Assembly (NCBI RefSeq): GCF_030540775.2
Contig: NZ_CP141266.1
Span: 1,289,001 to 1,353,000, forward strand
Reading direction: 5' to 3'
DNA from: Flavivirga abyssicola
GTDB taxonomy: Bacteria; Bacteroidota; Bacteroidia; Flavobacteriales; Flavobacteriaceae
DNA length: 64,000 nucleotides
The position numbers and the translations under genes are program-made. Shown here in pieces: positions 1 to 64,000 of this stretch; positions within the stretch are counted from its first letter, which is position 1; each line of letters opens with the position of its first letter. The notes below the pieces were generated by a model. It was not told the origin of the DNA and did not search any database. It saw only the letters and a program-made list of their open reading frames with translations.

Positions 1-1440
1 AATAGTAACGGTATTATCTTTTAAAGAATCATGATCTACAGTAATACAAAACGGTGTTCCGTTGGCATCTTGTCTTCTGTAACGTCTTCCCACAGCATCT
101 TTTTCATCATAAATAACATTGAAGTCCCATTTTAAATCATCTACAATTTTACGAGCAACATCGGGCAAGCCATCTTTTTTAACCAATGGCAGAATAGCTG
201 CTTTTACTGGCGCTAAAACACTTGGTAATTTTAAAACCGTACGTGTCGTTCCGTTTTCTAATGCCTCTTCTTGTAACGAATTAGAAAATACGGCTAAAAA
301 CATTCTATCTAAACCAATAGACGTTTCTAAAACATATGGTGTGTAGCTTGCATTATCTTCGTGATCGAAATACTGTAATTTCTTTCCTGAGTGTTCTTCA
401 TGTGCTTTCAGATCAAAATCTGTACGAGAATGAATCCCTTCTAATTCTTTAAACCCAAATGGAAATTTAAACTCAATATCGGAAGCAGCATCTGCATAGT
501 GTGCTAATTTCTCATGGTCATGAAAACGATAATTATCTGCTCCCATTCCTAATGACAAGTGCCACTTCAATCTGGTTTCTTTCCAATGCTCATACCATTC
601 TTTTTGTGTTCCCGGCTTTATAAAAAACTGCATCTCCATTTGTTCAAACTCGCGCATTCTAAAAATAAATTGCCTTGCTACAATTTCATTTCTAAAGGCT
701 TTTCCTGTTTGTGCAATTCCAAATGGAATCTTCATACGTCCTGTTTTCTGAACATTTAAAAAGTTTACGAAAATACCTTGTGCTGTTTCTGGGCGTAAAT
801 ATAAATCCATCGCAGAATCTGCCGAAGCACCTAGTTTTGTGCCAAACATTAAATTAAACTGTTTAACATCTGTCCAGTTTTTACTTCCTGTTAGCGGATC
901 TGCAATTCCTAACTCTTCAATAAGCGCTTTAACATCAGCTAAATCTTCATTTTCCAAAGATTTTGCCATTCTAGAAAGTGTTGTGTTTATTTTCTCTTGG
1001 TAGCCTACAACACGCCCGTTTGTTGAAACAAATTCTTCCTTATTGAAAGCATCTCCAAAACGTTTCTTTGCTTTTGCAACCTCTTTGTCAATCTTAGCCT
1101 CAATTTTAGCACAATAGTCTTCAACTAAAACATCGGCACGATACCGTTTTTTAGAATCTTTATTATCTATTAGTGGATCATTGAATGCATCAACGTGTCC
1201 AGACGCTTTCCAAGTGGTTGGATGCATAAAAATGGCGGCATCTATACCTACAATGTTTTCATTCATCTGTACCATTGCTTTCCACCAGTAATCGCGTATG
1301 TTTTTCTTTAACTCTGCACCGTTTTGTGCATAGTCATATACTGCACTTAATCCATCATATATTTCGCTACTTTGAAACACGTATCCATACTCTTTCGCAT
1401 GGGAAATAACCTTCTTAAATTGATCGTCTTGATTTGCCAT
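1..1440 (-). CDS. glyQS: Glycyl-tRNA synthetase, dimeric class II type (3' end outside window)
   Basis: It charges tRNA-Gly with glycine in the cytoplasm. The reading frame is open from an ATG at 1440 to the left edge, giving 480 codons. The family in this phylum is slightly longer, so roughly the last 30 residues lie outside the window. The single-chain, alpha2-type enzyme is recognised by the class II signature LRPETAQGIFVNF and by the N-terminal stretch following MANQDDQFKKVISHAKEYG. The short antisense frames inside it are shadows. A TAnnTTTG box lies only four bases upstream of the ATG, so the mRNA may be almost leaderless. The identification is firm; only the C-terminus is missing. Confidence 0.96.
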   Translation of the reverse strand, partial: MANQDDQFKKVISHAKEYGYVFQSSEIYDGLSAVYDYAQNGAELKKNIRDYWWKAMVQMNENIVGIDAAIFMHPTTWKASGHVDAFNDPLIDNKDSKKRYRADVLVEDYCAKIEAKIDKEVAKAKKRFGDAFNKEEFVSTNGRVVGYQEKINTTLSRMAKSLENEDLADVKALIEELGIADPLTGSKNWTDVKQFNLMFGTKLGASADSAMDLYLRPETAQGIFVNFLNVQKTGRMKIPFGIAQTGKAFRNEIVARQFIFRMREFEQMEMQFFIKPGTQKEWYEHWKETRLKWHLSLGMGADNYRFHDHEKLAHYADAASDIEFKFPFGFKELEGIHSRTDFDLKAHEEHSGKKLQYFDHEDNASYTPYVLETSIGLDRMFLAVFSNSLQEEALENGTTRTVLKLPSVLAPVKAAILPLVKKDGLPDVARKIVDDLKWDFNVIYDEKDAVGRRYRRQDANGTPFCITVDHDSLKDNTVTI

Positions 1441-1444
1441 GCTG

Positions 1445-1452
1445 CAAAAATA
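1445..1452 (-). promoter_or_regulatory. TAnnTTTG -7 box upstream of glyQS
   Basis: On the minus strand the sequence is TATTTTTG, a full match to the Bacteroidota -7 consensus. It ends four bases before the start codon, so transcription would begin at or next to the ATG. No well-spaced -33 TTTG is evident. Confidence 0.45.
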
Positions 1453-1749
1453 AAAAACCGCTTCAAACAAAGAGAGTTTCTTCACAAAAAAAACAATATT
1501 TAAAGTGTTTTTTATGTTATTAGATTTTACTGATTTAAAATAGTTTGTCACTAAAAGTTAGAAATTACATTTCTGGCTTAGGCAAGACTAATAATACTTA
1601 GATAAAAACCGTAAATTGTAAGGTAATTTCTTGTGTGTGTTTTTAATGTAAATTCATGTGTTTTTATTTATGTCTTAAAACTTCATCATAATTAACTAAG
1701 AAAAAAACTGTTTGCTTGTAAGTTGTAATCAATTATTTGTTAGTTTTTA

Positions 1750-1757
1750 TACGTTTG
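1750..1757 (+). promoter_or_regulatory. TAnnTTTG -7 box upstream of the 1773 gene
   Basis: TACGTTTG matches the consensus exactly and lies 15 bases before the ATG at 1773. A possible -33 TTG is at 1723-1725, with a spacing slightly longer than usual. Confidence 0.55.
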
Positions 1758-1772
1758 TACAACTAAATTTTC

Positions 1773-2630
1773 ATGAAAATAAAACTCTTAAAAAATAGTA
1801 TCAAAATATTGCTCTTGTTTATTTGTGTTTCTGGATTTTCACAAAGCCCTTGGACACAAGAAAAAGGCAAATTTTATACGCAACTTTCATATACTACGAT
1901 ACCAAATTATGATACTTTTTTTGGCGACCCTGATTATACTATTGCTGGAAAAATTTCAGATAATACCATTCAACTTTATGGAGAGTATGGCTTTTCAGAT
2001 AACACTACTTTGATTATAAACCTTCCTTTAAAGCTAATCTCAATTAATGATTTTAAAAACCCTCTAATTAATTGTACTGGAGATTGTTCTGAAGATTTTA
2101 ATGAATCCGCACTAGGAAATCTGGAAATTGGTATTAAATATAATTTTCATAAAAAAGACTGGGTCCTTTCCGGACAATTTTCTATTGAAGCCAATACAGG
2201 CTCTTATGATATTACTTCTGGAATTAGAACGGGTTATAATGCATTTACATTCACGCCCCTTTTTTTAGCAGGAAAGAGTTTTGAGAAAACCTATGTTCAA
2301 AGTTTTATTGGCGCCAATATTAGAACCAATGATTACAGTTCTAACTTTAAAGTTGGTGGGGAATTTGGATACAAGATTACCAAACATATTTGGTTAATTG
2401 GTTTTGTAGATATTGTAAAATCTTTAAAAGACGGAAACATTGTGTTACCAATAGAAAACACTTATACTGGTTTATATGTAAACAACCAAGATTATGGTGC
2501 CTATGGTTTTAAAGGTATTGGAGAAATTACAGATAAATTTGGCCTAACAGCTGGTTTTGGTGGCGCTTTTTTTGGAAATAACGTCGCTAAACAAGCCGCT
2601 TTAAATGTTGGCGTTTATCATAAATTTTAG
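1773..2630 (+). CDS. Secreted outer-membrane beta-barrel-type protein, function unknown
   Basis: This 285-residue protein begins with a typical Sec signal peptide: a lysine-rich start, a hydrophobic core, and a GFSQ cleavage site near residue 24. The remainder is made of alternating polar and hydrophobic stretches with many aromatic residues and glycine turns. It ends in phenylalanine, as integral outer-membrane barrels usually do. It resembles the transporter-like barrels that are often annotated only as hypothetical in flavobacteria, but I do not recognise a named family. The gene has its own promoter box and stands alone, 143 bp before comF. Outer-membrane location is an inference from signal peptide and composition. 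Confidence 0.75.
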   Translation: MKIKLLKNSIKILLLFICVSGFSQSPWTQEKGKFYTQLSYTTIPNYDTFFGDPDYTIAGKISDNTIQLYGEYGFSDNTTLIINLPLKLISINDFKNPLINCTGDCSEDFNESALGNLEIGIKYNFHKKDWVLSGQFSIEANTGSYDITSGIRTGYNAFTFTPLFLAGKSFEKTYVQSFIGANIRTNDYSSNFKVGGEFGYKITKHIWLIGFVDIVKSLKDGNIVLPIENTYTGLYVNNQDYGAYGFKGIGEITDKFGLTAGFGGAFFGNNVAKQAALNVGVYHKF

Positions 2631-2773
2631 GCTGTATTAACTACGAATTCATGAATAAAAAAGCATCTCTTACTTATTAATGTTTTAGAAGATGGTTCCT
2701 AAATCCCTTGCATAATAAAAAATTTTAATTGTTATTTTTTATTTAAGTTTACATAGATTTTTATTAACAATAA

Positions 2774-3451
2774 ATGGTTCATTCAATAGTCAATCTATTC
2801 TTCCCCAAGGTATGCTACGCCTGCCTTAATTTATTGAATGATAACGAAAAAACGATCTGTATCGATTGTCGTCATGATTTACCTGTTACAAATTTTCATT
2901 TTGATAATGATAACACTGTCTCAAAAGTACTTTATGGACGTGCTAAAATTGAAAATGGAACGGCTCTTTTTCGGTTTGAAAAAAAGGGGATTGTTCAACA
3001 ACTCATCCACGGACTAAAATATAAAGGCTACGAAAATATTGGTTTGTTTCTTGGGGATTGGTTAGGAGGCGAATTAAAAAATATAGACTCCTATAAATTT
3101 ATTGACGTCGTAATCCCTGTACCCCTTCATAAAAAGAAATTAAAAAAAAGAGGGTATAATCAGGTGGCAAAATTTGGTCAACAAATTGCTGAATCTTTAA
3201 GAGCAACTTACAAAGACGATACGCTTTTAAAGGTCACTAACACCAAATCGCAAGTCGATAAGAAACGCTTGGCACGTTGGAATAATAGCGATGAATTATT
3301 TATGCTTGTTAATTCTGAATCTATTGAGAATAAACATATTCTGTTAGTAGACGATATTATTACTACCGGAGCCACTTTAGAGGCTTGCATTGCAGTATTA
3401 AATCAAGCAAAAAACATAAAAATAAGTATCGCAACCATGGCAATAGCTTAA
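2774..3451 (+). CDS. comF: ComF family protein (phosphoribosyltransferase fold)
   Basis: The protein has 225 residues. The N-terminus carries a four-cysteine zinc ribbon (C14, C17, C29, C32). The C-terminal half is a type I phosphoribosyltransferase domain with the PRPP-binding signature LLVDDIITTGAT near residues 190-201. ComF proteins are linked to natural transformation and act with DNA-uptake helicases in well-studied bacteria. The biochemical substrate is not settled. The length is normal. The Ig-like lipoprotein gene follows, but a promoter box between them suggests separate transcription. Confidence 0.9.
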   Translation: MVHSIVNLFFPKVCYACLNLLNDNEKTICIDCRHDLPVTNFHFDNDNTVSKVLYGRAKIENGTALFRFEKKGIVQQLIHGLKYKGYENIGLFLGDWLGGELKNIDSYKFIDVVIPVPLHKKKLKKRGYNQVAKFGQQIAESLRATYKDDTLLKVTNTKSQVDKKRLARWNNSDELFMLVNSESIENKHILLVDDIITTGATLEACIAVLNQAKNIKISIATMAIA

Positions 3452-3481
3452 TGAGTTAGCCGTTATATCTTCAAAATTATG

Positions 3482-3489
3482 TAGGTTTG
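3482..3489 (+). promoter_or_regulatory. TAnnTTTG -7 box upstream of the Ig-like lipoprotein
   Basis: TAGGTTTG is an exact consensus match ending 20 bases before the ATG at 3510. A GTG at 3489 overlaps the last base of this box, which argues for the downstream ATG as the true start. Confidence 0.5.
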
Positions 3490-3509
3490 TGCAAAATTTA
3501 AAATTGGTA

Positions 3510-5120
3510 ATGAATAAAACCCTTTCAAATTTTATTTTAATCGTTTTTCTGAGTATACTTTTTATTAATTGTGCTAACCGAGGTACTCCTGAAGGTGGGC
3601 CAAAAGATGAGACACCCCCAGTTATTCTTAAATCCGTTCCAAAGAATTATTCGACTAATTTTAGTGGTAACGTAATAAAAGTATATTTTGATGAATATAT
3701 CAAAATTAAGGACTTGCAAAAGCAGCTTATTATTTCGCCTCCTATGATCACCCAACCAGAAGTTACACCATTGGGTAGTGCCAGTAAATACATTACTATT
3801 AAAATTCACGATACGCTACAACCTAATACCACTTATGCTTTTAACTTTGGAAATAGTATTGCGGATAATAACGAAGGAAATCCATACCCTTATTACAGAT
3901 ATGTATTCTCAACCGGCGATTATATAGACTCTCTTAGTGTAAGCGGTACTATTGTAGATGCGTTAAAAACTGAACCGGAAACTTTTGTTTCTGTGGCTTT
4001 ATACGAAGTTGATTCTACATTCAGCGATTCTATTATTTATAAAGAAAACCCGAGATATATTACTAATACATTAGATAGTCTTACAACATTTTCTATTGAA
4101 AACATTAAAGAAGGGAAGTATATGCTTATTGCCTTAAAAGATGGAAATGGCGATAATAAGTTTCAACAAAAAACAGATCAGATCGCATTTCTTCAAGACT
4201 TTATTCAAGTGCCTACTGATTCTCTTTATACTTTAAAATTATTTTCGGAAGATTTAGATTTTAAAGCTTCCAGACCTCGCTTAATATCTGGTGAAAAAAT
4301 TGCCTTTGGCTATGAAGGTGATTATAAGGGAATGGGCATTAATATATTATCTGAAACACCTCCCGAATTTGAATATCGTATAACAGAAGACAAAGAAACT
4401 GATAGTCTTAACTACTGGTACAAACCTCGTCTTGAAGTTGACTCTCTAATTTTTAACGTATCACACCCTACTATTCAAGATGAAGAGTTTATTGTTAGAA
4501 TTAGCGAACAAAAAAGAGACTCATTAGTCATTGATGCATCGCCATCTGGAGTCATTCGTAAAAATGAACCATTTAAAATTTCCGGTAGTGTTCCTTTTTC
4601 TAGTATGGATCCTTCTAAAATTACATTAATTGATAAAGATTCTACTAAAATAGATTTCACTACTAATTTTGATACCATTACAAATACGTATACTTTCAAT
4701 TTTGATAAAACAGAAGATAATGCTTATAATATGCAAATACTTCCTGAAGCTTTTGTAGATTTTTTTGGTGATAAAAATGATACGTTAAGTTATTCCCTTA
4801 AAACAAAGAAGGCTTCTGAATATGGTTATGTACGCTTCACACTAGTAAATGCTAAATATCCTGTTATCATACAATTAACTGATAATAAAGGCGAGGTGGA
4901 ATTTGAGCAATTCGTTGAGAACTCTAACCCTGTTGATTTCTCAAATTTAAGCCCTAAAATTTATAAAATTCGTGTTGTACATGATGCCAATGGGAACAAA
5001 AAGTATGACACCGGAAATTATCTTAAAATAAAACAACCAGAACGCATTAGCCATTTTAAAGATGTAGAAATTAGAGCAGATTGGGGAATCTCTGAAACGC
5101 TTAATTTTACTTCAAAGTAA
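3510..5120 (+). CDS. Ig-like (SbsA/Big_5-type) domain lipoprotein
   Basis: I chose the ATG at 3510 because it starts a clean lipoprotein signal peptide with the lipobox cysteine at residue 21 (LFINC); an in-frame GTG 21 bases upstream lies in the promoter. After the cysteine comes the stretch PEGGPKDETPPVI followed by an Ig-like Big_5 domain (about residues 35-130). Further beta-rich segments follow up to the 536-residue end. Proteins of this architecture are common in flavobacteria and are thought to be anchored in the cell envelope; their role is unknown. The 3' end overlaps the convergent omega-amidase gene by 14 bp. Confidence 0.85.
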   Translation: MNKTLSNFILIVFLSILFINCANRGTPEGGPKDETPPVILKSVPKNYSTNFSGNVIKVYFDEYIKIKDLQKQLIISPPMITQPEVTPLGSASKYITIKIHDTLQPNTTYAFNFGNSIADNNEGNPYPYYRYVFSTGDYIDSLSVSGTIVDALKTEPETFVSVALYEVDSTFSDSIIYKENPRYITNTLDSLTTFSIENIKEGKYMLIALKDGNGDNKFQQKTDQIAFLQDFIQVPTDSLYTLKLFSEDLDFKASRPRLISGEKIAFGYEGDYKGMGINILSETPPEFEYRITEDKETDSLNYWYKPRLEVDSLIFNVSHPTIQDEEFIVRISEQKRDSLVIDASPSGVIRKNEPFKISGSVPFSSMDPSKITLIDKDSTKIDFTTNFDTITNTYTFNFDKTEDNAYNMQILPEAFVDFFGDKNDTLSYSLKTKKASEYGYVRFTLVNAKYPVIIQLTDNKGEVEFEQFVENSNPVDFSNLSPKIYKIRVVHDANGNKKYDTGNYLKIKQPERISHFKDVEIRADWGISETLNFTSK

Positions 5121-5886
5121 ACAGGTCTTTATCATCTAAAAATTTAAGTTTATTTCTGTAAGCTTCTACATGTCTTTTTTCTAAAATGGTGATCTGGGTT
5201 TCTTCTTTACTTGGCGTTATTGATGTCATTATATTTCCTAAAACATCATATGCAGCGGAATGTCCCGAATATTCACAATTAACGCCATCTACACCAACAC
5301 GGTTTACACCAATGCAATAACTCATATTCTCAATAGCACGTGCTTTTAATAAAGCATCCCATGCGGATATTCTTGGTTTTGGCCAATTGGCAACATATAG
5401 CAATACATCATAATCTTCAGTATTTCTTGACCAGACCGGAAAACGCAAATCATAACAAATTAATGGACATATTTTCCACCCTTTATAATTAACAATTCGC
5501 TTTTCAACACCTGCTGTATAAATTTTATTTTCACCAACCAATGTAAACGTATGTCGTTTATCGTAATATTGAATAGCTCCTGATGACTCCACAAAAAGCA
5601 ATCGGTTATGATAGTTGTTTTCTTCCAAAACAACAAAACTACCAACAATAGCGGTATTAAATTTTGATGCCATAGACTGCATCCATGAAACTGTTTCCCC
5701 ATTCATAGGTTCTGCAACATCTTTTGCATTCATGGTAAAACCTGTTGTAAACATTTCCGGAAGTACAATTAAATCTACGGCTTCAGAAATCGCATCTATT
5801 TTTTTAGAAAAATTCTCAAGATTCTGTTTAGGGTTTTCCCAAACTAAATCAGACTGAATTAATGCTATTTTAAGGGTTTCTTTCAT
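5107..5886 (-). CDS. yafV: Omega-amidase, nitrilase superfamily (YafV/NIT2-like)
   Basis: This 259-residue carbon-nitrogen hydrolase shows the complete catalytic triad: Glu44 in LPEMFTTGF, Lys110 in YDKRHTF and Cys144 in PLICYDLRFP. The family hydrolyses 2-oxoglutaramate and the amide of alpha-ketosuccinamate to the dicarboxylic acids and ammonia. It is the partner of glutamine transaminases. The next gene upstream in the same direction, a methionine/glutamine-type aminotransferase at 5981-7123, is exactly that partner, and the 94-bp gap permits cotranscription. Length and motifs are normal for the family. Confidence 0.93.
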   Translation of the reverse strand: MKETLKIALIQSDLVWENPKQNLENFSKKIDAISEAVDLIVLPEMFTTGFTMNAKDVAEPMNGETVSWMQSMASKFNTAIVGSFVVLEENNYHNRLLFVESSGAIQYYDKRHTFTLVGENKIYTAGVEKRIVNYKGWKICPLICYDLRFPVWSRNTEDYDVLLYVANWPKPRISAWDALLKARAIENMSYCIGVNRVGVDGVNCEYSGHSAAYDVLGNIMTSITPSKEETQITILEKRHVEAYRNKLKFLDDKDLFTLK

Positions 5887-5980
5887 GTATCTATATCTAT
5901 TGTTTTTTTATTTATCACATGTAACATCCAAATAATCATCATTTTATGTGTCGAACTTTTAGTTATGGATGTTTCATCTT

Positions 5981-7123
5981 TTAAATACTATTTAATATCT
6001 CTGCTGCTTTTCTTAAAGTATCGTCGGTCTTTGCAAAACAAAATCGAAGTACTTTATTATCTAAATTATTGCTATTAAAAACGGATAGTGGAATTGAAGC
6101 AATTCCAGATTCAATTGTTAATCGCTTTGCAAAATCAACATCATATTCTTTTGTGATTTCTGAATAATCAAGTACCTGAAAATAAGTCCCTTTTGATGGT
6201 GTAAATTTAAATCTGGAATCTTTAATAAGATTTAAAAACAAATTTCTTTTCTCTTGATAAAAAGCAGACAAACCTAAGTAGCGGTTAGGGTCTTGCATAT
6301 AATCTGCTATCCCTTTTTGTGTTGGATGATGAACGCAAAAGACATTAAATTGATGCACTTTCATAAACTCCTCCATGAGTTCTTTTGGTGCACAACAATA
6401 GCCTATTCTCCACCCTGTATTGTGGAATGTTTTACAAAAAGAGGCAACTACAAAACTTCGTGATTTTAAACCGGGAAATAAACATGCACTTTGATGTTTT
6501 TCTTCATCAAAAATCATATGTTCATAAACCTCATCACTCAATACAATAATATTTGTGTTTCTAGTAATCTCTTCCAATTGTGACATATCTTCTTTTGAAA
6601 ATACAGTACCAGAAGGGTTGTGAGGTGTATTAATAATAATCATCTTCGTTTTACCATTTACCTTTGCTTTTACATCATTCCAATCCACTTTAAAATCAGG
6701 TGCTTCTAGTTGGACTGAAACTGTTTTTCCTCCATTAAGTGTTATGGCAGGTTCGTAACTATCGTAAGCTGGTCTAAAAATTATAACCTCATCATTTGGG
6801 TTGATAAATGTTGTTATGATGGTAAAAATAGCTTGGGTGGCACCAGCGGTTACTATTATTTCATTTTCCGGATGGTAACTTGTGTTATATAATAAGGTTA
6901 TTTTTTTGGAGATAGCTTCTCTCAATTCTAAGTTCCCTGCCATAGGCGCATAATGGTTGTAACCAGAATTCATCGCTTTACTAACCAAATCTGTTAACTT
7001 CTGGTCGCTTTCAAAATTCGGAAACCCTTGAGATAAGTTAATGGCATTGTGTTTATTAGACAACTTACTCATAGTTGAAAAAATAGTAGTTTCTATATTA
7101 GGAAGCTTAGATGGGTGTTGCAT
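5981..7123 (-). CDS. ybdL: Methionine aminotransferase (YbdL/KAT-like, PLP-dependent)
   Basis: This 380-residue class I/II aminotransferase has the PLP-binding lysine at K231 (SFCKTFHNTGWR), the Asp contacting the pyridine nitrogen in LSDEVY (D197), and the NTPHNPSG motif near residues 165-172. The N-terminal NLSQGFPNF matches the methionine aminotransferase and kynurenine/glutamine transaminase branch. The enzyme transaminates methionine or glutamine with 2-oxoacids such as 2-oxo-4-methylthiobutyrate, the last step of methionine salvage. The adjacent omega-amidase would pull the glutamine reaction forward. The substrate choice is from family knowledge and context. Confidence 0.9.
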   Translation of the reverse strand: MQHPSKLPNIETTIFSTMSKLSNKHNAINLSQGFPNFESDQKLTDLVSKAMNSGYNHYAPMAGNLELREAISKKITLLYNTSYHPENEIIVTAGATQAIFTIITTFINPNDEVIIFRPAYDSYEPAITLNGGKTVSVQLEAPDFKVDWNDVKAKVNGKTKMIIINTPHNPSGTVFSKEDMSQLEEITRNTNIIVLSDEVYEHMIFDEEKHQSACLFPGLKSRSFVVASFCKTFHNTGWRIGYCCAPKELMEEFMKVHQFNVFCVHHPTQKGIADYMQDPNRYLGLSAFYQEKRNLFLNLIKDSRFKFTPSKGTYFQVLDYSEITKEYDVDFAKRLTIESGIASIPLSVFNSNNLDNKVLRFCFAKTDDTLRKAAEILNSI

Positions 7124-7224
7124 AGAGCTGCTTAAAATTTTTAGTATCTACAAAAATCGTGATTAATTTGAATTGCTGTTTTCACTTCGGCTTTACTCAA
7201 GAACTACCAGGTAATTCTTTTTGA

Positions 7225-7677
7225 TTATAAATGCATCTTCATGCCTTCATGGGATTGAACAAATCCTAAATCACTATAAAACTTAATTGCTTTTGGTCTT
7301 CTTTTATCGGTGGTTAATTGTAATAAATGTGCTTTTCGTTCTTTTGCCCTGTTTATTGCCCATTCAAACATTTTTTTCCCAATGCCCAATCCTCTTTTGT
7401 CTTTTTTAATTCTAACGGCTTCTATTTGGGCTCTAATACCACCCCGATACGTAAGGTATTGAATAAATGTGAGTTGCAACGTTCCTATAATTTCAGAGTT
7501 TTCATCCTCTAGAACAATTAACTCCTGGTTTTCATCTGAGTCGATTATATCAAATGCCTGGAAGTACTCGGAAGCTAAAGGTTTTTGAAAAACTTCTCTT
7601 TGCTTTCCAAGTTTATCATCTGCAATCATTTCTAGAATAATTGGAACATCTTCTTTAATAGCTTTTCTAAACTTCAT
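7225..7677 (-). CDS. GNAT family N-acetyltransferase
   Basis: This 150-residue protein has one GNAT domain. The acetyl-CoA-binding motif A is visible as RIKKDKRGLGIGKKMFEWA, with the R/Q-x-x-G-x-G/A signature around residues 93-103. A typical C-terminal segment follows (KFYSDLGFVQSHEGM). The substrate cannot be told from sequence. It lies 102 bp upstream of the aminotransferase start in the same direction and might be its first operon member. Confidence 0.88.
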   Translation of the reverse strand: MKFRKAIKEDVPIILEMIADDKLGKQREVFQKPLASEYFQAFDIIDSDENQELIVLEDENSEIIGTLQLTFIQYLTYRGGIRAQIEAVRIKKDKRGLGIGKKMFEWAINRAKERKAHLLQLTTDKRRPKAIKFYSDLGFVQSHEGMKMHL

Positions 7678-7766
7678 ATGTGTAGTTGTTATCTAATGTA
7701 AATATAACAACTTACAAATTCATACTAATGAAAAGAGTCGAGGTGATTTGAAATGATACGCTAAAT

Positions 7767-8459
7767 TCACACGCCTAATGCTTTCAGCAATTCTTGTTTG
7801 TAGGTTCTTCCAATAGGTATTTTATTGGCTTTTACAAAAATACTGTTTCCAGAAATCTTATCTACAAATTTACTATTTATAATATACGATTTATGGACTT
7901 GAATAAATTGCGCTTCGGAAAGTTTTTCAGTCCAGTTTTTTAACGAGTCTATATAGGATAACTTTTGCGTTTCGGTCACTATGGTTATGTAATTTCTATC
8001 TGATTCAATATATAAAATAGTGCTTAAAACAAGTTTATGTAGCGTCTTGTCCACATTTAAAAAAATGGTCTCATCATTATTTTCTTCTGATGGGCTTTCT
8101 GGCACCTCTATTCTATCCTTTGCTTTATTAATGGCTTTTAAAAATCGATCGAAAGAAAAGGGTTTTACCAAATAATCAACAATAGTTGGTAATTCAAAAC
8201 TGCTTAATGCATACTCTGGATACGCTGTAGTCATTATAATTGCCGGCGGATTTTTAACTGTTTTTATAAAATCCAATCCAGACATATCTGGTAAATTAAT
8301 ATCTAAAAAAACAACATCCATTTCATTCGCATTCAAAAATGAATTGGCTTCAATCGCCGCTTTAAAAGTCTCAACTAAATTAAGGCCAGGTATTTTACCT
8401 ATAAAATTCTTTAAGATTTTTTGAGCCGGAATTTCATCTTCTATAATAATACAATTCAT
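7767..8459 (-). CDS. LytTR-family response regulator
   Basis: The 230-residue protein has an N-terminal receiver domain with phospho-acceptor Asp53 (VVFLDINLP), the acidic pair in IIIEDE, the TTAYPEYA threonine region and the Lys in YLVKPFSF. A C-terminal LytTR DNA-binding domain spans about residues 130-228. It most likely works with the LytS-type kinase encoded upstream at 8584-9555. LytTR regulators bind tandem direct repeats; I could not assign a site with confidence. The 124-bp gap between kinase and regulator contains a dispersed repeat. Confidence 0.93.
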   Translation of the reverse strand: MNCIIIEDEIPAQKILKNFIGKIPGLNLVETFKAAIEANSFLNANEMDVVFLDINLPDMSGLDFIKTVKNPPAIIMTTAYPEYALSSFELPTIVDYLVKPFSFDRFLKAINKAKDRIEVPESPSEENNDETIFLNVDKTLHKLVLSTILYIESDRNYITIVTETQKLSYIDSLKNWTEKLSEAQFIQVHKSYIINSKFVDKISGNSIFVKANKIPIGRTYKQELLKALGV

Positions 8460-8492
8460 TGTTTATCTATTAATCTATATAAAATACTAATA

Positions 8493-8540
8493 ATGCCTTC
8501 GACGAAGCCTGTACTGAGTGTAATCGAAGTGCTCAGACGG
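8493..8540. repeat. Dispersed intergenic palindromic repeat
   Basis: The gap between the regulator and its kinase contains the TTCGAC...ACTGAG...CGAAGT...CTCAG pattern. Related pieces occur at 25531-25640. It is a typical flavobacterial intergenic repeat and probably folds as a stem-loop in the kinase-regulator mRNA. Confidence 0.5.
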
Positions 8541-8583
8541 ACTTCAATCCTAACTTAACAACATAAGAATGCTCGACCAGACA

Positions 8584-9555
8584 TCATTTGAAATCAAGTT
8601 TTAAATACACTTTAAAACTTTCACCTTTATCTATTCTAAATTCATAAGCATCTTTATAAATAAGCTCTAGCCTCTTCTCTAGGTTTTGCAAACCAATCCT
8701 AAAATCGGTTGTATTTCCTTTTTCTTTATCATAATCATTTTCACAAATACATTCTAAAATTCCGTTTTCAACTCCTATAAAAATAGAAATTTCACTATTC
8801 AACACACTATGCTTAAAGGCGTTTTCTATAATAGTTATTATAAGCAATGGTGCTATTTGATACCTATAAGAATCTATACTTTTTTTATAATTAACCTGCT
8901 TTGTTCCTTCTGTCCTTAACATTTGGAACTTCATATAATTATCTATAAATCTAATCTCTTTTTCTAAAGAAATTGTTTTGGAATTGCTTTCGTATAACAC
9001 GTGTTTAAGGTTATCAGACAGCATTAAAATCATATCTGGAACTTCGGTCGGTTTTTCTAATGAATACGAATAAATCGTATTCAAATTATTAAACAGCACA
9101 TGTGGATTTATCTGTGATTTCAAAAATTTCAGCTCCATTTCGACATGTTCTTTTTTAATGGCTTCAATTTCATTTTCTTTATCAATAAAACGATATAGAA
9201 TCCATATAAAAGAAAAGAAAATTAGTGGCACTAGTGATTGCCATAAATAATCGCTCAAACATTTAATAATGGTACATCCACACTTAGCAAACGAATAGCA
9301 ATATAATTGTGTTGCTAAAAACGAAATGGCAGCAAATACAAGTGTATAAAGCAGGTACATTTTCTTCTTAACAAAAAAGGGCAGCAGTAAAAAATTGTTT
9401 CCGTAAACGATGATAACTAAAAGCGTGAGGTATTGAAGAAAGGGATTTTCTTTCCAATAAAAATCTGAAAACAAAAACAAGGACACAAATACAAACAACA
9501 TCCAAAACAGAATGTGAACTAAAATTTGCGAGCTATGTTTTTTTACAAAAGTCAT
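8584..9555 (-). CDS. LytS-type sensor histidine kinase (His_kinase family)
   Basis: The first 125 residues of this 323-residue protein form about four membrane segments with no obvious extracytoplasmic sensor domain. The dimerisation/phosphoacceptor region has His152 in KSQINPHVLFNNLNTI, the signature of the His_kinase (PF06580) class. A compact ATPase domain follows, with the N-box IIENAFKHSV and a glycine-containing FRIGLQNLEKRL. It is the likely partner of the LytTR regulator at 7767-8459. A cluster of cysteines (KCGCTIIKC, residues 91-99) in a membrane loop is notable, but its role is unknown. Confidence 0.9.
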   Translation of the reverse strand: MTFVKKHSSQILVHILFWMLFVFVSLFLFSDFYWKENPFLQYLTLLVIIVYGNNFLLLPFFVKKKMYLLYTLVFAAISFLATQLYCYSFAKCGCTIIKCLSDYLWQSLVPLIFFSFIWILYRFIDKENEIEAIKKEHVEMELKFLKSQINPHVLFNNLNTIYSYSLEKPTEVPDMILMLSDNLKHVLYESNSKTISLEKEIRFIDNYMKFQMLRTEGTKQVNYKKSIDSYRYQIAPLLIITIIENAFKHSVLNSEISIFIGVENGILECICENDYDKEKGNTTDFRIGLQNLEKRLELIYKDAYEFRIDKGESFKVYLKLDFK

Positions 9556-9723
9556 TTTACTAAATGAAAGTAAACAGAAAAGCTATAACTATCAAAGAAT
9601 ATGTACAAAAATCAGTTTTGTAGTTACAAACGCCAAAAATGTAGTTTGCAAATAGACTATTATCATTCGTATTATTAATTAAGTAAGCTATCCGTTTTTC
9701 TGGAATCGTACGGTATAGTCATC

Positions 9724-9731
9724 TATTTTTG
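9724..9731 (+). promoter_or_regulatory. TAnnTTTG -7 box upstream of the thioredoxin/TPR gene
   Basis: TATTTTTG matches the consensus and ends 19 bases before the ATG at 9751. No strong -33 element is seen. Confidence 0.45.
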
Positions 9732-9750
9732 ATTTAAAACAATCAAAATC

Positions 9751-10644
9751 ATGAGACGAACAATTATCTTTTTTACTCTTTTACTTAGTTTACATTTTGG
9801 ATTTTCTCAAACACTAAATCATCTTTCTCTGGATAAGAAAGGGAATGAGCTTTTACTTGGTGAGATAAATAGAAATGGATTGTCAAAGAACAGTTTTAAT
9901 AATTGGTTTTCCAAAAACTACGATGATTACTTAGTTAACAAAAAAATCGTAAAGCTGCTTAAAAGCCCCTTAAAGGATTATAAAATCAAGGTGTTTTTAG
10001 GTACCTGGTGTGGTGATAGTAAGCGAGAAGTTTCGAGGTTTTATAAGGTTTTAGATGCTGCCAGTTTTCCAGAAAACAGATTAAAAGTAATAGCTGTTAA
10101 TAGAACTGCTGACGCCTACAAACAAAGTCCGAACCATGAAGAAAAAGGCTTAAACATACATCGAGTACCAACATTTATTTTTTATAAAGATGGTAAAGAG
10201 GTTAATAGAATTGTGGAATCTCCTAAAGAAACTCTAGAACGCGATATTCTTAAGATTGTTTCTAATAAAGCATACACTTCAAATTATAGAGTTGTTAATT
10301 ATATAGATGATGAACTCAATTCTAAAACTATCGATCATTTAAAGTTAAAAGAACAAGTATTAGTATCTAAATTAGCAGAACTTGTAAAAGGGAGTAGAGA
10401 ACTTAACACTTATGGTTATTCACTTTTAAATTCTAAGCAAACAGAAAAAGCATTGTATGTTTTTGATTTAAACACTAAAATTTTCCCTTATAAATATAAT
10501 ACCTATGACAGCTTAGGAGAGGCTTATTTCGTGACTAAAAATTACACAGAAGCTCTTAAAAACTACTACAAAGTATTGAGTATAAAACCTGATGATGAAC
10601 ATGCTGTTGAAATGATTGAGAAGATAAAGTTAGAGATGAAATAA
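9751..10644 (+). CDS. Secreted thioredoxin-like protein with C-terminal TPR
   Basis: This 297-residue protein starts with a signal peptide cleaved near residue 20 (FGFSQ). Residues 60-170 form a thioredoxin-like domain whose active-site region reads GTWCGDSKRE, so only the first cysteine (C87) of the usual CXXC is kept. A conserved cis-proline context, RVPTFIFYKDG, follows. The last 75 residues form a TPR pair (YSLLNSKQTEKALYVF, YDSLGEAYFVTKNYTEAL). With one cysteine it may act as a reductant-dependent isomerase, a binding module, or not as a redox enzyme at all. A second single-cysteine relative is encoded at 24166. Confidence 0.82.
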   Translation: MRRTIIFFTLLLSLHFGFSQTLNHLSLDKKGNELLLGEINRNGLSKNSFNNWFSKNYDDYLVNKKIVKLLKSPLKDYKIKVFLGTWCGDSKREVSRFYKVLDAASFPENRLKVIAVNRTADAYKQSPNHEEKGLNIHRVPTFIFYKDGKEVNRIVESPKETLERDILKIVSNKAYTSNYRVVNYIDDELNSKTIDHLKLKEQVLVSKLAELVKGSRELNTYGYSLLNSKQTEKALYVFDLNTKIFPYKYNTYDSLGEAYFVTKNYTEALKNYYKVLSIKPDDEHAVEMIEKIKLEMK

Positions 10645-10859
10645 CTTCTCGATACAAATTTGTTTCGTTTTACTTCACAAACTCACTCGAAGTAACTCAG
10701 ACCATAAAATTAATCACTAAGGTCATGTCGAATGAGGCACAATTGAGACATCACATCCTATTGATTTCTGTGATTCTGATTATGTGATTTCTCCTAACGT
10801 CGAAATGACGCATAACAATAAATTTGTTTTAGCCATAGGATACGGGGAATTCTTTTCGA
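10645..10859. repeat. Repeat-derived intergenic region between convergent genes
   Basis: The 215 bp between the thioredoxin/TPR gene and the MutS-like gene contain scrambled pieces of dispersed flavobacterial repeats. Examples are CTCGATACAA, CTCGAAGTAACTCAG, and an inverted pair GTCATGTCGA (10723-10732) and TCGAAATGAC (10800-10809). No coding potential is apparent. Confidence 0.45.
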
Positions 10860-12629
10860 TTAAACAATATTCATTTTCTTTAAAAGAAAAGAAGCATTCA
10901 TATTTTGGCAAATGCCTGTTTTTAATTTATAATCAAAATGAAGCTCGTCATTGATAATTTCGGCATCAAAATAATAGTTTTTTACATCTTCTAATTCTTG
11001 CTCAATTTCACATAAGCTTAAATCGTGTGTGGCAATAATTCCTGTAGCGTTTGAAGCTACTAGTTTTTCAACAAACTTTCTGGAACCTATAGCCTTATCT
11101 GTACTATTCGTTCCTTTTAAAATTTCATCTAAAACAATAAAATAGGGTTCTTTTTCAATCGCATCAACAATATATTTTAGGCGTGTTAACTCTGAAAAGA
11201 AATACGAACTATCATCTGTTAAAGAATCTGTAGTTCGCATGCTGGTAATTAATTTAACAGGCGAATATTTACTTGTTTTTGCACAAATTGGAAGTCCAAC
11301 ATTAGCCATTACAATGTGCAAAGATACGGTTCGTAAAAAGGTACTCTTGCCTGCCATATTTGCTCCTGTTACAATAAAAAACTGCTCATTGCCTATTGTT
11401 AAATCACTGTCTACTCGTTTGTTTTTATCTAGTAAAGGATGCCCTAAGCTATTAGCATTAATAACGACTCCTTTTTCTAGTATCTCAGGATATATAAAAT
11501 CTGGTTTATTAAAGGCAAAATTCCCTAGTGAATTATAAGCGTCGAAAAAAGATACGACTTCAAACCAATCGGCAACTTTAGTTTTATATTGTTCAATCCA
11601 TTTCTCAATACTATAACTATTATTTACGTCTGTTAAAAACAATCCGTTGCCAAAAATAGCTCCTATGATATTATTTCTGTTATCTAAAGCGTCTAATGAT
11701 TTTGAAAGTTTTTTAAAAATATGAGAGGCCTTTTCTGTATCCAATTGTATTTGCTGTTGCTTCTGTTGTAATAGTTTCGAAGTAAATGTTTCATTTTCTA
11801 TTAAATCCAATAATAGCGTGTATTGGCGAAACGTATCCTTAACTCTATCTGTATTTGATGCTAAAACATTTGTTTTTTTAACATACACACCTGTAATACC
11901 GAGTCCTAAAAACAACCAATATCCAATAAGATCTGGACTTATAATATTTGAAATTGTTAAACCGAATATTACTATTGAAGACATAGCAAAGGTTACTGGC
12001 AACCATCGCATTACTTTTGGCAAAAATGATTGATACCCTCTTAACCAGTTTATAATACTTTTAGCAGGTGTCTCAACTTCGACTAAACTTGATGTCGCCG
12101 AATAATGTTGCCTCCATTTTGGTTTAGAACTTAACTCTTTAATTGCTTCTTGGCGTGATTTAATAGCATCGACATTATTTGCTTTTAAAGCATCTGCCAA
12201 CTTTTGAGTACCTTCATTAATGGTTGTTCTATTTATAAATTGAAAAAATGAACCACGCCCAAATAAGTCAATATCTAAACTATAAAAATGATTGGGGTCT
12301 TGAAATTGCAAGCCTTTATCCCGCTCGTGAAAATTGCCAGAGGCTATTTCAATTTCTTCTTCATTAATTTCAACTAAGGCCTTATTGAAATTTCTTTGTG
12401 TTTTTATATCGGTATACTTTGATAATAAATAAACAAATATAGCAATGCCAATTACAGCTATAACAATTGCTACTTGCCAATATTGAAATGCAAAATAAAT
12501 TCCAAAACCTGTTATTAAAAATACAGATAGCCTCAACATACTTAAAGCTGTCATTTTTTTGAACAATCTTTGGGCTTCAGATTTATACTTTTCTGAATGT
12601 TCTTTATAGTATGATATCGGGCTATTCAT
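10860..12629 (-). CDS. Membrane-anchored MutS-like ATPase
   Basis: This 589-residue protein has the ATPase module of MutS: Walker A TGANMAGKST at 421-430, a MutS-type TTDSLTDDSSYFFSEL segment, Walker B IVLDEIL and a final ATHDL motif. It lacks the mismatch-recognition and connector domains of MutS. Instead, hydrophobic segments near residues 33-50, 53-70, 212-230 and 236-250 predict membrane anchoring. Such MutS-related proteins are frequent in Bacteroidota and have no settled function, so mismatch repair should not be assumed. The gene stands alone and ends against a repeat-rich gap. Confidence 0.85.
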   Translation of the reverse strand: MNSPISYYKEHSEKYKSEAQRLFKKMTALSMLRLSVFLITGFGIYFAFQYWQVAIVIAVIGIAIFVYLLSKYTDIKTQRNFNKALVEINEEEIEIASGNFHERDKGLQFQDPNHFYSLDIDLFGRGSFFQFINRTTINEGTQKLADALKANNVDAIKSRQEAIKELSSKPKWRQHYSATSSLVEVETPAKSIINWLRGYQSFLPKVMRWLPVTFAMSSIVIFGLTISNIISPDLIGYWLFLGLGITGVYVKKTNVLASNTDRVKDTFRQYTLLLDLIENETFTSKLLQQKQQQIQLDTEKASHIFKKLSKSLDALDNRNNIIGAIFGNGLFLTDVNNSYSIEKWIEQYKTKVADWFEVVSFFDAYNSLGNFAFNKPDFIYPEILEKGVVINANSLGHPLLDKNKRVDSDLTIGNEQFFIVTGANMAGKSTFLRTVSLHIVMANVGLPICAKTSKYSPVKLITSMRTTDSLTDDSSYFFSELTRLKYIVDAIEKEPYFIVLDEILKGTNSTDKAIGSRKFVEKLVASNATGIIATHDLSLCEIEQELEDVKNYYFDAEIINDELHFDYKLKTGICQNMNASFLLKKMNIV

Positions 12630-12728
12630 TTTAATTTTGATTTAGATTCCCGCATTTGCGAGAACAATAACTCATAGGAACCCTCAAAGTATTACATCGA
12701 GGACTATTTTTCGGGTAAAGAAACAAAA

Positions 12729-12753
12729 AAGCCCCGAAATGATTCAGAGCTTT
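12729..12753 (-). terminator. Intrinsic terminator after the BI-1 gene
   Basis: On the minus strand AAGCTC pairs with GGGCTT around a loop, followed by a run of T. It lies 30 bp past the stop of the BI-1 gene. Confidence 0.5.
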
Positions 12754-12779
12754 AAGTTTATTTTATATTTTAATAATTT

Positions 12780-13484
12780 TTAATCTCGCGACATAAAAAT
12801 ACTAAGTATATACCAAAACAATAACATTAAAGAAGCGAATAAGCCCAATGCTGCCGGAATGTAATCCTCAGTAGTGTACTTATTTACTAAATTAGAAGTT
12901 TGATATAAAATAGAGCCCCCTGCCAACAAACACATACCAACAGAGAACCACAAACCTAAATTAAAACCAAATAATGAACCTGCTATAATAAGCCCAATAG
13001 CAATAAAGAATCCTATAGTAAGCCCCGTTTTTAAAAAAGAAAAATCCTTTTTTGTAAGAAACACAACAGCTGTTAATCCTGAAAATAAAGCCAATGTAAC
13101 TATTGCTGCTTGATTTAACATTTCCGGACCGGATTCCATATAAAATGCAGCAATATAAATTAACGGCACAAAAATAAAAGCTTCTGCCAAAATATATAAA
13201 CCATAGGCTAAATACTGCTTGTTTTTATCTGGTGTTTTTAAAGCCATGCGTTCCGCATAATTTGTAATAAACATAAAACCACCTAACATAATAAGCCATC
13301 TGTAACCTTCTGTCATTGATAATGCAAACTCTACAATAGTATTACTTTGAAGTAATAAATACTCAAAAAGAATAAATACTAAAACACCTCCCGCCACATG
13401 AGCATAGGTCTTTTTATAAAATGCTACACGGTCTAAGTCTGACGTTTGACTTAGTAATAACTTATTATTTTGAATTTCTTCCAT
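12780..13484 (-). CDS. Bax inhibitor-1/YccA family membrane protein
   Basis: This 234-residue protein consists of a short polar N-terminus and about seven hydrophobic segments, in the pattern of the TMBIM/BI-1 family. Inner-membrane location is expected. Bacterial members such as YetJ conduct calcium in a pH-dependent manner, but the role here is unproven. It is followed by its own terminator and lies downstream of the zinc metallopeptidase gene, with a strong terminator between them. Confidence 0.88.
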   Translation of the reverse strand: MEEIQNNKLLLSQTSDLDRVAFYKKTYAHVAGGVLVFILFEYLLLQSNTIVEFALSMTEGYRWLIMLGGFMFITNYAERMALKTPDKNKQYLAYGLYILAEAFIFVPLIYIAAFYMESGPEMLNQAAIVTLALFSGLTAVVFLTKKDFSFLKTGLTIGFFIAIGLIIAGSLFGFNLGLWFSVGMCLLAGGSILYQTSNLVNKYTTEDYIPAALGLFASLMLLFWYILSIFMSRD

Positions 13485-13527
13485 AATTACTATTCATTAT
13501 ATTGATTAGAAATTTAAATGTACTAAA

Positions 13528-13574
13528 AAAAGAAACCGAATGCTTCGGTTTTAGCGAAAAATTCGGTTTCTTTT
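13528..13574 (-). terminator. Strong intrinsic terminator after the zinc metallopeptidase gene
   Basis: A perfect 14-bp inverted repeat (AAAAGAAACCGAAT at 13528-13541 and its complement at 13561-13574) is followed on the minus strand by a T run. It separates the metallopeptidase gene from the BI-1 gene. Confidence 0.8.
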
Positions 13575-13592
13575 ATATTTTTAAAAATACAT

Positions 13593-14291
13593 TTAATCCC
13601 TTGACCCGCCAAATATTTGAATCGCCCAAAATAACAACGTAGCTAAAGCACCAATAGCCGCTACCAAATAGGTTCTCGCTGCCCATTTAAGTGCATCTTC
13701 AGATCCAGCATATTCTTCTTGGGATACCATATTTTTATTTTTTAGCCAAGCTAAAGCCCTATTACTAGCATCGTATTCTACAGGTAAGGTTATAAAACTA
13801 AATAATGTGGCAAAACCCATAAGTACAACACCTGCAGCAGCTGCCCACCAGCCTATACCTACTCCTGCAGCAGCACCAAGTAATAAACCTCCCATAATTA
13901 ACCAATGTGACATCCCTGAAGATACACTCACGACAGGCACTAAAGAAGAACGCATTTGCAACCAGCTATACGCTTGTGCATGTTGTACTGCATGACCACA
14001 CTCGTGAGCAGCAACTGCCGCTGCTGCTGCATTACGCTGATTGTATACGGCTTCACTTAAATTAACCGTTTTGTTTTTTGGATTATAATGATCGGTTAGA
14101 CGTCCGGGAGTCGAAATCACCTCAACATCTCTAATACCATGATCTGCTAACATTTTTTCTGCTATTTCGGCACCACTCATACCATTACGCAACTGTACTT
14201 TCGAATATTTTTCGAACTTTCTCTTCAAGGTACTGCTTACTAACCAACTTACTAAAGTTATACCTCCTATTAATATATAATATCCTAACAT
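13593..14291 (-). CDS. Zinc metallopeptidase, YugP family
   Basis: This 232-residue protein has an N-terminal membrane segment, the zinc site HECGH at residues 96-100 preceded by an alanine-rich helix, and two or three further hydrophobic segments up to the C-terminus. This is the layout of the YugP family (PF04298) of membrane-bound putative neutral zinc peptidases. The substrate is unknown. A TAnnTTTG box lies upstream at 14326-14333 and a strong terminator downstream, so it is probably a one-gene unit. Confidence 0.9.
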   Translation of the reverse strand: MLGYYILIGGITLVSWLVSSTLKRKFEKYSKVQLRNGMSGAEIAEKMLADHGIRDVEVISTPGRLTDHYNPKNKTVNLSEAVYNQRNAAAAAVAAHECGHAVQHAQAYSWLQMRSSLVPVVSVSSGMSHWLIMGGLLLGAAAGVGIGWWAAAAGVVLMGFATLFSFITLPVEYDASNRALAWLKNKNMVSQEEYAGSEDALKWAARTYLVAAIGALATLLFWAIQIFGGSRD

Positions 14292-14325
14292 CGTCTTCTA
14301 TTTTTTAATTATACATTAAGTACAA

Positions 14326-14333
14326 CAAAAATA
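14326..14333 (-). promoter_or_regulatory. TAnnTTTG -7 box upstream of the zinc metallopeptidase
   Basis: The minus strand reads TATTTTTG, an exact consensus match ending 34 bases before the start codon. Confidence 0.5.
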
Positions 14334-14366
14334 ACGCCAATTTAGAGGTCTGAAAGTTTGTCAGTT

Positions 14367-15467
14367 TCAAACAACTTCAGTTTCTAAATTAAAAGCTTCT
14401 GCTATTTCTTTATAAACAACTTCACCTTTAACAATGTTTAGTCCTTTTGATAGCGGAACATTATTTTCACAAGCTTTTTCCCAACCCTCATTTGCCAATT
14501 TAATAACGTAAGGTAAAGTCACATTAGTAAGTGCTACAGTAGAGGTATACGGTACTGCCCCTGGCATATTAGCAACACAATAGTGGACGACATCGTCTAT
14601 AATATAAGTTGGATCTTCATGTGTGGTTGCTTTTGTAGTTTCAAAACATCCACCCTGGTCTACAGCAACATCCACAATCACTGTTCCTGGCCGCATGCTT
14701 TTTAGCATATCTTTTGTGATTAGTTTAGGTGCCTTGGCGCCTTTTATTAAAACGCCTCCAATAATTAAATCTGATTCTTCAATACGTTTTCTAATATTGT
14801 ATTCGCTTGAAAACTCGGTTACCACATGATTTGGCATCACATCATTTACATAGCGTAATTGTTTCATATTTATATCCATAATGGTTACATGAGCGCCTAA
14901 TCCTGCAGCCATTTTAGCTGCTTGAATTCCTACAATACCAGCACCTAAAACCAAAACTTTTCCTGGTGGCACTCCTGGAACTCCACCTAATAAAACACCT
15001 CGTCCTTTAATTGGTTTTTCTAAGTATTTAGCACCTTGTTGTATAGACATTCTACCAGCAACTTCAGACATTGGAATTAGTAATGGTAAAGAACCATCTG
15101 CCTCTTCAACAGTTTCATATGCAATACAAATCGCATCACTTTTTATCATAGCCTTTGTTAGTATTTCACTGGATGCAAAATGAAAGTAGGTAAAGACAAT
15201 CTGATTAGGTTTGATTAGTTGATATTCTTCTTGTATAGGCTCTTTCACTTTTACAATCATATCACTAGAGGCATATACCTCTTCAATAGAATTTAAAATA
15301 ATAGCTCCAGCTTTTTGATAATCTTCATCAAAAAAACCACTCCCAAAACCAGCACTAGTTTGTATATAAACTGTATGATTTCTTTTTGTAAGCTCAAAAA
15401 CTCCCGCAGGTGTCATACCTACTCTATTTTCATTATTTTTAATTTCTTTAGGAATACCAATTTTCAT
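14367..15467 (-). CDS. ald: Alanine dehydrogenase
   Basis: The enzyme catalyses reversible NAD-dependent deamination of L-alanine to pyruvate and ammonium in the cytoplasm. The 366-residue protein has the substrate-binding Lys75 (KVKEP) and catalytic His96 (TYFHFASS) at the canonical positions. The Rossmann motif is VLVLGAGIVGIQAA near residues 172-185. The N-terminus MKIGIPKEIK is also typical. Length is normal. It sits alone, 75 bp before the YugP gene and after a 251-bp gap that shows no clear promoter consensus. Confidence 0.95.
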   Translation of the reverse strand: MKIGIPKEIKNNENRVGMTPAGVFELTKRNHTVYIQTSAGFGSGFFDEDYQKAGAIILNSIEEVYASSDMIVKVKEPIQEEYQLIKPNQIVFTYFHFASSEILTKAMIKSDAICIAYETVEEADGSLPLLIPMSEVAGRMSIQQGAKYLEKPIKGRGVLLGGVPGVPPGKVLVLGAGIVGIQAAKMAAGLGAHVTIMDINMKQLRYVNDVMPNHVVTEFSSEYNIRKRIEESDLIIGGVLIKGAKAPKLITKDMLKSMRPGTVIVDVAVDQGGCFETTKATTHEDPTYIIDDVVHYCVANMPGAVPYTSTVALTNVTLPYVIKLANEGWEKACENNVPLSKGLNIVKGEVVYKEIAEAFNLETEVV

Positions 15468-15718
15468 CTATTTGTTTTTTAGTTAACTGTCTGATACTTC
15501 ACATAAAAACTATTTAATTGTTAAATACTAATTACGCTCATTTTACAGACAATAATTCAGGTTAATTTCTTGGTTAAAATTACAATGAAAAACACAAAAT
15601 ATTTACCTTTTAACTAAAGCTATGGCATTTTTATTAATTTCTATAAAATGGAAATATTATTTTATGAAATAGAAAATTTAGACCCAAAATGACCCCTCGA
15701 AATTGTCAAGTTAATTTA

Positions 15719-15982
15719 TTATTCCCTGTATTTAATTTTGAAATAGACTAATAAAAATGAAGATACTACGGTAATACTATTAGCAAAGATCATTGAAGGG
15801 CTATTTTTTAGAAACCCATAAACTAACCATGAAACAATTCCTATAAAAAATAAAAGAAGCATCGGTAAAGACAGACTAGAAACATCTTTGGTTTTCCAGG
15901 TTTTATAAACTTGTGGCAAGAATGCTGCTGTAGTAAGGATCGCTGCAATAAAACCAATTATTTCTATAAAATTATCCTGCAT
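15719..15982 (-). CDS. SemiSWEET family sugar transporter
   Basis: This 87-residue protein has three membrane helices and the PQ-loop motif FLPQVYKTWKTKDVSSLS near residues 22-39, the hallmark of bacterial SemiSWEETs. These dimerise to form a small sugar transporter. Its start is one base from the stop of the DUF302 gene at 15984-16382, so the two are very probably translated from one transcript. The transported sugar cannot be inferred. Confidence 0.9.
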   Translation of the reverse strand: MQDNFIEIIGFIAAILTTAAFLPQVYKTWKTKDVSSLSLPMLLLFFIGIVSWLVYGFLKNSPSMIFANSITVVSSFLLVYFKIKYRE

Positions 15983-15983
15983 G

Positions 15984-16382
15984 TTATCCTATTGCTGCAT
16001 CCGTAATTTTATTTAATGCTCCGGCTATCTTATTCAATATGTCTTCTTGATTCTTAATACCGTGTCTATCTCTTAAATATAGTGGGTTATTATACGACAC
16101 TTTTACAACGCCTTCAGCATCTTGATAAACTAATACCTTTTGTGGTAAATCTAAACCTATGGTCTGCGCGTTTTGCATTAATGGCGTTCCTAAATTAGGA
16201 TTTCCAAACATTATGATTCGTGTTGGGCTTAGTTCTAAACCTACAGAGGAAGCATTTGCTTGATGATTTAGTTCTGCTATAATCCTTAAATTTGGATTGT
16301 TTTCGATAACGCTTTTCAATTTTTGATAGGTTGTATCAAAATCTTGGTAGCTTATTTTTGAGATAATCCCTGTTTCATTCAT
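15984..16382 (-). CDS. DUF302 domain protein
   Basis: This 132-residue protein is a single DUF302 domain. The visible signature is RIIMFGNPNLGTPLMQ followed by DLPQKVLVYQD. No signal peptide is apparent. The biochemical role of the family is unknown. The gene lies 36 bp downstream of leuS and is almost fused to the SemiSWEET gene, suggesting a leuS-DUF302-SemiSWEET transcription unit. Confidence 0.88.
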   Translation of the reverse strand: MNETGIISKISYQDFDTTYQKLKSVIENNPNLRIIAELNHQANASSVGLELSPTRIIMFGNPNLGTPLMQNAQTIGLDLPQKVLVYQDAEGVVKVSYNNPLYLRDRHGIKNQEDILNKIAGALNKITDAAIG

Positions 16383-16418
16383 AATAATGCTTTTTACCTT
16401 TTGTCTCCAAAAATCGCA

Positions 16419-19400
16419 TTACCCAACAATATTGACTATTTTTCCTGGAACAACAATCACTTTTTTAGGTTCGCGCCCTTGTAATTGTTCTTTTGTTTTT
16501 TCGTGTTCTAGAACTGTCTTTTCTATATCGTCTTTGCTCATATCTAATGGTAACTCTAATGTAAAACGCATTTTTCCATTAAATGAAATCGGGTAATTTT
16601 TACTGCTTTCTACTAAATGACTACCGTCAAATTTTGGAAAGCCTGCCGTTGAAATAGATTCATTATGTCCTAGCTTGTTCCATAATTCTTCTGAAATATG
16701 TGGTGCATAAGGCGAAATTAAAACCAACAATGGTTCAAGCACCTCTTTACTTGTGCATTTTTGAGACGTTAATTCATTAACTGCTATCATAAAAGTAGAA
16801 ACTGATGTATTGAATGAGAAATTCTCAATATCTTCCTCTACTTTTTTTATGGTTTTATGTAGTGTTTTAAGAGCCTCCCCTAACCCCTCCGAAGGCGGGG
16901 AACTCGTTACATAAAAGCTTCCATTTTCTCCTTGATGGTATAGTTTCCAAAGTTTTTTCAGGAATGAATGTACTCCAGTAATCCCTGCCGTATTCCATGG
17001 TTTGTATTGCTCTAAAGGTCCTAAGAACATTTCGTAAAGGCGTAAACTGTCTGCACCGTAATCAATACATATTTGGTCTGGATTAACCACGTTGTATTTA
17101 GATTTGGACATTTTTTCTACGTCACGACCTACTTTGTAAACCCCATCTTCAAGAATGAATTCTGCATCTTTAAATTCTTCTCTCCAATTTTTAAATGCCT
17201 CTATATCCAATTCATCAGAACTATTTACAAAAGATACATCTGAATGAATTGGTTGTACTTTGTTTTCTCCTATTAGCCCTTTCGAGATAAATTTATTCTC
17301 ACCTTCAACACGATACACAAAAGCACTCGTCCCCAAAATCATCCCCTGATTAATAAGTTTTTTTGCATACTCATCAACAGGTACAACACCTTTATCAAAT
17401 AAGAATTTTTGCCAAAAACGAGAATATAATAAATGTCCTGTAGCATGTTCACTTCCTCCTATATATAAATCGACATCCTGCCAATAATCCAAGGCTTCTT
17501 TAGAAGCCATTTCGTTATCATTCGTAGGATCCATATATCTGTTAAAATAAAAGGAACTTCCTGCCCAACCTGGCATGGTGTTTAACTCTAAAGCCCCACC
17601 TAACCTCCCCGAAGGGGAGGAATTCTCAAACTCTTCTTTGGATACGATGTCTGCTTTATCCCCATATTGTAACCAATACCATTTTTTAGCGTTTCCTAAT
17701 GGCGGTTCGCCTGTTTCGGTTGGTAAATATTTTTCAACTTCTGGTAATTTAATTGGTAAATGCTCTTTAGCAATCATTTGTGGCATTCCATTCACATAAT
17801 ACACAGGGAATGGTTCACCCCAATAACGTTGTCTGCTAAATACGGCATCACGTAATCTGTAATTAGTTTTTCCTTCACCTTGCCCTAATTGTTCCAATTC
17901 AAAAATAACACGTTTGGTTGCTTTTTTATAGTTCATGCCGTTAATGAAATCACTATTGGCTATGATAGTTTTTTCTTTATCAGCAAACGCTTCTTCAGAA
18001 ATATCCACACCTTCAAAAATATTTGGAATCGGAATATTAAAATGCTTTGCAAAATCGTAATCACGTTGGTCCCCGCATGGCACCGACATCACCGCTCCTG
18101 TACCATAGCCAGCTAATACGTAATCACCAATCCAAATAGGGATAGGTTCTTTTGTGAATGGATGTTCTGCATAAGCTCCTGTAAATACTCCCGAAATGGT
18201 TTTAACATCCGCCATTCTATCACGCTCACTACGTTTTGCAGTTGCTAGAATATAAGCATCAACGGCTTCCTTTTGCTCTGGGGTTGTTATTTGTGATACT
18301 AGTTCGTGTTCTGGTGCTAAGGTCATGAACGAGACTCCGAAAATGGTGTCAGGACGGGTTGTGAAGACTTCAATCCCCCTAGCCCCCAAAGGGGGAACTT
18401 TCTCACTCTTGATTGATGCTCTTTGATTTAATTCTTCTCGAATAGTTTTAAGAACACTTTCAATATTGCTCAAAACGTCTTCGTTTGTAAATCGAATAAC
18501 TTTATAGTTATCATTTTCAAGAATTTCTGTTCGTTTAGCATCTTCTTCTACTTGAGACTCATGAATTTTTCCGTCAACTTCAACAATCAACTTTTTATCT
18601 AAGCAAACAAAATCAACAATATAATCACCAATCAAATGTTGTTGCCGAAACTTAGCCTCCAGTTTTTTTCCTCTCAAGCTACCCCACAATGCTGCTTCAG
18701 CTTGCGTAGGATTTGCACGCATTTCTTTAGCTCTTTCAAGAAGTAAATGCGAATTATTTCCACCCGTCATATACCCAGGCCGTTTTTCAGAGCCTGCTTT
18801 CCCTTCCCCTCCGGGGAAGGATAGGATGGGGAATATTACAGATGCTCCAACCGATTTCCCTATCCAATTACGCTGGCTTTCCTTTAAAGAATCTGTCCAA
18901 TCAATCGTATCCAACCCTTGAAGTAAGCGTTCTGCATAGGCAGAAATACGCATACTCCATTGTGTCATTTTTTTACGAATAACAGGATGTCCGCCACGTT
19001 CTGAAACGCCATTTACAATTTCATCATTTGCCAAAACAGTTCCCAATGCAGGGCACCAGTTTACTTCTGTTTCAGCTAAATATGTTAATCTGTATTGTAA
19101 TAGTATTTTTTGTTGTTCCTTTGATGAAAATCCGTGCCATTCATCAGCAGAAAATGCTTCAATATCATCATCACAAACGGCATTCACATTGGTGTTACCT
19201 TCCGCTTCAAAAATGGCAACTAAGTTTGAGATGTCTTCAGCTTTGTTAGTCGTATTATTAAACCACGATTCGAATAATTGAATAAAAATCCATTGCGTCC
19301 ATTTGTAATAACTCGGGTCTGATGTTCTAACCTCACGAGACCAATCAAACGAAAAACCTATTTGGTCTAACTGTCTACGATATGTTTTTATATTTTCAGC

Positions 19401-19700
19401 AGTTGTTATTGCTGGATGTTGTCCGGTTTGAATAGCATATTGTTCAGCTGGCAAACCAAAACTATCATATCCTTGTGGGTGTAATACATTAAACCCTTTA
19501 TGACGTTTATAACGTGCATAAATATCTGAGGCAATATACCCTAATGGATGCCCTACGTGTAAACCTGCACCACTTGGATAAGGAAACATATCCAAAACAT
19601 AATATTTTGGTTTTTCGCTATTGTTAACAGCTTTAAACGTCTGGTTTTCTGCCCAATACTTTTGCCATTTGGCTTCTATCTCGTTGAAATTATATTTCAT
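16419..19700 (-). CDS. leuS: Leucyl-tRNA synthetase carrying an in-frame DUF559 nuclease insertion
   Basis: It charges tRNA-Leu. The class I motifs HVGH (48-51) and KMSKS (863-867) are intact, as are TTRPDTIFG (447-455) and the GTGAVMSVPCGDQRDYDF segment of the CP1 editing domain. The protein has 1093 residues; I expect about 930-950 for relatives. The excess is mainly residues 291-442, a foreign segment between GASVIF and IEVFTTRP that contains a complete DUF559 nuclease domain. Two shorter palindrome-encoded peptides lie at about 693-703 (SSPSGRLGGA) and 933-943 (SSPPSEGLGEA). The frame is open throughout, and every catalytic motif I checked is kept, so the enzyme should be functional. DUF302 and SemiSWEET genes follow closely. 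Confidence 0.96.
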   Translation of the reverse strand: MKYNFNEIEAKWQKYWAENQTFKAVNNSEKPKYYVLDMFPYPSGAGLHVGHPLGYIASDIYARYKRHKGFNVLHPQGYDSFGLPAEQYAIQTGQHPAITTAENIKTYRRQLDQIGFSFDWSREVRTSDPSYYKWTQWIFIQLFESWFNNTTNKAEDISNLVAIFEAEGNTNVNAVCDDDIEAFSADEWHGFSSKEQQKILLQYRLTYLAETEVNWCPALGTVLANDEIVNGVSERGGHPVIRKKMTQWSMRISAYAERLLQGLDTIDWTDSLKESQRNWIGKSVGASVIFPILSFPGGEGKAGSEKRPGYMTGGNNSHLLLERAKEMRANPTQAEAALWGSLRGKKLEAKFRQQHLIGDYIVDFVCLDKKLIVEVDGKIHESQVEEDAKRTEILENDNYKVIRFTNEDVLSNIESVLKTIREELNQRASIKSEKVPPLGARGIEVFTTRPDTIFGVSFMTLAPEHELVSQITTPEQKEAVDAYILATAKRSERDRMADVKTISGVFTGAYAEHPFTKEPIPIWIGDYVLAGYGTGAVMSVPCGDQRDYDFAKHFNIPIPNIFEGVDISEEAFADKEKTIIANSDFINGMNYKKATKRVIFELEQLGQGEGKTNYRLRDAVFSRQRYWGEPFPVYYVNGMPQMIAKEHLPIKLPEVEKYLPTETGEPPLGNAKKWYWLQYGDKADIVSKEEFENSSPSGRLGGALELNTMPGWAGSSFYFNRYMDPTNDNEMASKEALDYWQDVDLYIGGSEHATGHLLYSRFWQKFLFDKGVVPVDEYAKKLINQGMILGTSAFVYRVEGENKFISKGLIGENKVQPIHSDVSFVNSSDELDIEAFKNWREEFKDAEFILEDGVYKVGRDVEKMSKSKYNVVNPDQICIDYGADSLRLYEMFLGPLEQYKPWNTAGITGVHSFLKKLWKLYHQGENGSFYVTSSPPSEGLGEALKTLHKTIKKVEEDIENFSFNTSVSTFMIAVNELTSQKCTSKEVLEPLLVLISPYAPHISEELWNKLGHNESISTAGFPKFDGSHLVESSKNYPISFNGKMRFTLELPLDMSKDDIEKTVLEHEKTKEQLQGREPKKVIVVPGKIVNIVG
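16871..16905 (-). repeat. Palindromic repeat, TTAGGGG type, inside leuS (solo copy)
   Basis: On the minus strand the core reads AGTTCCCCGCCTTCGGAGGG and then GTTAGGGGAGG. It encodes SSPPSEGLGEA in the leucyl-tRNA synthetase frame, in the region before the anticodon-binding helices. The same family and orientation occur at 17591-17625 and at the 3' border of the DUF559 insert. Confidence 0.8.
17591..17625 (-). repeat. Palindromic repeat, TTAGGGG type, inside leuS (second solo copy)
   Basis: The minus strand reads ATTCCTCCCCTTCGGGGAGG and then TTAGGTGGGGCT. It encodes SSPSGRLGGA directly before the conserved ALELNTMPGWAGSSFY of the catalytic domain. CCTCCCC and GGGGAGG form a 7-bp stem with a TTC loop. 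Confidence 0.82.
18372..18836 (-). mobile_element. DUF559 nuclease unit bracketed by palindromic repeats, inserted in leuS
   Basis: This segment encodes about residues 291-442 of the leuS product. Its 5' border (18802-18834) has a perfect 8-bp stem, CCTTCCCC-TCC-GGGGAAGG, preceded in the reading direction by CCCCATCCTATCC. Its 3' border (18372-18398) is AGTTCCCCCTTTGGGGGCTA then GGGGG. Between them lies a DUF559 domain with the PTQAEAALWGSLR helix, the PD-(D/E)XK-like strand pair GDYIVDFVC...KLIVEVDGKIH (D363, E374, D376 in fused numbering) and the terminal VIRFTNEDV. An internal ATG at 18768-18770 could start a free-standing nuclease. No intein splicing motifs are seen. Mobility is inferred from the borders and the location. 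Confidence 0.78.
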
Positions 19701-20031
19701 TATCCTGCTAAAATATTAACGTCATTACGAAGGAGATACGACTATGCAATCTTTTAAATTGAAACTAAAATTAATCAGATTCCCACACTTCGTTCGGAAT
19801 GACGGATTTTAAAAGCGCAAATTTAAACTTATTACAACACTATTGAAAGTTTAAACGTTGTATTTATGTATTTGAAAAAAGACTAACATGTAGATTGTAA
19901 TTCAAATTTCATTTAAGTAAGACTTTCATATTGATAACAAAGGTATTTTTTACTTGAAATCAAAAGACTTAAATCTTTTGAAGTTTCTTTTCATAGACTT
20001 TATTATTTTTACGACATTAATCCATCATTTT
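19701..20031. other. Intergenic region between leuS and ftsX with inverted repeat
   Basis: This 331-bp gap between divergent genes contains a dispersed repeat with ends CGTCATTACGAAGGAG (19722-19737) and TTCGTTCGGAATGACG (19788-19803), an imperfect inverted pair. An in-frame extension of the ftsX frame back to 19954 has no conserved character. I found no RNA gene. Confidence 0.5.
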
Positions 20032-20907
20032 ATGAGTTCATCATTTGAAAAACACCAAAAACGCAGGCTTATCTCATCTTATTTCTCTGTGGTATTAAGT
20101 ATTGCTTTAGTGTTGTTTTTATTGGGTTTATTGGGAATGCTTATTCTAAATGCCAAAAAAGTATCTGATCATTTTAAAGAACAAGTGGTTGTAACCATCT
20201 ATTTAAAAGATTCTGCTAAAGAGGTGGAAACAAAACAGCTTGAAAAAAGTTTGGCTATGGCAGATTATGTAAAATCTACTGAATATGTTTCTAAAGATCA
20301 GGCTGCCGAATTTATGAAAGCTGAAAATGGTGAGGATTTCATGGATTTTGTGGGTTATAACCCATTACAAAATTCAATTGATGTGCATTTGAAAGCCGAT
20401 TTTGTAACTTCTGAACATTTAGAAAAGATTTCTGCTGAAGCGTTAAACAAAAACTTTGTTGATGAGGTTACTTATGACAATGACTTGGTTAATTTGATGA
20501 ACGACAACGTGAAAAAGATTAGTTTTTGGGTACTTATTATAAGTGCTATTTTCACTTTAATTGCTGTTTTGCTTATTAATAGTTCTATAAGATTAGCTGT
20601 TTATTCTAAGCGTTTTACAATAAAAACCATGCAAATGGTTGGTGCTACAAAGCAATTTATTAGACTTCCTTTTATTTGGAAGAGTGTCCGTTTGGGAATG
20701 ATTGGAGCTGTTTTGGCGCTCATAGGCATGGCCATTGTTCTATATTATCTTAACAAAACCTTTTTAGAATTAGAGCTATTAAGCAATCCTTTTTTAATGA
20801 CTCTTTTGTTTGTTTTTGTTTTTGCTCTAGGTATTGTTATTACATGGATAAGTACGCATTTTGCAACACAACGTTTCTTGAATCTGAAAACGGATCAATT
20901 GTATTAA
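20032..20907 (+). CDS. ftsX: Cell division protein FtsX (ABC-type permease subunit)
   Basis: I chose the ATG at 20032 because MSSSFEKHQKRRLISSYFSV is the conserved start in flavobacterial FtsX; the open frame extends 78 bp further upstream without similarity. The 291-residue protein has one N-terminal membrane helix, a periplasmic loop (about residues 45-150, with VVVTIYLKD) and three C-terminal helices. With FtsE it forms the septal complex that activates cell wall hydrolases. ftsE is not in the window. DUF3098, uppP and truB follow in the same direction. Confidence 0.93.
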   Translation: MSSSFEKHQKRRLISSYFSVVLSIALVLFLLGLLGMLILNAKKVSDHFKEQVVVTIYLKDSAKEVETKQLEKSLAMADYVKSTEYVSKDQAAEFMKAENGEDFMDFVGYNPLQNSIDVHLKADFVTSEHLEKISAEALNKNFVDEVTYDNDLVNLMNDNVKKISFWVLIISAIFTLIAVLLINSSIRLAVYSKRFTIKTMQMVGATKQFIRLPFIWKSVRLGMIGAVLALIGMAIVLYYLNKTFLELELLSNPFLMTLLFVFVFALGIVITWISTHFATQRFLNLKTDQLY

Positions 20908-21034
20908 TAGAGTAACCAGTCCAATAAATTTAGATTCTCTTAACGCTAAAGTTTTAAATAAAACCGTTACTTTGCGCTTAGCATTCGCAAATGTCCCTTT
21001 ATGGGGATATTATTTATACTGAATTTAACTAGTT

Positions 21035-21286
21035 ATGGGAGAAAAAAAACGAAAAGAAAACGCTAAGAGTATATTTGTTTTTGGGAAGAAAAACTATAAA
21101 TTTATGTTTATTGGTTTAGCTTGTATCGCTTTAGGCTTTATTTTAATGTCTGGCGGTGGTAGTGATGACCCTAATGTTTTTAATCCTGAAATCTTTCATT
21201 GGAGACGTATAAGACTTGCGCCTGCTATTATTCTGATTGGGTTTGGCATTGAGATTTATGCTATTTTATTAAATCCTGATAAATAA
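21035..21286 (+). CDS. DUF3098 small membrane protein
   Basis: This 83-residue protein has a charged N-terminus, the motif FVFGKKNYKFMFIGLACIALGFILMSGGG, and a second helix near the C-terminus, matching DUF3098. It is typically found between ftsX and uppP in Bacteroidota, as here, which suggests a role in envelope biogenesis or division. No biochemical activity is known to me. Confidence 0.9.
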   Translation: MGEKKRKENAKSIFVFGKKNYKFMFIGLACIALGFILMSGGGSDDPNVFNPEIFHWRRIRLAPAIILIGFGIEIYAILLNPDK

Positions 21287-21323
21287 AATTTAGAACTTCT
21301 AAGCTTCGGTATATCTATTTTAA

Positions 21324-21331
21324 TATTTTTG
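21324..21331 (+). promoter_or_regulatory. TAnnTTTG -7 box directly before uppP
   Basis: TATTTTTG matches the consensus but ends only four bases before the uppP ATG. If used, it would give a leaderless or nearly leaderless mRNA. Confidence 0.35.
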
Positions 21332-21335
21332 CGCC

Positions 21336-22133
21336 ATGGATATTATCGATGCAATTATTTTAGGGATTATTCAAGGGCTTACTGAATTTTTACCTGTATC
21401 ATCAAGCGGTCATTTAGAACTTGGTAAAGCCATCCTTGGAGACAATTCTATACCAGAAGAAAGTTTATTATTTACGGTCGTTCTACATTTTGCAACCGCT
21501 TTAAGTACTATCGTCGTTTTTAGAAAAGATATTTTAGATATTATTAAAGGAGTCCTAAAATTTGAATGGAATGAGGACTTACAATTCGTTTCAAAAATTA
21601 TAATATCTATGATTCCTGCAGTTGTTATCGGACTATTTTTTGAAGAGCAATTAGAGCAACTTTTTGGAAGCAATATTTTGCTAGTAGGATGTATGCTAAT
21701 CATAACGGCTGTCTTACTTTTTTTAGCAGACAAAGCTAAAGACACCAATAAAAAGGTTTCTTTTAAAAATGCCTTCATCATAGGAATCTCCCAAGCCATT
21801 GCTATGCTTCCTGGCATTTCGCGCTCTGGCGCTACTATTTCAACATCTGTTTTATTAGGAAACGATAAAACAAAAGCGGCTCGTTTTTCATTCTTAATGG
21901 TGGTTCCTTTAATTTTTGGTAAAATCGCAAAGGATATTATGAGTGGTGATTTGACTTATGATAGTGGAAACTTCACGTCTCTATCAATTGGTTTTATTGC
22001 TGCCTTTGTTGCTGGATTATTTGCTTGTACATGGATGATTGCTCTAGTTAAAAAAAGTAAGCTAAGTTATTTTGCCATTTACTGTATTATTGTAGGTATT
22101 ATTGCCATTGTTTTTTCATTATTAAATTCGTAG
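21336..22133 (+). CDS. uppP: Undecaprenyl-diphosphatase
   Basis: It dephosphorylates undecaprenyl pyrophosphate to recycle the lipid carrier for peptidoglycan and other envelope glycans. The 265-residue inner-membrane protein shows both family signatures: GLTEFLPVSSSGH (residues 14-26, with Glu17) and PGISRSGATIS, which carries the catalytic-site arginine. Its multi-helix profile and length are normal. The stop is two bases from the truB start, so the two genes are cotranscribed. Confidence 0.95.
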   Translation: MDIIDAIILGIIQGLTEFLPVSSSGHLELGKAILGDNSIPEESLLFTVVLHFATALSTIVVFRKDILDIIKGVLKFEWNEDLQFVSKIIISMIPAVVIGLFFEEQLEQLFGSNILLVGCMLIITAVLLFLADKAKDTNKKVSFKNAFIIGISQAIAMLPGISRSGATISTSVLLGNDKTKAARFSFLMVVPLIFGKIAKDIMSGDLTYDSGNFTSLSIGFIAAFVAGLFACTWMIALVKKSKLSYFAIYCIIVGIIAIVFSLLNS

Positions 22134-22134
22134 A

Positions 22135-22830
22135 ATGATTACGAGAGAAGACTATCTTTCCGGACAGGTCTTGTTAATAGACAAACCTTTAAACTGGACT
22201 TCCTTTCAAGTGGTTAATAAATTGCGTTGGGAAATCCGTCAGGCTTTTGATATTAAAAAAATAAAAGTCGGGCATGCTGGCACACTTGATCCTTTGGCGA
22301 CTGGACTGCTGGTTATTTGTACGGGGAAAATGACCAAACAAATTGATACTTTTCAAGGTCAGGTTAAAGAATATACAGGTACTATGGTTTTAGGCAGTAC
22401 AACACCGTCCTATGATTTGGAAACTGAAATAAACGAAACATTCTCTACCACCCATATTACAGAGGCATCAATTCTTGATACAACGAAACAATTTATAGGG
22501 GATATTCAGCAATATCCACCTGTTTTTTCAGCATTAAAAAAGGATGGAAAGCGATTATACGAATTTGCCAGAGCAGGCGAAACCGTTGAAATAAAGCCAA
22601 GAACTGTTGCCATTTCAGAATTCGAAATCACAAAAATAGATGGTTTAAATATTGATTTTCGAGTGGTATGTAGTAAAGGGACTTACATTCGTTCTTTGGC
22701 AAACGATTTTGGAAAAGCACTAAATTCAGGAGCTCACTTATCTGCTCTAAGACGTACTAAGATTGGTGATTTTGATGTAGATGAAGCTATTTCCATTGAG
22801 TCTTTTATACGAGCACTTTCTTTGGAATAA
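22135..22830 (+). CDS. truB: tRNA pseudouridine(55) synthase
   Basis: It forms pseudouridine at position 55 in the T-loop of tRNAs. The catalytic Asp is in VGHAGTLDPLATGLL near residues 46-60. The conserved KPLNWTSFQVVNKLR and CSKGTYIRSLANDFG segments are also present. The 231-residue length without a large PUA extension is usual for Bacteroidota. It is closely linked to uppP. Confidence 0.95.
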   Translation: MITREDYLSGQVLLIDKPLNWTSFQVVNKLRWEIRQAFDIKKIKVGHAGTLDPLATGLLVICTGKMTKQIDTFQGQVKEYTGTMVLGSTTPSYDLETEINETFSTTHITEASILDTTKQFIGDIQQYPPVFSALKKDGKRLYEFARAGETVEIKPRTVAISEFEITKIDGLNIDFRVVCSKGTYIRSLANDFGKALNSGAHLSALRRTKIGDFDVDEAISIESFIRALSLE

Positions 22831-22868
22831 TTGTTGATAATGAAGTTTGTTTCACATAATCCTCAATT

Positions 22869-23408
22869 ATGAAACAAACTTACATCTTACTTTTATGTTT
22901 ACCATTTTTTTGTTTTTCTCAAATCCGTAAAGAAAAATCTCATGGTCTTTTTTATAAATTATCACTTGCTGCAACATTAACCATCAACAAAGAATATAAT
23001 ATCAACATTGATGATGATGACACATTTTTAAATCCAAGTGCGTATTTCTTGAATAACACTGTTGGTTATCAATTCGATAAACGCACCTCTTTAGGGCTAA
23101 ATTTTGAGTATGACTACCATTCACAACAAGGGCTCCACTTTTTTCCAACCTATTTAGATCTCCGACATAATGTTATCGCTGATGATGATAATCTTTTTGT
23201 GAGAGCTGGGTACGGAACGCTTTTAGGTTTAAATAAAAATTTTGAAAAAGGCAATATTTATAAAATTGGTATTGGCATTCAAACTTTTGATCAAAACTTC
23301 AGAAATTCATTTTTAATAGGAATAGATTTTACCAGAAAACGATTTGGACATAAAACTCTGGAAGGGTTATCAAGCGTTTCAATTTTTTTAGAATTTATGC
23401 TTTTTTAA
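22869..23408 (+). CDS. Secreted outer-membrane barrel-like protein, function unknown
   Basis: This 179-residue protein has a signal peptide ending near residue 18 (FFCFSQ). The body of alternating hydrophobic and aromatic strands resembles a small beta-barrel, and it ends LEFMLF with terminal phenylalanine. A run of aspartates (NIDDDDTF) could bind cations. I do not recognise a named family. It follows truB by 38 bp and may share its transcript. Confidence 0.7.
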   Translation: MKQTYILLLCLPFFCFSQIRKEKSHGLFYKLSLAATLTINKEYNINIDDDDTFLNPSAYFLNNTVGYQFDKRTSLGLNFEYDYHSQQGLHFFPTYLDLRHNVIADDDNLFVRAGYGTLLGLNKNFEKGNIYKIGIGIQTFDQNFRNSFLIGIDFTRKRFGHKTLEGLSSVSIFLEFMLF

Positions 23409-23423
23409 ACTTTTTAGCGTATT

Positions 23424-24182
23424 TTGCCGTATATTAAGCAAATAATTCTCTCTAACAAAAACGATTTGCACCTAACAAATCAGCATAAAGCCCTACTAAT
23501 TACGTTCCTGATTTCAGGAACGGTAATCATGTCTGTTTTTAATTTAAGCCTTAAGAAACAAGACAAATTTGCTTCTGAAAGCTATTATGAAATAGAGCCT
23601 GAAAAAGAATTAACCGAAGAAGAAATTAAAATATTAGAAGCTTTAGAGAAGTTAAATGCAAGTAAAGCAGAAACCAACAAGGCTTTTAATGAAACAAAAA
23701 GCAACAAGCATTTTGCTGAAGCCTTTAAACCTATTGCTCCTCCGGAAGATTATGTACCAAAATCCAGCAATACTTCTGAAGACACCGAATCTTATACTAA
23801 AACATATGAAGCTCCTGATGATTCTAAGGTAAACAAAGACGAATTATCATCATTTAGTAAAGTCAATGATGTATTGAAAAAACAGCAAGAAGATGGTGCT
23901 AATACAAAAAGTACAATCAGTTTCTCATTAGTCGACAGAAATAAAGTATATATACCTATTCCTATTTACTTATGCGAAGTTGATGGTAAAATAGTTGTAA
24001 ATGTTACAGTTAATGAAACTGGACATGTTATAGATGCTTATATAAATACGGCTTCAACCTCAGACAACGAGTGCCTTATAGAACATGCTTTACAGTATGC
24101 TAAAGATTCTCGATTTAGTGAAGACCCAACCAAGAAAACACAATTAGGGTCTATTACATTTTTCTTTATTGGCAAACATTAG
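23424..24182 (+). CDS. TonB-like energy transducer C-terminal-domain protein
   Basis: The protein has a membrane helix after residue 20 (KALLITFLISGTVIMSVF) and a charged, Glu- and Lys-rich linker of about 130 residues. Its C-terminal region (IYLCEVDGKIVVNVTVNETGHVIDAYI...) resembles the TonB C-terminal fold of flavobacterial energy transducers. The start is uncertain: no ATG precedes the helix, so TTG at 23424 or 23466 or a non-standard codon must be used. A promoter-like TATTTTG spans 23420-23426 and overlaps the first TTG, which favours the later one. The 3' end overlaps the convergent thioredoxin-like gene by 17 bp. Confidence 0.75.
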   Translation: MPYIKQIILSNKNDLHLTNQHKALLITFLISGTVIMSVFNLSLKKQDKFASESYYEIEPEKELTEEEIKILEALEKLNASKAETNKAFNETKSNKHFAEAFKPIAPPEDYVPKSSNTSEDTESYTKTYEAPDDSKVNKDELSSFSKVNDVLKKQQEDGANTKSTISFSLVDRNKVYIPIPIYLCEVDGKIVVNVTVNETGHVIDAYINTASTSDNECLIEHALQYAKDSRFSEDPTKKTQLGSITFFFIGKH

Positions 24183-24783
24183 GCTCTAACTCGCAAAGCA
24201 TATCGGTTAAATCGTCTATAATATTTTGACCCTTATTAATATTATACCAATGTTGTAAATCTTCTTTAAATTCCGGAGTTAATTTCCCATGCATGGCTTT
24301 AAATCTATTAACATAGTTAGTTGCTTCACTAGGTCTTGGTCCAAACGTACTTAAAACATCTCCTGTGTTATTATCTAACATGATTAGTTTAGGAATGGCT
24401 TTACCTCCATTGGTTAAAAAAGCATCCATTAACTCAGGGTTTTCATCACGGAGCACTACTTTAAAAGTAATATTATCATTTAGTTCGGAAACTTTATTTA
24501 TAACGGGCATTATATGTGCAGCATCACCACACCAGCTTTCTGTAATAACTAGCCAAGTAACAGGCTCTTTAAACGATTCTATTTTATTTAAAGCCTCTTC
24601 GGTTACCTTAATAGTTTTATCCCAACGTTTCATACGTCGATCATTAAGTTTAGTGTAACCAATTAAAGCTTCTGTTTTTTCATTTCCAGTGGTAGAATTA
24701 TTTTCAACTAATTGCTTTACCAAATCTCTATAATCTTGATATGAAATACTTTTATCTAAACTATTTTTTATAATGATGTCCAT
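24166..24783 (-). CDS. Cytoplasmic thioredoxin-like protein with single active-site cysteine
   Basis: This 205-residue protein has no signal peptide. The thioredoxin fold includes VTWLVITESWCGDAAHIMPVI, again with only one cysteine where CXXC is expected, followed by the GGKAIPKLIMLD cis-proline region. This matches the Thioredoxin_9-type family that keeps WCGD. Electron transfer by a two-cysteine mechanism is unlikely. It has its own TAnnTTTG box at 24806-24813, divergent from tag. Confidence 0.85.
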   Translation of the reverse strand: MDIIIKNSLDKSISYQDYRDLVKQLVENNSTTGNEKTEALIGYTKLNDRRMKRWDKTIKVTEEALNKIESFKEPVTWLVITESWCGDAAHIMPVINKVSELNDNITFKVVLRDENPELMDAFLTNGGKAIPKLIMLDNNTGDVLSTFGPRPSEATNYVNRFKAMHGKLTPEFKEDLQHWYNINKGQNIIDDLTDMLCELEPNVCQ

Positions 24784-24805
24784 AATCTTCTTTTAATGAA
24801 TGCTA

Positions 24806-24813
24806 CAAAATTA
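24806..24813 (-). promoter_or_regulatory. TAnnTTTG -7 box for the thioredoxin-like gene
   Basis: The minus strand reads TAATTTTG, an exact match ending 22 bases before the start codon at 24783. Confidence 0.5.
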
Positions 24814-24848
24814 GCATCTTGATTTTTTAATTAAGATGATATTTGTCA

Positions 24849-24856
24849 TACTTTTG
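24849..24856 (+). promoter_or_regulatory. TAnnTTTG -7 box for tag
   Basis: TACTTTTG is an exact match 22 bases before the ATG at 24879. It lies back to back with the box for the divergent thioredoxin-like gene. Confidence 0.55.
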
Positions 24857-24878
24857 TATAGAACCTTACGAGATTTTT

Positions 24879-25445
24879 ATGAAAACAAAGCACAAATGCC
24901 ATTGGTGTGTTGGAGATGAGCTATATGAAGCCTACCATGATGAAGAATGGGGCACCCCTGTTTATGACGATGAAACTCTTTTTGAATTCTTAATTTTAGA
25001 AACATTTCAGGCTGGTTTAAGTTGGATTACCGTTTTAAGAAAACGTGAAAATTTCAGAAAAGCATTTGATCATTTTGATTATAAAAAGATCGCCAATTAC
25101 AAACAAGATAAGATTGATTCGCTTCTACTAGACTCAGGGATTATTAGGAATAAACTAAAAGTAAATGCCACGGTTACCAACGCACAAGCGTTTATAAAAA
25201 TTCAGGAAGAGTTTGGTAGTTTTAGCAAGTATATTTGGGGCTTTGTAGATGGTAAACCTATAAAAAACAGCTTTAAAACTCTAAAAGACGTTCCTGCTAA
25301 CACTCCTTTAAGTGACACTATTAGTAAAGATTTGAAAAAGCGAGGATTCAAGTTTGTTGGTACCACAGTTGTTTATGCCCATATGCAGGCTACAGGCATG
25401 GTAAATGATCATGAAGTAAATTGTTTTAGGTATGAACAAGTTTAA
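24879..25445 (+). CDS. tag: DNA-3-methyladenine glycosylase I
   Basis: It removes 3-methyladenine from alkylated DNA to start base excision repair. I chose the ATG at 24879 (MKTKHKCHWC), since the upstream TTG lies in the promoter. Family signatures are EAYHDEEWGTPV, FEFLILETFQAGLSWITVLRKR and the C-terminal zinc-binding DHEVNC. The 188-residue length is normal. Confidence 0.94.
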   Translation: MKTKHKCHWCVGDELYEAYHDEEWGTPVYDDETLFEFLILETFQAGLSWITVLRKRENFRKAFDHFDYKKIANYKQDKIDSLLLDSGIIRNKLKVNATVTNAQAFIKIQEEFGSFSKYIWGFVDGKPIKNSFKTLKDVPANTPLSDTISKDLKKRGFKFVGTTVVYAHMQATGMVNDHEVNCFRYEQV

Positions 25446-25530
25446 TTTATTTTAACTCGATACAACTTTAGTTTTATTTAAATGAAAATCAGTTAATTAT
25501 ATTCAAGTGCCATGTTGAGTACTTCGGCTA

Positions 25531-25571
25531 TAGTTTATACTGAGCGCAGTCGAAGTACTCAGTATAAACTA
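25531..25571. repeat. Perfect 14-bp inverted repeat in a dispersed repeat cluster
   Basis: TAGTTTATACTGAG at 25531-25544 is exactly complementary to 25558-25571, with a 13-base loop containing CGCAGTCGAAGTA. A further related piece, TTTCGACTGCGCTCAAGGTGA, begins near 25610. The 265-bp gap between tag and aat is built largely from this repeat. Confidence 0.7.
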
Positions 25572-25710
25572 AAGTCGAAACCTAATTAAAACAACTGAAT
25601 TTTTAAAACCTTTCGACTGCGCTCAAGGTGACAGGCTTTATTTTATTGAACTTTTGTCTATTTTTTTATAAATTTTATGTCGAAACTCACATTATTTTAT
25701 AATTCTAAAA

Positions 25711-26340
25711 TTAGTCATTTAAATATTCTAAAAAAACATCTCTGGAAATTTCCTCAGCACCTAAGCTTTCTAAATGATTTGTGTATACTTGGCAATCTAT
25801 TAGTTTATAATGAGTATTTTGAATAAACGTTATAAAACCAACCTTACTGGCATTACTCTCGTTGGCAAACATACTCTCTCCACAAAACACCCCATTGTTT
25901 AAATCGACGCCATAAAGTCCGCCAACTAAAGTATCATCTTTCCAAACTTCAACAGATTTTGCATAACCTAATTCGTGAAGCTTTATATAGGCATCAATCA
26001 TATTGTCTGTAATCCATGTATTTGCTTGCCCATCGCGCTTTATTTCGGAGCATGCTATAATTACTTCTTTAAAAGCTTTATTAACAGTAACTACATAATT
26101 CTTATTGCGCAATACCTGTTTCATGCTTTTTGAAACTTTTAACTTCTCAGGAAAAAGTACAAAACGGGGGTCTGGTGACCACCATAAAATAGGTTCTTCC
26201 ACTTCAAACCAAGGGAAAATACCTAATTTGTAGGCACGCAATAACCGTTCTACAGATAAATCACCTCCTATAGCCAATAAACCATCTTTGGTAGCTTCAC
26301 TTACCTCTGGAAACCAAATATCTTCTGTTAGGTATTGCAT
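25711..26340 (-). CDS. aat: Leucyl/phenylalanyl-tRNA--protein transferase
   Basis: It adds Leu or Phe from aminoacyl-tRNA to N-terminal Arg or Lys of proteins, marking them for ClpAP degradation in the N-degron pathway. Signatures are WFPEVSEATKDGLLAIGGDLS, YKLGIFPWFE, WWSPDPRFVLFP and GGLYGVDLNNGVFCGESMF. The 209-residue length is usual. It is a single-gene unit on the minus strand. Confidence 0.95.
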   Translation of the reverse strand: MQYLTEDIWFPEVSEATKDGLLAIGGDLSVERLLRAYKLGIFPWFEVEEPILWWSPDPRFVLFPEKLKVSKSMKQVLRNKNYVVTVNKAFKEVIIACSEIKRDGQANTWITDNMIDAYIKLHELGYAKSVEVWKDDTLVGGLYGVDLNNGVFCGESMFANESNASKVGFITFIQNTHYKLIDCQVYTNHLESLGAEEISRDVFLEYLND

Positions 26341-26357
26341 CTAAAATTTTTTATATA

Positions 26358-26431
26358 GAATTCATTTAGACTTTTTCAATTTGTTAAAAAATTGCTGTTT
26401 TCGCTTAAATCCAAAAAGTCTAAATGAGTTC
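26358..26431. repeat. 19-bp inverted repeat upstream of aat
   Basis: GAATTCATTTAGACTTTTT (26358-26376) pairs with AAAAAGTCTAAATGAGTTC (26413-26431) with one mismatch and a 36-base spacer. It lies just upstream of the aat start on the minus strand, so the aat 5' leader could form this stem. The AATGAGTTCAT motif at its edge recurs at 57295-57305. Confidence 0.7.
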
Positions 26432-26440
26432 ATAAAAATA

Positions 26441-26479
26441 AACAACCTCAACGTTAAAATAAACATTGAGGTTGTTTTT
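26441..26479 (-). terminator. Intrinsic terminator after the DUF3127 gene
   Basis: AACAACCTCAA pairs with TTGAGGTTGTT around a loop, with T runs in both directions, so it may act bidirectionally. It lies 65 bp past the DUF3127 stop. Confidence 0.7.
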
Positions 26480-26543
26480 ATGAGATTCCCAGCTTTACTT
26501 CCACTATGCTCAGTATAGACTAAGGAATGATGATCGTTTTTAA

Positions 26544-26921
26544 TTAAAAAGGAAGATCATCATGATCGTCTTCTTTTAAATCTCCTGCAGGCTCAAAAGC
26601 ATCTGCTGGTGGTACCGGTGGTAAATTTTCACCTGAAGCATCAGCTTGTAAAGCTTCTATTCTCCATCCTTGAATAGAGTTAAAGTATTTAGTTTCTCCT
26701 TGTGGATTTACCCATTCTCTACCTCTTAAGTTAATACTAATCTTTACTTGCTGTCCTACTTGATAACTGTTTAACAAATCTGTTTTATCTTGAACAAACT
26801 CCACCATAATGTGTTGTGGGTACTGCTCTTCTGTTGTTACTACAATTTCTCTTTTTCTAAACCCATTACTCCCAAAAGTTTGAGTTTCTCCTACCATTTT
26901 AATTCTACCTTGAACTTCCAT
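26544..26921 (-). CDS. DUF3127 protein with SSB-like acidic C-terminal tip
   Basis: This 125-residue protein has a beta-rich N-terminal DUF3127 domain (VQGRIKMVGETQTFGSNGF, KREIVVTTEEQYPQHIMVEF) of the OB-fold type. A flexible Pro/Ala/Glu tail follows, ending KEDDHDDLPF. The last five residues, DDLPF, are identical to those of the SSB protein at 54988-55440. In SSB this tip recruits repair and replication enzymes. I infer that this protein binds single-stranded nucleic acid or the same partners. It lies 21 bp downstream of the flavin reductase gene. Confidence 0.88.
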   Translation of the reverse strand: MEVQGRIKMVGETQTFGSNGFRKREIVVTTEEQYPQHIMVEFVQDKTDLLNSYQVGQQVKISINLRGREWVNPQGETKYFNSIQGWRIEALQADASGENLPPVPPADAFEPAGDLKEDDHDDLPF

Positions 26922-26942
26922 TAATTATTATTTATTACTTAT

Positions 26943-27812
26943 TTAACTTAACAATATTTTCCAAGCACTTTCAACATCACCAAAACTGAGGTAATTACGT
27001 GCTAATTTATGTTTTTGCCTATGTGTAGCTGTTTTAATATTTGAATATCTTGCTCCTAAATCTTCAACAAAACGGGTCACACTTTCTTCTGTAGGTAATG
27101 CTTCTATATTGGCTAACATACCTAAATCATTTCCAGTTAAAACCATACTGTTTTTAACATGATCTGGAAAATTATCAACTCCAATTCCTAATGTTGACAA
27201 CGGTTTAGGGATTTCAAAAAAGCCTTTTTTAGCACGCGTATAATAACTACCACCTGCTCTGGCCACTAAATCCAATTTTTGTTGGTTTATCGCGCCATTT
27301 TCATCAAGCACATCTTCATCTATATGAAGTTTAACAACTTCGCAAATAATTAAATTTCCTGCACCTCCTTCAGTTCCTAACTTAATAACATCATTCACTT
27401 TGCATTCAAATTGTACAGGTGCTTCTGCTACACGAAATGGCTTAACAATATCGGATTTTAACATGGTTAATCCCGATTTATCAAACTCATTAACCCCTTC
27501 GGGGTATTCCGTACTGCTTAACGACATTTGATGAACCATATCGTAATTCACCACATTAATAACGACTTCTTTAGTGACTTCAACATTTTCCAACGTATGC
27601 TTTGTCGTATTATCTCTAACACGCCGTGCAGGCGAAAATATCATAATAGGCGGATTCGCACTAAATACATTAAAAAAACTAAATGGCGATAAATTCGGAT
27701 TCCCATCCGCATCCATAGTACTAGCAAAAGCTATTGGTCTTGGTGCTACTGCGCTTAACAAATAACCATGTAATTTACTGGTAGATAAGCTTTTTGGTTC
27801 AAACGATGTCAT
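26943..27812 (-). CDS. Flavin reductase-like FMN-binding protein
   Basis: This 289-residue protein has the flavin-reductase-like split-barrel domain over about residues 10-190. Visible family pieces are VAPRPIAFASTMDADGNPNLSPFSFFNVFSANPP, FSPARRVRDNTTKHT and SSTEYPEGVNEF. It is expected to bind FMN in the cytoplasm and act as an oxidoreductase of unknown substrate. The DUF3127 gene follows 21 bp downstream, so they may be cotranscribed from the box at 27829-27836. Confidence 0.88.
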   Translation of the reverse strand: MTSFEPKSLSTSKLHGYLLSAVAPRPIAFASTMDADGNPNLSPFSFFNVFSANPPIMIFSPARRVRDNTTKHTLENVEVTKEVVINVVNYDMVHQMSLSSTEYPEGVNEFDKSGLTMLKSDIVKPFRVAEAPVQFECKVNDVIKLGTEGGAGNLIICEVVKLHIDEDVLDENGAINQQKLDLVARAGGSYYTRAKKGFFEIPKPLSTLGIGVDNFPDHVKNSMVLTGNDLGMLANIEALPTEESVTRFVEDLGARYSNIKTATHRQKHKLARNYLSFGDVESAWKILLS

Positions 27813-27828
27813 TAACTTTTAGTTTTAA

Positions 27829-27836
27829 CAAATGTA
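27829..27836 (-). promoter_or_regulatory. TAnnTTTG -7 box for the flavin reductase-DUF3127 unit
   Basis: The minus strand reads TACATTTG, an exact match ending 16 bases before the start codon at 27812. Confidence 0.5.
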
Positions 27837-27932
27837 ACTATTATGTTGTTTAACTAAAAACCAATTTACTAACATCTTAAACAATAATATTAACAGATTT
27901 GCATTATATTACAAGTTTAATTTAATTAATCA

Positions 27933-29093
27933 ATGATTTTTACAAAGTACGGTAACACATTTCGTTGGATTATTATAGTAGCATCTTTTGTTATTGTTTC
28001 TCTCATTTTATGGAAAACCTATGAGTTTTTTCAACATTTTAAAGAGGAAGAACGCACCAAAATGGAAAATTGGTCTCTAGCCCAAAATGAATTCGCGAAC
28101 TCTGATGTTAATTCCAACATGGAGCTTACTCTACAAATCTTAAACAGTAACAAAACAACCCCCATGATTGTTATTAACGAAGATGGGAGCCTAGGAATTC
28201 ACAATAACATAGACGATAAAAAAATTACTGATTCTTTATATGTCAAAAAACTAGTTTTAAAATTTGAAAAAGAGAACAATCCAATTCCTATAAAAATTGG
28301 AAGCAGTATAGTAAGTACCATTTATTATGGGAATTCTCCTTTATTAAACAAGTTAAAATACTATCCGTTAGCGTTATTGCTTATTGTTGTTTTATTTGGT
28401 GCCGTTATTTTCTTTTTTTACAGTAGTAATAAGAATGCCACCCAAAACAAGCTATGGTCCGGCATGGCTAAAGAAACAGCACATCAAATTGGAACACCTT
28501 TGTCGTCTTTAATTGGTTGGACAGAAATTTTAAAAAGTGAACATGTCAATCCAGATTATATTGCTGAAATTGAAAAAGATGTAGATCGATTACAAACCAT
28601 TACCGAACGCTTTAGTAAAATAGGGTCCTTACCTACTTTAGAAACAACCGACATTATTAAAGAAACTATTGACTCTTATGACTATTTAAAAACGAGATCT
28701 TCTAACCTTATAGACTTTGAAATTATAACCCCAGAAGGAGATATTCCTGTTAAACTCAATAAACAATTATACAGCTGGACGATTGAAAATCTGGTAAAAA
28801 ATGCTATTGATGCCATGAAAGGTAGAGGTAAGCTTTTGGTTGAAATTTCTCAATTAGAAAATAATGTAAAGGTTAGTATTACTGATACGGGGATAGGAAT
28901 TTCTAAAAAAGATTTTAATAAGATTTTCACCCCTGGATACACTACAAAAAAACGCGGTTGGGGATTAGGTTTATCCCTCACTAGGCGTATTATTGAAGAT
29001 TTCCATAATGGTAAAATAAAGGTTTTACAATCTCAAAAAGAAAAAGGAACCACAATACAAATTAGTTTAAAACGTGCCCCAAATTATGTCTGA
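27933..29093 (+). CDS. Membrane sensor histidine kinase
   Basis: The 386-residue protein has two membrane helices, near residues 12-28 and 146-166, flanking a short extracytoplasmic domain. The phosphoacceptor helix contains AKETAHQIGTPLSSLIGW, and the ATPase domain shows the N-box WTIENLVKNAIDAM, the G1 box DTGIGI and the G2 box RGWGLGLSLTRRI. There is no response regulator next to it. Instead a small zinc-ribbon membrane protein overlaps its 3' end by 8 bp. The signal sensed is unknown. Confidence 0.92.
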   Translation: MIFTKYGNTFRWIIIVASFVIVSLILWKTYEFFQHFKEEERTKMENWSLAQNEFANSDVNSNMELTLQILNSNKTTPMIVINEDGSLGIHNNIDDKKITDSLYVKKLVLKFEKENNPIPIKIGSSIVSTIYYGNSPLLNKLKYYPLALLLIVVLFGAVIFFFYSSNKNATQNKLWSGMAKETAHQIGTPLSSLIGWTEILKSEHVNPDYIAEIEKDVDRLQTITERFSKIGSLPTLETTDIIKETIDSYDYLKTRSSNLIDFEIITPEGDIPVKLNKQLYSWTIENLVKNAIDAMKGRGKLLVEISQLENNVKVSITDTGIGISKKDFNKIFTPGYTTKKRGWGLGLSLTRRIIEDFHNGKIKVLQSQKEKGTTIQISLKRAPNYV

Positions 29094-29442
29094 AAAACTA
29101 GTTACCATAAAAGAAGTTGTATTAACAAACAACTGCCCAGAGTGTTATAGTAAAGAAGGTTTACGCTTATCTTTTAAACAGAAAATCATTGACACTAAAT
29201 TTTATAAGTCTATCACTTCTAAAATTAGTCATGAAATTGTCTGTAAAACGTGCCATATGATTATTTATCCTGTAAAATGGACTGATGATATTGAGCGTGT
29301 TTTCGAGTATCAGAAAAAAGCATTTATCCCAAAAAAGGCATCAACCTACCTAAAGAAAGCATCGTGGGTTGCTATTATTTTAACTAGCATTATAATCATC
29401 ACTGCAATAACATTAGCAGTTGTATACCCCTTTAATTTATAA
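29086..29442 (+). CDS. Small zinc-ribbon membrane protein coupled to the histidine kinase
   Basis: I chose the ATG at 29086, which overlaps the kinase stop by 8 bp in the usual coupling arrangement; a GTG 12 bases upstream is possible. The 118-residue product has CXXC pairs in NNCPECYS and IVCKTCHM, spaced to form a zinc ribbon, and one C-terminal membrane helix (about residues 92-114). I do not recognise the family. Coupling to the kinase suggests a role in its signalling, but this is inference. Confidence 0.78.
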   Translation: MSEKLVTIKEVVLTNNCPECYSKEGLRLSFKQKIIDTKFYKSITSKISHEIVCKTCHMIIYPVKWTDDIERVFEYQKKAFIPKKASTYLKKASWVAIILTSIIIITAITLAVVYPFNL

Positions 29443-29826
29443 TTGAGTTTTAATTGCTTCTGCTAAGTTTTGGAATGCTTCTGTTGAAAGTTTTGTTTTT
29501 TTAATAAAACGGGCATCTTCCATGGTATGCAATGGAATTAAGTGTACATGTGCATGTGGCACCTCTAAACCTATAACAGACATACCTACTCGCTCACAGG
29601 GAACAGCTTTTTCTATAGCCAAAGCAACACGTCTTGAAAAACTCATTAACCCATTATAAGTTGCTTCATCCAAGTCAAAAATTTTATCAACCTCTTGTTT
29701 AGGAATACAGAGTGTATGTCCTTCACTATTTGGATTTACATCTAAAAACGCTAAAAAGTCATCTGTTTCTGCGACTTTATAACAAGGAATTTCTCCATTA
29801 ACTATTTTTGTGAAAATTGAAGCCAT
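29437..29826 (-). CDS. HIT family nucleotide-binding protein
   Basis: This 129-residue protein has the histidine triad motif HAHVHLIPL, in the context EVPHAHVHLIP, and the N-terminal IFTKIVNGEIPCYKV typical of the HINT branch. Such proteins hydrolyse purine nucleoside phosphoramidates. It lies 91 bp downstream of greA in the same direction. Its 3' end overlaps the opposite zinc-ribbon gene by 6 bp. Confidence 0.94.
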   Translation of the reverse strand: MASIFTKIVNGEIPCYKVAETDDFLAFLDVNPNSEGHTLCIPKQEVDKIFDLDEATYNGLMSFSRRVALAIEKAVPCERVGMSVIGLEVPHAHVHLIPLHTMEDARFIKKTKLSTEAFQNLAEAIKTQL

Positions 29827-29917
29827 ATTGATTGAGAGGGTATATTATTCAGAAAATATTTTTTGTTCGAATTTATCTGAAGTCTTTGTGAAAAGATTGA
29901 GATAAAAATATTAAACT

Positions 29918-30391
29918 TTATCTAGAAATTTCTATAATATCAAACTTCATAACACCATTGGGTACTTGGATTTCAGCAACATCACCTACAGATTTTCCAA
30001 GTAAACCTTTTCCAATTGGAGAGTTCACTGAAATTTTACCCGAAGCTAAATCAGCTTCTCCATCGGCCACCAATGTATAATTCATTTCCATGCCATTAGT
30101 TTGATTTTTTATTTTAACTTTAGATAACACTAATACCTTAGAATTATCTAACTGAGATTCATCAATAACTCGTGCTCCTGCTAATGCATCTTCTAATTTA
30201 GAAATACGCATTTCCAACATCCCTTGTGCTTCTTTAGCAGCATCATATTCAGCATTTTCACTTAAATCTCCTTTATCTCTGGCTTCTGCAATTGCTTTTG
30301 ATGCCTTCACGCGCTCTACATCTTTTAATTGTTGTAGTTCATCTCTTAATTTTTTTAACCCTTCAGGTGTATAGTACGATACTTTACTCAT
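29918..30391 (-). CDS. greA: Transcription elongation factor GreA
   Basis: It rescues backtracked RNA polymerase by stimulating transcript cleavage. The 157-residue protein has the coiled-coil N-terminal domain (YYTPEGLKKLRDELQQL, with the acidic tip in ARDKGDLSENAEYDAAKEAQ) and the C-terminal FKBP-like domain (SPIGKGLLGKSVGDVAEIQVP). The 84-nt leader contains two stem-loops, the first terminator-like, which may be involved in control. Confidence 0.96.
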   Translation of the reverse strand: MSKVSYYTPEGLKKLRDELQQLKDVERVKASKAIAEARDKGDLSENAEYDAAKEAQGMLEMRISKLEDALAGARVIDESQLDNSKVLVLSKVKIKNQTNGMEMNYTLVADGEADLASGKISVNSPIGKGLLGKSVGDVAEIQVPNGVMKFDIIEISR

Positions 30392-30419
30392 AACTTCATC
30401 GTTTTACTTAATAAAAGAT

Positions 30420-30467
30420 GCCGAACACTCAGGTTCAGCATATAAAAAAATCTCGCTAACACGAGAT
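30420..30467 (-). promoter_or_regulatory. Two stem-loops in the greA leader, the first terminator-like
   Basis: On the minus strand ATCTCG-TGTTAG-CGAGAT (30450-30467) is followed by seven T residues, the form of an intrinsic terminator. A second hairpin with arms TGCTGAAC and GTTCGGCA follows at 30420-30441. The first hairpin begins within about ten bases of the predicted transcription start, so it may act as a very early attenuator or a 5'-end stabiliser. Confidence 0.6.
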
Positions 30468-30474
30468 TGTATAA

Positions 30475-30482
30475 CAAATATA
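30475..30482 (-). promoter_or_regulatory. TAnnTTTG -7 box for greA
   Basis: The minus strand reads TATATTTG, an exact consensus match 84 bases upstream of the greA start codon and directly upstream of the leader hairpins. Confidence 0.55.
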
Positions 30483-30544
30483 CAAAATATTTAACTCAAT
30501 TTGCTTTTTGTTGTAAATTGCATTTTTTAATTTTTATAATTACT

Positions 30545-30973
30545 ATGAAACCTGTTTTCTTCCTCATTGCTCTCATTATTTTAACATCTTGCAGTAAAAA
30601 TTCTGTTGATAATCAAAATTGTAATTTTTTATTAGATCTGGGGGTTAATGTTAATATTAATCTTAGCTTACCACAGTATAGTCAGCTCCCTTTTGCTGGC
30701 AACTCTGTTTACATAGAAAATGCGGGAAATGGGGGGATTATTGTTGCCAGCACAGGCGCCGATTTTTTAGCATGGGATGCTAGTGATCCAAACCATATAC
30801 CTAGTAGTTGCTCTACACTTGTTCCTTCCGGATTAAATGCTACTTGTGGCTGTGATGATGCAAATGAATATAGCTTGGTTACAGGACAATTATTAGGAGG
30901 TAAAAGCTTACCGTGTAGTTTGAAAAACTATAGAGTAGAAAAAAACGGAAATAACCTCTTAATTTTTAATTAG
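30545..30973 (+). CDS. Lipoprotein with Rieske-like fold lacking cluster ligands
   Basis: I chose the ATG at 30545 since MKPVFFLIALIILTSCS is a complete lipoprotein signal with the lipobox cysteine at residue 16; the open frame continues 78 bp upstream without meaning. The 142-residue product ends in CGCDDANEYSLVTGQLL...PCSLKNYRVEKNGNNLLIF. This follows the order of the second half of a Rieske domain (CP-x-H, the TG loop, the L-x-x-Y-x-V strand), but the histidine ligands are absent. I infer a Rieske-derived fold without a 2Fe-2S cluster. Function unknown. Confidence 0.72.
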   Translation: MKPVFFLIALIILTSCSKNSVDNQNCNFLLDLGVNVNINLSLPQYSQLPFAGNSVYIENAGNGGIIVASTGADFLAWDASDPNHIPSSCSTLVPSGLNATCGCDDANEYSLVTGQLLGGKSLPCSLKNYRVEKNGNNLLIFN

Positions 30974-31004
30974 AAAGATAAAAAAAGGGATTTGATTTCT
31001 CAGG

Positions 31005-31064
31005 TTGAGCTTGTCGAAACCGATATTAATTATCAGTAAATTAAAAACATTTCGACAAACTCAA
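31005..31064. repeat. 15-bp inverted repeat between convergent genes
   Basis: TTGAGCTTGTCGAAA (31005-31019) pairs with TTTCGACAAACTCAA (31050-31064) with one mismatch. This is the common GTCGAAA-type dispersed repeat and may serve as a transcription stop between the two convergent genes. Confidence 0.6.
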
Positions 31065-31083
31065 TATAACATCTAACTTATTT

Positions 31084-33396
31084 TTAAAATTTTAATGTCA
31101 CCCCTAACAAGAAGTTAATAGTTGCCTGCGGATAGTAAAAATTCTCCGTTATAGCGGCATCAGAAGATCCTACTGGTCTATAAAAATAGCTGTAAGTATA
31201 GCCATTGGAAACATACTCAGAATCAAATAAGTTATTAATCAATAAATTAATCCCTATTTCTTTAATCCACTCTGGTTGAATCTTGTAGGATACATTTAAA
31301 TTATTCACAAAATAGGCATCCATACTTTTTTCATCACTGGATGTATTATCTAAATATTGTTTCCCAACATATTTAGACAATAATGCAATACTTCCATTTT
31401 TAATTGGAGAATAGGTCAAAGTACTTCCAAATATAACATTTGGCGAAAAGGAAATATCTGTATCTTCAAATTGTGTTACTATAGGCTCATAAGAAACACT
31501 TTCAAATGTATTTGGGTCATATTGCGTATCGTAAATCACATAATCAAATTCTTTTATTTTATTTTGACTAAACGTCGCATTGGCATCAATTCTAAATTGG
31601 TTAGATACTTTATACCCTGTTTGCAATTCTATTCCTGCTCTATAACTTTTTGCTACATTTTCTCTTATAGGATCTCCAACATCATCTAAATCTCCTGTTA
31701 AAACTAACTGGTCTTTATAATTCATGTAATAGAGATTCGCTGTTGCATAAAAGTTTTCTTTTCTTAGTTTGTAACCAAACTCAAAATCATGGAGTTGTTC
31801 TGATTTTGGACGTACAGGGTTTTTAGTTAAATCATCTCTGTTAGGTTCTCTATTAGCCACTGCGAAAGACCCATAAAAACTATTATAATTATCTATTGTA
31901 TATGTTAATCCAAATTTAGGATTGAAAAAATTATATGATTCCTTTACATTAATATTTAATAAATCTGAACTTGTTCCAACAGATTCATAATCCACCGTTC
32001 TATATTGAAGATCTAGTAAGGCAAATAAGTTATCCGTTACATTATATTCCGCTTTAACATAAGTACTATAATCTTTTTTGTCTCCATAGCTAAAATAGTA
32101 GTTACTTCTAATAGGTATTGAAGACGCAAACGAATCCCAAATAACCTCTCCAAAATGATCCCCTTTATACGTGTTATACCCCCCACCTAAATACAAGTTT
32201 AGGTTTTCTTTTTTATAACTTAAGGAATATACAAATGCATAAAAATCGTTATCTAACCAACGTCTTCTAATAACATCTCCTTCGTCTGACGCATTTACAT
32301 TATTAGGAAAGTAATCACCTAACTCTTCATCATCTTTATACTGCTCAAAATAACCTTTTCCTCTAGTAAAATTACCTGAAATATTTGCAGAAAAATGATT
32401 ATTAAATTGATGAGAAATATGTAACTGATAATGCGTTTGCTCATAATTATCTACTTCATTATCGTAAGTATAAAAATTATAAGTTCTTCCAGAGTTTAAT
32501 AGATTCTGAGCTTCTGCATCAGAAGGGAAATTTCTATCAATAAATGCTTGTATTCCAGCTCTATCATTATTTACAACAGCTTCGGGTGTACCATACCAAG
32601 ATTGGTAAGTTTCTTCTTTTCCTCCAAAAACAATAGCTTTTACGGCTGTTTTTTTGTTTAAAAACCCTGCTTCTAAATAGTATGAATTTAAATCTGCTCT
32701 TGCCCTATCTATATAACCATCACTTTGAATATTTGATAATCGTCCTTCTGCATAAAAATTATTTTTAAGTCCAGAACCAATGCTTATATTATGTTTTCTA
32801 GTTCCAAAACTTCCAACAGCATTGGTGGTTGTGGCATAGCCTTTAGCTGAGGGATTTAAAGTTTTTAAATTCAAACTTGCTCCAAAAGCACCCGAACCGT
32901 TGGTTGATGTTCCTACACCTCGTTGCAATTGTATATCTTCTACAGAGGAGACAAAATCTGGCATATTAACCCAAAATGTCCCTTGACTTTCTGCATCATT
33001 ATAGGGTATCCCATTAATGGTTACATTTACTCTGGTAGCATCGCTACCACGTACTCTAATACCTGTATATCCTACTCCTGCACCGGCATCACTTGTAGTA
33101 ACTACAGATGGTAATTGATCTAATAGAATAGGTAAATCCTGACCTAAATTAATTGATTCTAATTTCTCTTTTGTAATGTTAGTAAAAGCTACTGGCGTTT
33201 TATCCTTAGCTCTGGTTGCAGAAAGAAGAACTTCATCTAGTTTTTCTGTTTTAGTAGAATCTTGTTGTTTTTGATTTTCTTGCGCTTTGACGCTGACTGA
33301 CAACACTAATAGTACAAAAAAAAGAAATACGTTTTTAATTTTAAAGATGTTATCATTCTTTGAATTTAAGAATACCTTTTTAAAAGTCGATTTCAT
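31084..33396 (-). CDS. TonB-dependent outer-membrane receptor under TPP riboswitch (probable thiamine receptor)
   Basis: This 770-residue protein has a signal peptide (FVLLVLSVSVKAQ), the TonB box and plug domain (LDEVLLSATRAKDKTPVAFTN, then PSVVTTSDAGAGVGYTGIRVRG), and a beta-barrel ending LLGVTLKF with terminal phenylalanine. It would import a scarce substrate across the outer membrane with energy from TonB-ExbBD. The leader carries a recognisable TPP aptamer at 33462-33526, so thiamine or a thiamine phosphate is the likely ligand. Transport genes of the same theme lie at 35546-36949. The substrate is inferred from the riboswitch, not from the barrel. Confidence 0.93.
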   Translation of the reverse strand: MKSTFKKVFLNSKNDNIFKIKNVFLFFVLLVLSVSVKAQENQKQQDSTKTEKLDEVLLSATRAKDKTPVAFTNITKEKLESINLGQDLPILLDQLPSVVTTSDAGAGVGYTGIRVRGSDATRVNVTINGIPYNDAESQGTFWVNMPDFVSSVEDIQLQRGVGTSTNGSGAFGASLNLKTLNPSAKGYATTTNAVGSFGTRKHNISIGSGLKNNFYAEGRLSNIQSDGYIDRARADLNSYYLEAGFLNKKTAVKAIVFGGKEETYQSWYGTPEAVVNNDRAGIQAFIDRNFPSDAEAQNLLNSGRTYNFYTYDNEVDNYEQTHYQLHISHQFNNHFSANISGNFTRGKGYFEQYKDDEELGDYFPNNVNASDEGDVIRRRWLDNDFYAFVYSLSYKKENLNLYLGGGYNTYKGDHFGEVIWDSFASSIPIRSNYYFSYGDKKDYSTYVKAEYNVTDNLFALLDLQYRTVDYESVGTSSDLLNINVKESYNFFNPKFGLTYTIDNYNSFYGSFAVANREPNRDDLTKNPVRPKSEQLHDFEFGYKLRKENFYATANLYYMNYKDQLVLTGDLDDVGDPIRENVAKSYRAGIELQTGYKVSNQFRIDANATFSQNKIKEFDYVIYDTQYDPNTFESVSYEPIVTQFEDTDISFSPNVIFGSTLTYSPIKNGSIALLSKYVGKQYLDNTSSDEKSMDAYFVNNLNVSYKIQPEWIKEIGINLLINNLFDSEYVSNGYTYSYFYRPVGSSDAAITENFYYPQATINFLLGVTLKF

Positions 33397-33398
33397 TA

Positions 33399-33417
33399 CG
33401 ATTATATTTAATAATCG
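33399..33417 (-). promoter_or_regulatory. Hairpin directly before the receptor start codon
   Basis: CGATTAT and ATAATCG form a 7-bp stem with a 5-base loop, ending two bases before the ATG at 33396. It could shield the initiation region and so form part of the riboswitch expression platform. Confidence 0.5.
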
Positions 33418-33461
33418 AATAAAAAGAGGTAATTATCCTTTATTGTTAGTTAATTTTTAAA

Positions 33462-33526
33462 ATCCCTAAACAGCATTACCTGTTCTAGGTTCATTGGGTA
33501 TGATCTCAGCTCTTAAAGCACCCCTT
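33462..33526 (-). promoter_or_regulatory. TPP riboswitch (THI element)
   Basis: The minus strand contains, in order, AGGGGTGC, GCTGAGATCATACCC, GAACCT, ACAGGTAATGCTG and AGGGA. These are the conserved blocks of the thiamine pyrophosphate aptamer. The leader downstream has ATTACCT (33427-33433), complementary to the aptamer segment AGGTAAT (33475-33481), a plausible switch between the bound and unbound fold. A TAnnTTTG box lies just upstream. Confidence 0.95.
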
Positions 33527-33539
33527 TTTGAGAACGCCG

Positions 33540-33547
33540 CAAAGATA
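33540..33547 (-). promoter_or_regulatory. TAnnTTTG -7 box for the riboswitch-receptor transcript
   Basis: The minus strand reads TATCTTTG, an exact match. It ends 13 bases before the aptamer, so the transcript begins almost at the riboswitch. Confidence 0.7.
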
Positions 33548-33588
33548 CTAACAATTAATAATTGTTAATATATTAATTGACAATTATT

Positions 33589-33996
33589 TTAGTCAATATC
33601 TGGTTTCCTTCTATTTGCTTTCTTATCAGAAAGATTACGTTTATTTTTTAGTCGTTTTCTAATAACCGCTTTAGGAATTTTAGTAGGAATGCGCTTTTTT
33701 GGAATAATTAAGCCCACACGGACCAATTCTAGAAAACGTTTTATAACAAGTTCTTTGTTTTTATGCTGGCTTCGACTTTCGTCACATTGTAAAATTAAAA
33801 CCCCGTCTTTAGTCAATCGCTGTTTTAGTTTATTTTGAAGACGTATTTTTTGTTCTTCATTAAATGCAAGTGACTCAATTAAATTAAAGGTTAATTCAAT
33901 TTTCGAGGATACTTTATTGACATGTTGCCCGCCACTTCCTGAGCTTCTAATTGCTTTAAAACTTAATTCTTGTATTAAGATTTCTTTATTGAACAT
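33589..33996 (-). CDS. arfB: Alternative ribosome-rescue factor ArfB (YaeJ-like)
   Basis: It hydrolyses peptidyl-tRNA on stalled ribosomes. The 135-residue protein has the catalytic GGQ in RSSGSGGQHVNKVSSKIEL (residues 17-35), the compact domain 3 fold of release factors, and a basic C-terminal tail (KAVIRKRLKNKRNLSDKKANRR) that enters the mRNA channel. It starts two bases after the DUF4301 stop and closes the operon that includes the kinase and PnuC-like genes. Confidence 0.93.
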   Translation of the reverse strand: MFNKEILIQELSFKAIRSSGSGGQHVNKVSSKIELTFNLIESLAFNEEQKIRLQNKLKQRLTKDGVLILQCDESRSQHKNKELVIKRFLELVRVGLIIPKKRIPTKIPKAVIRKRLKNKRNLSDKKANRRKPDID

Positions 33997-33998
33997 GA

Positions 33999-35546
33999 CT
34001 ATGCCTGATGTGCTGGCTTAAGTAAATCGTTAACCGTTTTTACAGGGTTAAAAGTACTTAAAGGAACTTCAACAAAAATAGAATTCCAATATGCCATACT
34101 GCCATTCCATAATCCAGGAAGTTCTAATGCTTTTATGTCTATTCCATTTTGAGTTTTTGTAGTTATAAAAGCAGCTTCCGGATCTACAAATTCTTTAAGG
34201 TTAAATTTCTCGCCTTTGTAGTTTTTAACACCACAGACCAAATCTGTTGGATTAAAATGGGTAGCGTTTTTTACGATTTCATGCTGTGCTTCATTTTGAA
34301 TATCGATTTGAGCAAACTCTACGATCTGTAAAGATATATCCCCGTTTTTATCTTTTACCCAAAAAGGCCCACCTCCTGGTTCTCCTTCATTTTTAACCAT
34401 ACCACACACACGAATTGGGCGGTTTAATTTTCCCTTTAGATATACTCTTTTTTCTTCTAAAGTAAAATCCTCAAAATCTGCATGAATCGGAACACGTATC
34501 TTATCTGATAAAAAGAGTGCTATTTCTAGAAGTTCTTCTTCTAAGATAACAGCTTGGTCTAGTTTATGTAAAAACGCAAAAATCTGTTCTTGAATTTTTA
34601 TAAGAATGCCTGCAAGTAGCTTTTTATATTCAGAAACCTCAATATTCTTATCGGAAACGACAATATTATCAACATTTTTAATAAAAATAAAATCGTTATT
34701 CAAATCGTTTAAATTTTCTAACAAAGCACCATGACCTGCTGGTCTAAATAAAACCGAATCGTCTTCATTTTTAAAAATAGTTCCTTCCATTGTTAGCGCA
34801 ACGGTTTCTGTTGCTTCTTTTTGATAGGAAAACGATACATTAAAAGTGGTATTCGTTTTTTGTTCCAGATCTTGTTTTATACGGTTTAACTCTTCACTAA
34901 AATAAGGATGATGTTTTTCTGAAACTGTAAAATGAAGATTGGCTTTATTGTTTGCTACGGCATAAAGTGTTGACTCAAATAAATGCTCTTGAAAAGCTGT
35001 TATCACAGTATCTCCATAGTCATGAAAAGGGAGCAAACCTTTAGGATAGAAACTATAATTAAGACTATTTTTGTCCAACATGACTTTTACAAATTGCAGA
35101 TATTTTTCATCTTGTGATAAATTATCAAAATTTGAATGTTCTTCTTTAGCTTTTAATACAACATCATTATAAAATGGGAACTTTTCTAAATTAGAAATAA
35201 ACGTTTTAATTAATGTATCATTATATTTTTCGGCATAATCCTCAATGTTTTCTTTTGAAGGATTGAAATTCTTTATAAACCGAAATAAAAACTTAAACAT
35301 TCTGGTTGCTGCTCCAGATGCTGGTACAAATTTTAAAGAGGATAAAGCGTTTTGTTTTGATTCATACAATTTAATAAAATCCGTTTTCTCTTGCTCGCTA
35401 TAACTCTCAATACCTTCTCCTATTGTTGCTGCTGCAACTAAATTAGAATAGGACATTCCATTTTTTATGCGTGCCACTTGAGCATTAACTTGGTCTACAG
35501 TAATGCCCTTACTTTGTATTTGTTGAATATTTTTTTCTGTAAACAT
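33999..35546 (-). CDS. DUF4301 family protein
   Basis: This 515-residue cytoplasmic protein shows FVPASGAATRMFKFLFRFI near residue 75, LLPFHDYGDTVITAFQEHL and VLFRPAGHGALLENLN, the recurring segments of DUF4301. The PASGAATRMFK stretch resembles a nucleotide- or phosphate-binding loop of nucleotidyltransferase folds, but no function is established. Its first base coincides with the last base of the preceding kinase gene and arfB follows two bases after its stop, so it is cotranscribed with both. Confidence 0.88.
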   Translation of the reverse strand: MFTEKNIQQIQSKGITVDQVNAQVARIKNGMSYSNLVAAATIGEGIESYSEQEKTDFIKLYESKQNALSSLKFVPASGAATRMFKFLFRFIKNFNPSKENIEDYAEKYNDTLIKTFISNLEKFPFYNDVVLKAKEEHSNFDNLSQDEKYLQFVKVMLDKNSLNYSFYPKGLLPFHDYGDTVITAFQEHLFESTLYAVANNKANLHFTVSEKHHPYFSEELNRIKQDLEQKTNTTFNVSFSYQKEATETVALTMEGTIFKNEDDSVLFRPAGHGALLENLNDLNNDFIFIKNVDNIVVSDKNIEVSEYKKLLAGILIKIQEQIFAFLHKLDQAVILEEELLEIALFLSDKIRVPIHADFEDFTLEEKRVYLKGKLNRPIRVCGMVKNEGEPGGGPFWVKDKNGDISLQIVEFAQIDIQNEAQHEIVKNATHFNPTDLVCGVKNYKGEKFNLKEFVDPEAAFITTKTQNGIDIKALELPGLWNGSMAYWNSIFVEVPLSTFNPVKTVNDLLKPAHQA

Positions 35547-36112
35547 TAATTATTTTTTAGAAGTTTATTTATATGTTTAATAGCTGTTTCCAGACGTTGA
35601 TTTTTATCGCCTTTTAGCAATGCATATGGTTTTTTACTTTTTATTAATTCATTTTGAAAAGCTTTAAACATCCCTTCTCTATCTTCTGGTTTATCACGCA
35701 AATCATCCGCTTCCCAAGGGGTGTCAATATAAGTTAAAAAATACAAATCGTAGGTATTCTCCAACGCGTATTTTTTAATTAAAGGGTCACAACTCCCTGA
35801 ATAATAAGCTTCAGAATACACCTTAATTTCTAATAAATTGGTATCACAAACTAAAACTGATTCTGTTTCTTTTGCCAATTCATTTTCAAGCTTCATTTGC
35901 CCTTCTGCTATAGGCAACAAATCCTCTTGCACACATACTTTACCTTCATTATCCCATTTATTTTGGAGATATTCACGCATATATTCTGGCACATAAACTG
36001 AATTGTAATACTTTGCCAATTGTCTTGACAATGTTGTTTTTCCAGTACATTCTGGACCAAATAAAACAACTTTTATACAGTTTGCAGGCTGTTGTTTATA
36101 CTTTTCTTCCAT
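35546..36112 (-). CDS. NadR-like AAA ATPase/kinase
   Basis: I chose the ATG at 36112 (MEEKYKQQPANCIKVVLFGP) because the longer frame runs backwards into pnuC without conserved sequence. The 188-residue protein has a P-loop GPECTGKTTLSRQL, a YVPEYMREYL segment, the Walker-B-like VLVCDTNLLEIKVY and the lid segment DDLRDKPEDREGMFKAF. These define the kinase domain of NadR (AAA_28). It overlaps the permease gene by 40 bp. By homology it would phosphorylate nicotinamide riboside; the genomic context allows thiamine instead. Confidence 0.88.
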   Translation of the reverse strand: MEEKYKQQPANCIKVVLFGPECTGKTTLSRQLAKYYNSVYVPEYMREYLQNKWDNEGKVCVQEDLLPIAEGQMKLENELAKETESVLVCDTNLLEIKVYSEAYYSGSCDPLIKKYALENTYDLYFLTYIDTPWEADDLRDKPEDREGMFKAFQNELIKSKKPYALLKGDKNQRLETAIKHINKLLKNN

Positions 36113-36705
36113 AAAATATAAGCTTGTATAGCTAAAACGGTAAAAATAAGGTATTGAAAAGACAACATGCCCCAACCTCTATATGCATAAAGCGGTACAG
36201 TAATAATATCTGCGATAATCCAGAGTGTCCAATTTTCAATTTTCTTTCTTGCCATATACCACATCCCAGTAAAGAACATTCCTGAAGTAAAAATATCTAT
36301 ATAATTGGATATGGAAATTTGAATACCTGAAGATTTATAAACTATATAGGTAACACCCATTGTTAATACAAATAATACAAATCCAATAATCTTCTCACTG
36401 GTGTTAGTTCTAGAAATTCGAACTACTTTTTTATTATTTTTAGTTCTTGACCAATTCCACCAACCATAAACACTCATAATAGAAAAATAAAAATTCATCA
36501 TCATATCTCCATAAAGCTGATCTTTCAATAAAATATAAACTGAAATTATAGTTGCTATTAAGCCTGTAGGATACACCAAAATATTTTCTTTTTTAGCATA
36601 CCACACACTAGCTATTCCCGTAACTAGCACAATAGCCTCTAAAACAATAATATATGCTTCTTTATCTCGATAAGAATTTAAAAAAAAATCAAAAATGGGG
36701 TTCAT
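36073..36705 (-). CDS. pnuC: PnuC-family vitamin transporter (PnuC or PnuT)
   Basis: This 210-residue inner-membrane protein has about seven helices and the PnuC-type segment FYFSIMSVYGWWNWSR, plus the C-terminal YAYRGWGMLSFQYLIFTVLAIQAYILWKK. PnuC proteins import nicotinamide riboside by facilitated diffusion, trapped by a kinase; relatives called PnuT take up thiamine. The gene overlaps the thiamine-binding-type gene (17 bp) and the NadR-like kinase (40 bp), so all three are translated together. The ligand cannot be decided from sequence alone. Confidence 0.9.
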   Translation of the reverse strand: MNPIFDFFLNSYRDKEAYIIVLEAIVLVTGIASVWYAKKENILVYPTGLIATIISVYILLKDQLYGDMMMNFYFSIMSVYGWWNWSRTKNNKKVVRISRTNTSEKIIGFVLFVLTMGVTYIVYKSSGIQISISNYIDIFTSGMFFTGMWYMARKKIENWTLWIIADIITVPLYAYRGWGMLSFQYLIFTVLAIQAYILWKKSINNSLQTV

Positions 36706-36949
36706 AATCGTGTCTATCTGATTTTACAACCTTCATATATAATAAGCCACTTTCCATAAGCTCGAAAGCTTCTTTAATTTCTGTAGTGAGTAATTTCATT
36801 ACGTCATCATAATCACCATAAACCTGTGTGCTTAATGGATTTTCCATAACCTTAAGATTTGAAGCCCTCAATTTCTTAATAAAATGAATAATTGTAGGTT
36901 CAAAATCGTTCTGTAAAGGTGTTATGGTTAATTCTACTGATATTTTCAT
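36689..36949 (-). CDS. YkoF/MTH1187-like thiamine-binding-type protein (PF01910)
   Basis: This 86-residue protein matches the single-domain DUF77/thiamine-binding family: KISVELTITPLQNDFEP at the start, then KLRASNLKVMENPLSTQVYG and DYDDVMKLLTTEIKEAFEL. It is a small ferredoxin-like fold that binds thiamine or related pyrimidines in known members. It is the first gene of the overlapping set with the PnuC-like permease and kinase, which strengthens a thiamine assignment for the operon. A palindromic repeat begins directly upstream of its start codon. Confidence 0.82.
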   Translation of the reverse strand: MKISVELTITPLQNDFEPTIIHFIKKLRASNLKVMENPLSTQVYGDYDDVMKLLTTEIKEAFELMESGLLYMKVVKSDRHDYEPHF

Positions 36950-36950
36950 T

Positions 36951-36980
36951 CCCCTCTTACATCTCCCCTAAGGGGAGAAA
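36951..36980 (+). repeat. Palindromic repeat, CCCCATC type, upstream of the YkoF-like gene
   Basis: TCTCCCC-TAA-GGGGAGA (36962-36978) forms a 7-bp stem, preceded by CCCCTCTTACA. It resembles the 5' border of the DUF559 unit in leuS but lies on the opposite strand. It sits immediately upstream of the YkoF-like start codon. Confidence 0.65.
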
Positions 36981-37021
36981 TTATTATGTTAAACTTAATT
37001 TATAATTGTTATATCCTCATT

Positions 37022-37783
37022 TTATTTTCCCTTTTTGGGGAAATGTCCAACGGACGATGGGGCTTTTAATTCATCAAAAAAAGATTCATCTTCTTCAAAA
37101 GCTGTGCCAATCACCACTAAATCGGCTCCAAAATTATAAGCATTTTCTAATTGTTTTTTACTTCTAATACCGCCTCCAACAATTAACGGAATATTTATAG
37201 CTTTCTTTACATTTAACATAATTTCTTTTGAAACCGGAAATTTTGCCCCACTTCCAGCCTCTAGATAAATTAGTTTCATTCCAAGCAATTCACCTGCTTT
37301 TGCTGTATCAACAATATGTTGAATATTAGTTCTTGATAACGGGGCTGTTTCTGTCACTCTTTCAACTGCAGTTTCTTTTCCACCTTCAATGAGAATATAG
37401 CCTGTTGAAATGACATCAAGATTTGTTTCATTTAATTTCGAAATAGACCTAATATGTTTACCTATTAAATACTCGGGATTTCTTCCTGAAATTAAAGAAA
37501 GAAATAAAATAGCATCTGCTTTACCAGTGATTTGAGTGATCCCTCCAGGAAATAAAACAATAGGGGTTTTTGTATACCTCTTTATTTCTTCAACTAATGT
37601 ATCTGTAATATTTTCATTGACAGTACTCCCTCCAACAAAAATATGAGTTGCAATGGATGTATTTACTTTTTCAATAAAACTTGATACTTTTTCAAACTTT
37701 ATTTTATCTGGATCTATTAAAACGGCTAGTAGTTTTTCTCCTTTAGAAATCGATGCTAATATGTCATTGTAAATATGCTTCAT
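37022..37783 (-). CDS. Geranylgeranylglyceryl/heptaprenylglyceryl phosphate synthase (PcrB/GGGPS family)
   Basis: It joins glycerol-1-phosphate to a polyprenyl diphosphate to make an ether lipid precursor. The 253-residue TIM-barrel protein shows LLAVLIDPDK, FVGGSTV, VLFPGG, LIYLEAGSGA and IVGGGIRSKKQL, the family's phosphate- and substrate-binding segments. The natural end is expected near EEDESFFDEL; the last 14 residues or so (KAPSSVGHFPKKGK) are encoded by a palindromic repeat. The start is adjacent to the stop of the phosphopantetheinyl transferase gene, so the two are cotranscribed. Confidence 0.92.
   Translation of the reverse strand: MKHIYNDILASISKGEKLLAVLIDPDKIKFEKVSSFIEKVNTSIATHIFVGGSTVNENITDTLVEEIKRYTKTPIVLFPGGITQITGKADAILFLSLISGRNPEYLIGKHIRSISKLNETNLDVISTGYILIEGGKETAVERVTETAPLSRTNIQHIVDTAKAGELLGMKLIYLEAGSGAKFPVSKEIMLNVKKAINIPLIVGGGIRSKKQLENAYNFGADLVVIGTAFEEDESFFDELKAPSSVGHFPKKGK
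37025..37066 (-). repeat. Palindromic repeat, CCCCATC type, forming the GGGPS C-terminus
   Basis: The minus strand reads GCCCCATCGTCCGTTGGACA followed by TTTCCCCAAAAAGGGAAA. The CCCCATC...TCC...TTCCCC...GGGAA order matches the 5' border of the DUF559 unit in leuS. Here the repeat supplies the last codons and lies 9 bases from the stop. Confidence 0.72.
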
Positions 37784-38410
37784 CTAAAAAATGGCATAAG
37801 CACAGGTAAACCCCTCAAACGTAAAAAAATGAATGCTGTAACGCCGTTTTTTTGTTTTATAATCAATCCAGGCTATTGTTTGGTTATCATTATTAGAAAA
37901 CGGAATCACTAAGCAATGTTCTTTAAAACTTAATCCAGGAGTAGCAAATAGTTTGTACAGTGATTCTTTTATACACCAAATGGCTGTTAGTTTCTCTACA
38001 TAGTGCTTATCATCTTCATTTAAATAATCACTTTCGTAATCAATAAACTTATGAGCTATAATGGTAATTTTATCACGTTGTTTTTCAATATCTATCCCAA
38101 TAATTAAGTCACTAATAATTACTGCAGAAAAATTAAAGGAATGCGTAATAGAGATTTGTTTTCCATCTTTTAAATGTGGTTTTCCATGTTCATCATAAAA
38201 CAAATCTGAATCCTGATACCCAAACTCTGCCAATAAACAACGAACACTTAAAAACCCACGTCGATGTAGTTCACTTTTCATACCTAAAACACGTTTTAAA
38301 CTTTCAGGTTTTAGTTGTATGGATTGCATCAAGTCATCATAGGACTCATCAATCTTCCAGATTTTAACGGTAGTTTGCGAATTTGGATTTATGCTTTTAT
38401 AAAGAGGCAT
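37784..38410 (-). CDS. 4'-phosphopantetheinyl transferase superfamily protein
   Basis: It transfers phosphopantetheine from CoA to carrier proteins. The 208-residue protein has the Sfp-type signatures ISITHSFNFSAVIIS, the metal-binding GIDIEKQRDKI and WCIKESLYKLF. The medium length is between AcpS and Sfp, as usual in Bacteroidota. The target carrier protein is not encoded nearby. The GGGPS gene starts directly after its stop. Confidence 0.9.
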   Translation of the reverse strand: MPLYKSINPNSQTTVKIWKIDESYDDLMQSIQLKPESLKRVLGMKSELHRRGFLSVRCLLAEFGYQDSDLFYDEHGKPHLKDGKQISITHSFNFSAVIISDLIIGIDIEKQRDKITIIAHKFIDYESDYLNEDDKHYVEKLTAIWCIKESLYKLFATPGLSFKEHCLVIPFSNNDNQTIAWIDYKTKKRRYSIHFFTFEGFTCAYAIF

Positions 38411-38433
38411 TTACTTTTCTTAAAGTTATTGGT

Positions 38434-38441
38434 TATCTTTG
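38434..38441 (+). promoter_or_regulatory. TAnnTTTG -7 box for ahcY
   Basis: TATCTTTG is an exact match 104 bases before the ahcY ATG, giving a leader of about 95 nt. I recognise no riboswitch in that leader. Confidence 0.55.
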
Positions 38442-38545
38442 CATCTCCTAATAAATAGGATTGTAATTTTTGATAAGCGAATTTAACTATTTAAGTGCTA
38501 ATCGCAATCTTGTTTGGTCTTAAAAAAATAAAAAGAAAAATTAAT

Positions 38546-39862
38546 ATGAGTACAAAAACAATTCCTTATGTAGCCAGTAAAGTAAAAGATATTTCACTTG
38601 CTGATTGGGGGCGAAAAGAAATAGAATTAGCTGAAGCAGAAATGCCTGGGCTTATGAGTTTACGTGAAGAATACAAAAATTCGCAACCTCTTAAGGGAGC
38701 TAGAATCGCTGGTTGTTTACATATGACCATCCAAACAGCAGTTTTAATTGAAACTTTGCAAGCTTTAGGGGCTGAAGTTACTTGGAGTTCTTGTAATATA
38801 TTCTCAACGCAAGATCAAGCTGCTGCTGCAATTGCTGCTGCCGGTACAGCTGTTTATGCATGGAAAGACATGACAGAAGAGGAATTTGACTGGTGCATAG
38901 AGCAAACACTTTTCTTTGGTGAAGATAGAAAACCACTTAATATGATACTTGATGATGGTGGTGATTTAACTAATATGGTTTTAGATAAATACCCAGAATT
39001 AGCAGCTGGAATTAACGGTTTATCTGAAGAGACTACTACAGGTGTTCATAGACTTTACGAGCGTGTAAAGAATGGTACATTACCTATGCCTGCTATTAAT
39101 GTGAATGATTCGGTTACAAAATCGAAATTCGATAACAAATATGGATGTAAAGAAAGTGCTGTTGACGCTATTCGTCGTGCAACAGATATCATGTTAGCAG
39201 GAAAACGTGTCACTGTATGTGGTTATGGTGATGTTGGTAAAGGAACAGCCGCTTCTTTTAAAGGTGCTGGAAGCATTGTAACTGTTACAGAAATAGATCC
39301 TATTTGTGCTTTACAAGCTGCTATGGATGGTTTTGAAGTTAAAAAACTAGAAACTGTTATTGGTAATACTGATATTGTGATTACGACTACGGGAAATAAA
39401 GACATTGTTCAGGCACGTCATTTCGAAGCTTTAAAAGACAAAGCAATTGTTTGTAACATTGGACATTTTGATAATGAAATTGATATGGCTTGGTTAAATG
39501 AAAATCACGGTCATACTAAAAACACGATCAAACCTCAAGTAGATAAATATACTGTAAACGGTAATGATATTATTATTCTTGCTGAAGGTCGTTTAGTAAA
39601 CTTAGGTTGTGCTACGGGACACCCTAGTTTTGTGATGAGTAACTCGTTTACCAACCAAACTTTAGCACAGATAGAGCTTTGGAATAATGCAGATGCTTAC
39701 AAAAATGAAGTGTATATGTTACCAAAAGCATTAGATGAAAAAGTAGCCAAATTACACTTAGCAAAAATAGGTGTTGAGTTAACAGAGCTTAGAAACGATC
39801 AAGCTGAATACATTGGTGTAACGGTTGAAGGACCATATAAGCCAGAGCATTATAGATACTAA
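38546..39862 (+). CDS. ahcY: Adenosylhomocysteinase
   Basis: It hydrolyses S-adenosylhomocysteine to adenosine and homocysteine in the activated methyl cycle, using bound NAD. I chose the ATG at 38546 ([16 protein letters not shown]); the frame extends 51 bp upstream without similarity. The 438-residue protein has [17 protein letters not shown], the NAD-binding [15 protein letters not shown] and the C-terminal [10 protein letters not shown] with the conserved Lys and Tyr. A terminator follows. Confidence 0.96.
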
Positions 39863-39906
39863 GGTTATTGGCGCTCTTTATTTTTGATTGCCACACCAAG
39901 ATATTT

Positions 39907-39936
39907 AAAACCCTTACAGAAATGTGAGGGTTTTTT
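39907..39936 (+). terminator. Intrinsic terminator after ahcY
   Basis: AAAACCCTTACA and TGTGAGGGTTTT form a stem with a GAAA loop and one G-T pair, followed by a T run, 44 bp past the ahcY stop. Confidence 0.8.
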
Positions 39937-40006
39937 ATTATGAACAAACACAACTTAAGGTTTGGTTTTTTATTGACTCATAATTATTTATATTTTAGAA
40001 GTCATT

Positions 40007-40483
40007 ATGTCCTACGAATACAAAAAAATAAAAGTCCCCAGATTCGATGAAGCATCTGGTTTTTATACCACAAAGAAACGCTCTAAAATGATGAGCAAAA
40101 TTCGTGGTAAAAATACCAAGCCAGAAATGCGTTTTCGTAAAGCGCTTTGGAAAAAAGGTGTTCGATACAGAGTGGATAGTAAACAACTTCCAGGCCGGCC
40201 GGATGTAAGTATAAAAAAATATAAGCTTGCTATTTTTATCGATGGCGAATATTGGCATGGTTATAACTGGTATGAACGTAAGAAAAAGCTAAAGACAAAT
40301 CGTGATTTCTGGATACCTAAGATCGAAAGGAATATACAACGAGACAAAGAAGTCAATCAACAATTAGAAAATATGGGTTATACCATATTTCGATTTTGGG
40401 CAAACGAAATAAAAACCAATCTAAAAACTTGTATTAACGATGTTATGGTATATTTAGATATCGAAAGGTTCAAAATTAGTTAA
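40007..40483 (+). CDS. vsr: Very short patch repair endonuclease (Vsr)
   Basis: Vsr nicks next to T:G mismatches formed by deamination of 5-methylcytosine. The 158-residue protein has the family order KRSKMMSKIRGKNTKPEMRFRKALW, KQLPGRPDVSIKKYKLAIFIDGEYWHGYNW (with the catalytic Asp and His) and the final GYTIFRFWANEI. Vsr genes usually sit beside a C5 cytosine methyltransferase, but none is present here. A decayed second copy lies at 46657-47036. Confidence 0.93.
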   Translation: MSYEYKKIKVPRFDEASGFYTTKKRSKMMSKIRGKNTKPEMRFRKALWKKGVRYRVDSKQLPGRPDVSIKKYKLAIFIDGEYWHGYNWYERKKKLKTNRDFWIPKIERNIQRDKEVNQQLENMGYTIFRFWANEIKTNLKTCINDVMVYLDIERFKIS

Positions 40484-40543
40484 AAAATAAAGTTCTCGCT
40501 TTGCTTATAACTAATTAAGTCAACCTATTAGAGTCATCTAAAA

Positions 40544-41299
40544 TTAACAGTCCAACCACTTTTTAAAATTACTGGTTCGTTCTCTAGATACTATTATTTG
40601 TTCTTCTTCGCAAGGCTGCAACTTCAATAATAACCTGCTATTAAAATAGCTATGAATTTCGTTTACAGCATTAACAGATACCATATATTTTCGGTTTATT
40701 CTAAAAAACTGAATAGGATCTAAAATATCTTCTAATTGATCTAAAGAATATTCAATAGGATATTTTTTTCCATTAGTATTTCGCAAGTAAATCAATCCGC
40801 CATGGGATTTAAAATAAGCGATATCCTCTACATTAAAACTATTAAACTGATTTCCGATTTTCACCATAAAACGTCGCTTATACGCTTTAGAAAAAAGACT
40901 TTTTAACTGTTCATACTTTTTCTCATTCTCTTTTTCAGGAACTAATTTTGTTTTTCTAAATTTATTTAAAGCAGTTTCTAAATCCCTCTTATCAATCGGT
41001 TTTAATAAATAGTCTAATCCATTATATTTAAAACCTCTTATGGCATATTCGTTATAAGCTGTTGTAAAAATTATTGGTGGATGCTCTTTTAATCCATCAA
41101 TAATATCAAAGCCATAACCATCATTTAACTGTATATCTAAAAATATTAAATCTGGAAGGACATTATTTTTAAACCATGTAGTACCCTCTTCAACAGAACT
41201 TATACGCTCTAAAATCTCAACATCAGGAGCTAGTTCTTTCACAAGATTCGCTAGTCGTTTTGATGCTATATTTTCGTCTTCTATAATTAAAGCCTTCAT
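40544..41299 (-). CDS. LytTR-family response regulator
   Basis: The 251-residue protein has a receiver domain with the phospho-acceptor Asp in PDLIFLDIQLNDGYG, the acidic IIEDENIA start, FTTAYNEYA and the Lys of DYLLKPIDKRD. A LytTR DNA-binding domain occupies about residues 145-250. It starts one base after the stop of the LytS-type kinase gene, so the two form a two-gene operon. The likely target is the divergent TonB receptor gene at 42648, but no binding site was assigned. Confidence 0.93.
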   Translation of the reverse strand: MKALIIEDENIASKRLANLVKELAPDVEILERISSVEEGTTWFKNNVLPDLIFLDIQLNDGYGFDIIDGLKEHPPIIFTTAYNEYAIRGFKYNGLDYLLKPIDKRDLETALNKFRKTKLVPEKENEKKYEQLKSLFSKAYKRRFMVKIGNQFNSFNVEDIAYFKSHGGLIYLRNTNGKKYPIEYSLDQLEDILDPIQFFRINRKYMVSVNAVNEIHSYFNSRLLLKLQPCEEEQIIVSRERTSNFKKWLDC

Positions 41300-41300
41300 A

Positions 41301-42389
41301 TTAAGAATCTAGAGATATATTAAATTGTTTTATGGTTTTTTGTAATAAAGGAATTGCAATCTTATAAATATTATTTTCTTCTTCAATAGTCACAGGCTCA
41401 TTTGTATAAAAAGCATAGCGTTTTTTAATATTACTAATTCCCAATTTAGTAGATGGCTCTTCTTTTCTTTTTCGCAATGTATTTTGCACAACTAAACTTT
41501 TGTTATTAATAAAAAAAATACTTATTTCTAAAGGCTTTTCTTTGGAAAAATAATTATGTTTTAAAGCATTCTCAACCAGCATTTGTAATGACAATGTTGG
41601 TATTAAAAAATCTTTTGGATTAACAGAAATATGCGTTGTTATATATAAAGATTCTTTATGCCTTACATTCATCATAAAAATAAATGAATCTAAAAAGTTC
41701 ATCTCCTTTTCTAAAGATACCAAATCCTCTTCTTTATTATCTAAAATATAACGGTAACAGGACGCTAGTCGAGTTACAAAGTCGGATGCCAAATCACGAT
41801 CCTGATACATTAACGAGGTTAAAATATTTAAACTATTAAATAAAAAATGTGGACTAATTTGATTTTTTAATGAGTTATATTTCGATGTCATGACCTCTTG
41901 TTTTAACCGATGCATCGAATTTTCAATTTCTTTTGTTCGCTTTGTCATATAATAAAACAGGTTACATACGCTAAGCGAAAAAAGCAGTAATGCCGCTCTA
42001 AAAAAGTCTATCCGAAATTGCAACCATGGATTTTCTGAATCTATTTTACACATATAATTGAATTCAAAAATGGCTAAATAATATATTAATGCCGTAAGAG
42101 TTAATACTATTGCTAATGTTTCTATTAAAATTTTTAAACTATTAGAAAAACCTATATTAGGTTTTAATATATTCTTTTTACTATTCCTTTTAATCAACCA
42201 ATCGTTTACTTGCCAAGTTAACAGAAACAGTATAACAGCAGATACGTAATAAAAAATAGGTTCGTTAATCGGGTCTTCCCCATTAAGCCTATTTTCTTCA
42301 TGGTTAACAGTAAGCTTAATCAATAAAAAAACAATATTGACAACAAGAAATCTATAACCTATTTTTTTTATATGTGTAATCTTAATCAT
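41301..42389 (-). CDS. LytS-type sensor histidine kinase
   Basis: The 362-residue protein starts with about four membrane helices over residues 1-150 and no clear sensor domain. The phosphoacceptor is the His in KYNSLKNQISPHFLFNSLNIL. The ATPase domain has MLVENALKHNYF and KLGISNIKKRYAFY. It forms an operon with the LytTR regulator directly downstream, driven by the box at 42419-42426, and is divergent from a TonB-dependent receptor gene. Confidence 0.9.
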   Translation of the reverse strand: MIKITHIKKIGYRFLVVNIVFLLIKLTVNHEENRLNGEDPINEPIFYYVSAVILFLLTWQVNDWLIKRNSKKNILKPNIGFSNSLKILIETLAIVLTLTALIYYLAIFEFNYMCKIDSENPWLQFRIDFFRAALLLFSLSVCNLFYYMTKRTKEIENSMHRLKQEVMTSKYNSLKNQISPHFLFNSLNILTSLMYQDRDLASDFVTRLASCYRYILDNKEEDLVSLEKEMNFLDSFIFMMNVRHKESLYITTHISVNPKDFLIPTLSLQMLVENALKHNYFSKEKPLEISIFFINNKSLVVQNTLRKRKEEPSTKLGISNIKKRYAFYTNEPVTIEEENNIYKIAIPLLQKTIKQFNISLDS

Positions 42390-42418
42390 TTATACCGCAT
42401 TCTAACAATCTCCAAATT

Positions 42419-42426
42419 CAAATATA
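42419..42426 (-). promoter_or_regulatory. TAnnTTTG -7 box for the kinase-regulator operon
   Basis: The minus strand reads TATATTTG, an exact match ending 29 bases before the kinase start codon. Confidence 0.55.
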
Positions 42427-42647
42427 CAGCGTACTTCACGAATAAAGAATCTGTTTTTATATGAATTGTCAATTTGACGCTTAAACTGTTTCATTTTTAT
42501 TTAAGTTGAAAAACACTTTAAAAAATCCGTTAATCATAATTCAAACGAAAAATTACACGATTCAAACTATAATAGGGCAATTTAAGAATAATGGCTTTCC
42601 ATTATGTGTTTTCTGTTTCAAATTTGACAGAAATAAATTAAACACAA

Positions 42648-45026
42648 ATGAAGACTATATTAAAATTATTCATTCTATGCTTAACATGTTCTTTACAAGG
42701 ACAAACAGGAATCATTAAAGGTTTAGTCATAGACAAACAATCTGAAATTCCACTTCCGGGAGCTACAGTAGAATTGTTAAATCAGGATAAATCCATAGGA
42801 GTTATTACTAATGAAAATGGCTATTTTACTCTAAAGAATGTACCTCTAGGCAGACAAGCTATACGTATTAGTTATGTGGGTTACGAACCTTTAACACTTC
42901 CTAATTTGGATGTAACTTCTGGTAAAGATGTTGCTGTAAATGCAAGCTTAGCGGAAGCGTTTGGAGCTTTAGATGCTGTAATTCTAACTACTGAAACGAA
43001 TAAAGATAGGGCAGTTAATAAGCTCGCGTCAATTTCTGCTCGCCAGTTTAGTATGGAAGAAGTTAATCGTTTTTCTGGAGGAAGAAGCGATGTTGGTCGA
43101 TTAGCATCAAATTTTGCCGGTGTTTCTGCACCTGATGATAGTAGAAACGATATTGTGGTGCGTGGTAATTCGCCATCAGGATTATTATGGCGATTAGAAG
43201 GTGTTCCCATACCTAATCCCAATCATTTTTCCTCATTGGGTGCTACGGGAAGCCCAGTTTCTGCATTAAATCCTAACATGCTTAAAAATTCCGATTTTAT
43301 AACTTCTGCATTCCCTGCAGAATATGGCAACGCTTTAGGAGGTGTTTTCGATTTAGGATTTAGAAAGGGAAATACAGACGATTACGAATTTACGACTCAA
43401 GTAGGGGTTTTTACAGGATTTGAAGCTATGGCAGAAGGTCCATTAGGCAATAAGCAAGGTTCTTTTTTAGTTGCAGGAAGATATTCTTTAATTGGTCTAG
43501 TAGGCGGAGGTGGTACATCTGCAACACCAAACTACAGTGATATTTCCTATAATATTGATTTAGGAACTGGAACTTATGGTAATTTATCACTATTTGGAAT
43601 TATTGGAAATTCGGACATTGATTTTTATGGTGATGACATTGAAAAAGACGATCTGTTTGCCGCTGAAGATGAAAACTCGTTTGTTAAATCTAATTTTAAC
43701 GTTTTTGGTTTTAATCACCGCATTACTATTGGTAAAAAAAGCTATTTAAAAACAGTAGCATCCATATCTGGTTCTGGTAATAATTATACAGAAGATCGGT
43801 TTATAGAGAAAAATACACCTAATGAGCGTATTATTAAGTATACAGAATCTGACAATAAACAAAACCGTATTACAATTTCGTCCTTATTCAATTCTAAACT
43901 TAATAGCAAGATAACATTGAGGACAGGGGTTCTTTTCGAAAATATTAAGCTTAAATCTTACCTACAAGATAGAGATGAACAACCCGATTTAAACAACGAC
44001 GGTGATCCTGACTTATTTACATTTAGAAATACAAATGAAAGTTTAAATTTATTTCAACCTTATGTCCAAGGGCGTTTTAGGCTGTCTAAAAAACTTACTT
44101 TAAATGCTGGACTGCATTCTCAATATAGCTCTTTAAATAGTCAATTTGTAATAGAGCCAAGAGCTGCATTAAACTATAAAATAGCCCCTAAACATAGCTT
44201 AAGCTTAGGTTATGGTATGCATCATCAAAATATACCATTACCAATTCTATTTTTAAACGAAGATGTTAACGGCGAGTTAGTACAAACTAATAAAAATTTA
44301 AAATTTACAAGAAGTGATCATTATGTACTAGGTTACGATGTTAAACTAGCAAAAAGTTGGAGAGCTAAAGCAGAAGTTTACTACCAAAATATTACTAAAG
44401 CAGCTGTAGAACCTTTTCCGTCAAGCTATTCTTCATTGACTGAAGGTGCCGATTTTGATTTTAATAACAGCGTCTTTTCTCTTAAAAATGAAGGGAAAGG
44501 CCATAATCAAGGTGTTGAGTTAACCGTAGAGAAGTTTTTTAGCAATGGGTTTTATGGGTTATTAACATCGTCTTTTTTTGAAAGTAAATACAAAGGTAGT
44601 GATGGTATAGAAAGAAATTCACCATTCAACAATGGCTATGTTACAAATCTATTGGCAGGTAAAGAAATTACCGTTGGCAAAGCACAAAAAAACGTTTTGT
44701 TTTTTGATACTCGATTTACAGTTTCTGGTGGACGTTATTATACACCTGCAGATTTAGAAGCTTCTCGTCTAGAAGGTTTTGAAGTTCTTTTAGAAGACCA
44801 GGCTTTCTCCAAACAGCATGACAATTACATGCGTTGGGATTTCAAAGTTGGTTTTAAAATAAATAGCAAAAGAAAAAAGCTATCGCATCAATTCTTTGTA
44901 GATCTACAAAACTTAACCAATAGGAAAAATATTTTTGAACGCCGTTATAACCGTTTAACAAATAACATAGATCGGGTAGACCAAATAGGGTTCTTTCCTG
45001 ATGTAGGTTATCGTTTCCAATTTTAA
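42648..45026 (+). CDS. TonB-dependent receptor with N-terminal carboxypeptidase-like domain
   Basis: The 792-residue outer-membrane protein has a signal peptide (LFILCLTCSLQGQ). A CarboxypepD_reg-like domain follows (GLVIDKQSEIPLPGATVELL, then VPLGRQAIRISYVGYEPL, to about residue 105). Next come a plug domain (VVRGNSPSGLLWRLEGVPIPNPNHF) and a large barrel ending DVGYRFQF. It takes up an unidentified ligand. No SusD partner follows, so a polysaccharide role is not indicated. The divergent LytS/LytTR pair may control it. A terminator lies 37 bp past the stop. Confidence 0.93.
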   Translation: MKTILKLFILCLTCSLQGQTGIIKGLVIDKQSEIPLPGATVELLNQDKSIGVITNENGYFTLKNVPLGRQAIRISYVGYEPLTLPNLDVTSGKDVAVNASLAEAFGALDAVILTTETNKDRAVNKLASISARQFSMEEVNRFSGGRSDVGRLASNFAGVSAPDDSRNDIVVRGNSPSGLLWRLEGVPIPNPNHFSSLGATGSPVSALNPNMLKNSDFITSAFPAEYGNALGGVFDLGFRKGNTDDYEFTTQVGVFTGFEAMAEGPLGNKQGSFLVAGRYSLIGLVGGGGTSATPNYSDISYNIDLGTGTYGNLSLFGIIGNSDIDFYGDDIEKDDLFAAEDENSFVKSNFNVFGFNHRITIGKKSYLKTVASISGSGNNYTEDRFIEKNTPNERIIKYTESDNKQNRITISSLFNSKLNSKITLRTGVLFENIKLKSYLQDRDEQPDLNNDGDPDLFTFRNTNESLNLFQPYVQGRFRLSKKLTLNAGLHSQYSSLNSQFVIEPRAALNYKIAPKHSLSLGYGMHHQNIPLPILFLNEDVNGELVQTNKNLKFTRSDHYVLGYDVKLAKSWRAKAEVYYQNITKAAVEPFPSSYSSLTEGADFDFNNSVFSLKNEGKGHNQGVELTVEKFFSNGFYGLLTSSFFESKYKGSDGIERNSPFNNGYVTNLLAGKEITVGKAQKNVLFFDTRFTVSGGRYYTPADLEASRLEGFEVLLEDQAFSKQHDNYMRWDFKVGFKINSKRKKLSHQFFVDLQNLTNRKNIFERRYNRLTNNIDRVDQIGFFPDVGYRFQF

Positions 45027-45062
45027 TTTAAGAGTGATTAATAGCTTTTATTTTTTTTTATT

Positions 45063-45096
45063 CCAGACAGGGACTTGCTTCTTGTCTGGTTTTTTT
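45063..45096 (+). terminator. Intrinsic terminator after the TonB receptor gene
   Basis: CCAGACA (45063-45069) pairs with TGTCTGG (45083-45089), followed by eight T residues. Confidence 0.8.
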
Positions 45097-45209
45097 ATTC
45101 TGTAATTTCTTTATTTTAGGTTGAGTATTTATGAATTTAGAGCAGTCAAGATATCGAAACGAAGAAAGGAAACCAAAAGAGCTAAAAAAATACTTGTATA
45201 CCATAATAA

Positions 45210-45394
45210 TTAATTATTGAGCACTGTTAATGTATCATTGAAAATCCAATGCTTTACTAGTTTTTTATTGGTTGTTATTTCTGCAAACACATAAAGATTA
45301 GATGCAAAACAAGGTGATGTCTCTGCCAACTCAATAAGCACTTTATCATCATAATTACATACATTGGAATTTATAAAAGGAAAACTCCTGACAA
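45210..45394 (-). pseudogene. Remnant of a protein-coding gene (C-terminal piece)
   Basis: On the minus strand a frame of about 60 codons is open from a TGA at its 5' side to TAA at 45210. It encodes KVLIELAETSPCFASNLYVF and then AEITTNKKLVKHWIFNDTL. The amino acid composition looks like real protein, but there is no ATG and the 5' side runs into a stem-loop. It could be the decayed end of a lost gene or a small gene with an unusual start. The family is not recognised. Confidence 0.4.
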
Positions 45395-45420
45395 GAATAG
45401 GTTTTTGTCAGGAGTCTTTT
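45384..45420. terminator. Strong bidirectional stem-loop terminator
   Basis: ACTCCTGACAA (45384-45394) and TTGTCAGGAGT (45405-45415) form a perfect 11-bp stem followed by CTTTT. On the minus strand it can end transcription of the PilJ-domain gene. Confidence 0.75.
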
Positions 45421-45449
45421 GGGTAACTACATTTTTGATAAATGCTAAA

Positions 45450-46283
45450 TTACTTTTGACTTTCTGCTATCAACTCATACAAACCAGTTATTTTGTTAAA
45501 ACTTTTTGTTAGGGAATTTGTCACGCTATAAACATCTGTTAGCTCAAAATCTGCTTCTAAAAACTTTCGTTTGCTTGCTTGATATTGCTCCCAAGTTGCC
45601 ATCACAACACCTATTTCTTCTTCTGTTTCTGTTGTATTATAAGTACTTATCAATAAGTAGCTTATCACATCGGAAAACTCATCAAAAACTTCATCGAGCA
45701 CAGCTTGATATTCTACTTTGTTTTTTGGAAATATTTTTATCGCGGTAAAGTATAAGCAGAGCCTTTGTGATAACATTCTTTGCTTTCCAGATATATTAAT
45801 CGTTTTAATGAGTTCTTGATCATTATTTTCAAAAAATTTATTATTGTAGTTAGAACTCATCTCTATACTCTGTACTACTTGGTGACACGCATTTAATAGC
45901 TCTGTATTCAATGTCATGATACGCTGGGAGTTTTTTATGCTAGCTGTTTCATCTATAATGTTTCTAAATTCACTCCAAAGACGATACACTTTTTTTAAAT
46001 ATAATTTAGTAGATGAGCTTTTAGCATTTTGGTTCAAAATATCCAATTGCCTTTCAAAAATAAACTTACTCGAATTAAGCTCTTTTTTTATTTTTTCATT
46101 GTTAACACCTTTAGACATTAGTAAATATGCCTTTGACATTTTTTGGGATAACATCCTTTGTTTTCCTGAAATATTAATGGCTTTATTATAATTAATAGAG
46201 CCGAAATTTTGAGTTTGTGCTGTTACAGCATGCATTGTTAATAACATAATAGAAATTAGCGTGGTCTTGATTTTAGCTTTCAT
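45450..46283 (-). CDS. Secreted protein with two PilJ-type sensor domains
   Basis: This 277-residue protein has a signal peptide (ISIMLLTMHAVTAQ, cleaved near residue 22) and two copies of the PilJ/NarX-type helical motif: NISGKQRMLSQKMSKAY near residue 37 and NISGKQRMLSQRLCLYF near residue 163. In MCPs and nitrate sensors this motif binds small anions. Here there is no membrane anchor after the signal peptide and no signalling domain, so it is a soluble periplasmic binding or sensing protein. The ligand is unknown. Confidence 0.85.
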   Translation of the reverse strand: MKAKIKTTLISIMLLTMHAVTAQTQNFGSINYNKAINISGKQRMLSQKMSKAYLLMSKGVNNEKIKKELNSSKFIFERQLDILNQNAKSSSTKLYLKKVYRLWSEFRNIIDETASIKNSQRIMTLNTELLNACHQVVQSIEMSSNYNNKFFENNDQELIKTINISGKQRMLSQRLCLYFTAIKIFPKNKVEYQAVLDEVFDEFSDVISYLLISTYNTTETEEEIGVVMATWEQYQASKRKFLEADFELTDVYSVTNSLTKSFNKITGLYELIAESQK

Positions 46284-46656
46284 GTTTTAAAGATTTAAAA
46301 TTAAGTATTTGGGTTAAAACTAAGTAAACCTACTTATTTTTCTTACACAAAACAAAACCTTCACCTTTACGATAGCAGAAAACTTAGACAGAGCTATTAT
46401 TTTTATGTATGAATAATGTGATATTGCTAATTTCAGCATATTTTGATATGTCTTATTTATCAAGAAGTTAATTTATGAATACTAAAACCCTCAAATACGT
46501 AAAAGTGACTTAAACCTATATTTTCTTTAATATAAAACTATGTATTAACACTTAATCAACGATTTCTAATATTTTTGGTTATAGGCTTAAACTTAATAGT
46601 AGCTAAAAATATTTGTTTTTGATTGGCTCATTTTATTTATATTTCTGGAAGTAATT
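46284..46656. other. AT-rich intergenic region without recognised features, 373 bp
   Basis: The sequence between the PilJ-domain gene and the vsr remnant is AT-rich and has stops in all frames. I see no consensus promoter, RNA gene or strong palindrome in it. Confidence 0.5.
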
Positions 46657-47036
46657 ATGTCTTACTATTATAATACCAATTCTCATTTGAAATAACCGTA
46701 ATAAAACACCCTTTTTCACCTTCTACTTCAATAGAAAAAGAAACCGTAACTTAGGCTATGCTTTATTTTTATATTTTGTATAAGACAAAAAATCATTATT
46801 TTATTTTACAGTAATTCCAAACAAGAAATGGTATAAAAAAAATAAAAGCCATTAGGTTTAGTGAGAAGTCTGGATTCTATACTACAAAAAAACACTCTAA
46901 ACTCGTGGTAAAAATATCAAGCCCGAAATGCGCTTCTGCAAAGCACTTAGGAAAGAAGGTGTTCGGTACCGAGTAAATAATAAACAACTTAAAAACCTGC
47001 ATCAATGATGTCATGGTATATTTAGATATTGGGTGG
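46657..47036 (+). pseudogene. Decayed second vsr copy interrupted by a MITE-like insertion
   Basis: The start ATGTCTTACTATTAT matches the first codons of the intact vsr at 40007, and the leader before it is also similar. After an insertion of about 160 bp the similarity resumes (AAAAAAATAAAAGCC, then GGTAAAAATATCAAGCCCGA and GAAGGTGTTCGGTACCGAGT). A 13-bp deletion breaks the frame, and a deletion of roughly 200 bp joins AATAAACAACTT to the 3' end AATGATGTCATGGTATATTT. No functional product is possible. Confidence 0.85.
46674..46833. mobile_element. MITE-like element (about 160 bp) with terminal inverted repeats
   Basis: The left end TACCAATTCTCATTTGAAAT and the complement of the right end TACCATTTCTTGTTTGGAAT are imperfect inverted repeats. 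The element lies inside the vsr remnant, whose similarity stops and resumes exactly at these ends. It has no coding capacity. TA-rich sequence flanks both sides, so a target duplication cannot be defined with certainty. Confidence 0.65.
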
Positions 47037-47037
47037 C

Positions 47038-47805
47038 TCAATATCCCGTAACCAACAAATTTCTAGCAGCTTTAATACCACACTTTTGATAATGGCAATA
47101 TGCCTGGGACGCACGTTCCCTAATTTTCTTATCGCTTTCATTTAAAATCCACCCATCGATAGCCCATTTTAAGGAATATGCTTCTGGAGACATTAACCCA
47201 GTAGACCATACTAAAGGGTTCGCTTTAGTTAATTGTAAATACGTCTTAAAATAATCTTTACTTATACAAGCCAGAATAATAGCATCCCGCTTCTTTTTAT
47301 TTAAGGGTTCAAAGTTTCCTTTTACATCAAACTCCATCAACCCATCGTGTCCTACATAAGCTAATAAGTTAGAACTTCCGCCAAATTCCAATTCTTGAGT
47401 TCCATTTAAAACTACAATTTCTTTTCTACCAGCCGTGGCTTCTAAAAAATCTATAATCGTATTTTTTATATATTTTCCATCGTAAGCATCAGCTAACAAA
47501 TACGTATTTGATGTTTTGTGTTTAAAAAGCAACCGCTCTAAAACAAAACTACCATCATTATCTTTTATAGAAATAAGTGTCCAATCTTTACTCCTTTTAA
47601 AATAACTTTTTACACCATACATAGCACCCCAATACAAGTTATTTTTGGGGTCTTGGCCATTGCCCAATGTTTTCGGAACTGGAACGATTCCTTGGTTTAT
47701 ATTGTCGCACAAGGCTACATAAACATGAATGGTTTTTAATTTTGAGTCACTTTGAGAAAAACTAAAACCTGAGTATATTAAAAGAAGAAAAATGATTTCT
47801 TTCAT
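47038..47805 (-). CDS. Secreted protein, possible caspase-like (clan CD) cysteine peptidase
   Basis: I chose the ATG at 47805, which directly starts a signal peptide (MKEIIFLLLIYSGFSFSQ); the frame begins 21 bp earlier. The 255-residue product has a His in LLAYVGHDGLMEF (H153) and, 27 residues later, a Cys in DAIILACISKDYF (C180). This resembles the His-Gly...Ala-Cys dyad spacing of caspase and gingipain folds. It is followed by PLVWSTGLMSPEAYSLKWAI. The family is not recognised with certainty, and the peptidase activity is an inference from the pattern. The gene lies tail to tail with the vsr remnant. Confidence 0.72.
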   Translation of the reverse strand: MKEIIFLLLIYSGFSFSQSDSKLKTIHVYVALCDNINQGIVPVPKTLGNGQDPKNNLYWGAMYGVKSYFKRSKDWTLISIKDNDGSFVLERLLFKHKTSNTYLLADAYDGKYIKNTIIDFLEATAGRKEIVVLNGTQELEFGGSSNLLAYVGHDGLMEFDVKGNFEPLNKKKRDAIILACISKDYFKTYLQLTKANPLVWSTGLMSPEAYSLKWAIDGWILNESDKKIRERASQAYCHYQKCGIKAARNLLVTGY

Positions 47806-47863
47806 TTCATTCAAACGAAAAAACAAAATATCTTGTATGTATCAGAGGTTAATTATTTAGTGA

Positions 47864-48160
47864 TCACTCATCAACCACATCTTTTTCAAAATACCACCAC
47901 AAACTAGAATCAATAGATGTTTTCATTCTATTAATATCTACATCATCCTTTAAAAAAACAGTAATATTTTCGTCTGCTCGATTTTGCCCGATACTTTCTC
48001 TAATTTCTATAGATTCTATCTCTTTAAAATGTTCCAAGTGTTTTTTAATCTTGCCATCTAAAGATTTATCAGTTAAAAAAATCTTGATAGTTTGCTGACT
48101 TGGGGAGTTTCTAATTTCTGATCTAAAAGGTAGCATAGCATATAATTTTAAGTAAGACAA
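47864..48160 (-). CDS. Hypothetical small protein
   Basis: The 98-residue frame starts at 48160; an in-frame ATG at 48136 (MLPFRSEIRNSPSQ) is an alternative. The product is charged and shows an alternating strand-helix pattern (TIKIFLTDKSLDGKIKKHLEHF, IESIEIRESIGQ, NITVFLKDDVDINRMKTSID), which could be a ferredoxin-like alpha-beta fold. There is no signal peptide or known motif. It lies 38 bp upstream of the secreted protein gene's frame and divergent from the DUF1569 gene. Confidence 0.65.
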   Translation of the reverse strand: MSYLKLYAMLPFRSEIRNSPSQQTIKIFLTDKSLDGKIKKHLEHFKEIESIEIRESIGQNRADENITVFLKDDVDINRMKTSIDSSLWWYFEKDVVDE

Positions 48161-48228
48161 TTTACAGATTGCAAATGCAACACCCTAAGTTAAGCATTTA
48201 TTCTTATTTTTTATAATTATATTTAACA

Positions 48229-48702
48229 ATGCACAATAAAAAAATAGCCGTCTTAAACAATCTTTTATCTCAAATAGAGGAAAATATTCCATTTAAAGAC
48301 AAAACCAACCTAATAGTTTCTAAAGTTAATGTGGGGTGGCAATTAGACCATACTTTAAAGGTAATAAACAGAGTTTATAAATACTTAGAACTATCTAATC
48401 CACATGATCATAAAAAAGATTTTAATGCCAAAAGAAGCATTTTATTTGCATTATGTTACATCCCAAGAGGGAGCGCAAAAGCACCAAAAGTTGTTAAGCC
48501 CCCAAATGTCATCTTAACGGCTGATTTACATACACAACTCAATGAAGCGAAGAAACATATAAATAATATAGAGTTTCTTGATAAAAATGTTCATTTTAAA
48601 CATTTTATATTTGGAACCTTATCAAAAACCAAAACGCTTCGTTTCTTAGAAATGCATACTAAGCATCACTTAAAAATAGTTAATGATATTTTAAACAAAT
48701 AG
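48229..48702 (+). CDS. DUF1569 (DinB-like) protein
   Basis: This 157-residue helical protein has the recurring histidines of the DinB/DUF1569 fold: GWQLDHTLKVINRVY, HFKHFIFGTL and FLEMHTKHHLKIVNDI. They would form a metal site. Related proteins act as thiol-dependent or unknown transferases. The role here is unknown. The gene is a single unit ending near the rpmA terminator. Confidence 0.86.
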   Translation: MHNKKIAVLNNLLSQIEENIPFKDKTNLIVSKVNVGWQLDHTLKVINRVYKYLELSNPHDHKKDFNAKRSILFALCYIPRGSAKAPKVVKPPNVILTADLHTQLNEAKKHINNIEFLDKNVHFKHFIFGTLSKTKTLRFLEMHTKHHLKIVNDILNK

Positions 48703-48782
48703 CTCTGACTGATAAATAAACGTTTTTAATTTACTTATAAGTAAATTTTTAATTAATGACTTTGTTCAAGTTTATATAATTA

Positions 48783-48812
48783 AAAAACCCTTACTGTTTC
48801 CAGAAAGGGTTT
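48783..48812. terminator. Bidirectional terminator between DUF1569 and rpmA
   Basis: AAAACCCTT and AAGGGTTTT form a stem with a loop of about a dozen bases and a T run on the minus strand. It lies 26 bp past the rpmA stop and can end both convergent units. Confidence 0.7.
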
Positions 48813-48837
48813 TAATGTTTTCAAAGAAATTTATTTC

Positions 48838-49098
48838 TTAAGCCTCAAAAGGCTCAATAGAAACATAAGATTTGTTATCTTTTTTCTTTGTGAATTTTAC
48901 AACACCATCAACTCTGGCATGTAATGTATGATCTTTTGAAGAGTAAACATTTTCACCTGGGTGATGTGTGTTACCTCTTTGTCTAACGATAATGTTTCCT
49001 GCTATTGCAGCCTGACCACCAAATATCTTCACACCTAAGCGTTTCGATTCTGATTCTCTACCGTTTTTCGAACTTCCGACTCCTTTTTTATGTGCCAT
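48838..49098 (-). CDS. rpmA: 50S ribosomal protein L27
   Basis: This 86-residue ribosomal protein starts [20 protein letters not shown] and contains [16 protein letters not shown] and [16 protein letters not shown]. All are conserved L27 segments whose N-terminus reaches the peptidyl transferase centre. There is no N-terminal cleavable extension of the Firmicutes type. It is cotranscribed with rplU, 25 bp upstream. Confidence 0.98.
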
Positions 49099-49123
49099 TT
49101 TATTTCGATTTTAGTTTTTAAAA

Positions 49124-49684
49124 TTAACTTAAAGCAGCAATTAAATCGGCTTTCTTCATTGAAGAAATGCCCTCAACTCCTTTAGCTTTTGCCATCTCTT
49201 TTAATTCAGCAACTGTAAGTTTACTTAAATCTTGAGTAGCTTCTACTTTTTTAGCAGCTGGTTTTGCCTTTGGTGCAGCAGTTTCAGCTTTTGGTTCTGC
49301 TTTTTTAGTTGCTTTTGCTGGAGCAGCTTTTTTAGCTTCTACTTTTTCAGCTTTGGCAGCTTTTTTAGCTCCCGAAGCAGCAATGCTTTCTATTACAATT
49401 TCTGTTAAAGATTGACGGTGACCATTTTTAACACGGTATCCTTTACGTCTTTTCTTCTTAAAAACTATAACTTTATCACCTTTAAGGTGCTTTAAGACTT
49501 TGGCTCCTACTTGAGCTCCGTCTATAGCTGGGGCGCCTACAGTTACTTTGTCACCATCTGCTACTAGAAGTACGTTATCGAAAGAAACTTTCTTACCTTC
49601 TTCTGTTTGTAAACGGTTAACAAAAACTTTTTGGTCTTTTTCAACTTTAAATTGATGCCCTGCTATCTCTACAATTGCGTACAT
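49124..49684 (-). CDS. rplU: 50S ribosomal protein L21 with C-terminal SAP-like extension
   Basis: Residues 1 to about 103 form a normal L21 (YAIVEIAGHQFKVEKDQKVF, VIVFKKKRRKGYRVKNGHRQ). The 186-residue protein then continues with an Ala/Lys-rich linker of about 45 residues and a final DLSKLTVAELKEMAKAKGVEG...KKADLIAALS. This last part looks like a SAP or Rho-N-type helical nucleic-acid-binding motif. Extended L21 is known in Bacteroidota. The promoter upstream has both -33 and -7 elements. Confidence 0.97.
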   Translation of the reverse strand: MYAIVEIAGHQFKVEKDQKVFVNRLQTEEGKKVSFDNVLLVADGDKVTVGAPAIDGAQVGAKVLKHLKGDKVIVFKKKRRKGYRVKNGHRQSLTEIVIESIAASGAKKAAKAEKVEAKKAAPAKATKKAEPKAETAAPKAKPAAKKVEATQDLSKLTVAELKEMAKAKGVEGISSMKKADLIAALS

Positions 49685-49726
49685 AGCGTAACGTTTTTAT
49701 TTATTAATTTGTTCAAAAAATGAGTG

Positions 49727-49757
49727 CAAATATACTGCTAATTAATTAAACTGCAAA
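49727..49757 (-). promoter_or_regulatory. Promoter of the rplU-rpmA operon (-33 TTTG, -7 TAnnTTTG)
   Basis: On the minus strand TTTG (49754-49757) is followed after 19 bases by TATATTTG (49727-49734). Both elements and the spacing match the Bacteroidota consensus, making it one of the two best promoters in the window. Confidence 0.8.
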
Positions 49758-49854
49758 CGTTTTATCTATTTTGAACGTTTTTTATTTCTGTCTCTTCGAA
49801 TAAAGAATTGCCTGCGGCGGCTTCTTACGTATTAAGGCATTAACTGTTATTAAT

Positions 49855-50310
49855 TTAAAGGTGGTTTTGAGGAATATTTCTGGTCTTTTTAAAAAACTGC
49901 ATAACGGTAAGTGTCGCTACCACTGTTGTTGCTAACCCCATAACAGCGACTATAAAGGTCACCATACCAATATCTACATTAAAATCACCTTTAATTGTTT
50001 GAAGTAATTCTGATAAAAAGGCAGCGTTAATTTCTGTAGCGTAAAACAGAAAAAAAGCTGTAAACATTAACGTTGCAGTAAAACCTGTAACAACGCCTGT
50101 TTTAAAACCTTCATCGTAAGTAAAAGTTTCTGGGTTTTCAAGTTTTTTTAAACGTACGGCTTCACATATTCCAAAGGCAGTAATAACCGCATTAAAAAAA
50201 CTAAATACAGGATTAATGTGTTTATTAAATAATGCTAAAATTAAAAAATAAGAGATTAGTAAAGCACTTGTAAAAAACCCAAATCGAATGGAGAGCGATA
50301 TTTTTTTCAT
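49855..50310 (-). CDS. DUF4199 membrane protein
   Basis: This 151-residue protein has four membrane helices, a central YDEGFKTGVVTGFTATL segment and the short cytoplasmic loop RLKKLENPETF typical of DUF4199. The inner-membrane function is unknown. The gene stands alone on the minus strand between rplU and an EamA transporter gene. Confidence 0.85.
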   Translation of the reverse strand: MKKISLSIRFGFFTSALLISYFLILALFNKHINPVFSFFNAVITAFGICEAVRLKKLENPETFTYDEGFKTGVVTGFTATLMFTAFFLFYATEINAAFLSELLQTIKGDFNVDIGMVTFIVAVMGLATTVVATLTVMQFFKKTRNIPQNHL

Positions 50311-50410
50311 CTTCTTGCTGGTTTACATGTACTTAAATTTCGTAAAAATTTATGTATAAAAATAATTTTGAAGCTACTTTTTTAATTAAAACTATATGTT
50401 TTTAAGCGAA

Positions 50411-51298
50411 TTAGCCCTGTTTTGACTGTTTTTTGTGTGATAAATACACTCCTAATAAGATAATAACACTAGCAACTCCCTGAAGCATGCTAAATACTTC
50501 TCCATCTAAAAAACCCCACATTAAAGCCACAATTGGCATAACAAAGGTTACAGAAGAAGCAAATACTGGCGTTGACATATGTACGAGCTTATTAAATAAT
50601 ATTTTTGCCATTGCCGTACCAAAAAGCGATAGAATCGTAATATAAACCATTGCCATTTTAAATTCTGGGTTTTCAAATGTTTGTGTCGAAAAGAAGTCTG
50701 TAAACACTAAAATAATCATTGCTGGAATTATGATAGCTACAAAATTACCAGTTGCTATTGTTAATGGTTTAACATGTTGTAAATATTTCTTAATAATATT
50801 AACGTTTGCTGCATACATAAGGGTTGATAAAATCACGAAAATTGCATAGAAATAATTTTGATTAGGATTTAAATGTGCGCCTTTCAGAATTAATATTGCT
50901 GTTCCTATAAAACCTATTATAACCCCTAATATTTGTCGCTTTGTAGATGCTATTTTAAAAACAGCGAAGCCTAGTAAAATAGTATTTAGAGGTACTAATG
51001 AATTTAAAATAGAAACTACAGCACTATCAATTTCGGTTTCTGCTATAGCAAAGAAAAAAGCGGGTATTAAAGACCCTAAAAGACCAGAGATTATAATCCA
51101 TTTCCAATCAGATGTTTTAATGGTTTTAATAGTTTTAAAACCCATTGCAAAAAGAAAAAGTCCTGTAATGATAATTCGTAAAGCTCCTAATTGATAAGGC
51201 GTTAATCCCAACAACGATTTTTTAATTAAAATAAACGAGCTTCCCCATATTACAGAAAGTACAAAAAGATAAACCCATTTTGATTTAATGTTGTTCAT
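50411..51298 (-). CDS. EamA-family (DMT) transporter
   Basis: The 295-residue protein has ten membrane helices in two EamA repeats. The first starts VYLFVLSVIWGSSFILIKKSL and the second follows YAIFVILSTLMYAANVNIIKKYL. Members export or exchange metabolites such as amino acids. The substrate cannot be predicted. It is divergent from the heavy-metal-associated lipoprotein gene. Confidence 0.9.
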   Translation of the reverse strand: MNNIKSKWVYLFVLSVIWGSSFILIKKSLLGLTPYQLGALRIIITGLFLFAMGFKTIKTIKTSDWKWIIISGLLGSLIPAFFFAIAETEIDSAVVSILNSLVPLNTILLGFAVFKIASTKRQILGVIIGFIGTAILILKGAHLNPNQNYFYAIFVILSTLMYAANVNIIKKYLQHVKPLTIATGNFVAIIIPAMIILVFTDFFSTQTFENPEFKMAMVYITILSLFGTAMAKILFNKLVHMSTPVFASSVTFVMPIVALMWGFLDGEVFSMLQGVASVIILLGVYLSHKKQSKQG

Positions 51299-51359
51299 TT
51301 AGAGCGGTTTTAGAAATCACAAAATTCTACTTTTTAATGCAATAAACAGCTTTATTTAT

Positions 51360-51367
51360 TAGTTTTG
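51360..51367 (+). promoter_or_regulatory. TAnnTTTG -7 box for the HMA lipoprotein gene
   Basis: TAGTTTTG is an exact consensus match ending 24 bases before the ATG at 51392. Confidence 0.5.
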
Positions 51368-51391
51368 TAAACAACTTAATACTTATAAATA

Positions 51392-51889
51392 ATGAACATA
51401 TTAAAAAATATTATAGCAATTGCAATGGTAGTATTAATTACTATAAGCTGCAAAAATGAAACTAAGCCAGAAGTTAAAACTATAGAAGTTGCGACTGAGA
51501 CTGCTACTAAAGAATTAGATCCTAATGCTACTTACGCAAAAGCAGAATTTACTATTGATGGTATGACTTGTGCTATTGGATGTGCAAAAACCATTGAGAA
51601 AAACATTGCTAAAATGGAAGGTGTAAAATCTGCAACTGTAGATTTTGACAGAAAATTGGCAATGGTAGAATATAACAACGCTAAAGTAACACCTACTTCT
51701 CTTGAAGAAACGGTTACTAAGGTTGCAGATATTTACAAAGTTAGCGACATGAAAACGGTTGAAGGCTTCTCAACTAAAAAAGCATGTGCAGCAGATTGTA
51801 GTAAAGCCTGTTGTGCAAACAAAACGGATGCTGAGAAAAAAGCGTGTGCAGCAGATTGCACTAAAGCTTGTTGTGCTAAAAAGGCGTAA
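51392..51889 (+). CDS. Heavy-metal-associated (HMA) lipoprotein with cysteine-rich tail
   Basis: The 165-residue protein has a lipoprotein signal with the lipobox cysteine in LITISCKN. An HMA domain occupies about residues 50-120; its metal loop reads DGMTCAIGCAKTIEK, a CXXXC variant of the usual CXXC. The C-terminus has two near-identical repeats of CAADC(S/T)KACCA separated by a short linker, adding ten cysteines. I infer a periplasmic or surface metal-binding protein, perhaps for copper or zinc. No metal transporter lies next to it. Confidence 0.88.
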   Translation: MNILKNIIAIAMVVLITISCKNETKPEVKTIEVATETATKELDPNATYAKAEFTIDGMTCAIGCAKTIEKNIAKMEGVKSATVDFDRKLAMVEYNNAKVTPTSLEETVTKVADIYKVSDMKTVEGFSTKKACAADCSKACCANKTDAEKKACAADCTKACCAKKA

Positions 51890-51928
51890 CACTTGATTAA
51901 AGAGACTATCTAAAAATTAGTATATTTT

Positions 51929-51999
51929 GTCATTCAGAGCGTAGCGAAGGATCTCAAGACTGAAGATTTTAATAGATTCTTCGCTACGCTCTGGATGAC
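51929..51999. repeat. 26-bp inverted repeat (flavobacterial GTCATyCAGAGCG type)
   Basis: The left arm 51929-51954 (GTCATTCAGAGCGTAGCGAA...) and right arm 51974-51999 are complementary with two mismatches, around a 19-base loop. Read as protein it gives the familiar HPERSEES string, so a frame across it is not a gene. It may serve as a terminator after the HMA lipoprotein gene. Confidence 0.8.
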
Positions 52000-52186
52000 A
52001 CTTCCCTAAATAAAAAAGAAACTGCTCTGTTATATTCAATACCAAACCAGATAAGTTTTTAACGTTATTTTTATATTGTGATGTAAGCTCTATCTTTGCA
52101 AGAAAATTGTTAGTTAGAGGTATTATGGTTTCTTTTAAACAAATCGCGTATTTGCTTACCAAATAGAATATTACACTAAAAAAGAC

Positions 52187-52891
52187 CTAAACATCATTTA
52201 CTTTTCTTGACTTCTCTATTAAATACCAACACATAAAATAATGTGTAAGGTTAAAAAGTATAATAGCAAGGAACTCTAGTAAACTGGTTTTTTCCATAAA
52301 TAAATTATAACCTTGTAAATAAGAGCTAATAAGGATAGAAATTGTCGAGAATAATAAAAATCGATTTGCTTTAGTTTTGTTATTTGAATATAGCAAAGAA
52401 GCACTAAACACAAATATTGTAACAAAAAAAGCATACAATAAAGTTTCATAAAAAAGACGCATTTCGTTCATCCCTTCAGAATAGATTAAAGTAGGCACAG
52501 CCGCAAGTATTACAATTAAAAAAGAAAACTTTAAAACCCTTTTTATATTCACTACTTGGTAATGCTTGAATAAAATAAGGAAGTAAATAAGAAAAGCGAT
52601 GGCATGTAAAATTATACCTAAAGCATTATACGCCTTATATGGGTGATTAAAGTGATAAAGACCTACAACATTAAATACTAAAGAAAGCAAAAACCATTTA
52701 TTTATTTTATTTGCATTTATAATATGTATAATACAAATTAAAGGAAGCGGAATAAACAATGTTATCTGTCTATCTAAATATTTAGGAAGAATAGCCCCGA
52801 GAGCATCCAAGAAAATAATACCGATAAAAAAAATGCTCACTAAGACTTTTTGTCTAACAAGCTCTCGTATTTCATTTTTAAGTATCTTCAA
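52187..52891 (-). CDS. Multi-helix membrane protein, YhhN-like layout
   Basis: This 234-residue protein has about eight hydrophobic helices with short loops (LFIPLPLICIIHIINANKIN, KWFLLSLVFNVVGLY, FLIYFLILFKHYQVV). The pattern resembles the YhhN/lysoplasmalogenase family, but key motifs are not certain, so I give only a layout similarity. The nearest genes, gldD and gldE, run in the same direction 120 bp downstream of its start, so it might be read separately. Confidence 0.7.
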   Translation of the reverse strand: MKILKNEIRELVRQKVLVSIFFIGIIFLDALGAILPKYLDRQITLFIPLPLICIIHIINANKINKWFLLSLVFNVVGLYHFNHPYKAYNALGIILHAIAFLIYFLILFKHYQVVNIKRVLKFSFLIVILAAVPTLIYSEGMNEMRLFYETLLYAFFVTIFVFSASLLYSNNKTKANRFLLFSTISILISSYLQGYNLFMEKTSLLEFLAIILFNLTHYFMCWYLIEKSRKVNDV

Positions 52892-53011
52892 TTAGATAAT
52901 CTTATTTCTACAAAACTCCGAGGGTAGAGAATTCGCAACAGTCTTGTGCGAAAGATAATGCTTTTTATATATGACTGAATAAAATATCTAAAATTTTAGA
53001 TGAAATACGTC

Positions 53012-53617
53012 CTATTTCCACTGGATAGTTTCCATAAGATGCCTAATATCTTTTTGCAAGTAATTGGCAGCAGGCAAAATAGAATCGTAATTAGGCCTTG
53101 CATAAAAATACAAGGAACCTGTTAAAAAGTGATTAACGCTATCGGTTACATAAAACTGAGCAGGAGATGCTACATTCCCTTTAACTTCAACAAAGCTTCC
53201 ATAGACTTTGTTTTCTTCGTTAATATATGGATACTCAGGAATTTCATCTGCTTTCGCCATATGTTTTTCTGTAAATTTTCTGGCATCCCTTAAATAACTT
53301 GCTAAGTTTTTTTCATCATTTTCAATAGCCTTATAGGTTAAAAAAATGGTTCCTTTTAAGGTTGGGTATTCCAAATTTAATCCATAGCTTTTTGTTGCAG
53401 CTTCAACACTTACTGAATTAATCTTGGTCGCCAATGTATTTGTTTCAAACGAAAAAGGCACATCTACTTTAGCTTCTATATATTTTGCTCTGGGGTAGTC
53501 TAATCTTAAATATCCCTTTGGTTTGGGTACATAATCTCCACCACAAGACGCTAACATAAAAAATCCCAATATTAAGGATGTTTTTAATAAAAAATTGAAA
53601 GTCGGCTTTAAAATCAT
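53012..53617 (-). CDS. gldD: Gliding motility lipoprotein GldD
   Basis: GldD is required for gliding in Flavobacterium and is linked to the type IX secretion/gliding machinery. The 201-residue protein has a lipobox cysteine (FFMLASCGG), then DYVPKPKGYLRLDYP, the family's opening segment, and PAQFYVTDSVNHFLTGSLYF near the C-terminus. It lies 39 bp downstream of gldE, the usual arrangement. Confidence 0.94.
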   Translation of the reverse strand: MILKPTFNFLLKTSLILGFFMLASCGGDYVPKPKGYLRLDYPRAKYIEAKVDVPFSFETNTLATKINSVSVEAATKSYGLNLEYPTLKGTIFLTYKAIENDEKNLASYLRDARKFTEKHMAKADEIPEYPYINEENKVYGSFVEVKGNVASPAQFYVTDSVNHFLTGSLYFYARPNYDSILPAANYLQKDIRHLMETIQWK

Positions 53618-53656
53618 ATCATGTTCAGTTTCCAGTAGTAATCCTTTGATAAAAAA

Positions 53657-54961
53657 TCAAGTTATTGTGAATTTCACAAGTTTAATTCTCTTTTTATCCA
53701 AAGCTTCTATTGTGAAAACGTAATTTTTAAAATTTATTTTGCTATTTAATTTCGGAAAGCTTCCAGAAATTTCCAGTACAAAACCAGCAATGGTTTCTGC
53801 TTCTCCTTTATTATCTTCAAAAATAGTATCATCTTCAGCCTTAATGATTTTATAGAAATCTTTTAAAGCCGTCTTTCCCTCGAAAACAAAATTATTATCA
53901 TCCAGCTTAGAATACATCAAGTCTTCATCATCAAACTCATCACTTATATCTCCTACAATTTCTTCAATAATATCTTCTAAAGAAATCAAACCCGATGTAC
54001 CTCCATATTCATCTACCACAACTGCCAGATGGACTTTTTTCTCCTGGAATTCAGCCATTAAATCATCTAATTTCTTATTTTCTGGAACAAAGAAAGGTTC
54101 TCGTATTAAGCTAGCCCAATCAAACTGTTTTCTATCTATATAAGGCAATAAATCCTTGACATAAAGAATACCTTTTATAGTGTCTACGTTATCCTCATAA
54201 ACTGGGATTCTGGAATAACCATTTGAAATTATTTCGGGAATTATCTCAGCATACTTTTGCTCTATATTTAATGCAAAAATATCAATTCGAGGACGCATAA
54301 CCTGTTTTGTATCTGTATTACCAAAGGATACAATACCTTGTAAAATCTTGTGCTCTTCTTTAGTTGTATCTTCTTCACTTGTTAATTCTAAAGCTTGCGA
54401 AAGTTGATCTACACTTAAATTAGATTTTTGCTTTCCTAGTTTATTATGAATCGCCAAGGTTACTCCTCGCATTGGTAAACTTATTGGTGATAAAATAGCA
54501 TCTAAAATTCGTAACGGGTACGCCATAAAAGAAGCAAACTTTAAATTATTTCTACTCGCATAAATTTTAGGTAAAATTTCACCAAATAATAAAATTAAAA
54601 ATGTAATTACAATAACCTCTACTGTAAATTTAATTAGTGGATTAGTAATATTACTAAACATAAAATCCCCTAAGAAGGCAAACAAAATAACAATACCAAT
54701 ATTTATGAAATTATTGGCTACTAGTATAGTAGCCAATAATTTTTTAGGACGTTTTAATAATTTTGATATAATTTGAATGCGTTTAGAGTTCTCTTCTAAA
54801 CCGTCATCGATATCTTTTCTATTAAGGGAAAATAAAGCTACTTCTGCTCCAGAAATAAGCGCAGAGCAAACTAAAAGTAAAAACAGTAATACAAAACCAG
54901 TGACAACTGAAAAATCAATTGTAATGAATAAAGGTTTAAAACTCGAGGGATCAGGATCCAA
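53657..54961 (-). CDS. gldE: Gliding motility-associated protein GldE (CNNM/CorC family)
   Basis: The 434-residue protein has a CNNM transmembrane domain (about residues 15-190, with SALISGAEVALFSLNRKDID), two CBS domains (MRPRIDIFALNIEQ..., then AVVVDEYGGTSGLISLEDIIEEIVGDISDEFD) and a C-terminal CorC/HlyC domain. It belongs to the magnesium/cobalt-efflux-like membrane proteins and partly compensates for gldD defects in Flavobacterium. It is read with ssb upstream and gldD downstream. Confidence 0.94.
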   Translation of the reverse strand: MDPDPSSFKPLFITIDFSVVTGFVLLFLLLVCSALISGAEVALFSLNRKDIDDGLEENSKRIQIISKLLKRPKKLLATILVANNFINIGIVILFAFLGDFMFSNITNPLIKFTVEVIVITFLILLFGEILPKIYASRNNLKFASFMAYPLRILDAILSPISLPMRGVTLAIHNKLGKQKSNLSVDQLSQALELTSEEDTTKEEHKILQGIVSFGNTDTKQVMRPRIDIFALNIEQKYAEIIPEIISNGYSRIPVYEDNVDTIKGILYVKDLLPYIDRKQFDWASLIREPFFVPENKKLDDLMAEFQEKKVHLAVVVDEYGGTSGLISLEDIIEEIVGDISDEFDDEDLMYSKLDDNNFVFEGKTALKDFYKIIKAEDDTIFEDNKGEAETIAGFVLEISGSFPKLNSKINFKNYVFTIEALDKKRIKLVKFTIT

Positions 54962-54987
54962 ATACTATCTTTTTGGTTTAACTTAAA

Positions 54988-55440
54988 TTAAAATGGAAGA
55001 TCATCATTTTCTTCCCCTACGGGTTTGTTAGTTGACGGTTCATTTTCAACAGGTTTTTGAGCCATTGATTTGCTCGCAGCGGCTGCGTTATTCTCACTCT
55101 CCTTTTTGGTTGAAAGGAATGTAAAATCATTACATTGTATTTCGGTAGAGTATCTCTCATTGCCGCTATCATCCTGCCATTTTCTCGTTTTCAACCTACC
55201 TTCTATATAAACCTTATCACCTTTACTCAAATATTTTTCGCAAATCTCAGCGCCTTTATTTCTAACAACAATATTGTGCCACTCTGTATTTGTAACCCGC
55301 TCGTTAGTTTGCTTATTCGTATATGTTTCGTTTGTAGCTAAAGGAAACCGACCAACACAACCACCGCCTTCAAAATAATGCATTTTTACTTCATCTCCTA
55401 AATGCCCAATTAGCATGACTTTATTTAATGTTCCAGACAT
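54988..55440 (-). CDS. ssb: Single-stranded DNA-binding protein
   Basis: The 150-residue protein has the OB-fold domain (LNKVMLIGHLGDEVKMHYF, TEWHNIVVRNKGAEICEKYLSKGDKVYIEGRL) over about residues 1-108. A flexible tail follows, ending GEENDDLPF, the partner-recruiting tip. The same DDLPF tip ends the DUF3127 protein at 26544. The gene lies 26 bp upstream of gldE, giving the flavobacterial order ssb-gldE-gldD. Confidence 0.96.
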   Translation of the reverse strand: MSGTLNKVMLIGHLGDEVKMHYFEGGGCVGRFPLATNETYTNKQTNERVTNTEWHNIVVRNKGAEICEKYLSKGDKVYIEGRLKTRKWQDDSGNERYSTEIQCNDFTFLSTKKESENNAAAASKSMAQKPVENEPSTNKPVGEENDDLPF

Positions 55441-55462
55441 AATTATTGTTTACTTTAGAACG

Positions 55463-55470
55463 CAAAATTA
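55463..55470 (-). promoter_or_regulatory. TAnnTTTG -7 box for ssb
   Basis: The minus strand reads TAATTTTG, an exact match ending 22 bases before the ssb start codon. It suggests that ssb-gldE-gldD has a promoter separate from mutY. Confidence 0.55.
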
Positions 55471-55630
55471 CAATATTGCGCTGCATTTTTTTAAAATTAA
55501 TAAAAAAATATGATTGTTGTATCTAAACTAATCAAAAATAAGGAATTACTAAAAAAATCATTCTCCATAAATGTTACGATTTCAATAGAAAGACATTTAA
55601 ATTGACTTGAAATTTAAGTTTAAGGGCTAT

Positions 55631-56671
55631 TTAAAAATTAAAAGTTTCAATAAAATTCCCTATTAGAATGGGCACTGCATAATTATGTATTTGATTTATT
55701 GGAATGCCTTCTACTAAAAGCTTATTTACATTTACAACCCAAAACTTAGTATACAAATGCTGATGGGATAATTTATGTACTACAACATCTTTATTATATA
55801 ATGATAGTTCAAACGGCATACCTTTAATTAAACCATGTGCCTTTATGAGTGTTTTTAAAGTTTTATCATCAATATTCTTATTGGTCTCAATAAGAGGGAA
55901 TTGATATAAGTTTTGCCAAATGCCCTTACCTTCTCGCTTTTCCAAAACGGTCTTTTCATCTTCAGAAATAAACACCAAAAAATTGAAATACTTCTTTTTC
56001 GCTTTTGCAGATTTAATTTTAACAGGTAAACTATTTATGGTTTTTTTATTGAAAGCAATACATCCTTTATTATAAGGGCAAATATTACAATCCGGATTTT
56101 TAGGCTTGCACTGTGTAGCACCAAACTCCATAATGGCTTGATTAAACTCTGCCGGATTTTTTTTATCGATTAACTCCTGAGCCAGTGCTTTAAACTCCTT
56201 AGCTCCTTTCGAAGAATTTATAGGTGTATCAATTCCAAAATACCTTGATAAGACTCTATATACGTTACCATCAACAACTGCAGTAACTTCATTAAAACAA
56301 ATAGATGCTATGGCACTTGCCGTATAATCCCCCACACCTTTTAGCTTTAATAAGTCTTTATAATTATCAGGAAACTCACCATTTAATTGGTCTGCAATGT
56401 ATTTGGCTGTTGCGTGTAAATTCCTTGCCCTAGAGTAATACCCAAGTCCTTGCCATAATTTAAGTACGTCTTCTTCATCTGCTTTAGCAAGATCAAAAAC
56501 CGTAGGAAATGTATTGGTAAATGACATATAATATGGAAGCCCTTGTTTAACTTGTGTTTGTTGTAAGATAATTTCTGACAACCATATGTAATAAGGATCT
56601 TTTGTTTGCCTCCAAGGAAGCTCTCTCTTATTATTTGAATACCAGTGAATTAAAATTTCTGAAAATATCAT
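55631..56671 (-). CDS. mutY: A/G-specific adenine DNA glycosylase
   Basis: It removes adenine mispaired with 8-oxoguanine. The 346-residue protein has the catalytic Glu region WLSEIILQQTQV, the helix-hairpin-helix LKGVGDYTASAIAS with the catalytic Asp in VVDGNVYR, and the four-cysteine 4Fe-4S loop CKPKNPDCNICPYNKGC. A C-terminal NUDIX-like domain (about residues 225-345) recognises 8-oxoguanine. It is divergent from the HU gene. Confidence 0.96.
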   Translation of the reverse strand: MIFSEILIHWYSNNKRELPWRQTKDPYYIWLSEIILQQTQVKQGLPYYMSFTNTFPTVFDLAKADEEDVLKLWQGLGYYSRARNLHATAKYIADQLNGEFPDNYKDLLKLKGVGDYTASAIASICFNEVTAVVDGNVYRVLSRYFGIDTPINSSKGAKEFKALAQELIDKKNPAEFNQAIMEFGATQCKPKNPDCNICPYNKGCIAFNKKTINSLPVKIKSAKAKKKYFNFLVFISEDEKTVLEKREGKGIWQNLYQFPLIETNKNIDDKTLKTLIKAHGLIKGMPFELSLYNKDVVVHKLSHQHLYTKFWVVNVNKLLVEGIPINQIHNYAVPILIGNFIETFNF

Positions 56672-56733
56672 TTATCCAATATATACTGCGCACAAAAATA
56701 AACGTTTATAATCTTAAATTTTAATGAATTAGG

Positions 56734-56766
56734 TTTGAAATATTGAATATTAAATTCCTATATTTG
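56734..56766 (+). promoter_or_regulatory. Promoter of the HU gene (-33 TTTG, -7 TAnnTTTG)
   Basis: TTTG (56734-56737) and TATATTTG (56759-56766) are separated by 21 bases, matching the full Bacteroidota consensus. The ATG follows 43 bases later. Confidence 0.8.
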
Positions 56767-56809
56767 CATCCCTCGAAATTGATAGTAACTTAAAAAATAA
56801 AATATTAAA

Positions 56810-57100
56810 ATGACGAAGGCTGATTTAGTAGCAAAAATTTCTGAAAAACTAGGAATTGAAAAAGGAGATGTTCAAGCAACTGTTGAAACATTTATGGAAG
56901 AAGTAAAAACTTCTTTAGAAAGCGGTGATAATGTATACTTAAGAGGTTTTGGAAGCTTCATTATTAAAACAAGAGCGGAAAAAACAGGTAGAAATATTTC
57001 TAAGAACACAACTATAAAAATACCAGCTCATAATATTCCTGCATTTAAACCTGCAAAAGTTTTTGTTGAAGGTGTTAAAACAAATGTAGACGTTAAATAA
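56810..57100 (+). CDS. HU/IHF-family DNA-binding protein
   Basis: This 96-residue nucleoid protein has the helical dimerisation part MTKADLVAKISEKLGIEKGD and the DNA-bending beta arm VYLRGFGSFIIKTRAEKTGRN...IPAHNIPAFKPAK, where the intercalating proline lies in the arm region. A small basic protein gene and rng follow, a conserved flavobacterial order. It is driven by a strong promoter. Confidence 0.96.
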   Translation: MTKADLVAKISEKLGIEKGDVQATVETFMEEVKTSLESGDNVYLRGFGSFIIKTRAEKTGRNISKNTTIKIPAHNIPAFKPAKVFVEGVKTNVDVK

Positions 57101-57141
57101 AACATTAAACTAAATAATTATTAATTTAAAAGACACTATTT

Positions 57142-57234
57142 ATGCCAAGTGGTAAAAAACGTAAAAGACATAAGGTTGCAACGCATAAGCGTAAGAAGCG
57201 TAGACGTGCCAACCGTCACAAAAAGAAAAAATAA
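57142..57234 (+). CDS. 30-residue basic protein (AURKAIP1/COX24-like), probably ribosome-associated
   Basis: The ATG at 57142 starts a frame of 30 codons, beginning MPSGKKRKRHKVATHKRKKR and consisting almost wholly of Lys, Arg and His. The string resembles the AURKAIP1/COX24 C-terminal motif, found in mitochondrial mS38 and in small bacterial ribosomal proteins. It lies 41 bp after the HU gene and before a good terminator, so it is expressed with HU. Ribosome association is inferred from the family, not shown. Confidence 0.85.
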   Translation: MPSGKKRKRHKVATHKRKKRRRANRHKKKK

Positions 57235-57237
57235 ATC

Positions 57238-57269
57238 AAAGAAGTAGTTAATCTAACTACTTCTTTTGG
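57238..57269 (+). terminator. Intrinsic terminator after HU and the basic protein gene
   Basis: AAAGAAGTAGTTA and TAACTACTTCTTT form a perfect 13-bp stem with an ATC loop and a short T run. It separates the HU unit from rng. Confidence 0.8.
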
Positions 57270-57362
57270 TTTTAAAAATAACAAGTTCTTTGAAATGAGT
57301 TCATTATAATTCTGAACGTTTTTAGTGTTTTATGAACTCCACGGATTCAAAAATCCTGTGAA

Positions 57363-57411
57363 GTACCTTAATAAAAAATTAGTTTTGAATCTCTAAGACT
57401 AATTAAGGTAC
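57363..57411 (+). promoter_or_regulatory. Long stem-loop upstream of rng
   Basis: The outer arms GTACCTTA (57363-57370) and TAAGGTAC (57404-57411) are perfectly complementary. Inside them ATTAGT (57378-57383) pairs with ACTAAT (57398-57403). It lies 92-140 bases upstream of the rng start, where an RNase substrate or regulatory leader structure would be expected. Confidence 0.6.
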
Positions 57412-57502
57412 AATATCTAGCAATAAATATTGTTTTTTTATTGTTAGGTAGAAATAATGTATAATCCATCTGTACTTAATTGTATGGATAAAAATTAACT
57501 AA

Positions 57503-59047
57503 ATGGATAAAGAATTGATTATTCGATCTAGTTCCGAAAATGTTGATTTTGCCTTATTAAAAGATGGAAAACTTATTGAATTACAGAAGGATGAAGATAG
57601 TAATGACTTTTCTGTTGGTGATGTGTTTATAGCCAAAATAAGAAAAGCCGTTCCTGGTTTAAATGCTGCATTTGTTAATGTAGGTTATGAGAAAGATGCA
57701 TTTTTGCATTATCATGATTTAGGACCAAAACTACCTTCCCTTTTAAAATTCACAAAACGTGTAAGCACAGGTAAACTAAAAGATTTTTCTTTAAAAGACT
57801 TTCCATTTGAAAAAGATATTGAGAAAGACGGCAAAATTGCCGACGTCTTAAAATCTAATCAATCGCTATTAGTACAAATAGTTAAAGAACCTATATCTAC
57901 AAAAGGCCCTAGAATAAGCTCTGAGCTTTCTATTGCTGGCAGATATATTGTTTTAGTTCCTTTTTCTAGTCGTATTTCTATTTCTCAAAAAATAGAAGAC
58001 AGGGAAGAAAAAGACCGATTAAAACGATTGGTAAAGAGTATAACTCCACCAGGTTTCGGCATTATTGTACGCACCGTAGCACAAGGCAGAAAAGTAGCAG
58101 AACTAGATAAAGACTTACAAAATTTGCTTAGTCGTTGGACGGCAATGTGTAAGAAGCTACACAAAGCACATCATCCAAGTAAAGTATTAGGAGAAATGAA
58201 TAAGGCCTCGTCTATTTTACGAGACATATTTAATGACACCTTTACAAGTATTCATGTTGATGATGAAGAGCTTTACATTCAAATTAAAGATTATGTGCAA
58301 GAAATTGCACCAAAAAAAGAATCAATAGTTAAATTGTATCAGTCTAAAGTTCCAATTTTCGAAAAATTTGGAATTGAAAGACAAATAAAAACTTCCTTTG
58401 GCAAAACCGTTTCTATGGCTAAAGGTGCTTATTTGGTTGTCGAACACACCGAAGCACTGCATGTTATAGATGTAAACAGCGGCAACAGATCTAACAAAGC
58501 CAATAATCAAGAGGATACAGCATTAGAAGTTAATCTAATAGCAGCTACAGAAATGGCTCGTCAATTACGTTTACGTGATATGGGTGGCATTATTGTAGTA
58601 GATTTTATCGATATGACTAATGCTGAAAACAGGCAAAAATTATTTAATCACCTTCGCGATGAAATGAAGGATGACCGAGCTAAACATAAAATATTGCCTC
58701 CTAGCAAATTCGGATTGATACAAATAACAAGACAACGCGTTCGCCCAGAAATGAATATTAAAACCCGAGAGGAAAACCCTAACGGTTTAAATGGTTCTGA
58801 GGTTGAAGCACCTATAGGATTGGTGCAAAAAGTAACACACGATCTTGAACAACTATTAAAAAAAGACTATAAAAAGTTGACTTTAAACACACATCCTTTT
58901 ATAGCAGCCTTTCTAACAAAAGGTTTTCCATCGATACGTTCAAAATGGTTTTTTGAACACAAAAAATGGGTCAAAGTTTTACCAAGAGATGCTTACACAT
59001 ATCTAGAATACCACTTTTTCGATAAAGATGGTAATCAAATTAAATAA
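57503..59047 (+). CDS. rng: Ribonuclease E/G family protein
   Basis: This 514-residue endoribonuclease processes rRNA precursors and degrades mRNA. It has an S1-type domain interrupted near residues 35-125 (FIAKIRKAVPGLNAAFVNVGYEKDAFLHYHD), a 5'-sensor region and the DNase-I-like catalytic part with the metal-binding aspartates in HVIDVNSGN and GGIIVVDFIDM. There is no long C-terminal degradosome scaffold, as in RNase G. A strong terminator follows. Confidence 0.94.
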   Translation: MDKELIIRSSSENVDFALLKDGKLIELQKDEDSNDFSVGDVFIAKIRKAVPGLNAAFVNVGYEKDAFLHYHDLGPKLPSLLKFTKRVSTGKLKDFSLKDFPFEKDIEKDGKIADVLKSNQSLLVQIVKEPISTKGPRISSELSIAGRYIVLVPFSSRISISQKIEDREEKDRLKRLVKSITPPGFGIIVRTVAQGRKVAELDKDLQNLLSRWTAMCKKLHKAHHPSKVLGEMNKASSILRDIFNDTFTSIHVDDEELYIQIKDYVQEIAPKKESIVKLYQSKVPIFEKFGIERQIKTSFGKTVSMAKGAYLVVEHTEALHVIDVNSGNRSNKANNQEDTALEVNLIAATEMARQLRLRDMGGIIVVDFIDMTNAENRQKLFNHLRDEMKDDRAKHKILPPSKFGLIQITRQRVRPEMNIKTREENPNGLNGSEVEAPIGLVQKVTHDLEQLLKKDYKKLTLNTHPFIAAFLTKGFPSIRSKWFFEHKKWVKVLPRDAYTYLEYHFFDKDGNQIK

Positions 59048-59054
59048 TTTAAAG

Positions 59055-59086
59055 CCCCTTGCTATTCATTTAGCAAGGGGTTTTTG
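59055..59086 (+). terminator. Strong intrinsic terminator after rng
   Basis: CCCCTTGCTA and TAGCAAGGGG form a perfect 10-bp stem with a 6-base loop, followed by TTTTTGTTTT. Confidence 0.92.
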
Positions 59087-59121
59087 TTTTTAAGAAAAAT
59101 CTATGTTCTAAATTTTAGAAA

Positions 59122-60549
59122 TTAAAATTCTTCTCCTTGCCCTCCTCCTTGGTTACAATCAACAAACTCGACTTCATATCCAAGCCATTGAGAAGTTCCA
59201 CAAGAATTTGTCATTCTAGCCTCAAAAACATACCAACCAGGAGACGGTGTATAATTGAGTGTTCCAAAACTACTCGTAGTAGTTGATGATGTATATAAAA
59301 CATTTAAACTAGGAAAACTTAGCAAACGTACTTGATAGGTATTCCCTTGTATCTTTGGATATAAATCATACTGATTATTAGTATGACTACTACAAAAATA
59401 CCACTCTTCGCCAATCCCATTACTAAATTGAATATCTTCTATATACTGCGTACCCACCCAAATGTTTTTTTGTACTGTGCTACAAGAGGTAATTGCTCTT
59501 ACATAACCACTTCCACTAATAGTACTACTTGTAGGCCGTACAGTAATACCTGTATTAGATTGAGATAAAATTTGCAAATACGATGGTACTTGCCATGTAA
59601 CAGAACTACCACCATTTGTTAACGTATATGTTTTTGTAGAATTACCGCAAATTAATTGAGAGCCTGAAATGGTTGGTTTAGGGTATAAATAATTTGCTCC
59701 AACTATATCACCAGCAGATAAACCATTACGTTGCACATTAAAAGTAGACCCATCAAGCTTTGTAATTGTTGGCTGTCCATTGCTTGAAAAAAAATCAGAC
59801 CCATACATCATGATTGATCCAAAATCAAAACTACCAATATCTTCGCCAGTACTAGTTCTTGTTGTATATCTATCAAAATTAGTAGTAGCTCCTGAAATAA
59901 TATTATTGTAATGAATTTGAACATGATTATCTCTATCTTGTCTCGTTTGTTCATGGAAAAACCCTATAGCATGTCCAATTTCGTGAATTGTATTTCCCGT
60001 TGAACACCCAGAGCCTAAGCCGATTTCTTGTCTACCTCCTTTTTTCCCTATCCAATCTGAATAACAACTACCTGCAGCGGCTGAAATGAATTCAATATAG
60101 TCGCTTTGGGTAGTACGTTGAACAAATGTAAGTGAAGTATTTGCTTCCCAATGTGCAATTGCATCTGCAACCCTATTCTGACTAGGAAGGTTATTATTAA
60201 TTGTATAATATACTATATTACATGGCCATCTGTAGGCACTTCCACTTTCAACAGCAGACTTATTAAAAGATTTGTCACGATCTTTATCTAAATCTTCTTG
60301 AGCTATTATTATATCTCCTTGGAAAATATATTCATTCCCTTTCTTCATAACCTTAAGATCTACACCGCGATAATTAATAGTAACTATTTCTCCAATAAAA
60401 TTTGGATAAGCCTGTTCTGGGGTTACGTTAATTGAATCTTCAGGTCGATTGATTTCACCTTCTTCCATATTTTCAGAACAATTCTGAAATAAAAATAATG
60501 GTATTACAAACACAAAAAATAACTTGACAATACTAAATTTGTTTTTCAT
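59122..60549 (-). CDS. Astacin-family (M12A) zinc metallopeptidase lipoprotein
   Basis: The 475-residue protein has a lipobox cysteine at residue 24 (PLFLFQNCSE), a propeptide-like region, and the astacin signature with zinc-binding His189, His193 and His199 in HEIGHAIGFFHEQTRQDRD. The Met-turn is SIMMYGSDFFS. After about residue 295 come Ig-like or binding segments without a type IX secretion tail. It is probably anchored to the outer membrane and digests extracellular protein. It stands alone between rng and an aldo/keto reductase gene. Confidence 0.93.
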   Translation of the reverse strand: MKNKFSIVKLFFVFVIPLFLFQNCSENMEEGEINRPEDSINVTPEQAYPNFIGEIVTINYRGVDLKVMKKGNEYIFQGDIIIAQEDLDKDRDKSFNKSAVESGSAYRWPCNIVYYTINNNLPSQNRVADAIAHWEANTSLTFVQRTTQSDYIEFISAAAGSCYSDWIGKKGGRQEIGLGSGCSTGNTIHEIGHAIGFFHEQTRQDRDNHVQIHYNNIISGATTNFDRYTTRTSTGEDIGSFDFGSIMMYGSDFFSSNGQPTITKLDGSTFNVQRNGLSAGDIVGANYLYPKPTISGSQLICGNSTKTYTLTNGGSSVTWQVPSYLQILSQSNTGITVRPTSSTISGSGYVRAITSCSTVQKNIWVGTQYIEDIQFSNGIGEEWYFCSSHTNNQYDLYPKIQGNTYQVRLLSFPSLNVLYTSSTTTSSFGTLNYTPSPGWYVFEARMTNSCGTSQWLGYEVEFVDCNQGGGQGEEF

Positions 60550-60760
60550 TTTAATTAAGTTTAAAAATTAATAAAATTACTATCTAGTTAAACTTACAGG
60601 TTCGTCTTAAAAATCTACTTTTTAGCATACGAAAAATTGTGTATTTCGTCGAAAAAACAAAAATACCGTTGTGGCAAAACCGTAAAATGAAGTTATTTAT
60701 AACCTATTGAAAATCAAATAATAATAGGTTAATCGTTTGATATAAAATGACAAAATTACT

Positions 60761-61792
60761 TTAAGGTGCTGGATTAGGCATCATGTTATGTGCTTCATTA
60801 ATTTGAGTTAATACCTCATCATTTAAAGTAACATGAATACTATCTATATTTTCTTTAAGCTGTTCTAAATTAGTTGCTCCAATTATAGTACTGGTAACAA
60901 AGGGTTGCTGAGTTACAAATGCTAACGCCATTTGCGCTAGAGTTAAACCATGATCTTCAGCAATTTTTAAATAACGCTTAGTCGCTACAGCTGCTTGTTT
61001 TCCACTATATCTGGCAAATCTTGGAAATAATTTAAGTCTGGCATTATCTGCTGCATTGCCTTTAACATACTTGCCGGAAAGCACCCCAAATGCCATTGGC
61101 GAATAGGCTAACAAGCCTACATTTTCCCTTAAAGCTACTTCTGCCAAATCAGTTTCAAATGTCCTAGTTAACATGGAATAAGCATTTTGAATGGTTATCA
61201 CTCTAGGTAAATTGTGTTTTTTAGATTCTTCTAAATAGCGCATGGCTCCCCAAGAGTTTTCGTTTGATAGTCCAATATGCCTTATTTTACCAGCTTTAAT
61301 TTGAGTATCCAAACTATGAAGAATTTCATTAAAATTATCTTCCCATTTAGCATCATGTTTGTAATCCCTAATGCCAAATCTATTGGTATCGCGTTCTGGC
61401 CAATGTAATTGGTATAAATCTATATAATCCGTTTGCAATCTTTTAAGCTCTAAATCTATAGCTTCTTTTATTGCATTTGGACTAAATCCTGTTTTACGAA
61501 TATGTGCTGTATAATCTCCCGGCCCTGCAATTTTAGAAGCGATAATAACTTTATCTCTATGGCCTGTTTTTTGTAACCAAGTACCAATAATTTTGCTAGT
61601 TCGCCCACTCATTTCTGCCGTTGCAGGTACTGGATATAGCTCGGCAGTATCTATAAAATTAATACCTTGATCTAAAGCATAATCTAGTTGAGCATGCCCT
61701 TCGGTTTCTGTATTTTGATTGCCCCATGTCATGGAACCCAAACATATTTTACTAACTTTTATATTGGTATTTGGTAGTGTTGTGTATTTCAT
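60761..61792 (-). CDS. tas: NADP(H)-dependent aldo/keto reductase (Tas-like)
   Basis: The 343-residue TIM-barrel enzyme has the catalytic tyrosine region NFIDTAELYPVPA, the lysine in VIIASKIAGPG, the catalytic-site His in DLYQLHWPERDTNR and the cofactor-binding STIIGATNLEQLKENI. The close match of the N-terminus (YTTLPNTNIKVSKICLGSMTWGNQNTE) is to the Tas branch. The physiological carbonyl substrate is unknown. It is bounded by repeat-rich gaps and is a single-gene unit. Confidence 0.92.
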   Translation of the reverse strand: MKYTTLPNTNIKVSKICLGSMTWGNQNTETEGHAQLDYALDQGINFIDTAELYPVPATAEMSGRTSKIIGTWLQKTGHRDKVIIASKIAGPGDYTAHIRKTGFSPNAIKEAIDLELKRLQTDYIDLYQLHWPERDTNRFGIRDYKHDAKWEDNFNEILHSLDTQIKAGKIRHIGLSNENSWGAMRYLEESKKHNLPRVITIQNAYSMLTRTFETDLAEVALRENVGLLAYSPMAFGVLSGKYVKGNAADNARLKLFPRFARYSGKQAAVATKRYLKIAEDHGLTLAQMALAFVTQQPFVTSTIIGATNLEQLKENIDSIHVTLNDEVLTQINEAHNMMPNPAP

Positions 61793-61940
61793 CTATATGT
61801 TTTTTACCACTCCCGCGACTTGCTCTGAACTTGTTTCAGTAAGGCGGGAATCTCTTTAATTGAAATTTCTTATTTTCTAATGGATACCCACTTCAGCAGG
61901 AATGAAAGTTAAATTGTGTTTCACTAGTCGATAAAGATAA

Positions 61941-61980
61941 AAAACCTTTCAGAGTTAATAAGGACCCTGAAAGGTTTTTT
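61941..61980 (-). terminator. Terminator after the OmpA-family lipoprotein gene
   Basis: AAAACCTTTCAG (61941-61952) and CTGAAAGGTTTT (61967-61978) form a perfect 12-bp stem with T runs on both sides. It lies about 60 bp past the ompA-type stop on the minus strand. Confidence 0.85.
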
Positions 61981-61987
61981 AAATAGA

Positions 61988-62031
61988 ATTCCTGCCGCAG
62001 CCTATCTTGAGCTAAGACGAAAGGCAGGAAT
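61988..62031. repeat. Dispersed ATTCCTGCC inverted repeat
   Basis: ATTCCTGCC (61988-61996) pairs with GGCAGGAAT (62023-62031). A related but degenerate CCCGC...GCGGGAAT pair occurs at about 61812-61852 and another at 12648. They are members of a common flavobacterial intergenic family. Confidence 0.6.
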
Positions 62032-62040
62032 GACAATATT

Positions 62041-63000
62041 TTAATTTTCGTTTAACAGCTTAGATAGTTCATCTAATTTAGGAGTCAAAATCACCTCAAT
62101 ACGTCTGTTTTTAGCTTTACCTGCAGCAGTCCCATTTGAAGCAATAGGAGCAAATTCACCACGACCAGCTGCTGTTAAATTTTCTGGATTTATAGACGTG
62201 TTTTCTTTTAAAATTTTCACAATAGCCGTAGCACGTTTGGTTGATAAATCCCAGTTACCACTTAATTGTCCACTTCCTTTATAAGGTACATTATCTGTAT
62301 GACCTTCTATTAAAACCGCTATGTCTGGATTATCACCTAGTACACTTCCTAATTGTTGTACAGCTCGTCGTCCTTCGGCACCAACAGCCCAACTACCTGA
62401 TCCAAATAATAGTTTATTCTCCATAGACACATATACTTTTCCGTCGCGTTGCTCTACTGTTAATCCTTTACCTTCAAAATCTGTTAAAGCTCTAGAAATA
62501 GCATTCTTTAATTGTGTCATCGCTGCATCTTTTGAAGCAATAACGCTCTCTAATTCTGCCACTCTATTCGATCTATCTTCTAATTCCTTTTTAAGTCTTG
62601 CTAAACGCGCATTTTCGTCAGCTAACGCTTGTTCTTTTGCTTCTAATTTGGCTAATAGTTCTCTATTCTTTTTAGAATTTCTCGCTATGGCGCTAGAACT
62701 ATTTTTTTCTAAAGCATCGTAAGAATTTTTTAAGTTATCGTAATTAGATTTAGAAGCTTTATAATCTGCTTGTAATTTATCGCGTTGTTGAACAGCTTCA
62801 TCATAAGCTTTTTGAAGTTGTTTAAGTTCATTTTCTGCAGCATTTTTGGCACTTAAAAGCGCATCGTTTTCATTTGAAAGTTTTCTGTTTTCCTCTTTTA
62901 AATCACCATATTTGTCTTCCAGTTCTTTATATATTTTTGGAGATACACAAGACACTAAAAACGTTAAAGTTAATACTGTTAATAAGATTTTTTTAATCAT
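62041..63000 (-). CDS. OmpA-family peptidoglycan-binding lipoprotein with coiled coil
   Basis: I chose the ATG at 63000 (MIKKILLTVLTLTFLVSC) since it directly begins the lipoprotein signal with lipobox cysteine at residue 18; an in-frame ATG 15 bp upstream is possible. Residues 25-170 form a long coiled coil rich in Glu, Lys and Asn. The C-terminal OmpA domain has DIAVLIEGHTDNVPY and LSTKRATAIVKIL...AAGRGEFAPIASN, which bind peptidoglycan. It likely tethers the outer membrane to the cell wall. It lies downstream of xth, 44 bp apart. Confidence 0.92.
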   Translation of the reverse strand: MIKKILLTVLTLTFLVSCVSPKIYKELEDKYGDLKEENRKLSNENDALLSAKNAAENELKQLQKAYDEAVQQRDKLQADYKASKSNYDNLKNSYDALEKNSSSAIARNSKKNRELLAKLEAKEQALADENARLARLKKELEDRSNRVAELESVIASKDAAMTQLKNAISRALTDFEGKGLTVEQRDGKVYVSMENKLLFGSGSWAVGAEGRRAVQQLGSVLGDNPDIAVLIEGHTDNVPYKGSGQLSGNWDLSTKRATAIVKILKENTSINPENLTAAGRGEFAPIASNGTAAGKAKNRRIEVILTPKLDELSKLLNEN

Positions 63001-63044
63001 TCCGTTTGGGTTCATTTGTTATTTACTTATTTATAAAATGTATT

Positions 63045-63806
63045 TTAATTATCTATTTCTACTAAAATTGGACAATGATCACTATGTACAGCTTCAGAGA
63101 GTATAACGGCTCTTTCTATTTTTTCTTGTAATGGTTCTGCAACCATGGCATAATCCAATCGCCAACCTTTGTTATTCGCACGGGCATTTGCTCGGTAACT
63201 CCACCAACTGTATTGCTGGGTTTCTGCATTTAAATATCTAAACGAGTCTATAAATCCACTATCAATAAAACGCCCTATCCACTCACGTTCTACTGGTAAA
63301 AATCCGGACACACCTTTCATTTTAGGGTTATGGATATCAATCTCTTCATGACAAATATTATAATCACCACAAACAACAAGATTAGGCCGCTCTTTTTTAA
63401 GATTGTTTATATAATCTTGAAACATGTCCATGTATTCTAACTTATGATTTAAACGTGCATCATTGGTTCCCGATGGTAAATACAAACTCATAACAGATAC
63501 ACCATTAAAATCAGCACGTATATTTCTACCTTCAAAATCCATAGATTCAATGCCTGTACCGTATTCTATATGATTTGGTTCTGTCTTGCTTAGAATTGCA
63601 ACTCCGCTATACCCCTTTTTTTGAGCACTAAACCAATAATTATATTTATAACCTGCTTCCACAAAAACATCTAAATCTAACTGCTCTTTTAATGCCTTTA
63701 TTTCTTGTAAGCAAATAACATCTGGATTAGCACTTTTTAACCAATCTACAAAGCCTTTGTTTATTGCCGCCCGAATGCCGTTTACATTATATGATATAAT
63801 TTTCAT
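63045..63806 (-). CDS. xth: Exodeoxyribonuclease III (AP endonuclease, XthA family)
   Basis: The 253-residue enzyme cuts abasic sites and removes 3'-blocking groups in base excision repair. It shows KIISYNVNGIRAAINKG, the catalytic Glu in VICLQEIKA, SLYLPSGTND, the GDYNICHEEIDIHNP metal-site segment and the final SDHCPILVEID. Length and motifs are normal. The window's right 194 bases upstream of it hold no recognised gene. Confidence 0.96.
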   Translation of the reverse strand: MKIISYNVNGIRAAINKGFVDWLKSANPDVICLQEIKALKEQLDLDVFVEAGYKYNYWFSAQKKGYSGVAILSKTEPNHIEYGTGIESMDFEGRNIRADFNGVSVMSLYLPSGTNDARLNHKLEYMDMFQDYINNLKKERPNLVVCGDYNICHEEIDIHNPKMKGVSGFLPVEREWIGRFIDSGFIDSFRYLNAETQQYSWWSYRANARANNKGWRLDYAMVAEPLQEKIERAVILSEAVHSDHCPILVEIDN

Positions 63807-64000
63807 TAGTTTATGGTTCTTGTTGTAATTATTTGCTGTAATTCACATAGTAAAATATTTTGACAAGTATCAAAATCGTTAATTATGCGCATTTCATCTA
63901 GCTAAAATAAATAATACGTTACTTTTACGCTATCAAATAAAAATTTATTTTTATTCAAATTCCCTTTTTATTGTGAAAGACAAGCTTATAATATATTTTC

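Follow-up and report, generated by a model that had tools for sequence, protein, structure and literature searches.

How the essential gene for leucyl-tRNA synthetase came to contain, in frame, a complete nuclease domain bracketed by palindromic repeats is the question raised by a locus of Flavivirga abyssicola, which was analysed within a stretch of 64,000 nucleotides, here called the window. The features on which the analysis turns are the following.

16419..19700, minus strand: leuS (leucyl-tRNA synthetase, LeuRS), the host gene, a single open frame across the insert, 1093 aa.
18369..18836, minus strand: complete inserted element, in frame between ...GKSVGASV and IEVFTTRPDT.
18802..18831, minus strand: 5' border REP-like palindrome, CCCCATCCTAT head, then hairpin CCTTCCCC/GGGGAAGG.
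18429..18737, minus strand: DUF559 (PF04480) nuclease domain, LeuRS residues 322-424.
18573..18614, minus strand: active-site segment with D363, E374 and D376, invariant in alignments.
18375..18397, minus strand: 3' border REP-like palindrome, hairpin CCCCC-TTT-GGGGG, then CTAGGGGG tail.
17594..17621, minus strand: lone REP-like palindrome, site B, 'SSPSGRLGGA', in frame in leuS.
16873..16900, minus strand: lone REP-like palindrome, site D, 'SSPPSEGLGEA', in frame in leuS, variable within the genus.

The original prediction placed a complete DUF559 domain in frame within leuS, and both the open frame and the profile scores confirm it: the product reaches 894 bits against TIGR00396 (bacterial leucine-tRNA ligase; cut-off 548.4), and PF04480 scores 117.8 bits in LeuRS and 122.3 bits for the segment alone (curated cut-off 20.6). 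The insert occupies a variable loop of the LeuRS editing domain, after 'WIGKSVGASV', and in relatives with an empty site the same loop usually has fewer than 20 codons. The residues proposed as the active site (D363, E374 and D376) and the LeuRS catalytic motifs HVGH and KMSK, which were said to be retained, are invariant in all 21 filled LeuRS sequences aligned, the other proteins being 54-95% identical to that of the window. The filled leuS is presumably the working gene, since it encodes the sole LeuRS-length protein of its own genome among the matches listed.

An absence of intein motifs had also been noted, and Pfam and NCBIfam scans at E 0.001 likewise found no intein (Hint) family in the leuS product; the reading of the insert as an intein was rejected because these scans contain no splicing domain. 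Within the insert the Pfam scan found no transposase domain, DUF559 being its only coding content, and no additional Pfam domain in the 156-aa segment. As to the fate of the nuclease, it is predicted to be retained in the enzyme, as had been proposed, but its separate production from an internal ATG, the other fate put forward, is unlikely. That codon exists at 18768-18770 ('GYM'), but as a start it is not conserved, being replaced in several leuS copies (GYL) and in ileS (GYQ).

The three acidic residues, as D75, E86 and D88, are invariant in 31 aligned DUF559 rows. Of the 108 first-set copies 105 show the D...ExD motif, as do 58 of the 63 from the survey. The first-set exceptions are two truncated stretches and a decayed copy that is still in frame (L019), while those of the survey comprise four copies with E-F-D, which lies outside the pattern used, and one with E-L-E. 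Against the PDB, a profile of the 31 copies matched 3hrl (E 2.8e-31) and 3r3p, which is I-Bth0305I (E 3.9e-6). The predicted structure of the DUF559 domain (pLDDT 67.8) gave the same two entries in Foldseek, 3hrl as the best match (E 6.7e-6) and 3r3p at E 1.9e-4, with weaker matches to mitoribosomal proteins (E about 1e-3) and Vsr (E 0.11). A model of the full-length LeuRS (pTM 0.34) was too poor to place the domain; in it DUF559 has a pLDDT of about 66-85, between two linkers below 50. According to parts of two publications, a DUF559 gene has been assigned to the EDxHD family (PMC9403480), and the Caulobacter protein VsrA, a DUF559 protein, has been characterised as Vsr-like (PMC12907096). 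In its sequence and its predicted fold the insert nuclease is related to the EDxHD homing endonucleases.

In coding orientation the 5' border of the insert reads CCCCATCCTAT followed by the hairpin CCTTCCCCGGAGGGGAAGG, and the 3' border reads as the hairpin CCCCCTTTGGGGG followed by CTAGGGGG, inverted relative to the first. The two borders had been described as repeats of different types. This was rejected: both belong to one REP-like palindrome type, in which a GC-rich hairpin carries an unpaired TAGG..GGGG tail on its outer side, and they are inverted relative to each other. The leuS gene of the window thus contains four in-frame, translated palindromes, two at the insert and two lone ones at sites B and D. 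Within the genus the palindromes of both lone sites occur without DUF559, and near site B other Bacteroidota leuS genes (L232, L236, L240) hold a complete DUF559 insert. A 400-kb sample of the same genome yielded, by one rule, 61 GC-rich hairpins, five of them with CCCC/GGGG, of which one has a REP-like tail by eye; the rule detects three of the four leuS palindromes and misses the 3' border, which has 5-bp arms. Four such palindromes in one gene are exceptional and above chance. The exact 5' border sequence is present as a single copy in its own genome, and high-copy dispersal of the leuS border palindrome there was not found.

A search with the leuS insert was evaluated for the best 80 of 108 named loci, and 62 of these 80 proved to be leuS with the insert in the same loop (60 recognised by script, and L080 and L095 by reading). 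Further in-frame copies were found by this search in ileS (three genomes), recG (five), metH (two) and hsdM (two), together with one C-terminal DUF559 fusion to hisD. Among 395 Bacteroidota genomes surveyed, DUF559 is present in 222 and absent from 173; in control genomes it was found in 2 of 14. At least 37 of the 150 survey matches listed fall within open frames of 839-1484 aa, the one in G101 looking like a chance frame. The survey adds to the hosts a second leuS site, hsdR, Eco57I-type and Type ISP restriction enzymes, UvrD-type helicases and one methylmalonyl-CoA mutase, as well as terminal fusions to hemF, hemD, a hisF-type gene and RNase H. Host identity was based on Pfam support and an uninterrupted frame, with at least one example of each host type checked. 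No Pfam match for a host protein was obtained for L191, and L194/L253, L212 and L226 were rejected as hosts, being apparent chance frames in GC-rich genomes, and were retained in the border counts. The peptides adjoining the domain are translated palindromes ('LSPTLSEGKG', 'PPSGARG', 'VLPLGKDLGW', 'SPSPQGEG' and similar). The expectation that palindrome-flanked DUF559 frames would occur in different host genes is met in many other genes; that the same repeats would flank them holds in part, the palindromes being of the same general kind but varying in sequence among genomes.

The borders were scored by a test for palindromes with pyrimidine/purine arms (6+6, one mismatch allowed) at no more than 130 nt from the domain on both sides. 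It was written because an earlier hairpin test, admitting any GC-rich arms, had overlooked many visible borders (both sides in 44 of 113 loci, controls 1.5%; survey 42 of 63, controls 7.5%). Two-sided palindromes were found in 48 of 67 loci of the leuS set, which are homologous and therefore not independent, and which include one stand-alone copy (the second match in L099) and count L095 twice. Other hosts gave 11 of 13 and stand-alone genes 24 of 28, compared with 4 of 3622 positions drawn at random from these loci as the control of the first set. In the Bacteroidota survey 46 of 63 loci were two-sided (controls 0.3% of 2715 positions). A slightly tighter code, which also produced the first-set counts above and whose controls are limited to that set, placed palindromes on both sides of 35 of 49 embedded survey copies and of 9 of 14 stand-alone ones. 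Of 26 further loci, 23 of them alphaproteobacterial like the Rhizobiaceae genome G451, two from a Spirochaete and one from a cyanobacterium, 16 were two-sided, compared with 13 of 1010 control positions (flank 150 nt for both). L301, L302 and L306 repeat loci of the first set; leaving them out gives 13 of 23, and these 23 fresh loci provide the cleanest check, the test having been designed after the first set had been viewed.

The two-sided test failed in 19 of 67 loci of the leuS set, 14 of 49 embedded survey copies and 10 of 26 further loci, and by this test the metH hosts L208 and L219 have no palindrome on either side. Inside the domain palindromes are nearly absent, with 2/67 in the leuS set, 0/13 in other hosts, 0/28 in stand-alone genes, 1/49 and 0/14 in the embedded and stand-alone survey copies, and 0/26 in the further loci. 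In the survey the DNA outside the 5' palindrome has a C fraction of 0.43 and a G fraction of 0.13, and that outside the 3' palindrome 0.16 and 0.41, respectively; a C-rich outside at the 5' end and a G-rich one at the 3' end are as expected of inverted copies. The complete orientation, C out and G out, is seen in 20 of the 46 two-sided survey loci, the remainder being mixed or ambiguous. Compared, without counting, with the GTAG or CGTC tag that adjoins RAYT/REPIN hairpins, the tails are often TAGG-like in Bacteroidota and of other kinds in alphaproteobacterial loci. Embedding in frame, palindromic borders, many hosts, a conserved active site and, by prediction, a homing-nuclease fold are the features that can be read directly from the sequences.

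In the genome of the window, a 23-mer from the palindrome next to L003, a stand-alone DUF559 gene, has six copies when up to three mismatches are allowed, and there were no control matches. Three copies are located at the L003 gene, two in inverted doublets that have no enzyme (L338, L339), and the sixth at L335. Copies at an enzyme gene together with enzyme-less inverted doublets are the kind of pattern that tied REPINs to RAYTs. The same genome has four loci of Y1 transposases (RAYT-type, Y1_Tnp), of which three have no palindrome within the stretch examined and the fourth has just one, some 640 bases away from its match; a RAYT was rejected as the mover, since the Y1_Tnp loci have no adjacent palindromes.

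These observations bear on the alternative that DUF559 is a passenger, carried by palindromes that move through other machinery or by short-repeat recombination, with the nuclease serving repair, in a Vsr-like manner, or defence. The Vsr-like character of Caulobacter VsrA (PMC12907096, in part) would suit such a role, and palindromes do occur without DUF559 at the same sites, namely in ileS of G006 and G042 and at leuS sites B and D. However, no other enzyme was seen to track the palindromes, as judged from the four Y1_Tnp loci, whereas two-sided palindromes accompany DUF559 in Bacteroidota and beyond, and this explanation is considered unlikely.

Alignment of close relatives, proposed as a check of mobility, was carried out on 12 genomes of the genus, that of the window included. 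The leuS loop is filled in only six (G000, G004, G006, G007, G008, G009), and the segment is absent from this site in the other six (G001, G002, G003, G005, G010, G011). The outcomes named beforehand as speaking against mobility did not occur: relatives are not all filled, and palindromes of this general kind border DUF559 at other loci too. On a LeuRS tree built with the insert removed (84 rows, 63 filled and 21 empty), which spans wider taxa than the genus, presence or absence changes 13 times, 11 of these changes being forced by well-supported branches, and such counts cannot separate gain from loss.

The recG gene is empty in G001, G007 and G011 and filled in G003, G004, G005 and G009, as well as in G017 of another genus. 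In recG of G002 the two borders are joined and the nuclease is gone, and G000, G006, G008 and G010 have the 5' border and a few leftover codons, which indicates that certain in-frame palindromes mark where a nuclease has been lost; these recG footprints represent loss, not gain. In ileS, a palindrome-DUF559-palindrome unit is present in G002, G003 and G008, G006 has a different palindromic element without DUF559, and the loop 'NADLIDKGTT' is intact or nearly so in eight genomes. Along ileS, filled G008 and clean G000 differ by 3-7% of nucleotides and 7-26% of fourfold sites, while G008 and G002, both filled, differ beside the site by 11-12% and 37-42%, respectively. The filled and clean genes are thus closer than the two filled ones, which points to recent gain or recent replacement there. 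No target duplication was seen by eye in the empty/filled pairs of recG and ileS, in which the loop is replaced and a few host codons are swapped, and no common target motif was seen by eye at the empty sites of leuS, recG and ileS.

Exchange between alleles was assessed in pairs of leuS genes. In L053/L054 the longest identical run, 297 nt, extends from the interior of DUF559 to its 3' border, the next being 54 nt; L067/L071 also share a run of 297 nt (next 91); and in L043/L046 a run of 137 nt lies in DUF559, as does the next, of 42 nt, the longest outside being 35. Fourfold sites of L043/L046 differ at 5/34 in DUF559 vs 145/309 in LeuRS (p=0.00017), and the corresponding tests gave p=0.00085 for L066/L074, 0.0029 for L046/L049, 0.01 for L053/L054 and 0.041 for L067/L071; these values are uncorrected for choice, since the pairs with the lowest DUF559 divergence were examined first. 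In L039/L040 and in the window compared with L039, DUF559 is as diverged as the surrounding gene (p 0.6 and 0.95), which would fit plain descent, and the divergence of the recG insert equals that of its flanks. The series of filled, empty and footprint alleles and the insert-specific identical tracts between diverged alleles are apparent at the level of sequence comparison.

On a DUF559 tree the copies group by host, with one change each for recG, ileS, metH and hsdM and four for leuS (65 rows); all host labels together require 8 changes vs a shuffled mean of 37.2, in a tree from an alignment with few columns in which 48 of 103 forks are unresolved. The host-specific clades imply that spread within a site is commoner than jumps to new genes, which are rare, as in homing elements.

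A single ancient fusion in each gene, followed by vertical inheritance and many losses, would account for the clustering of most leuS copies (four changes over 65 rows), for the two leuS pairs with equal divergence of insert and gene, and for recG, where losses are evident and the insert matches its flanks in age. It had already been weakened by the insert-specific identical tracts between diverged leuS genes. It also has to accommodate the ileS gene, which can be occupied in one genome and clean in a close relative while eight genomes keep the loop whole or almost whole, and the many hosts that have the same kind of border; the 11 forced changes of presence and absence add to this, although alone they are silent on gain versus loss. 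An ancient fusion is on these grounds improbable. Retention of an accessory domain for its benefit to the host enzyme or cell, for example as a defence sensor within LeuRS, is in keeping with the conserved active site and with restriction enzymes among the hosts, but leuS is without the insert in half of the genus, the host enzymes are unrelated and the decayed copy in L019 persists in frame, which makes it a very remote prospect.

The reading preferred here, to which a probability of roughly 0.6 is given, is that the leuS segment is a homing-like, mobile, frame-keeping nuclease element bracketed by palindromes, which is translated within its host and not spliced. Its original interpretation as a mobile unit that persists in an essential gene by preserving the frame is supported by the patchy alleles, the many hosts and the palindromic borders. 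Such an element would consist of a DUF559 nuclease with a Vsr/EDxHD homing-endonuclease fold set between a pair of inverted REP-like palindromes; it would have no splicing module and would enter loops of large proteins at a frame-keeping length, becoming on translation an internal domain of a host enzyme that stays functional. By the most probable route, the nuclease, as part of the host protein or as the product of a stand-alone gene, would cut an unoccupied allele or a palindrome; the break would be repaired by copying from an occupied copy; and over time the insert would decay or be deleted in frame, the palindromes remaining as footprints. DNA cutting by the nuclease, its target and cutting as the driver of spread are the inferred steps of this scheme.

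More tentatively, DUF559 nucleases might mobilise a class of REP-like palindromes found throughout bacteria, as a nuclease counterpart of RAYT, with palindrome-nuclease-palindrome units forming a new class of mobile elements; this broader proposal is rather more doubtful than the reading of the leuS segment itself. If it were true, the units could live as stand-alone genes or in frame in housekeeping proteins, and loss of the nuclease would leave lone 'protein-coding palindromes'. A palindrome-bracketed nuclease that spreads while its host protein keeps working would connect three questions: why bacterial proteins contain in-frame palindromes, where many REP-type repeats come from and what DUF559 does. 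A selfish element would then occupy essential genes without splicing and be a source of new internal protein domains. The occurrence of filled, empty and footprint alleles within one genus, for leuS, ileS and recG together, makes the reading directly testable.

Several known systems resemble the leuS element in part. Inteins place a nuclease in frame in essential genes at conserved sites. The leuS insert is likewise an in-frame nuclease in an essential gene, but it has no splicing domain, has palindromic borders, occupies variable loops and is predicted to stay in the protein. Unlike IS elements and transposons, it has no transposase domain and, by eye in recG and ileS, no target-site duplication.

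Likeness to REP/REPIN and RAYT (TnpA-REP) lies in short palindromes with an unpaired tail, in their inverted pairs around an enzyme gene and in enzyme-less doublets elsewhere in the genome; in contrast, a DUF559 nuclease takes the place of the Y1/HUH transposase, and insertion in frame within proteins is common. RAYT/REPIN features are described in part of PMC3733652, as are the Rickettsia palindromic elements (RPE), found in frame in protein genes, including those of tRNA synthetases and repair genes. The palindromes translated in frame in protein genes, four of them in leuS of the window, are comparable to RPE, whereas that part of PMC3733652 mentions no nuclease between the palindromes, and some lone palindromes here, as in recG, are footprints of nuclease inserts.

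The closest parallels of the nuclease itself, in sequence and fold, are EDxHD enzymes (I-Bth0305I, PDB 3r3p; Vsr fold), and the likeness extends to clades by host gene, patchy occupancy of one site and exchange between alleles. In the relevant part of PMC3943268, I-Bth0305I is grouped among the homing endonucleases of group I introns, and EDxHD enzymes are described as having separate DNA-binding modules that give a long target. The leuS unit differs in that it has no intron or intein, is translated within the host protein and is bracketed by inverted palindromes.

In the literature searched, outside the scope of which lie most subscription journals and preprints, no link of DUF559 to palindromic repeats was found; 'DUF559' and 'palindromic' co-occur in PMC8861277 and PMC9454445, whose titles concern CRISPR/quorum sensing and NAD metabolism. 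The leuS element lacks a defining feature of inteins, of RAYT/REPIN and of IS elements alike, and the occurrence of such units inside many unrelated bacterial genes, in some species but not in their near relatives, suggests an undescribed mobile element that survives by leaving its host protein unbroken.

In leuS of one relative (G013, loci L019 / L298), a decayed DUF559 domain was found at the leuS loop with the reading frame still open; its second catalytic D and the H are missing, and no border palindromes were seen around it. Site C of leuS, located after GTSAF, varies strongly in length among relatives (L288-L295), with 51 to 139 residues separating GTSAF from the next motif of LeuRS.

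The ileS gene of the congeneric genome G006 (L261) carries at the DUF559 site a double-palindrome element, 'GSRQPELVPGSHDEAPKQVRND', without a nuclease. This element is a different one, so that palindromes of at least two families have this ileS loop as a hotspot. The two enzyme-less palindrome doublets of the window genome, around position 1501 of L338 and L339, have similar sequence on both sides within the stretch examined, and may belong to a longer repeat. Of 15 hairpins listed in the window, only one outside leuS has pyrimidine/purine arms:

Window 36962-36978, strand not given: REP-like hairpin TCTCCCCTAAGGGGAGA, flank CCCCTCTTACA

In one hsdR locus DUF559 shares its host protein with another nuclease domain:

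L222:2775-6791, + strand: hsdR frame carrying DUF559, with GIY-YIG at residues 251-316

The GIY-YIG match (E 1.6e-14) perhaps represents a second, different nuclease insertion into one protein.

Stand-alone DUF559 genes form a tandem pair in G004, a genome of the same genus:

L138 2986-3354, strand not given: stand-alone DUF559 gene, copy 1
L138 3551-3919, strand not given: stand-alone DUF559 gene, copy 2

The two genes are nearly identical in sequence, which suggests a recent duplication.

A further ORF of the window matches DUF559 weakly:

Window about 40007-40485, + strand: Vsr-like ORF (24.7 bits)

The examined stretch around it (L004) contains no palindromes of the DUF559-border kind, and the ORF, named by reading, resembles a Vsr mismatch endonuclease of the classical type.
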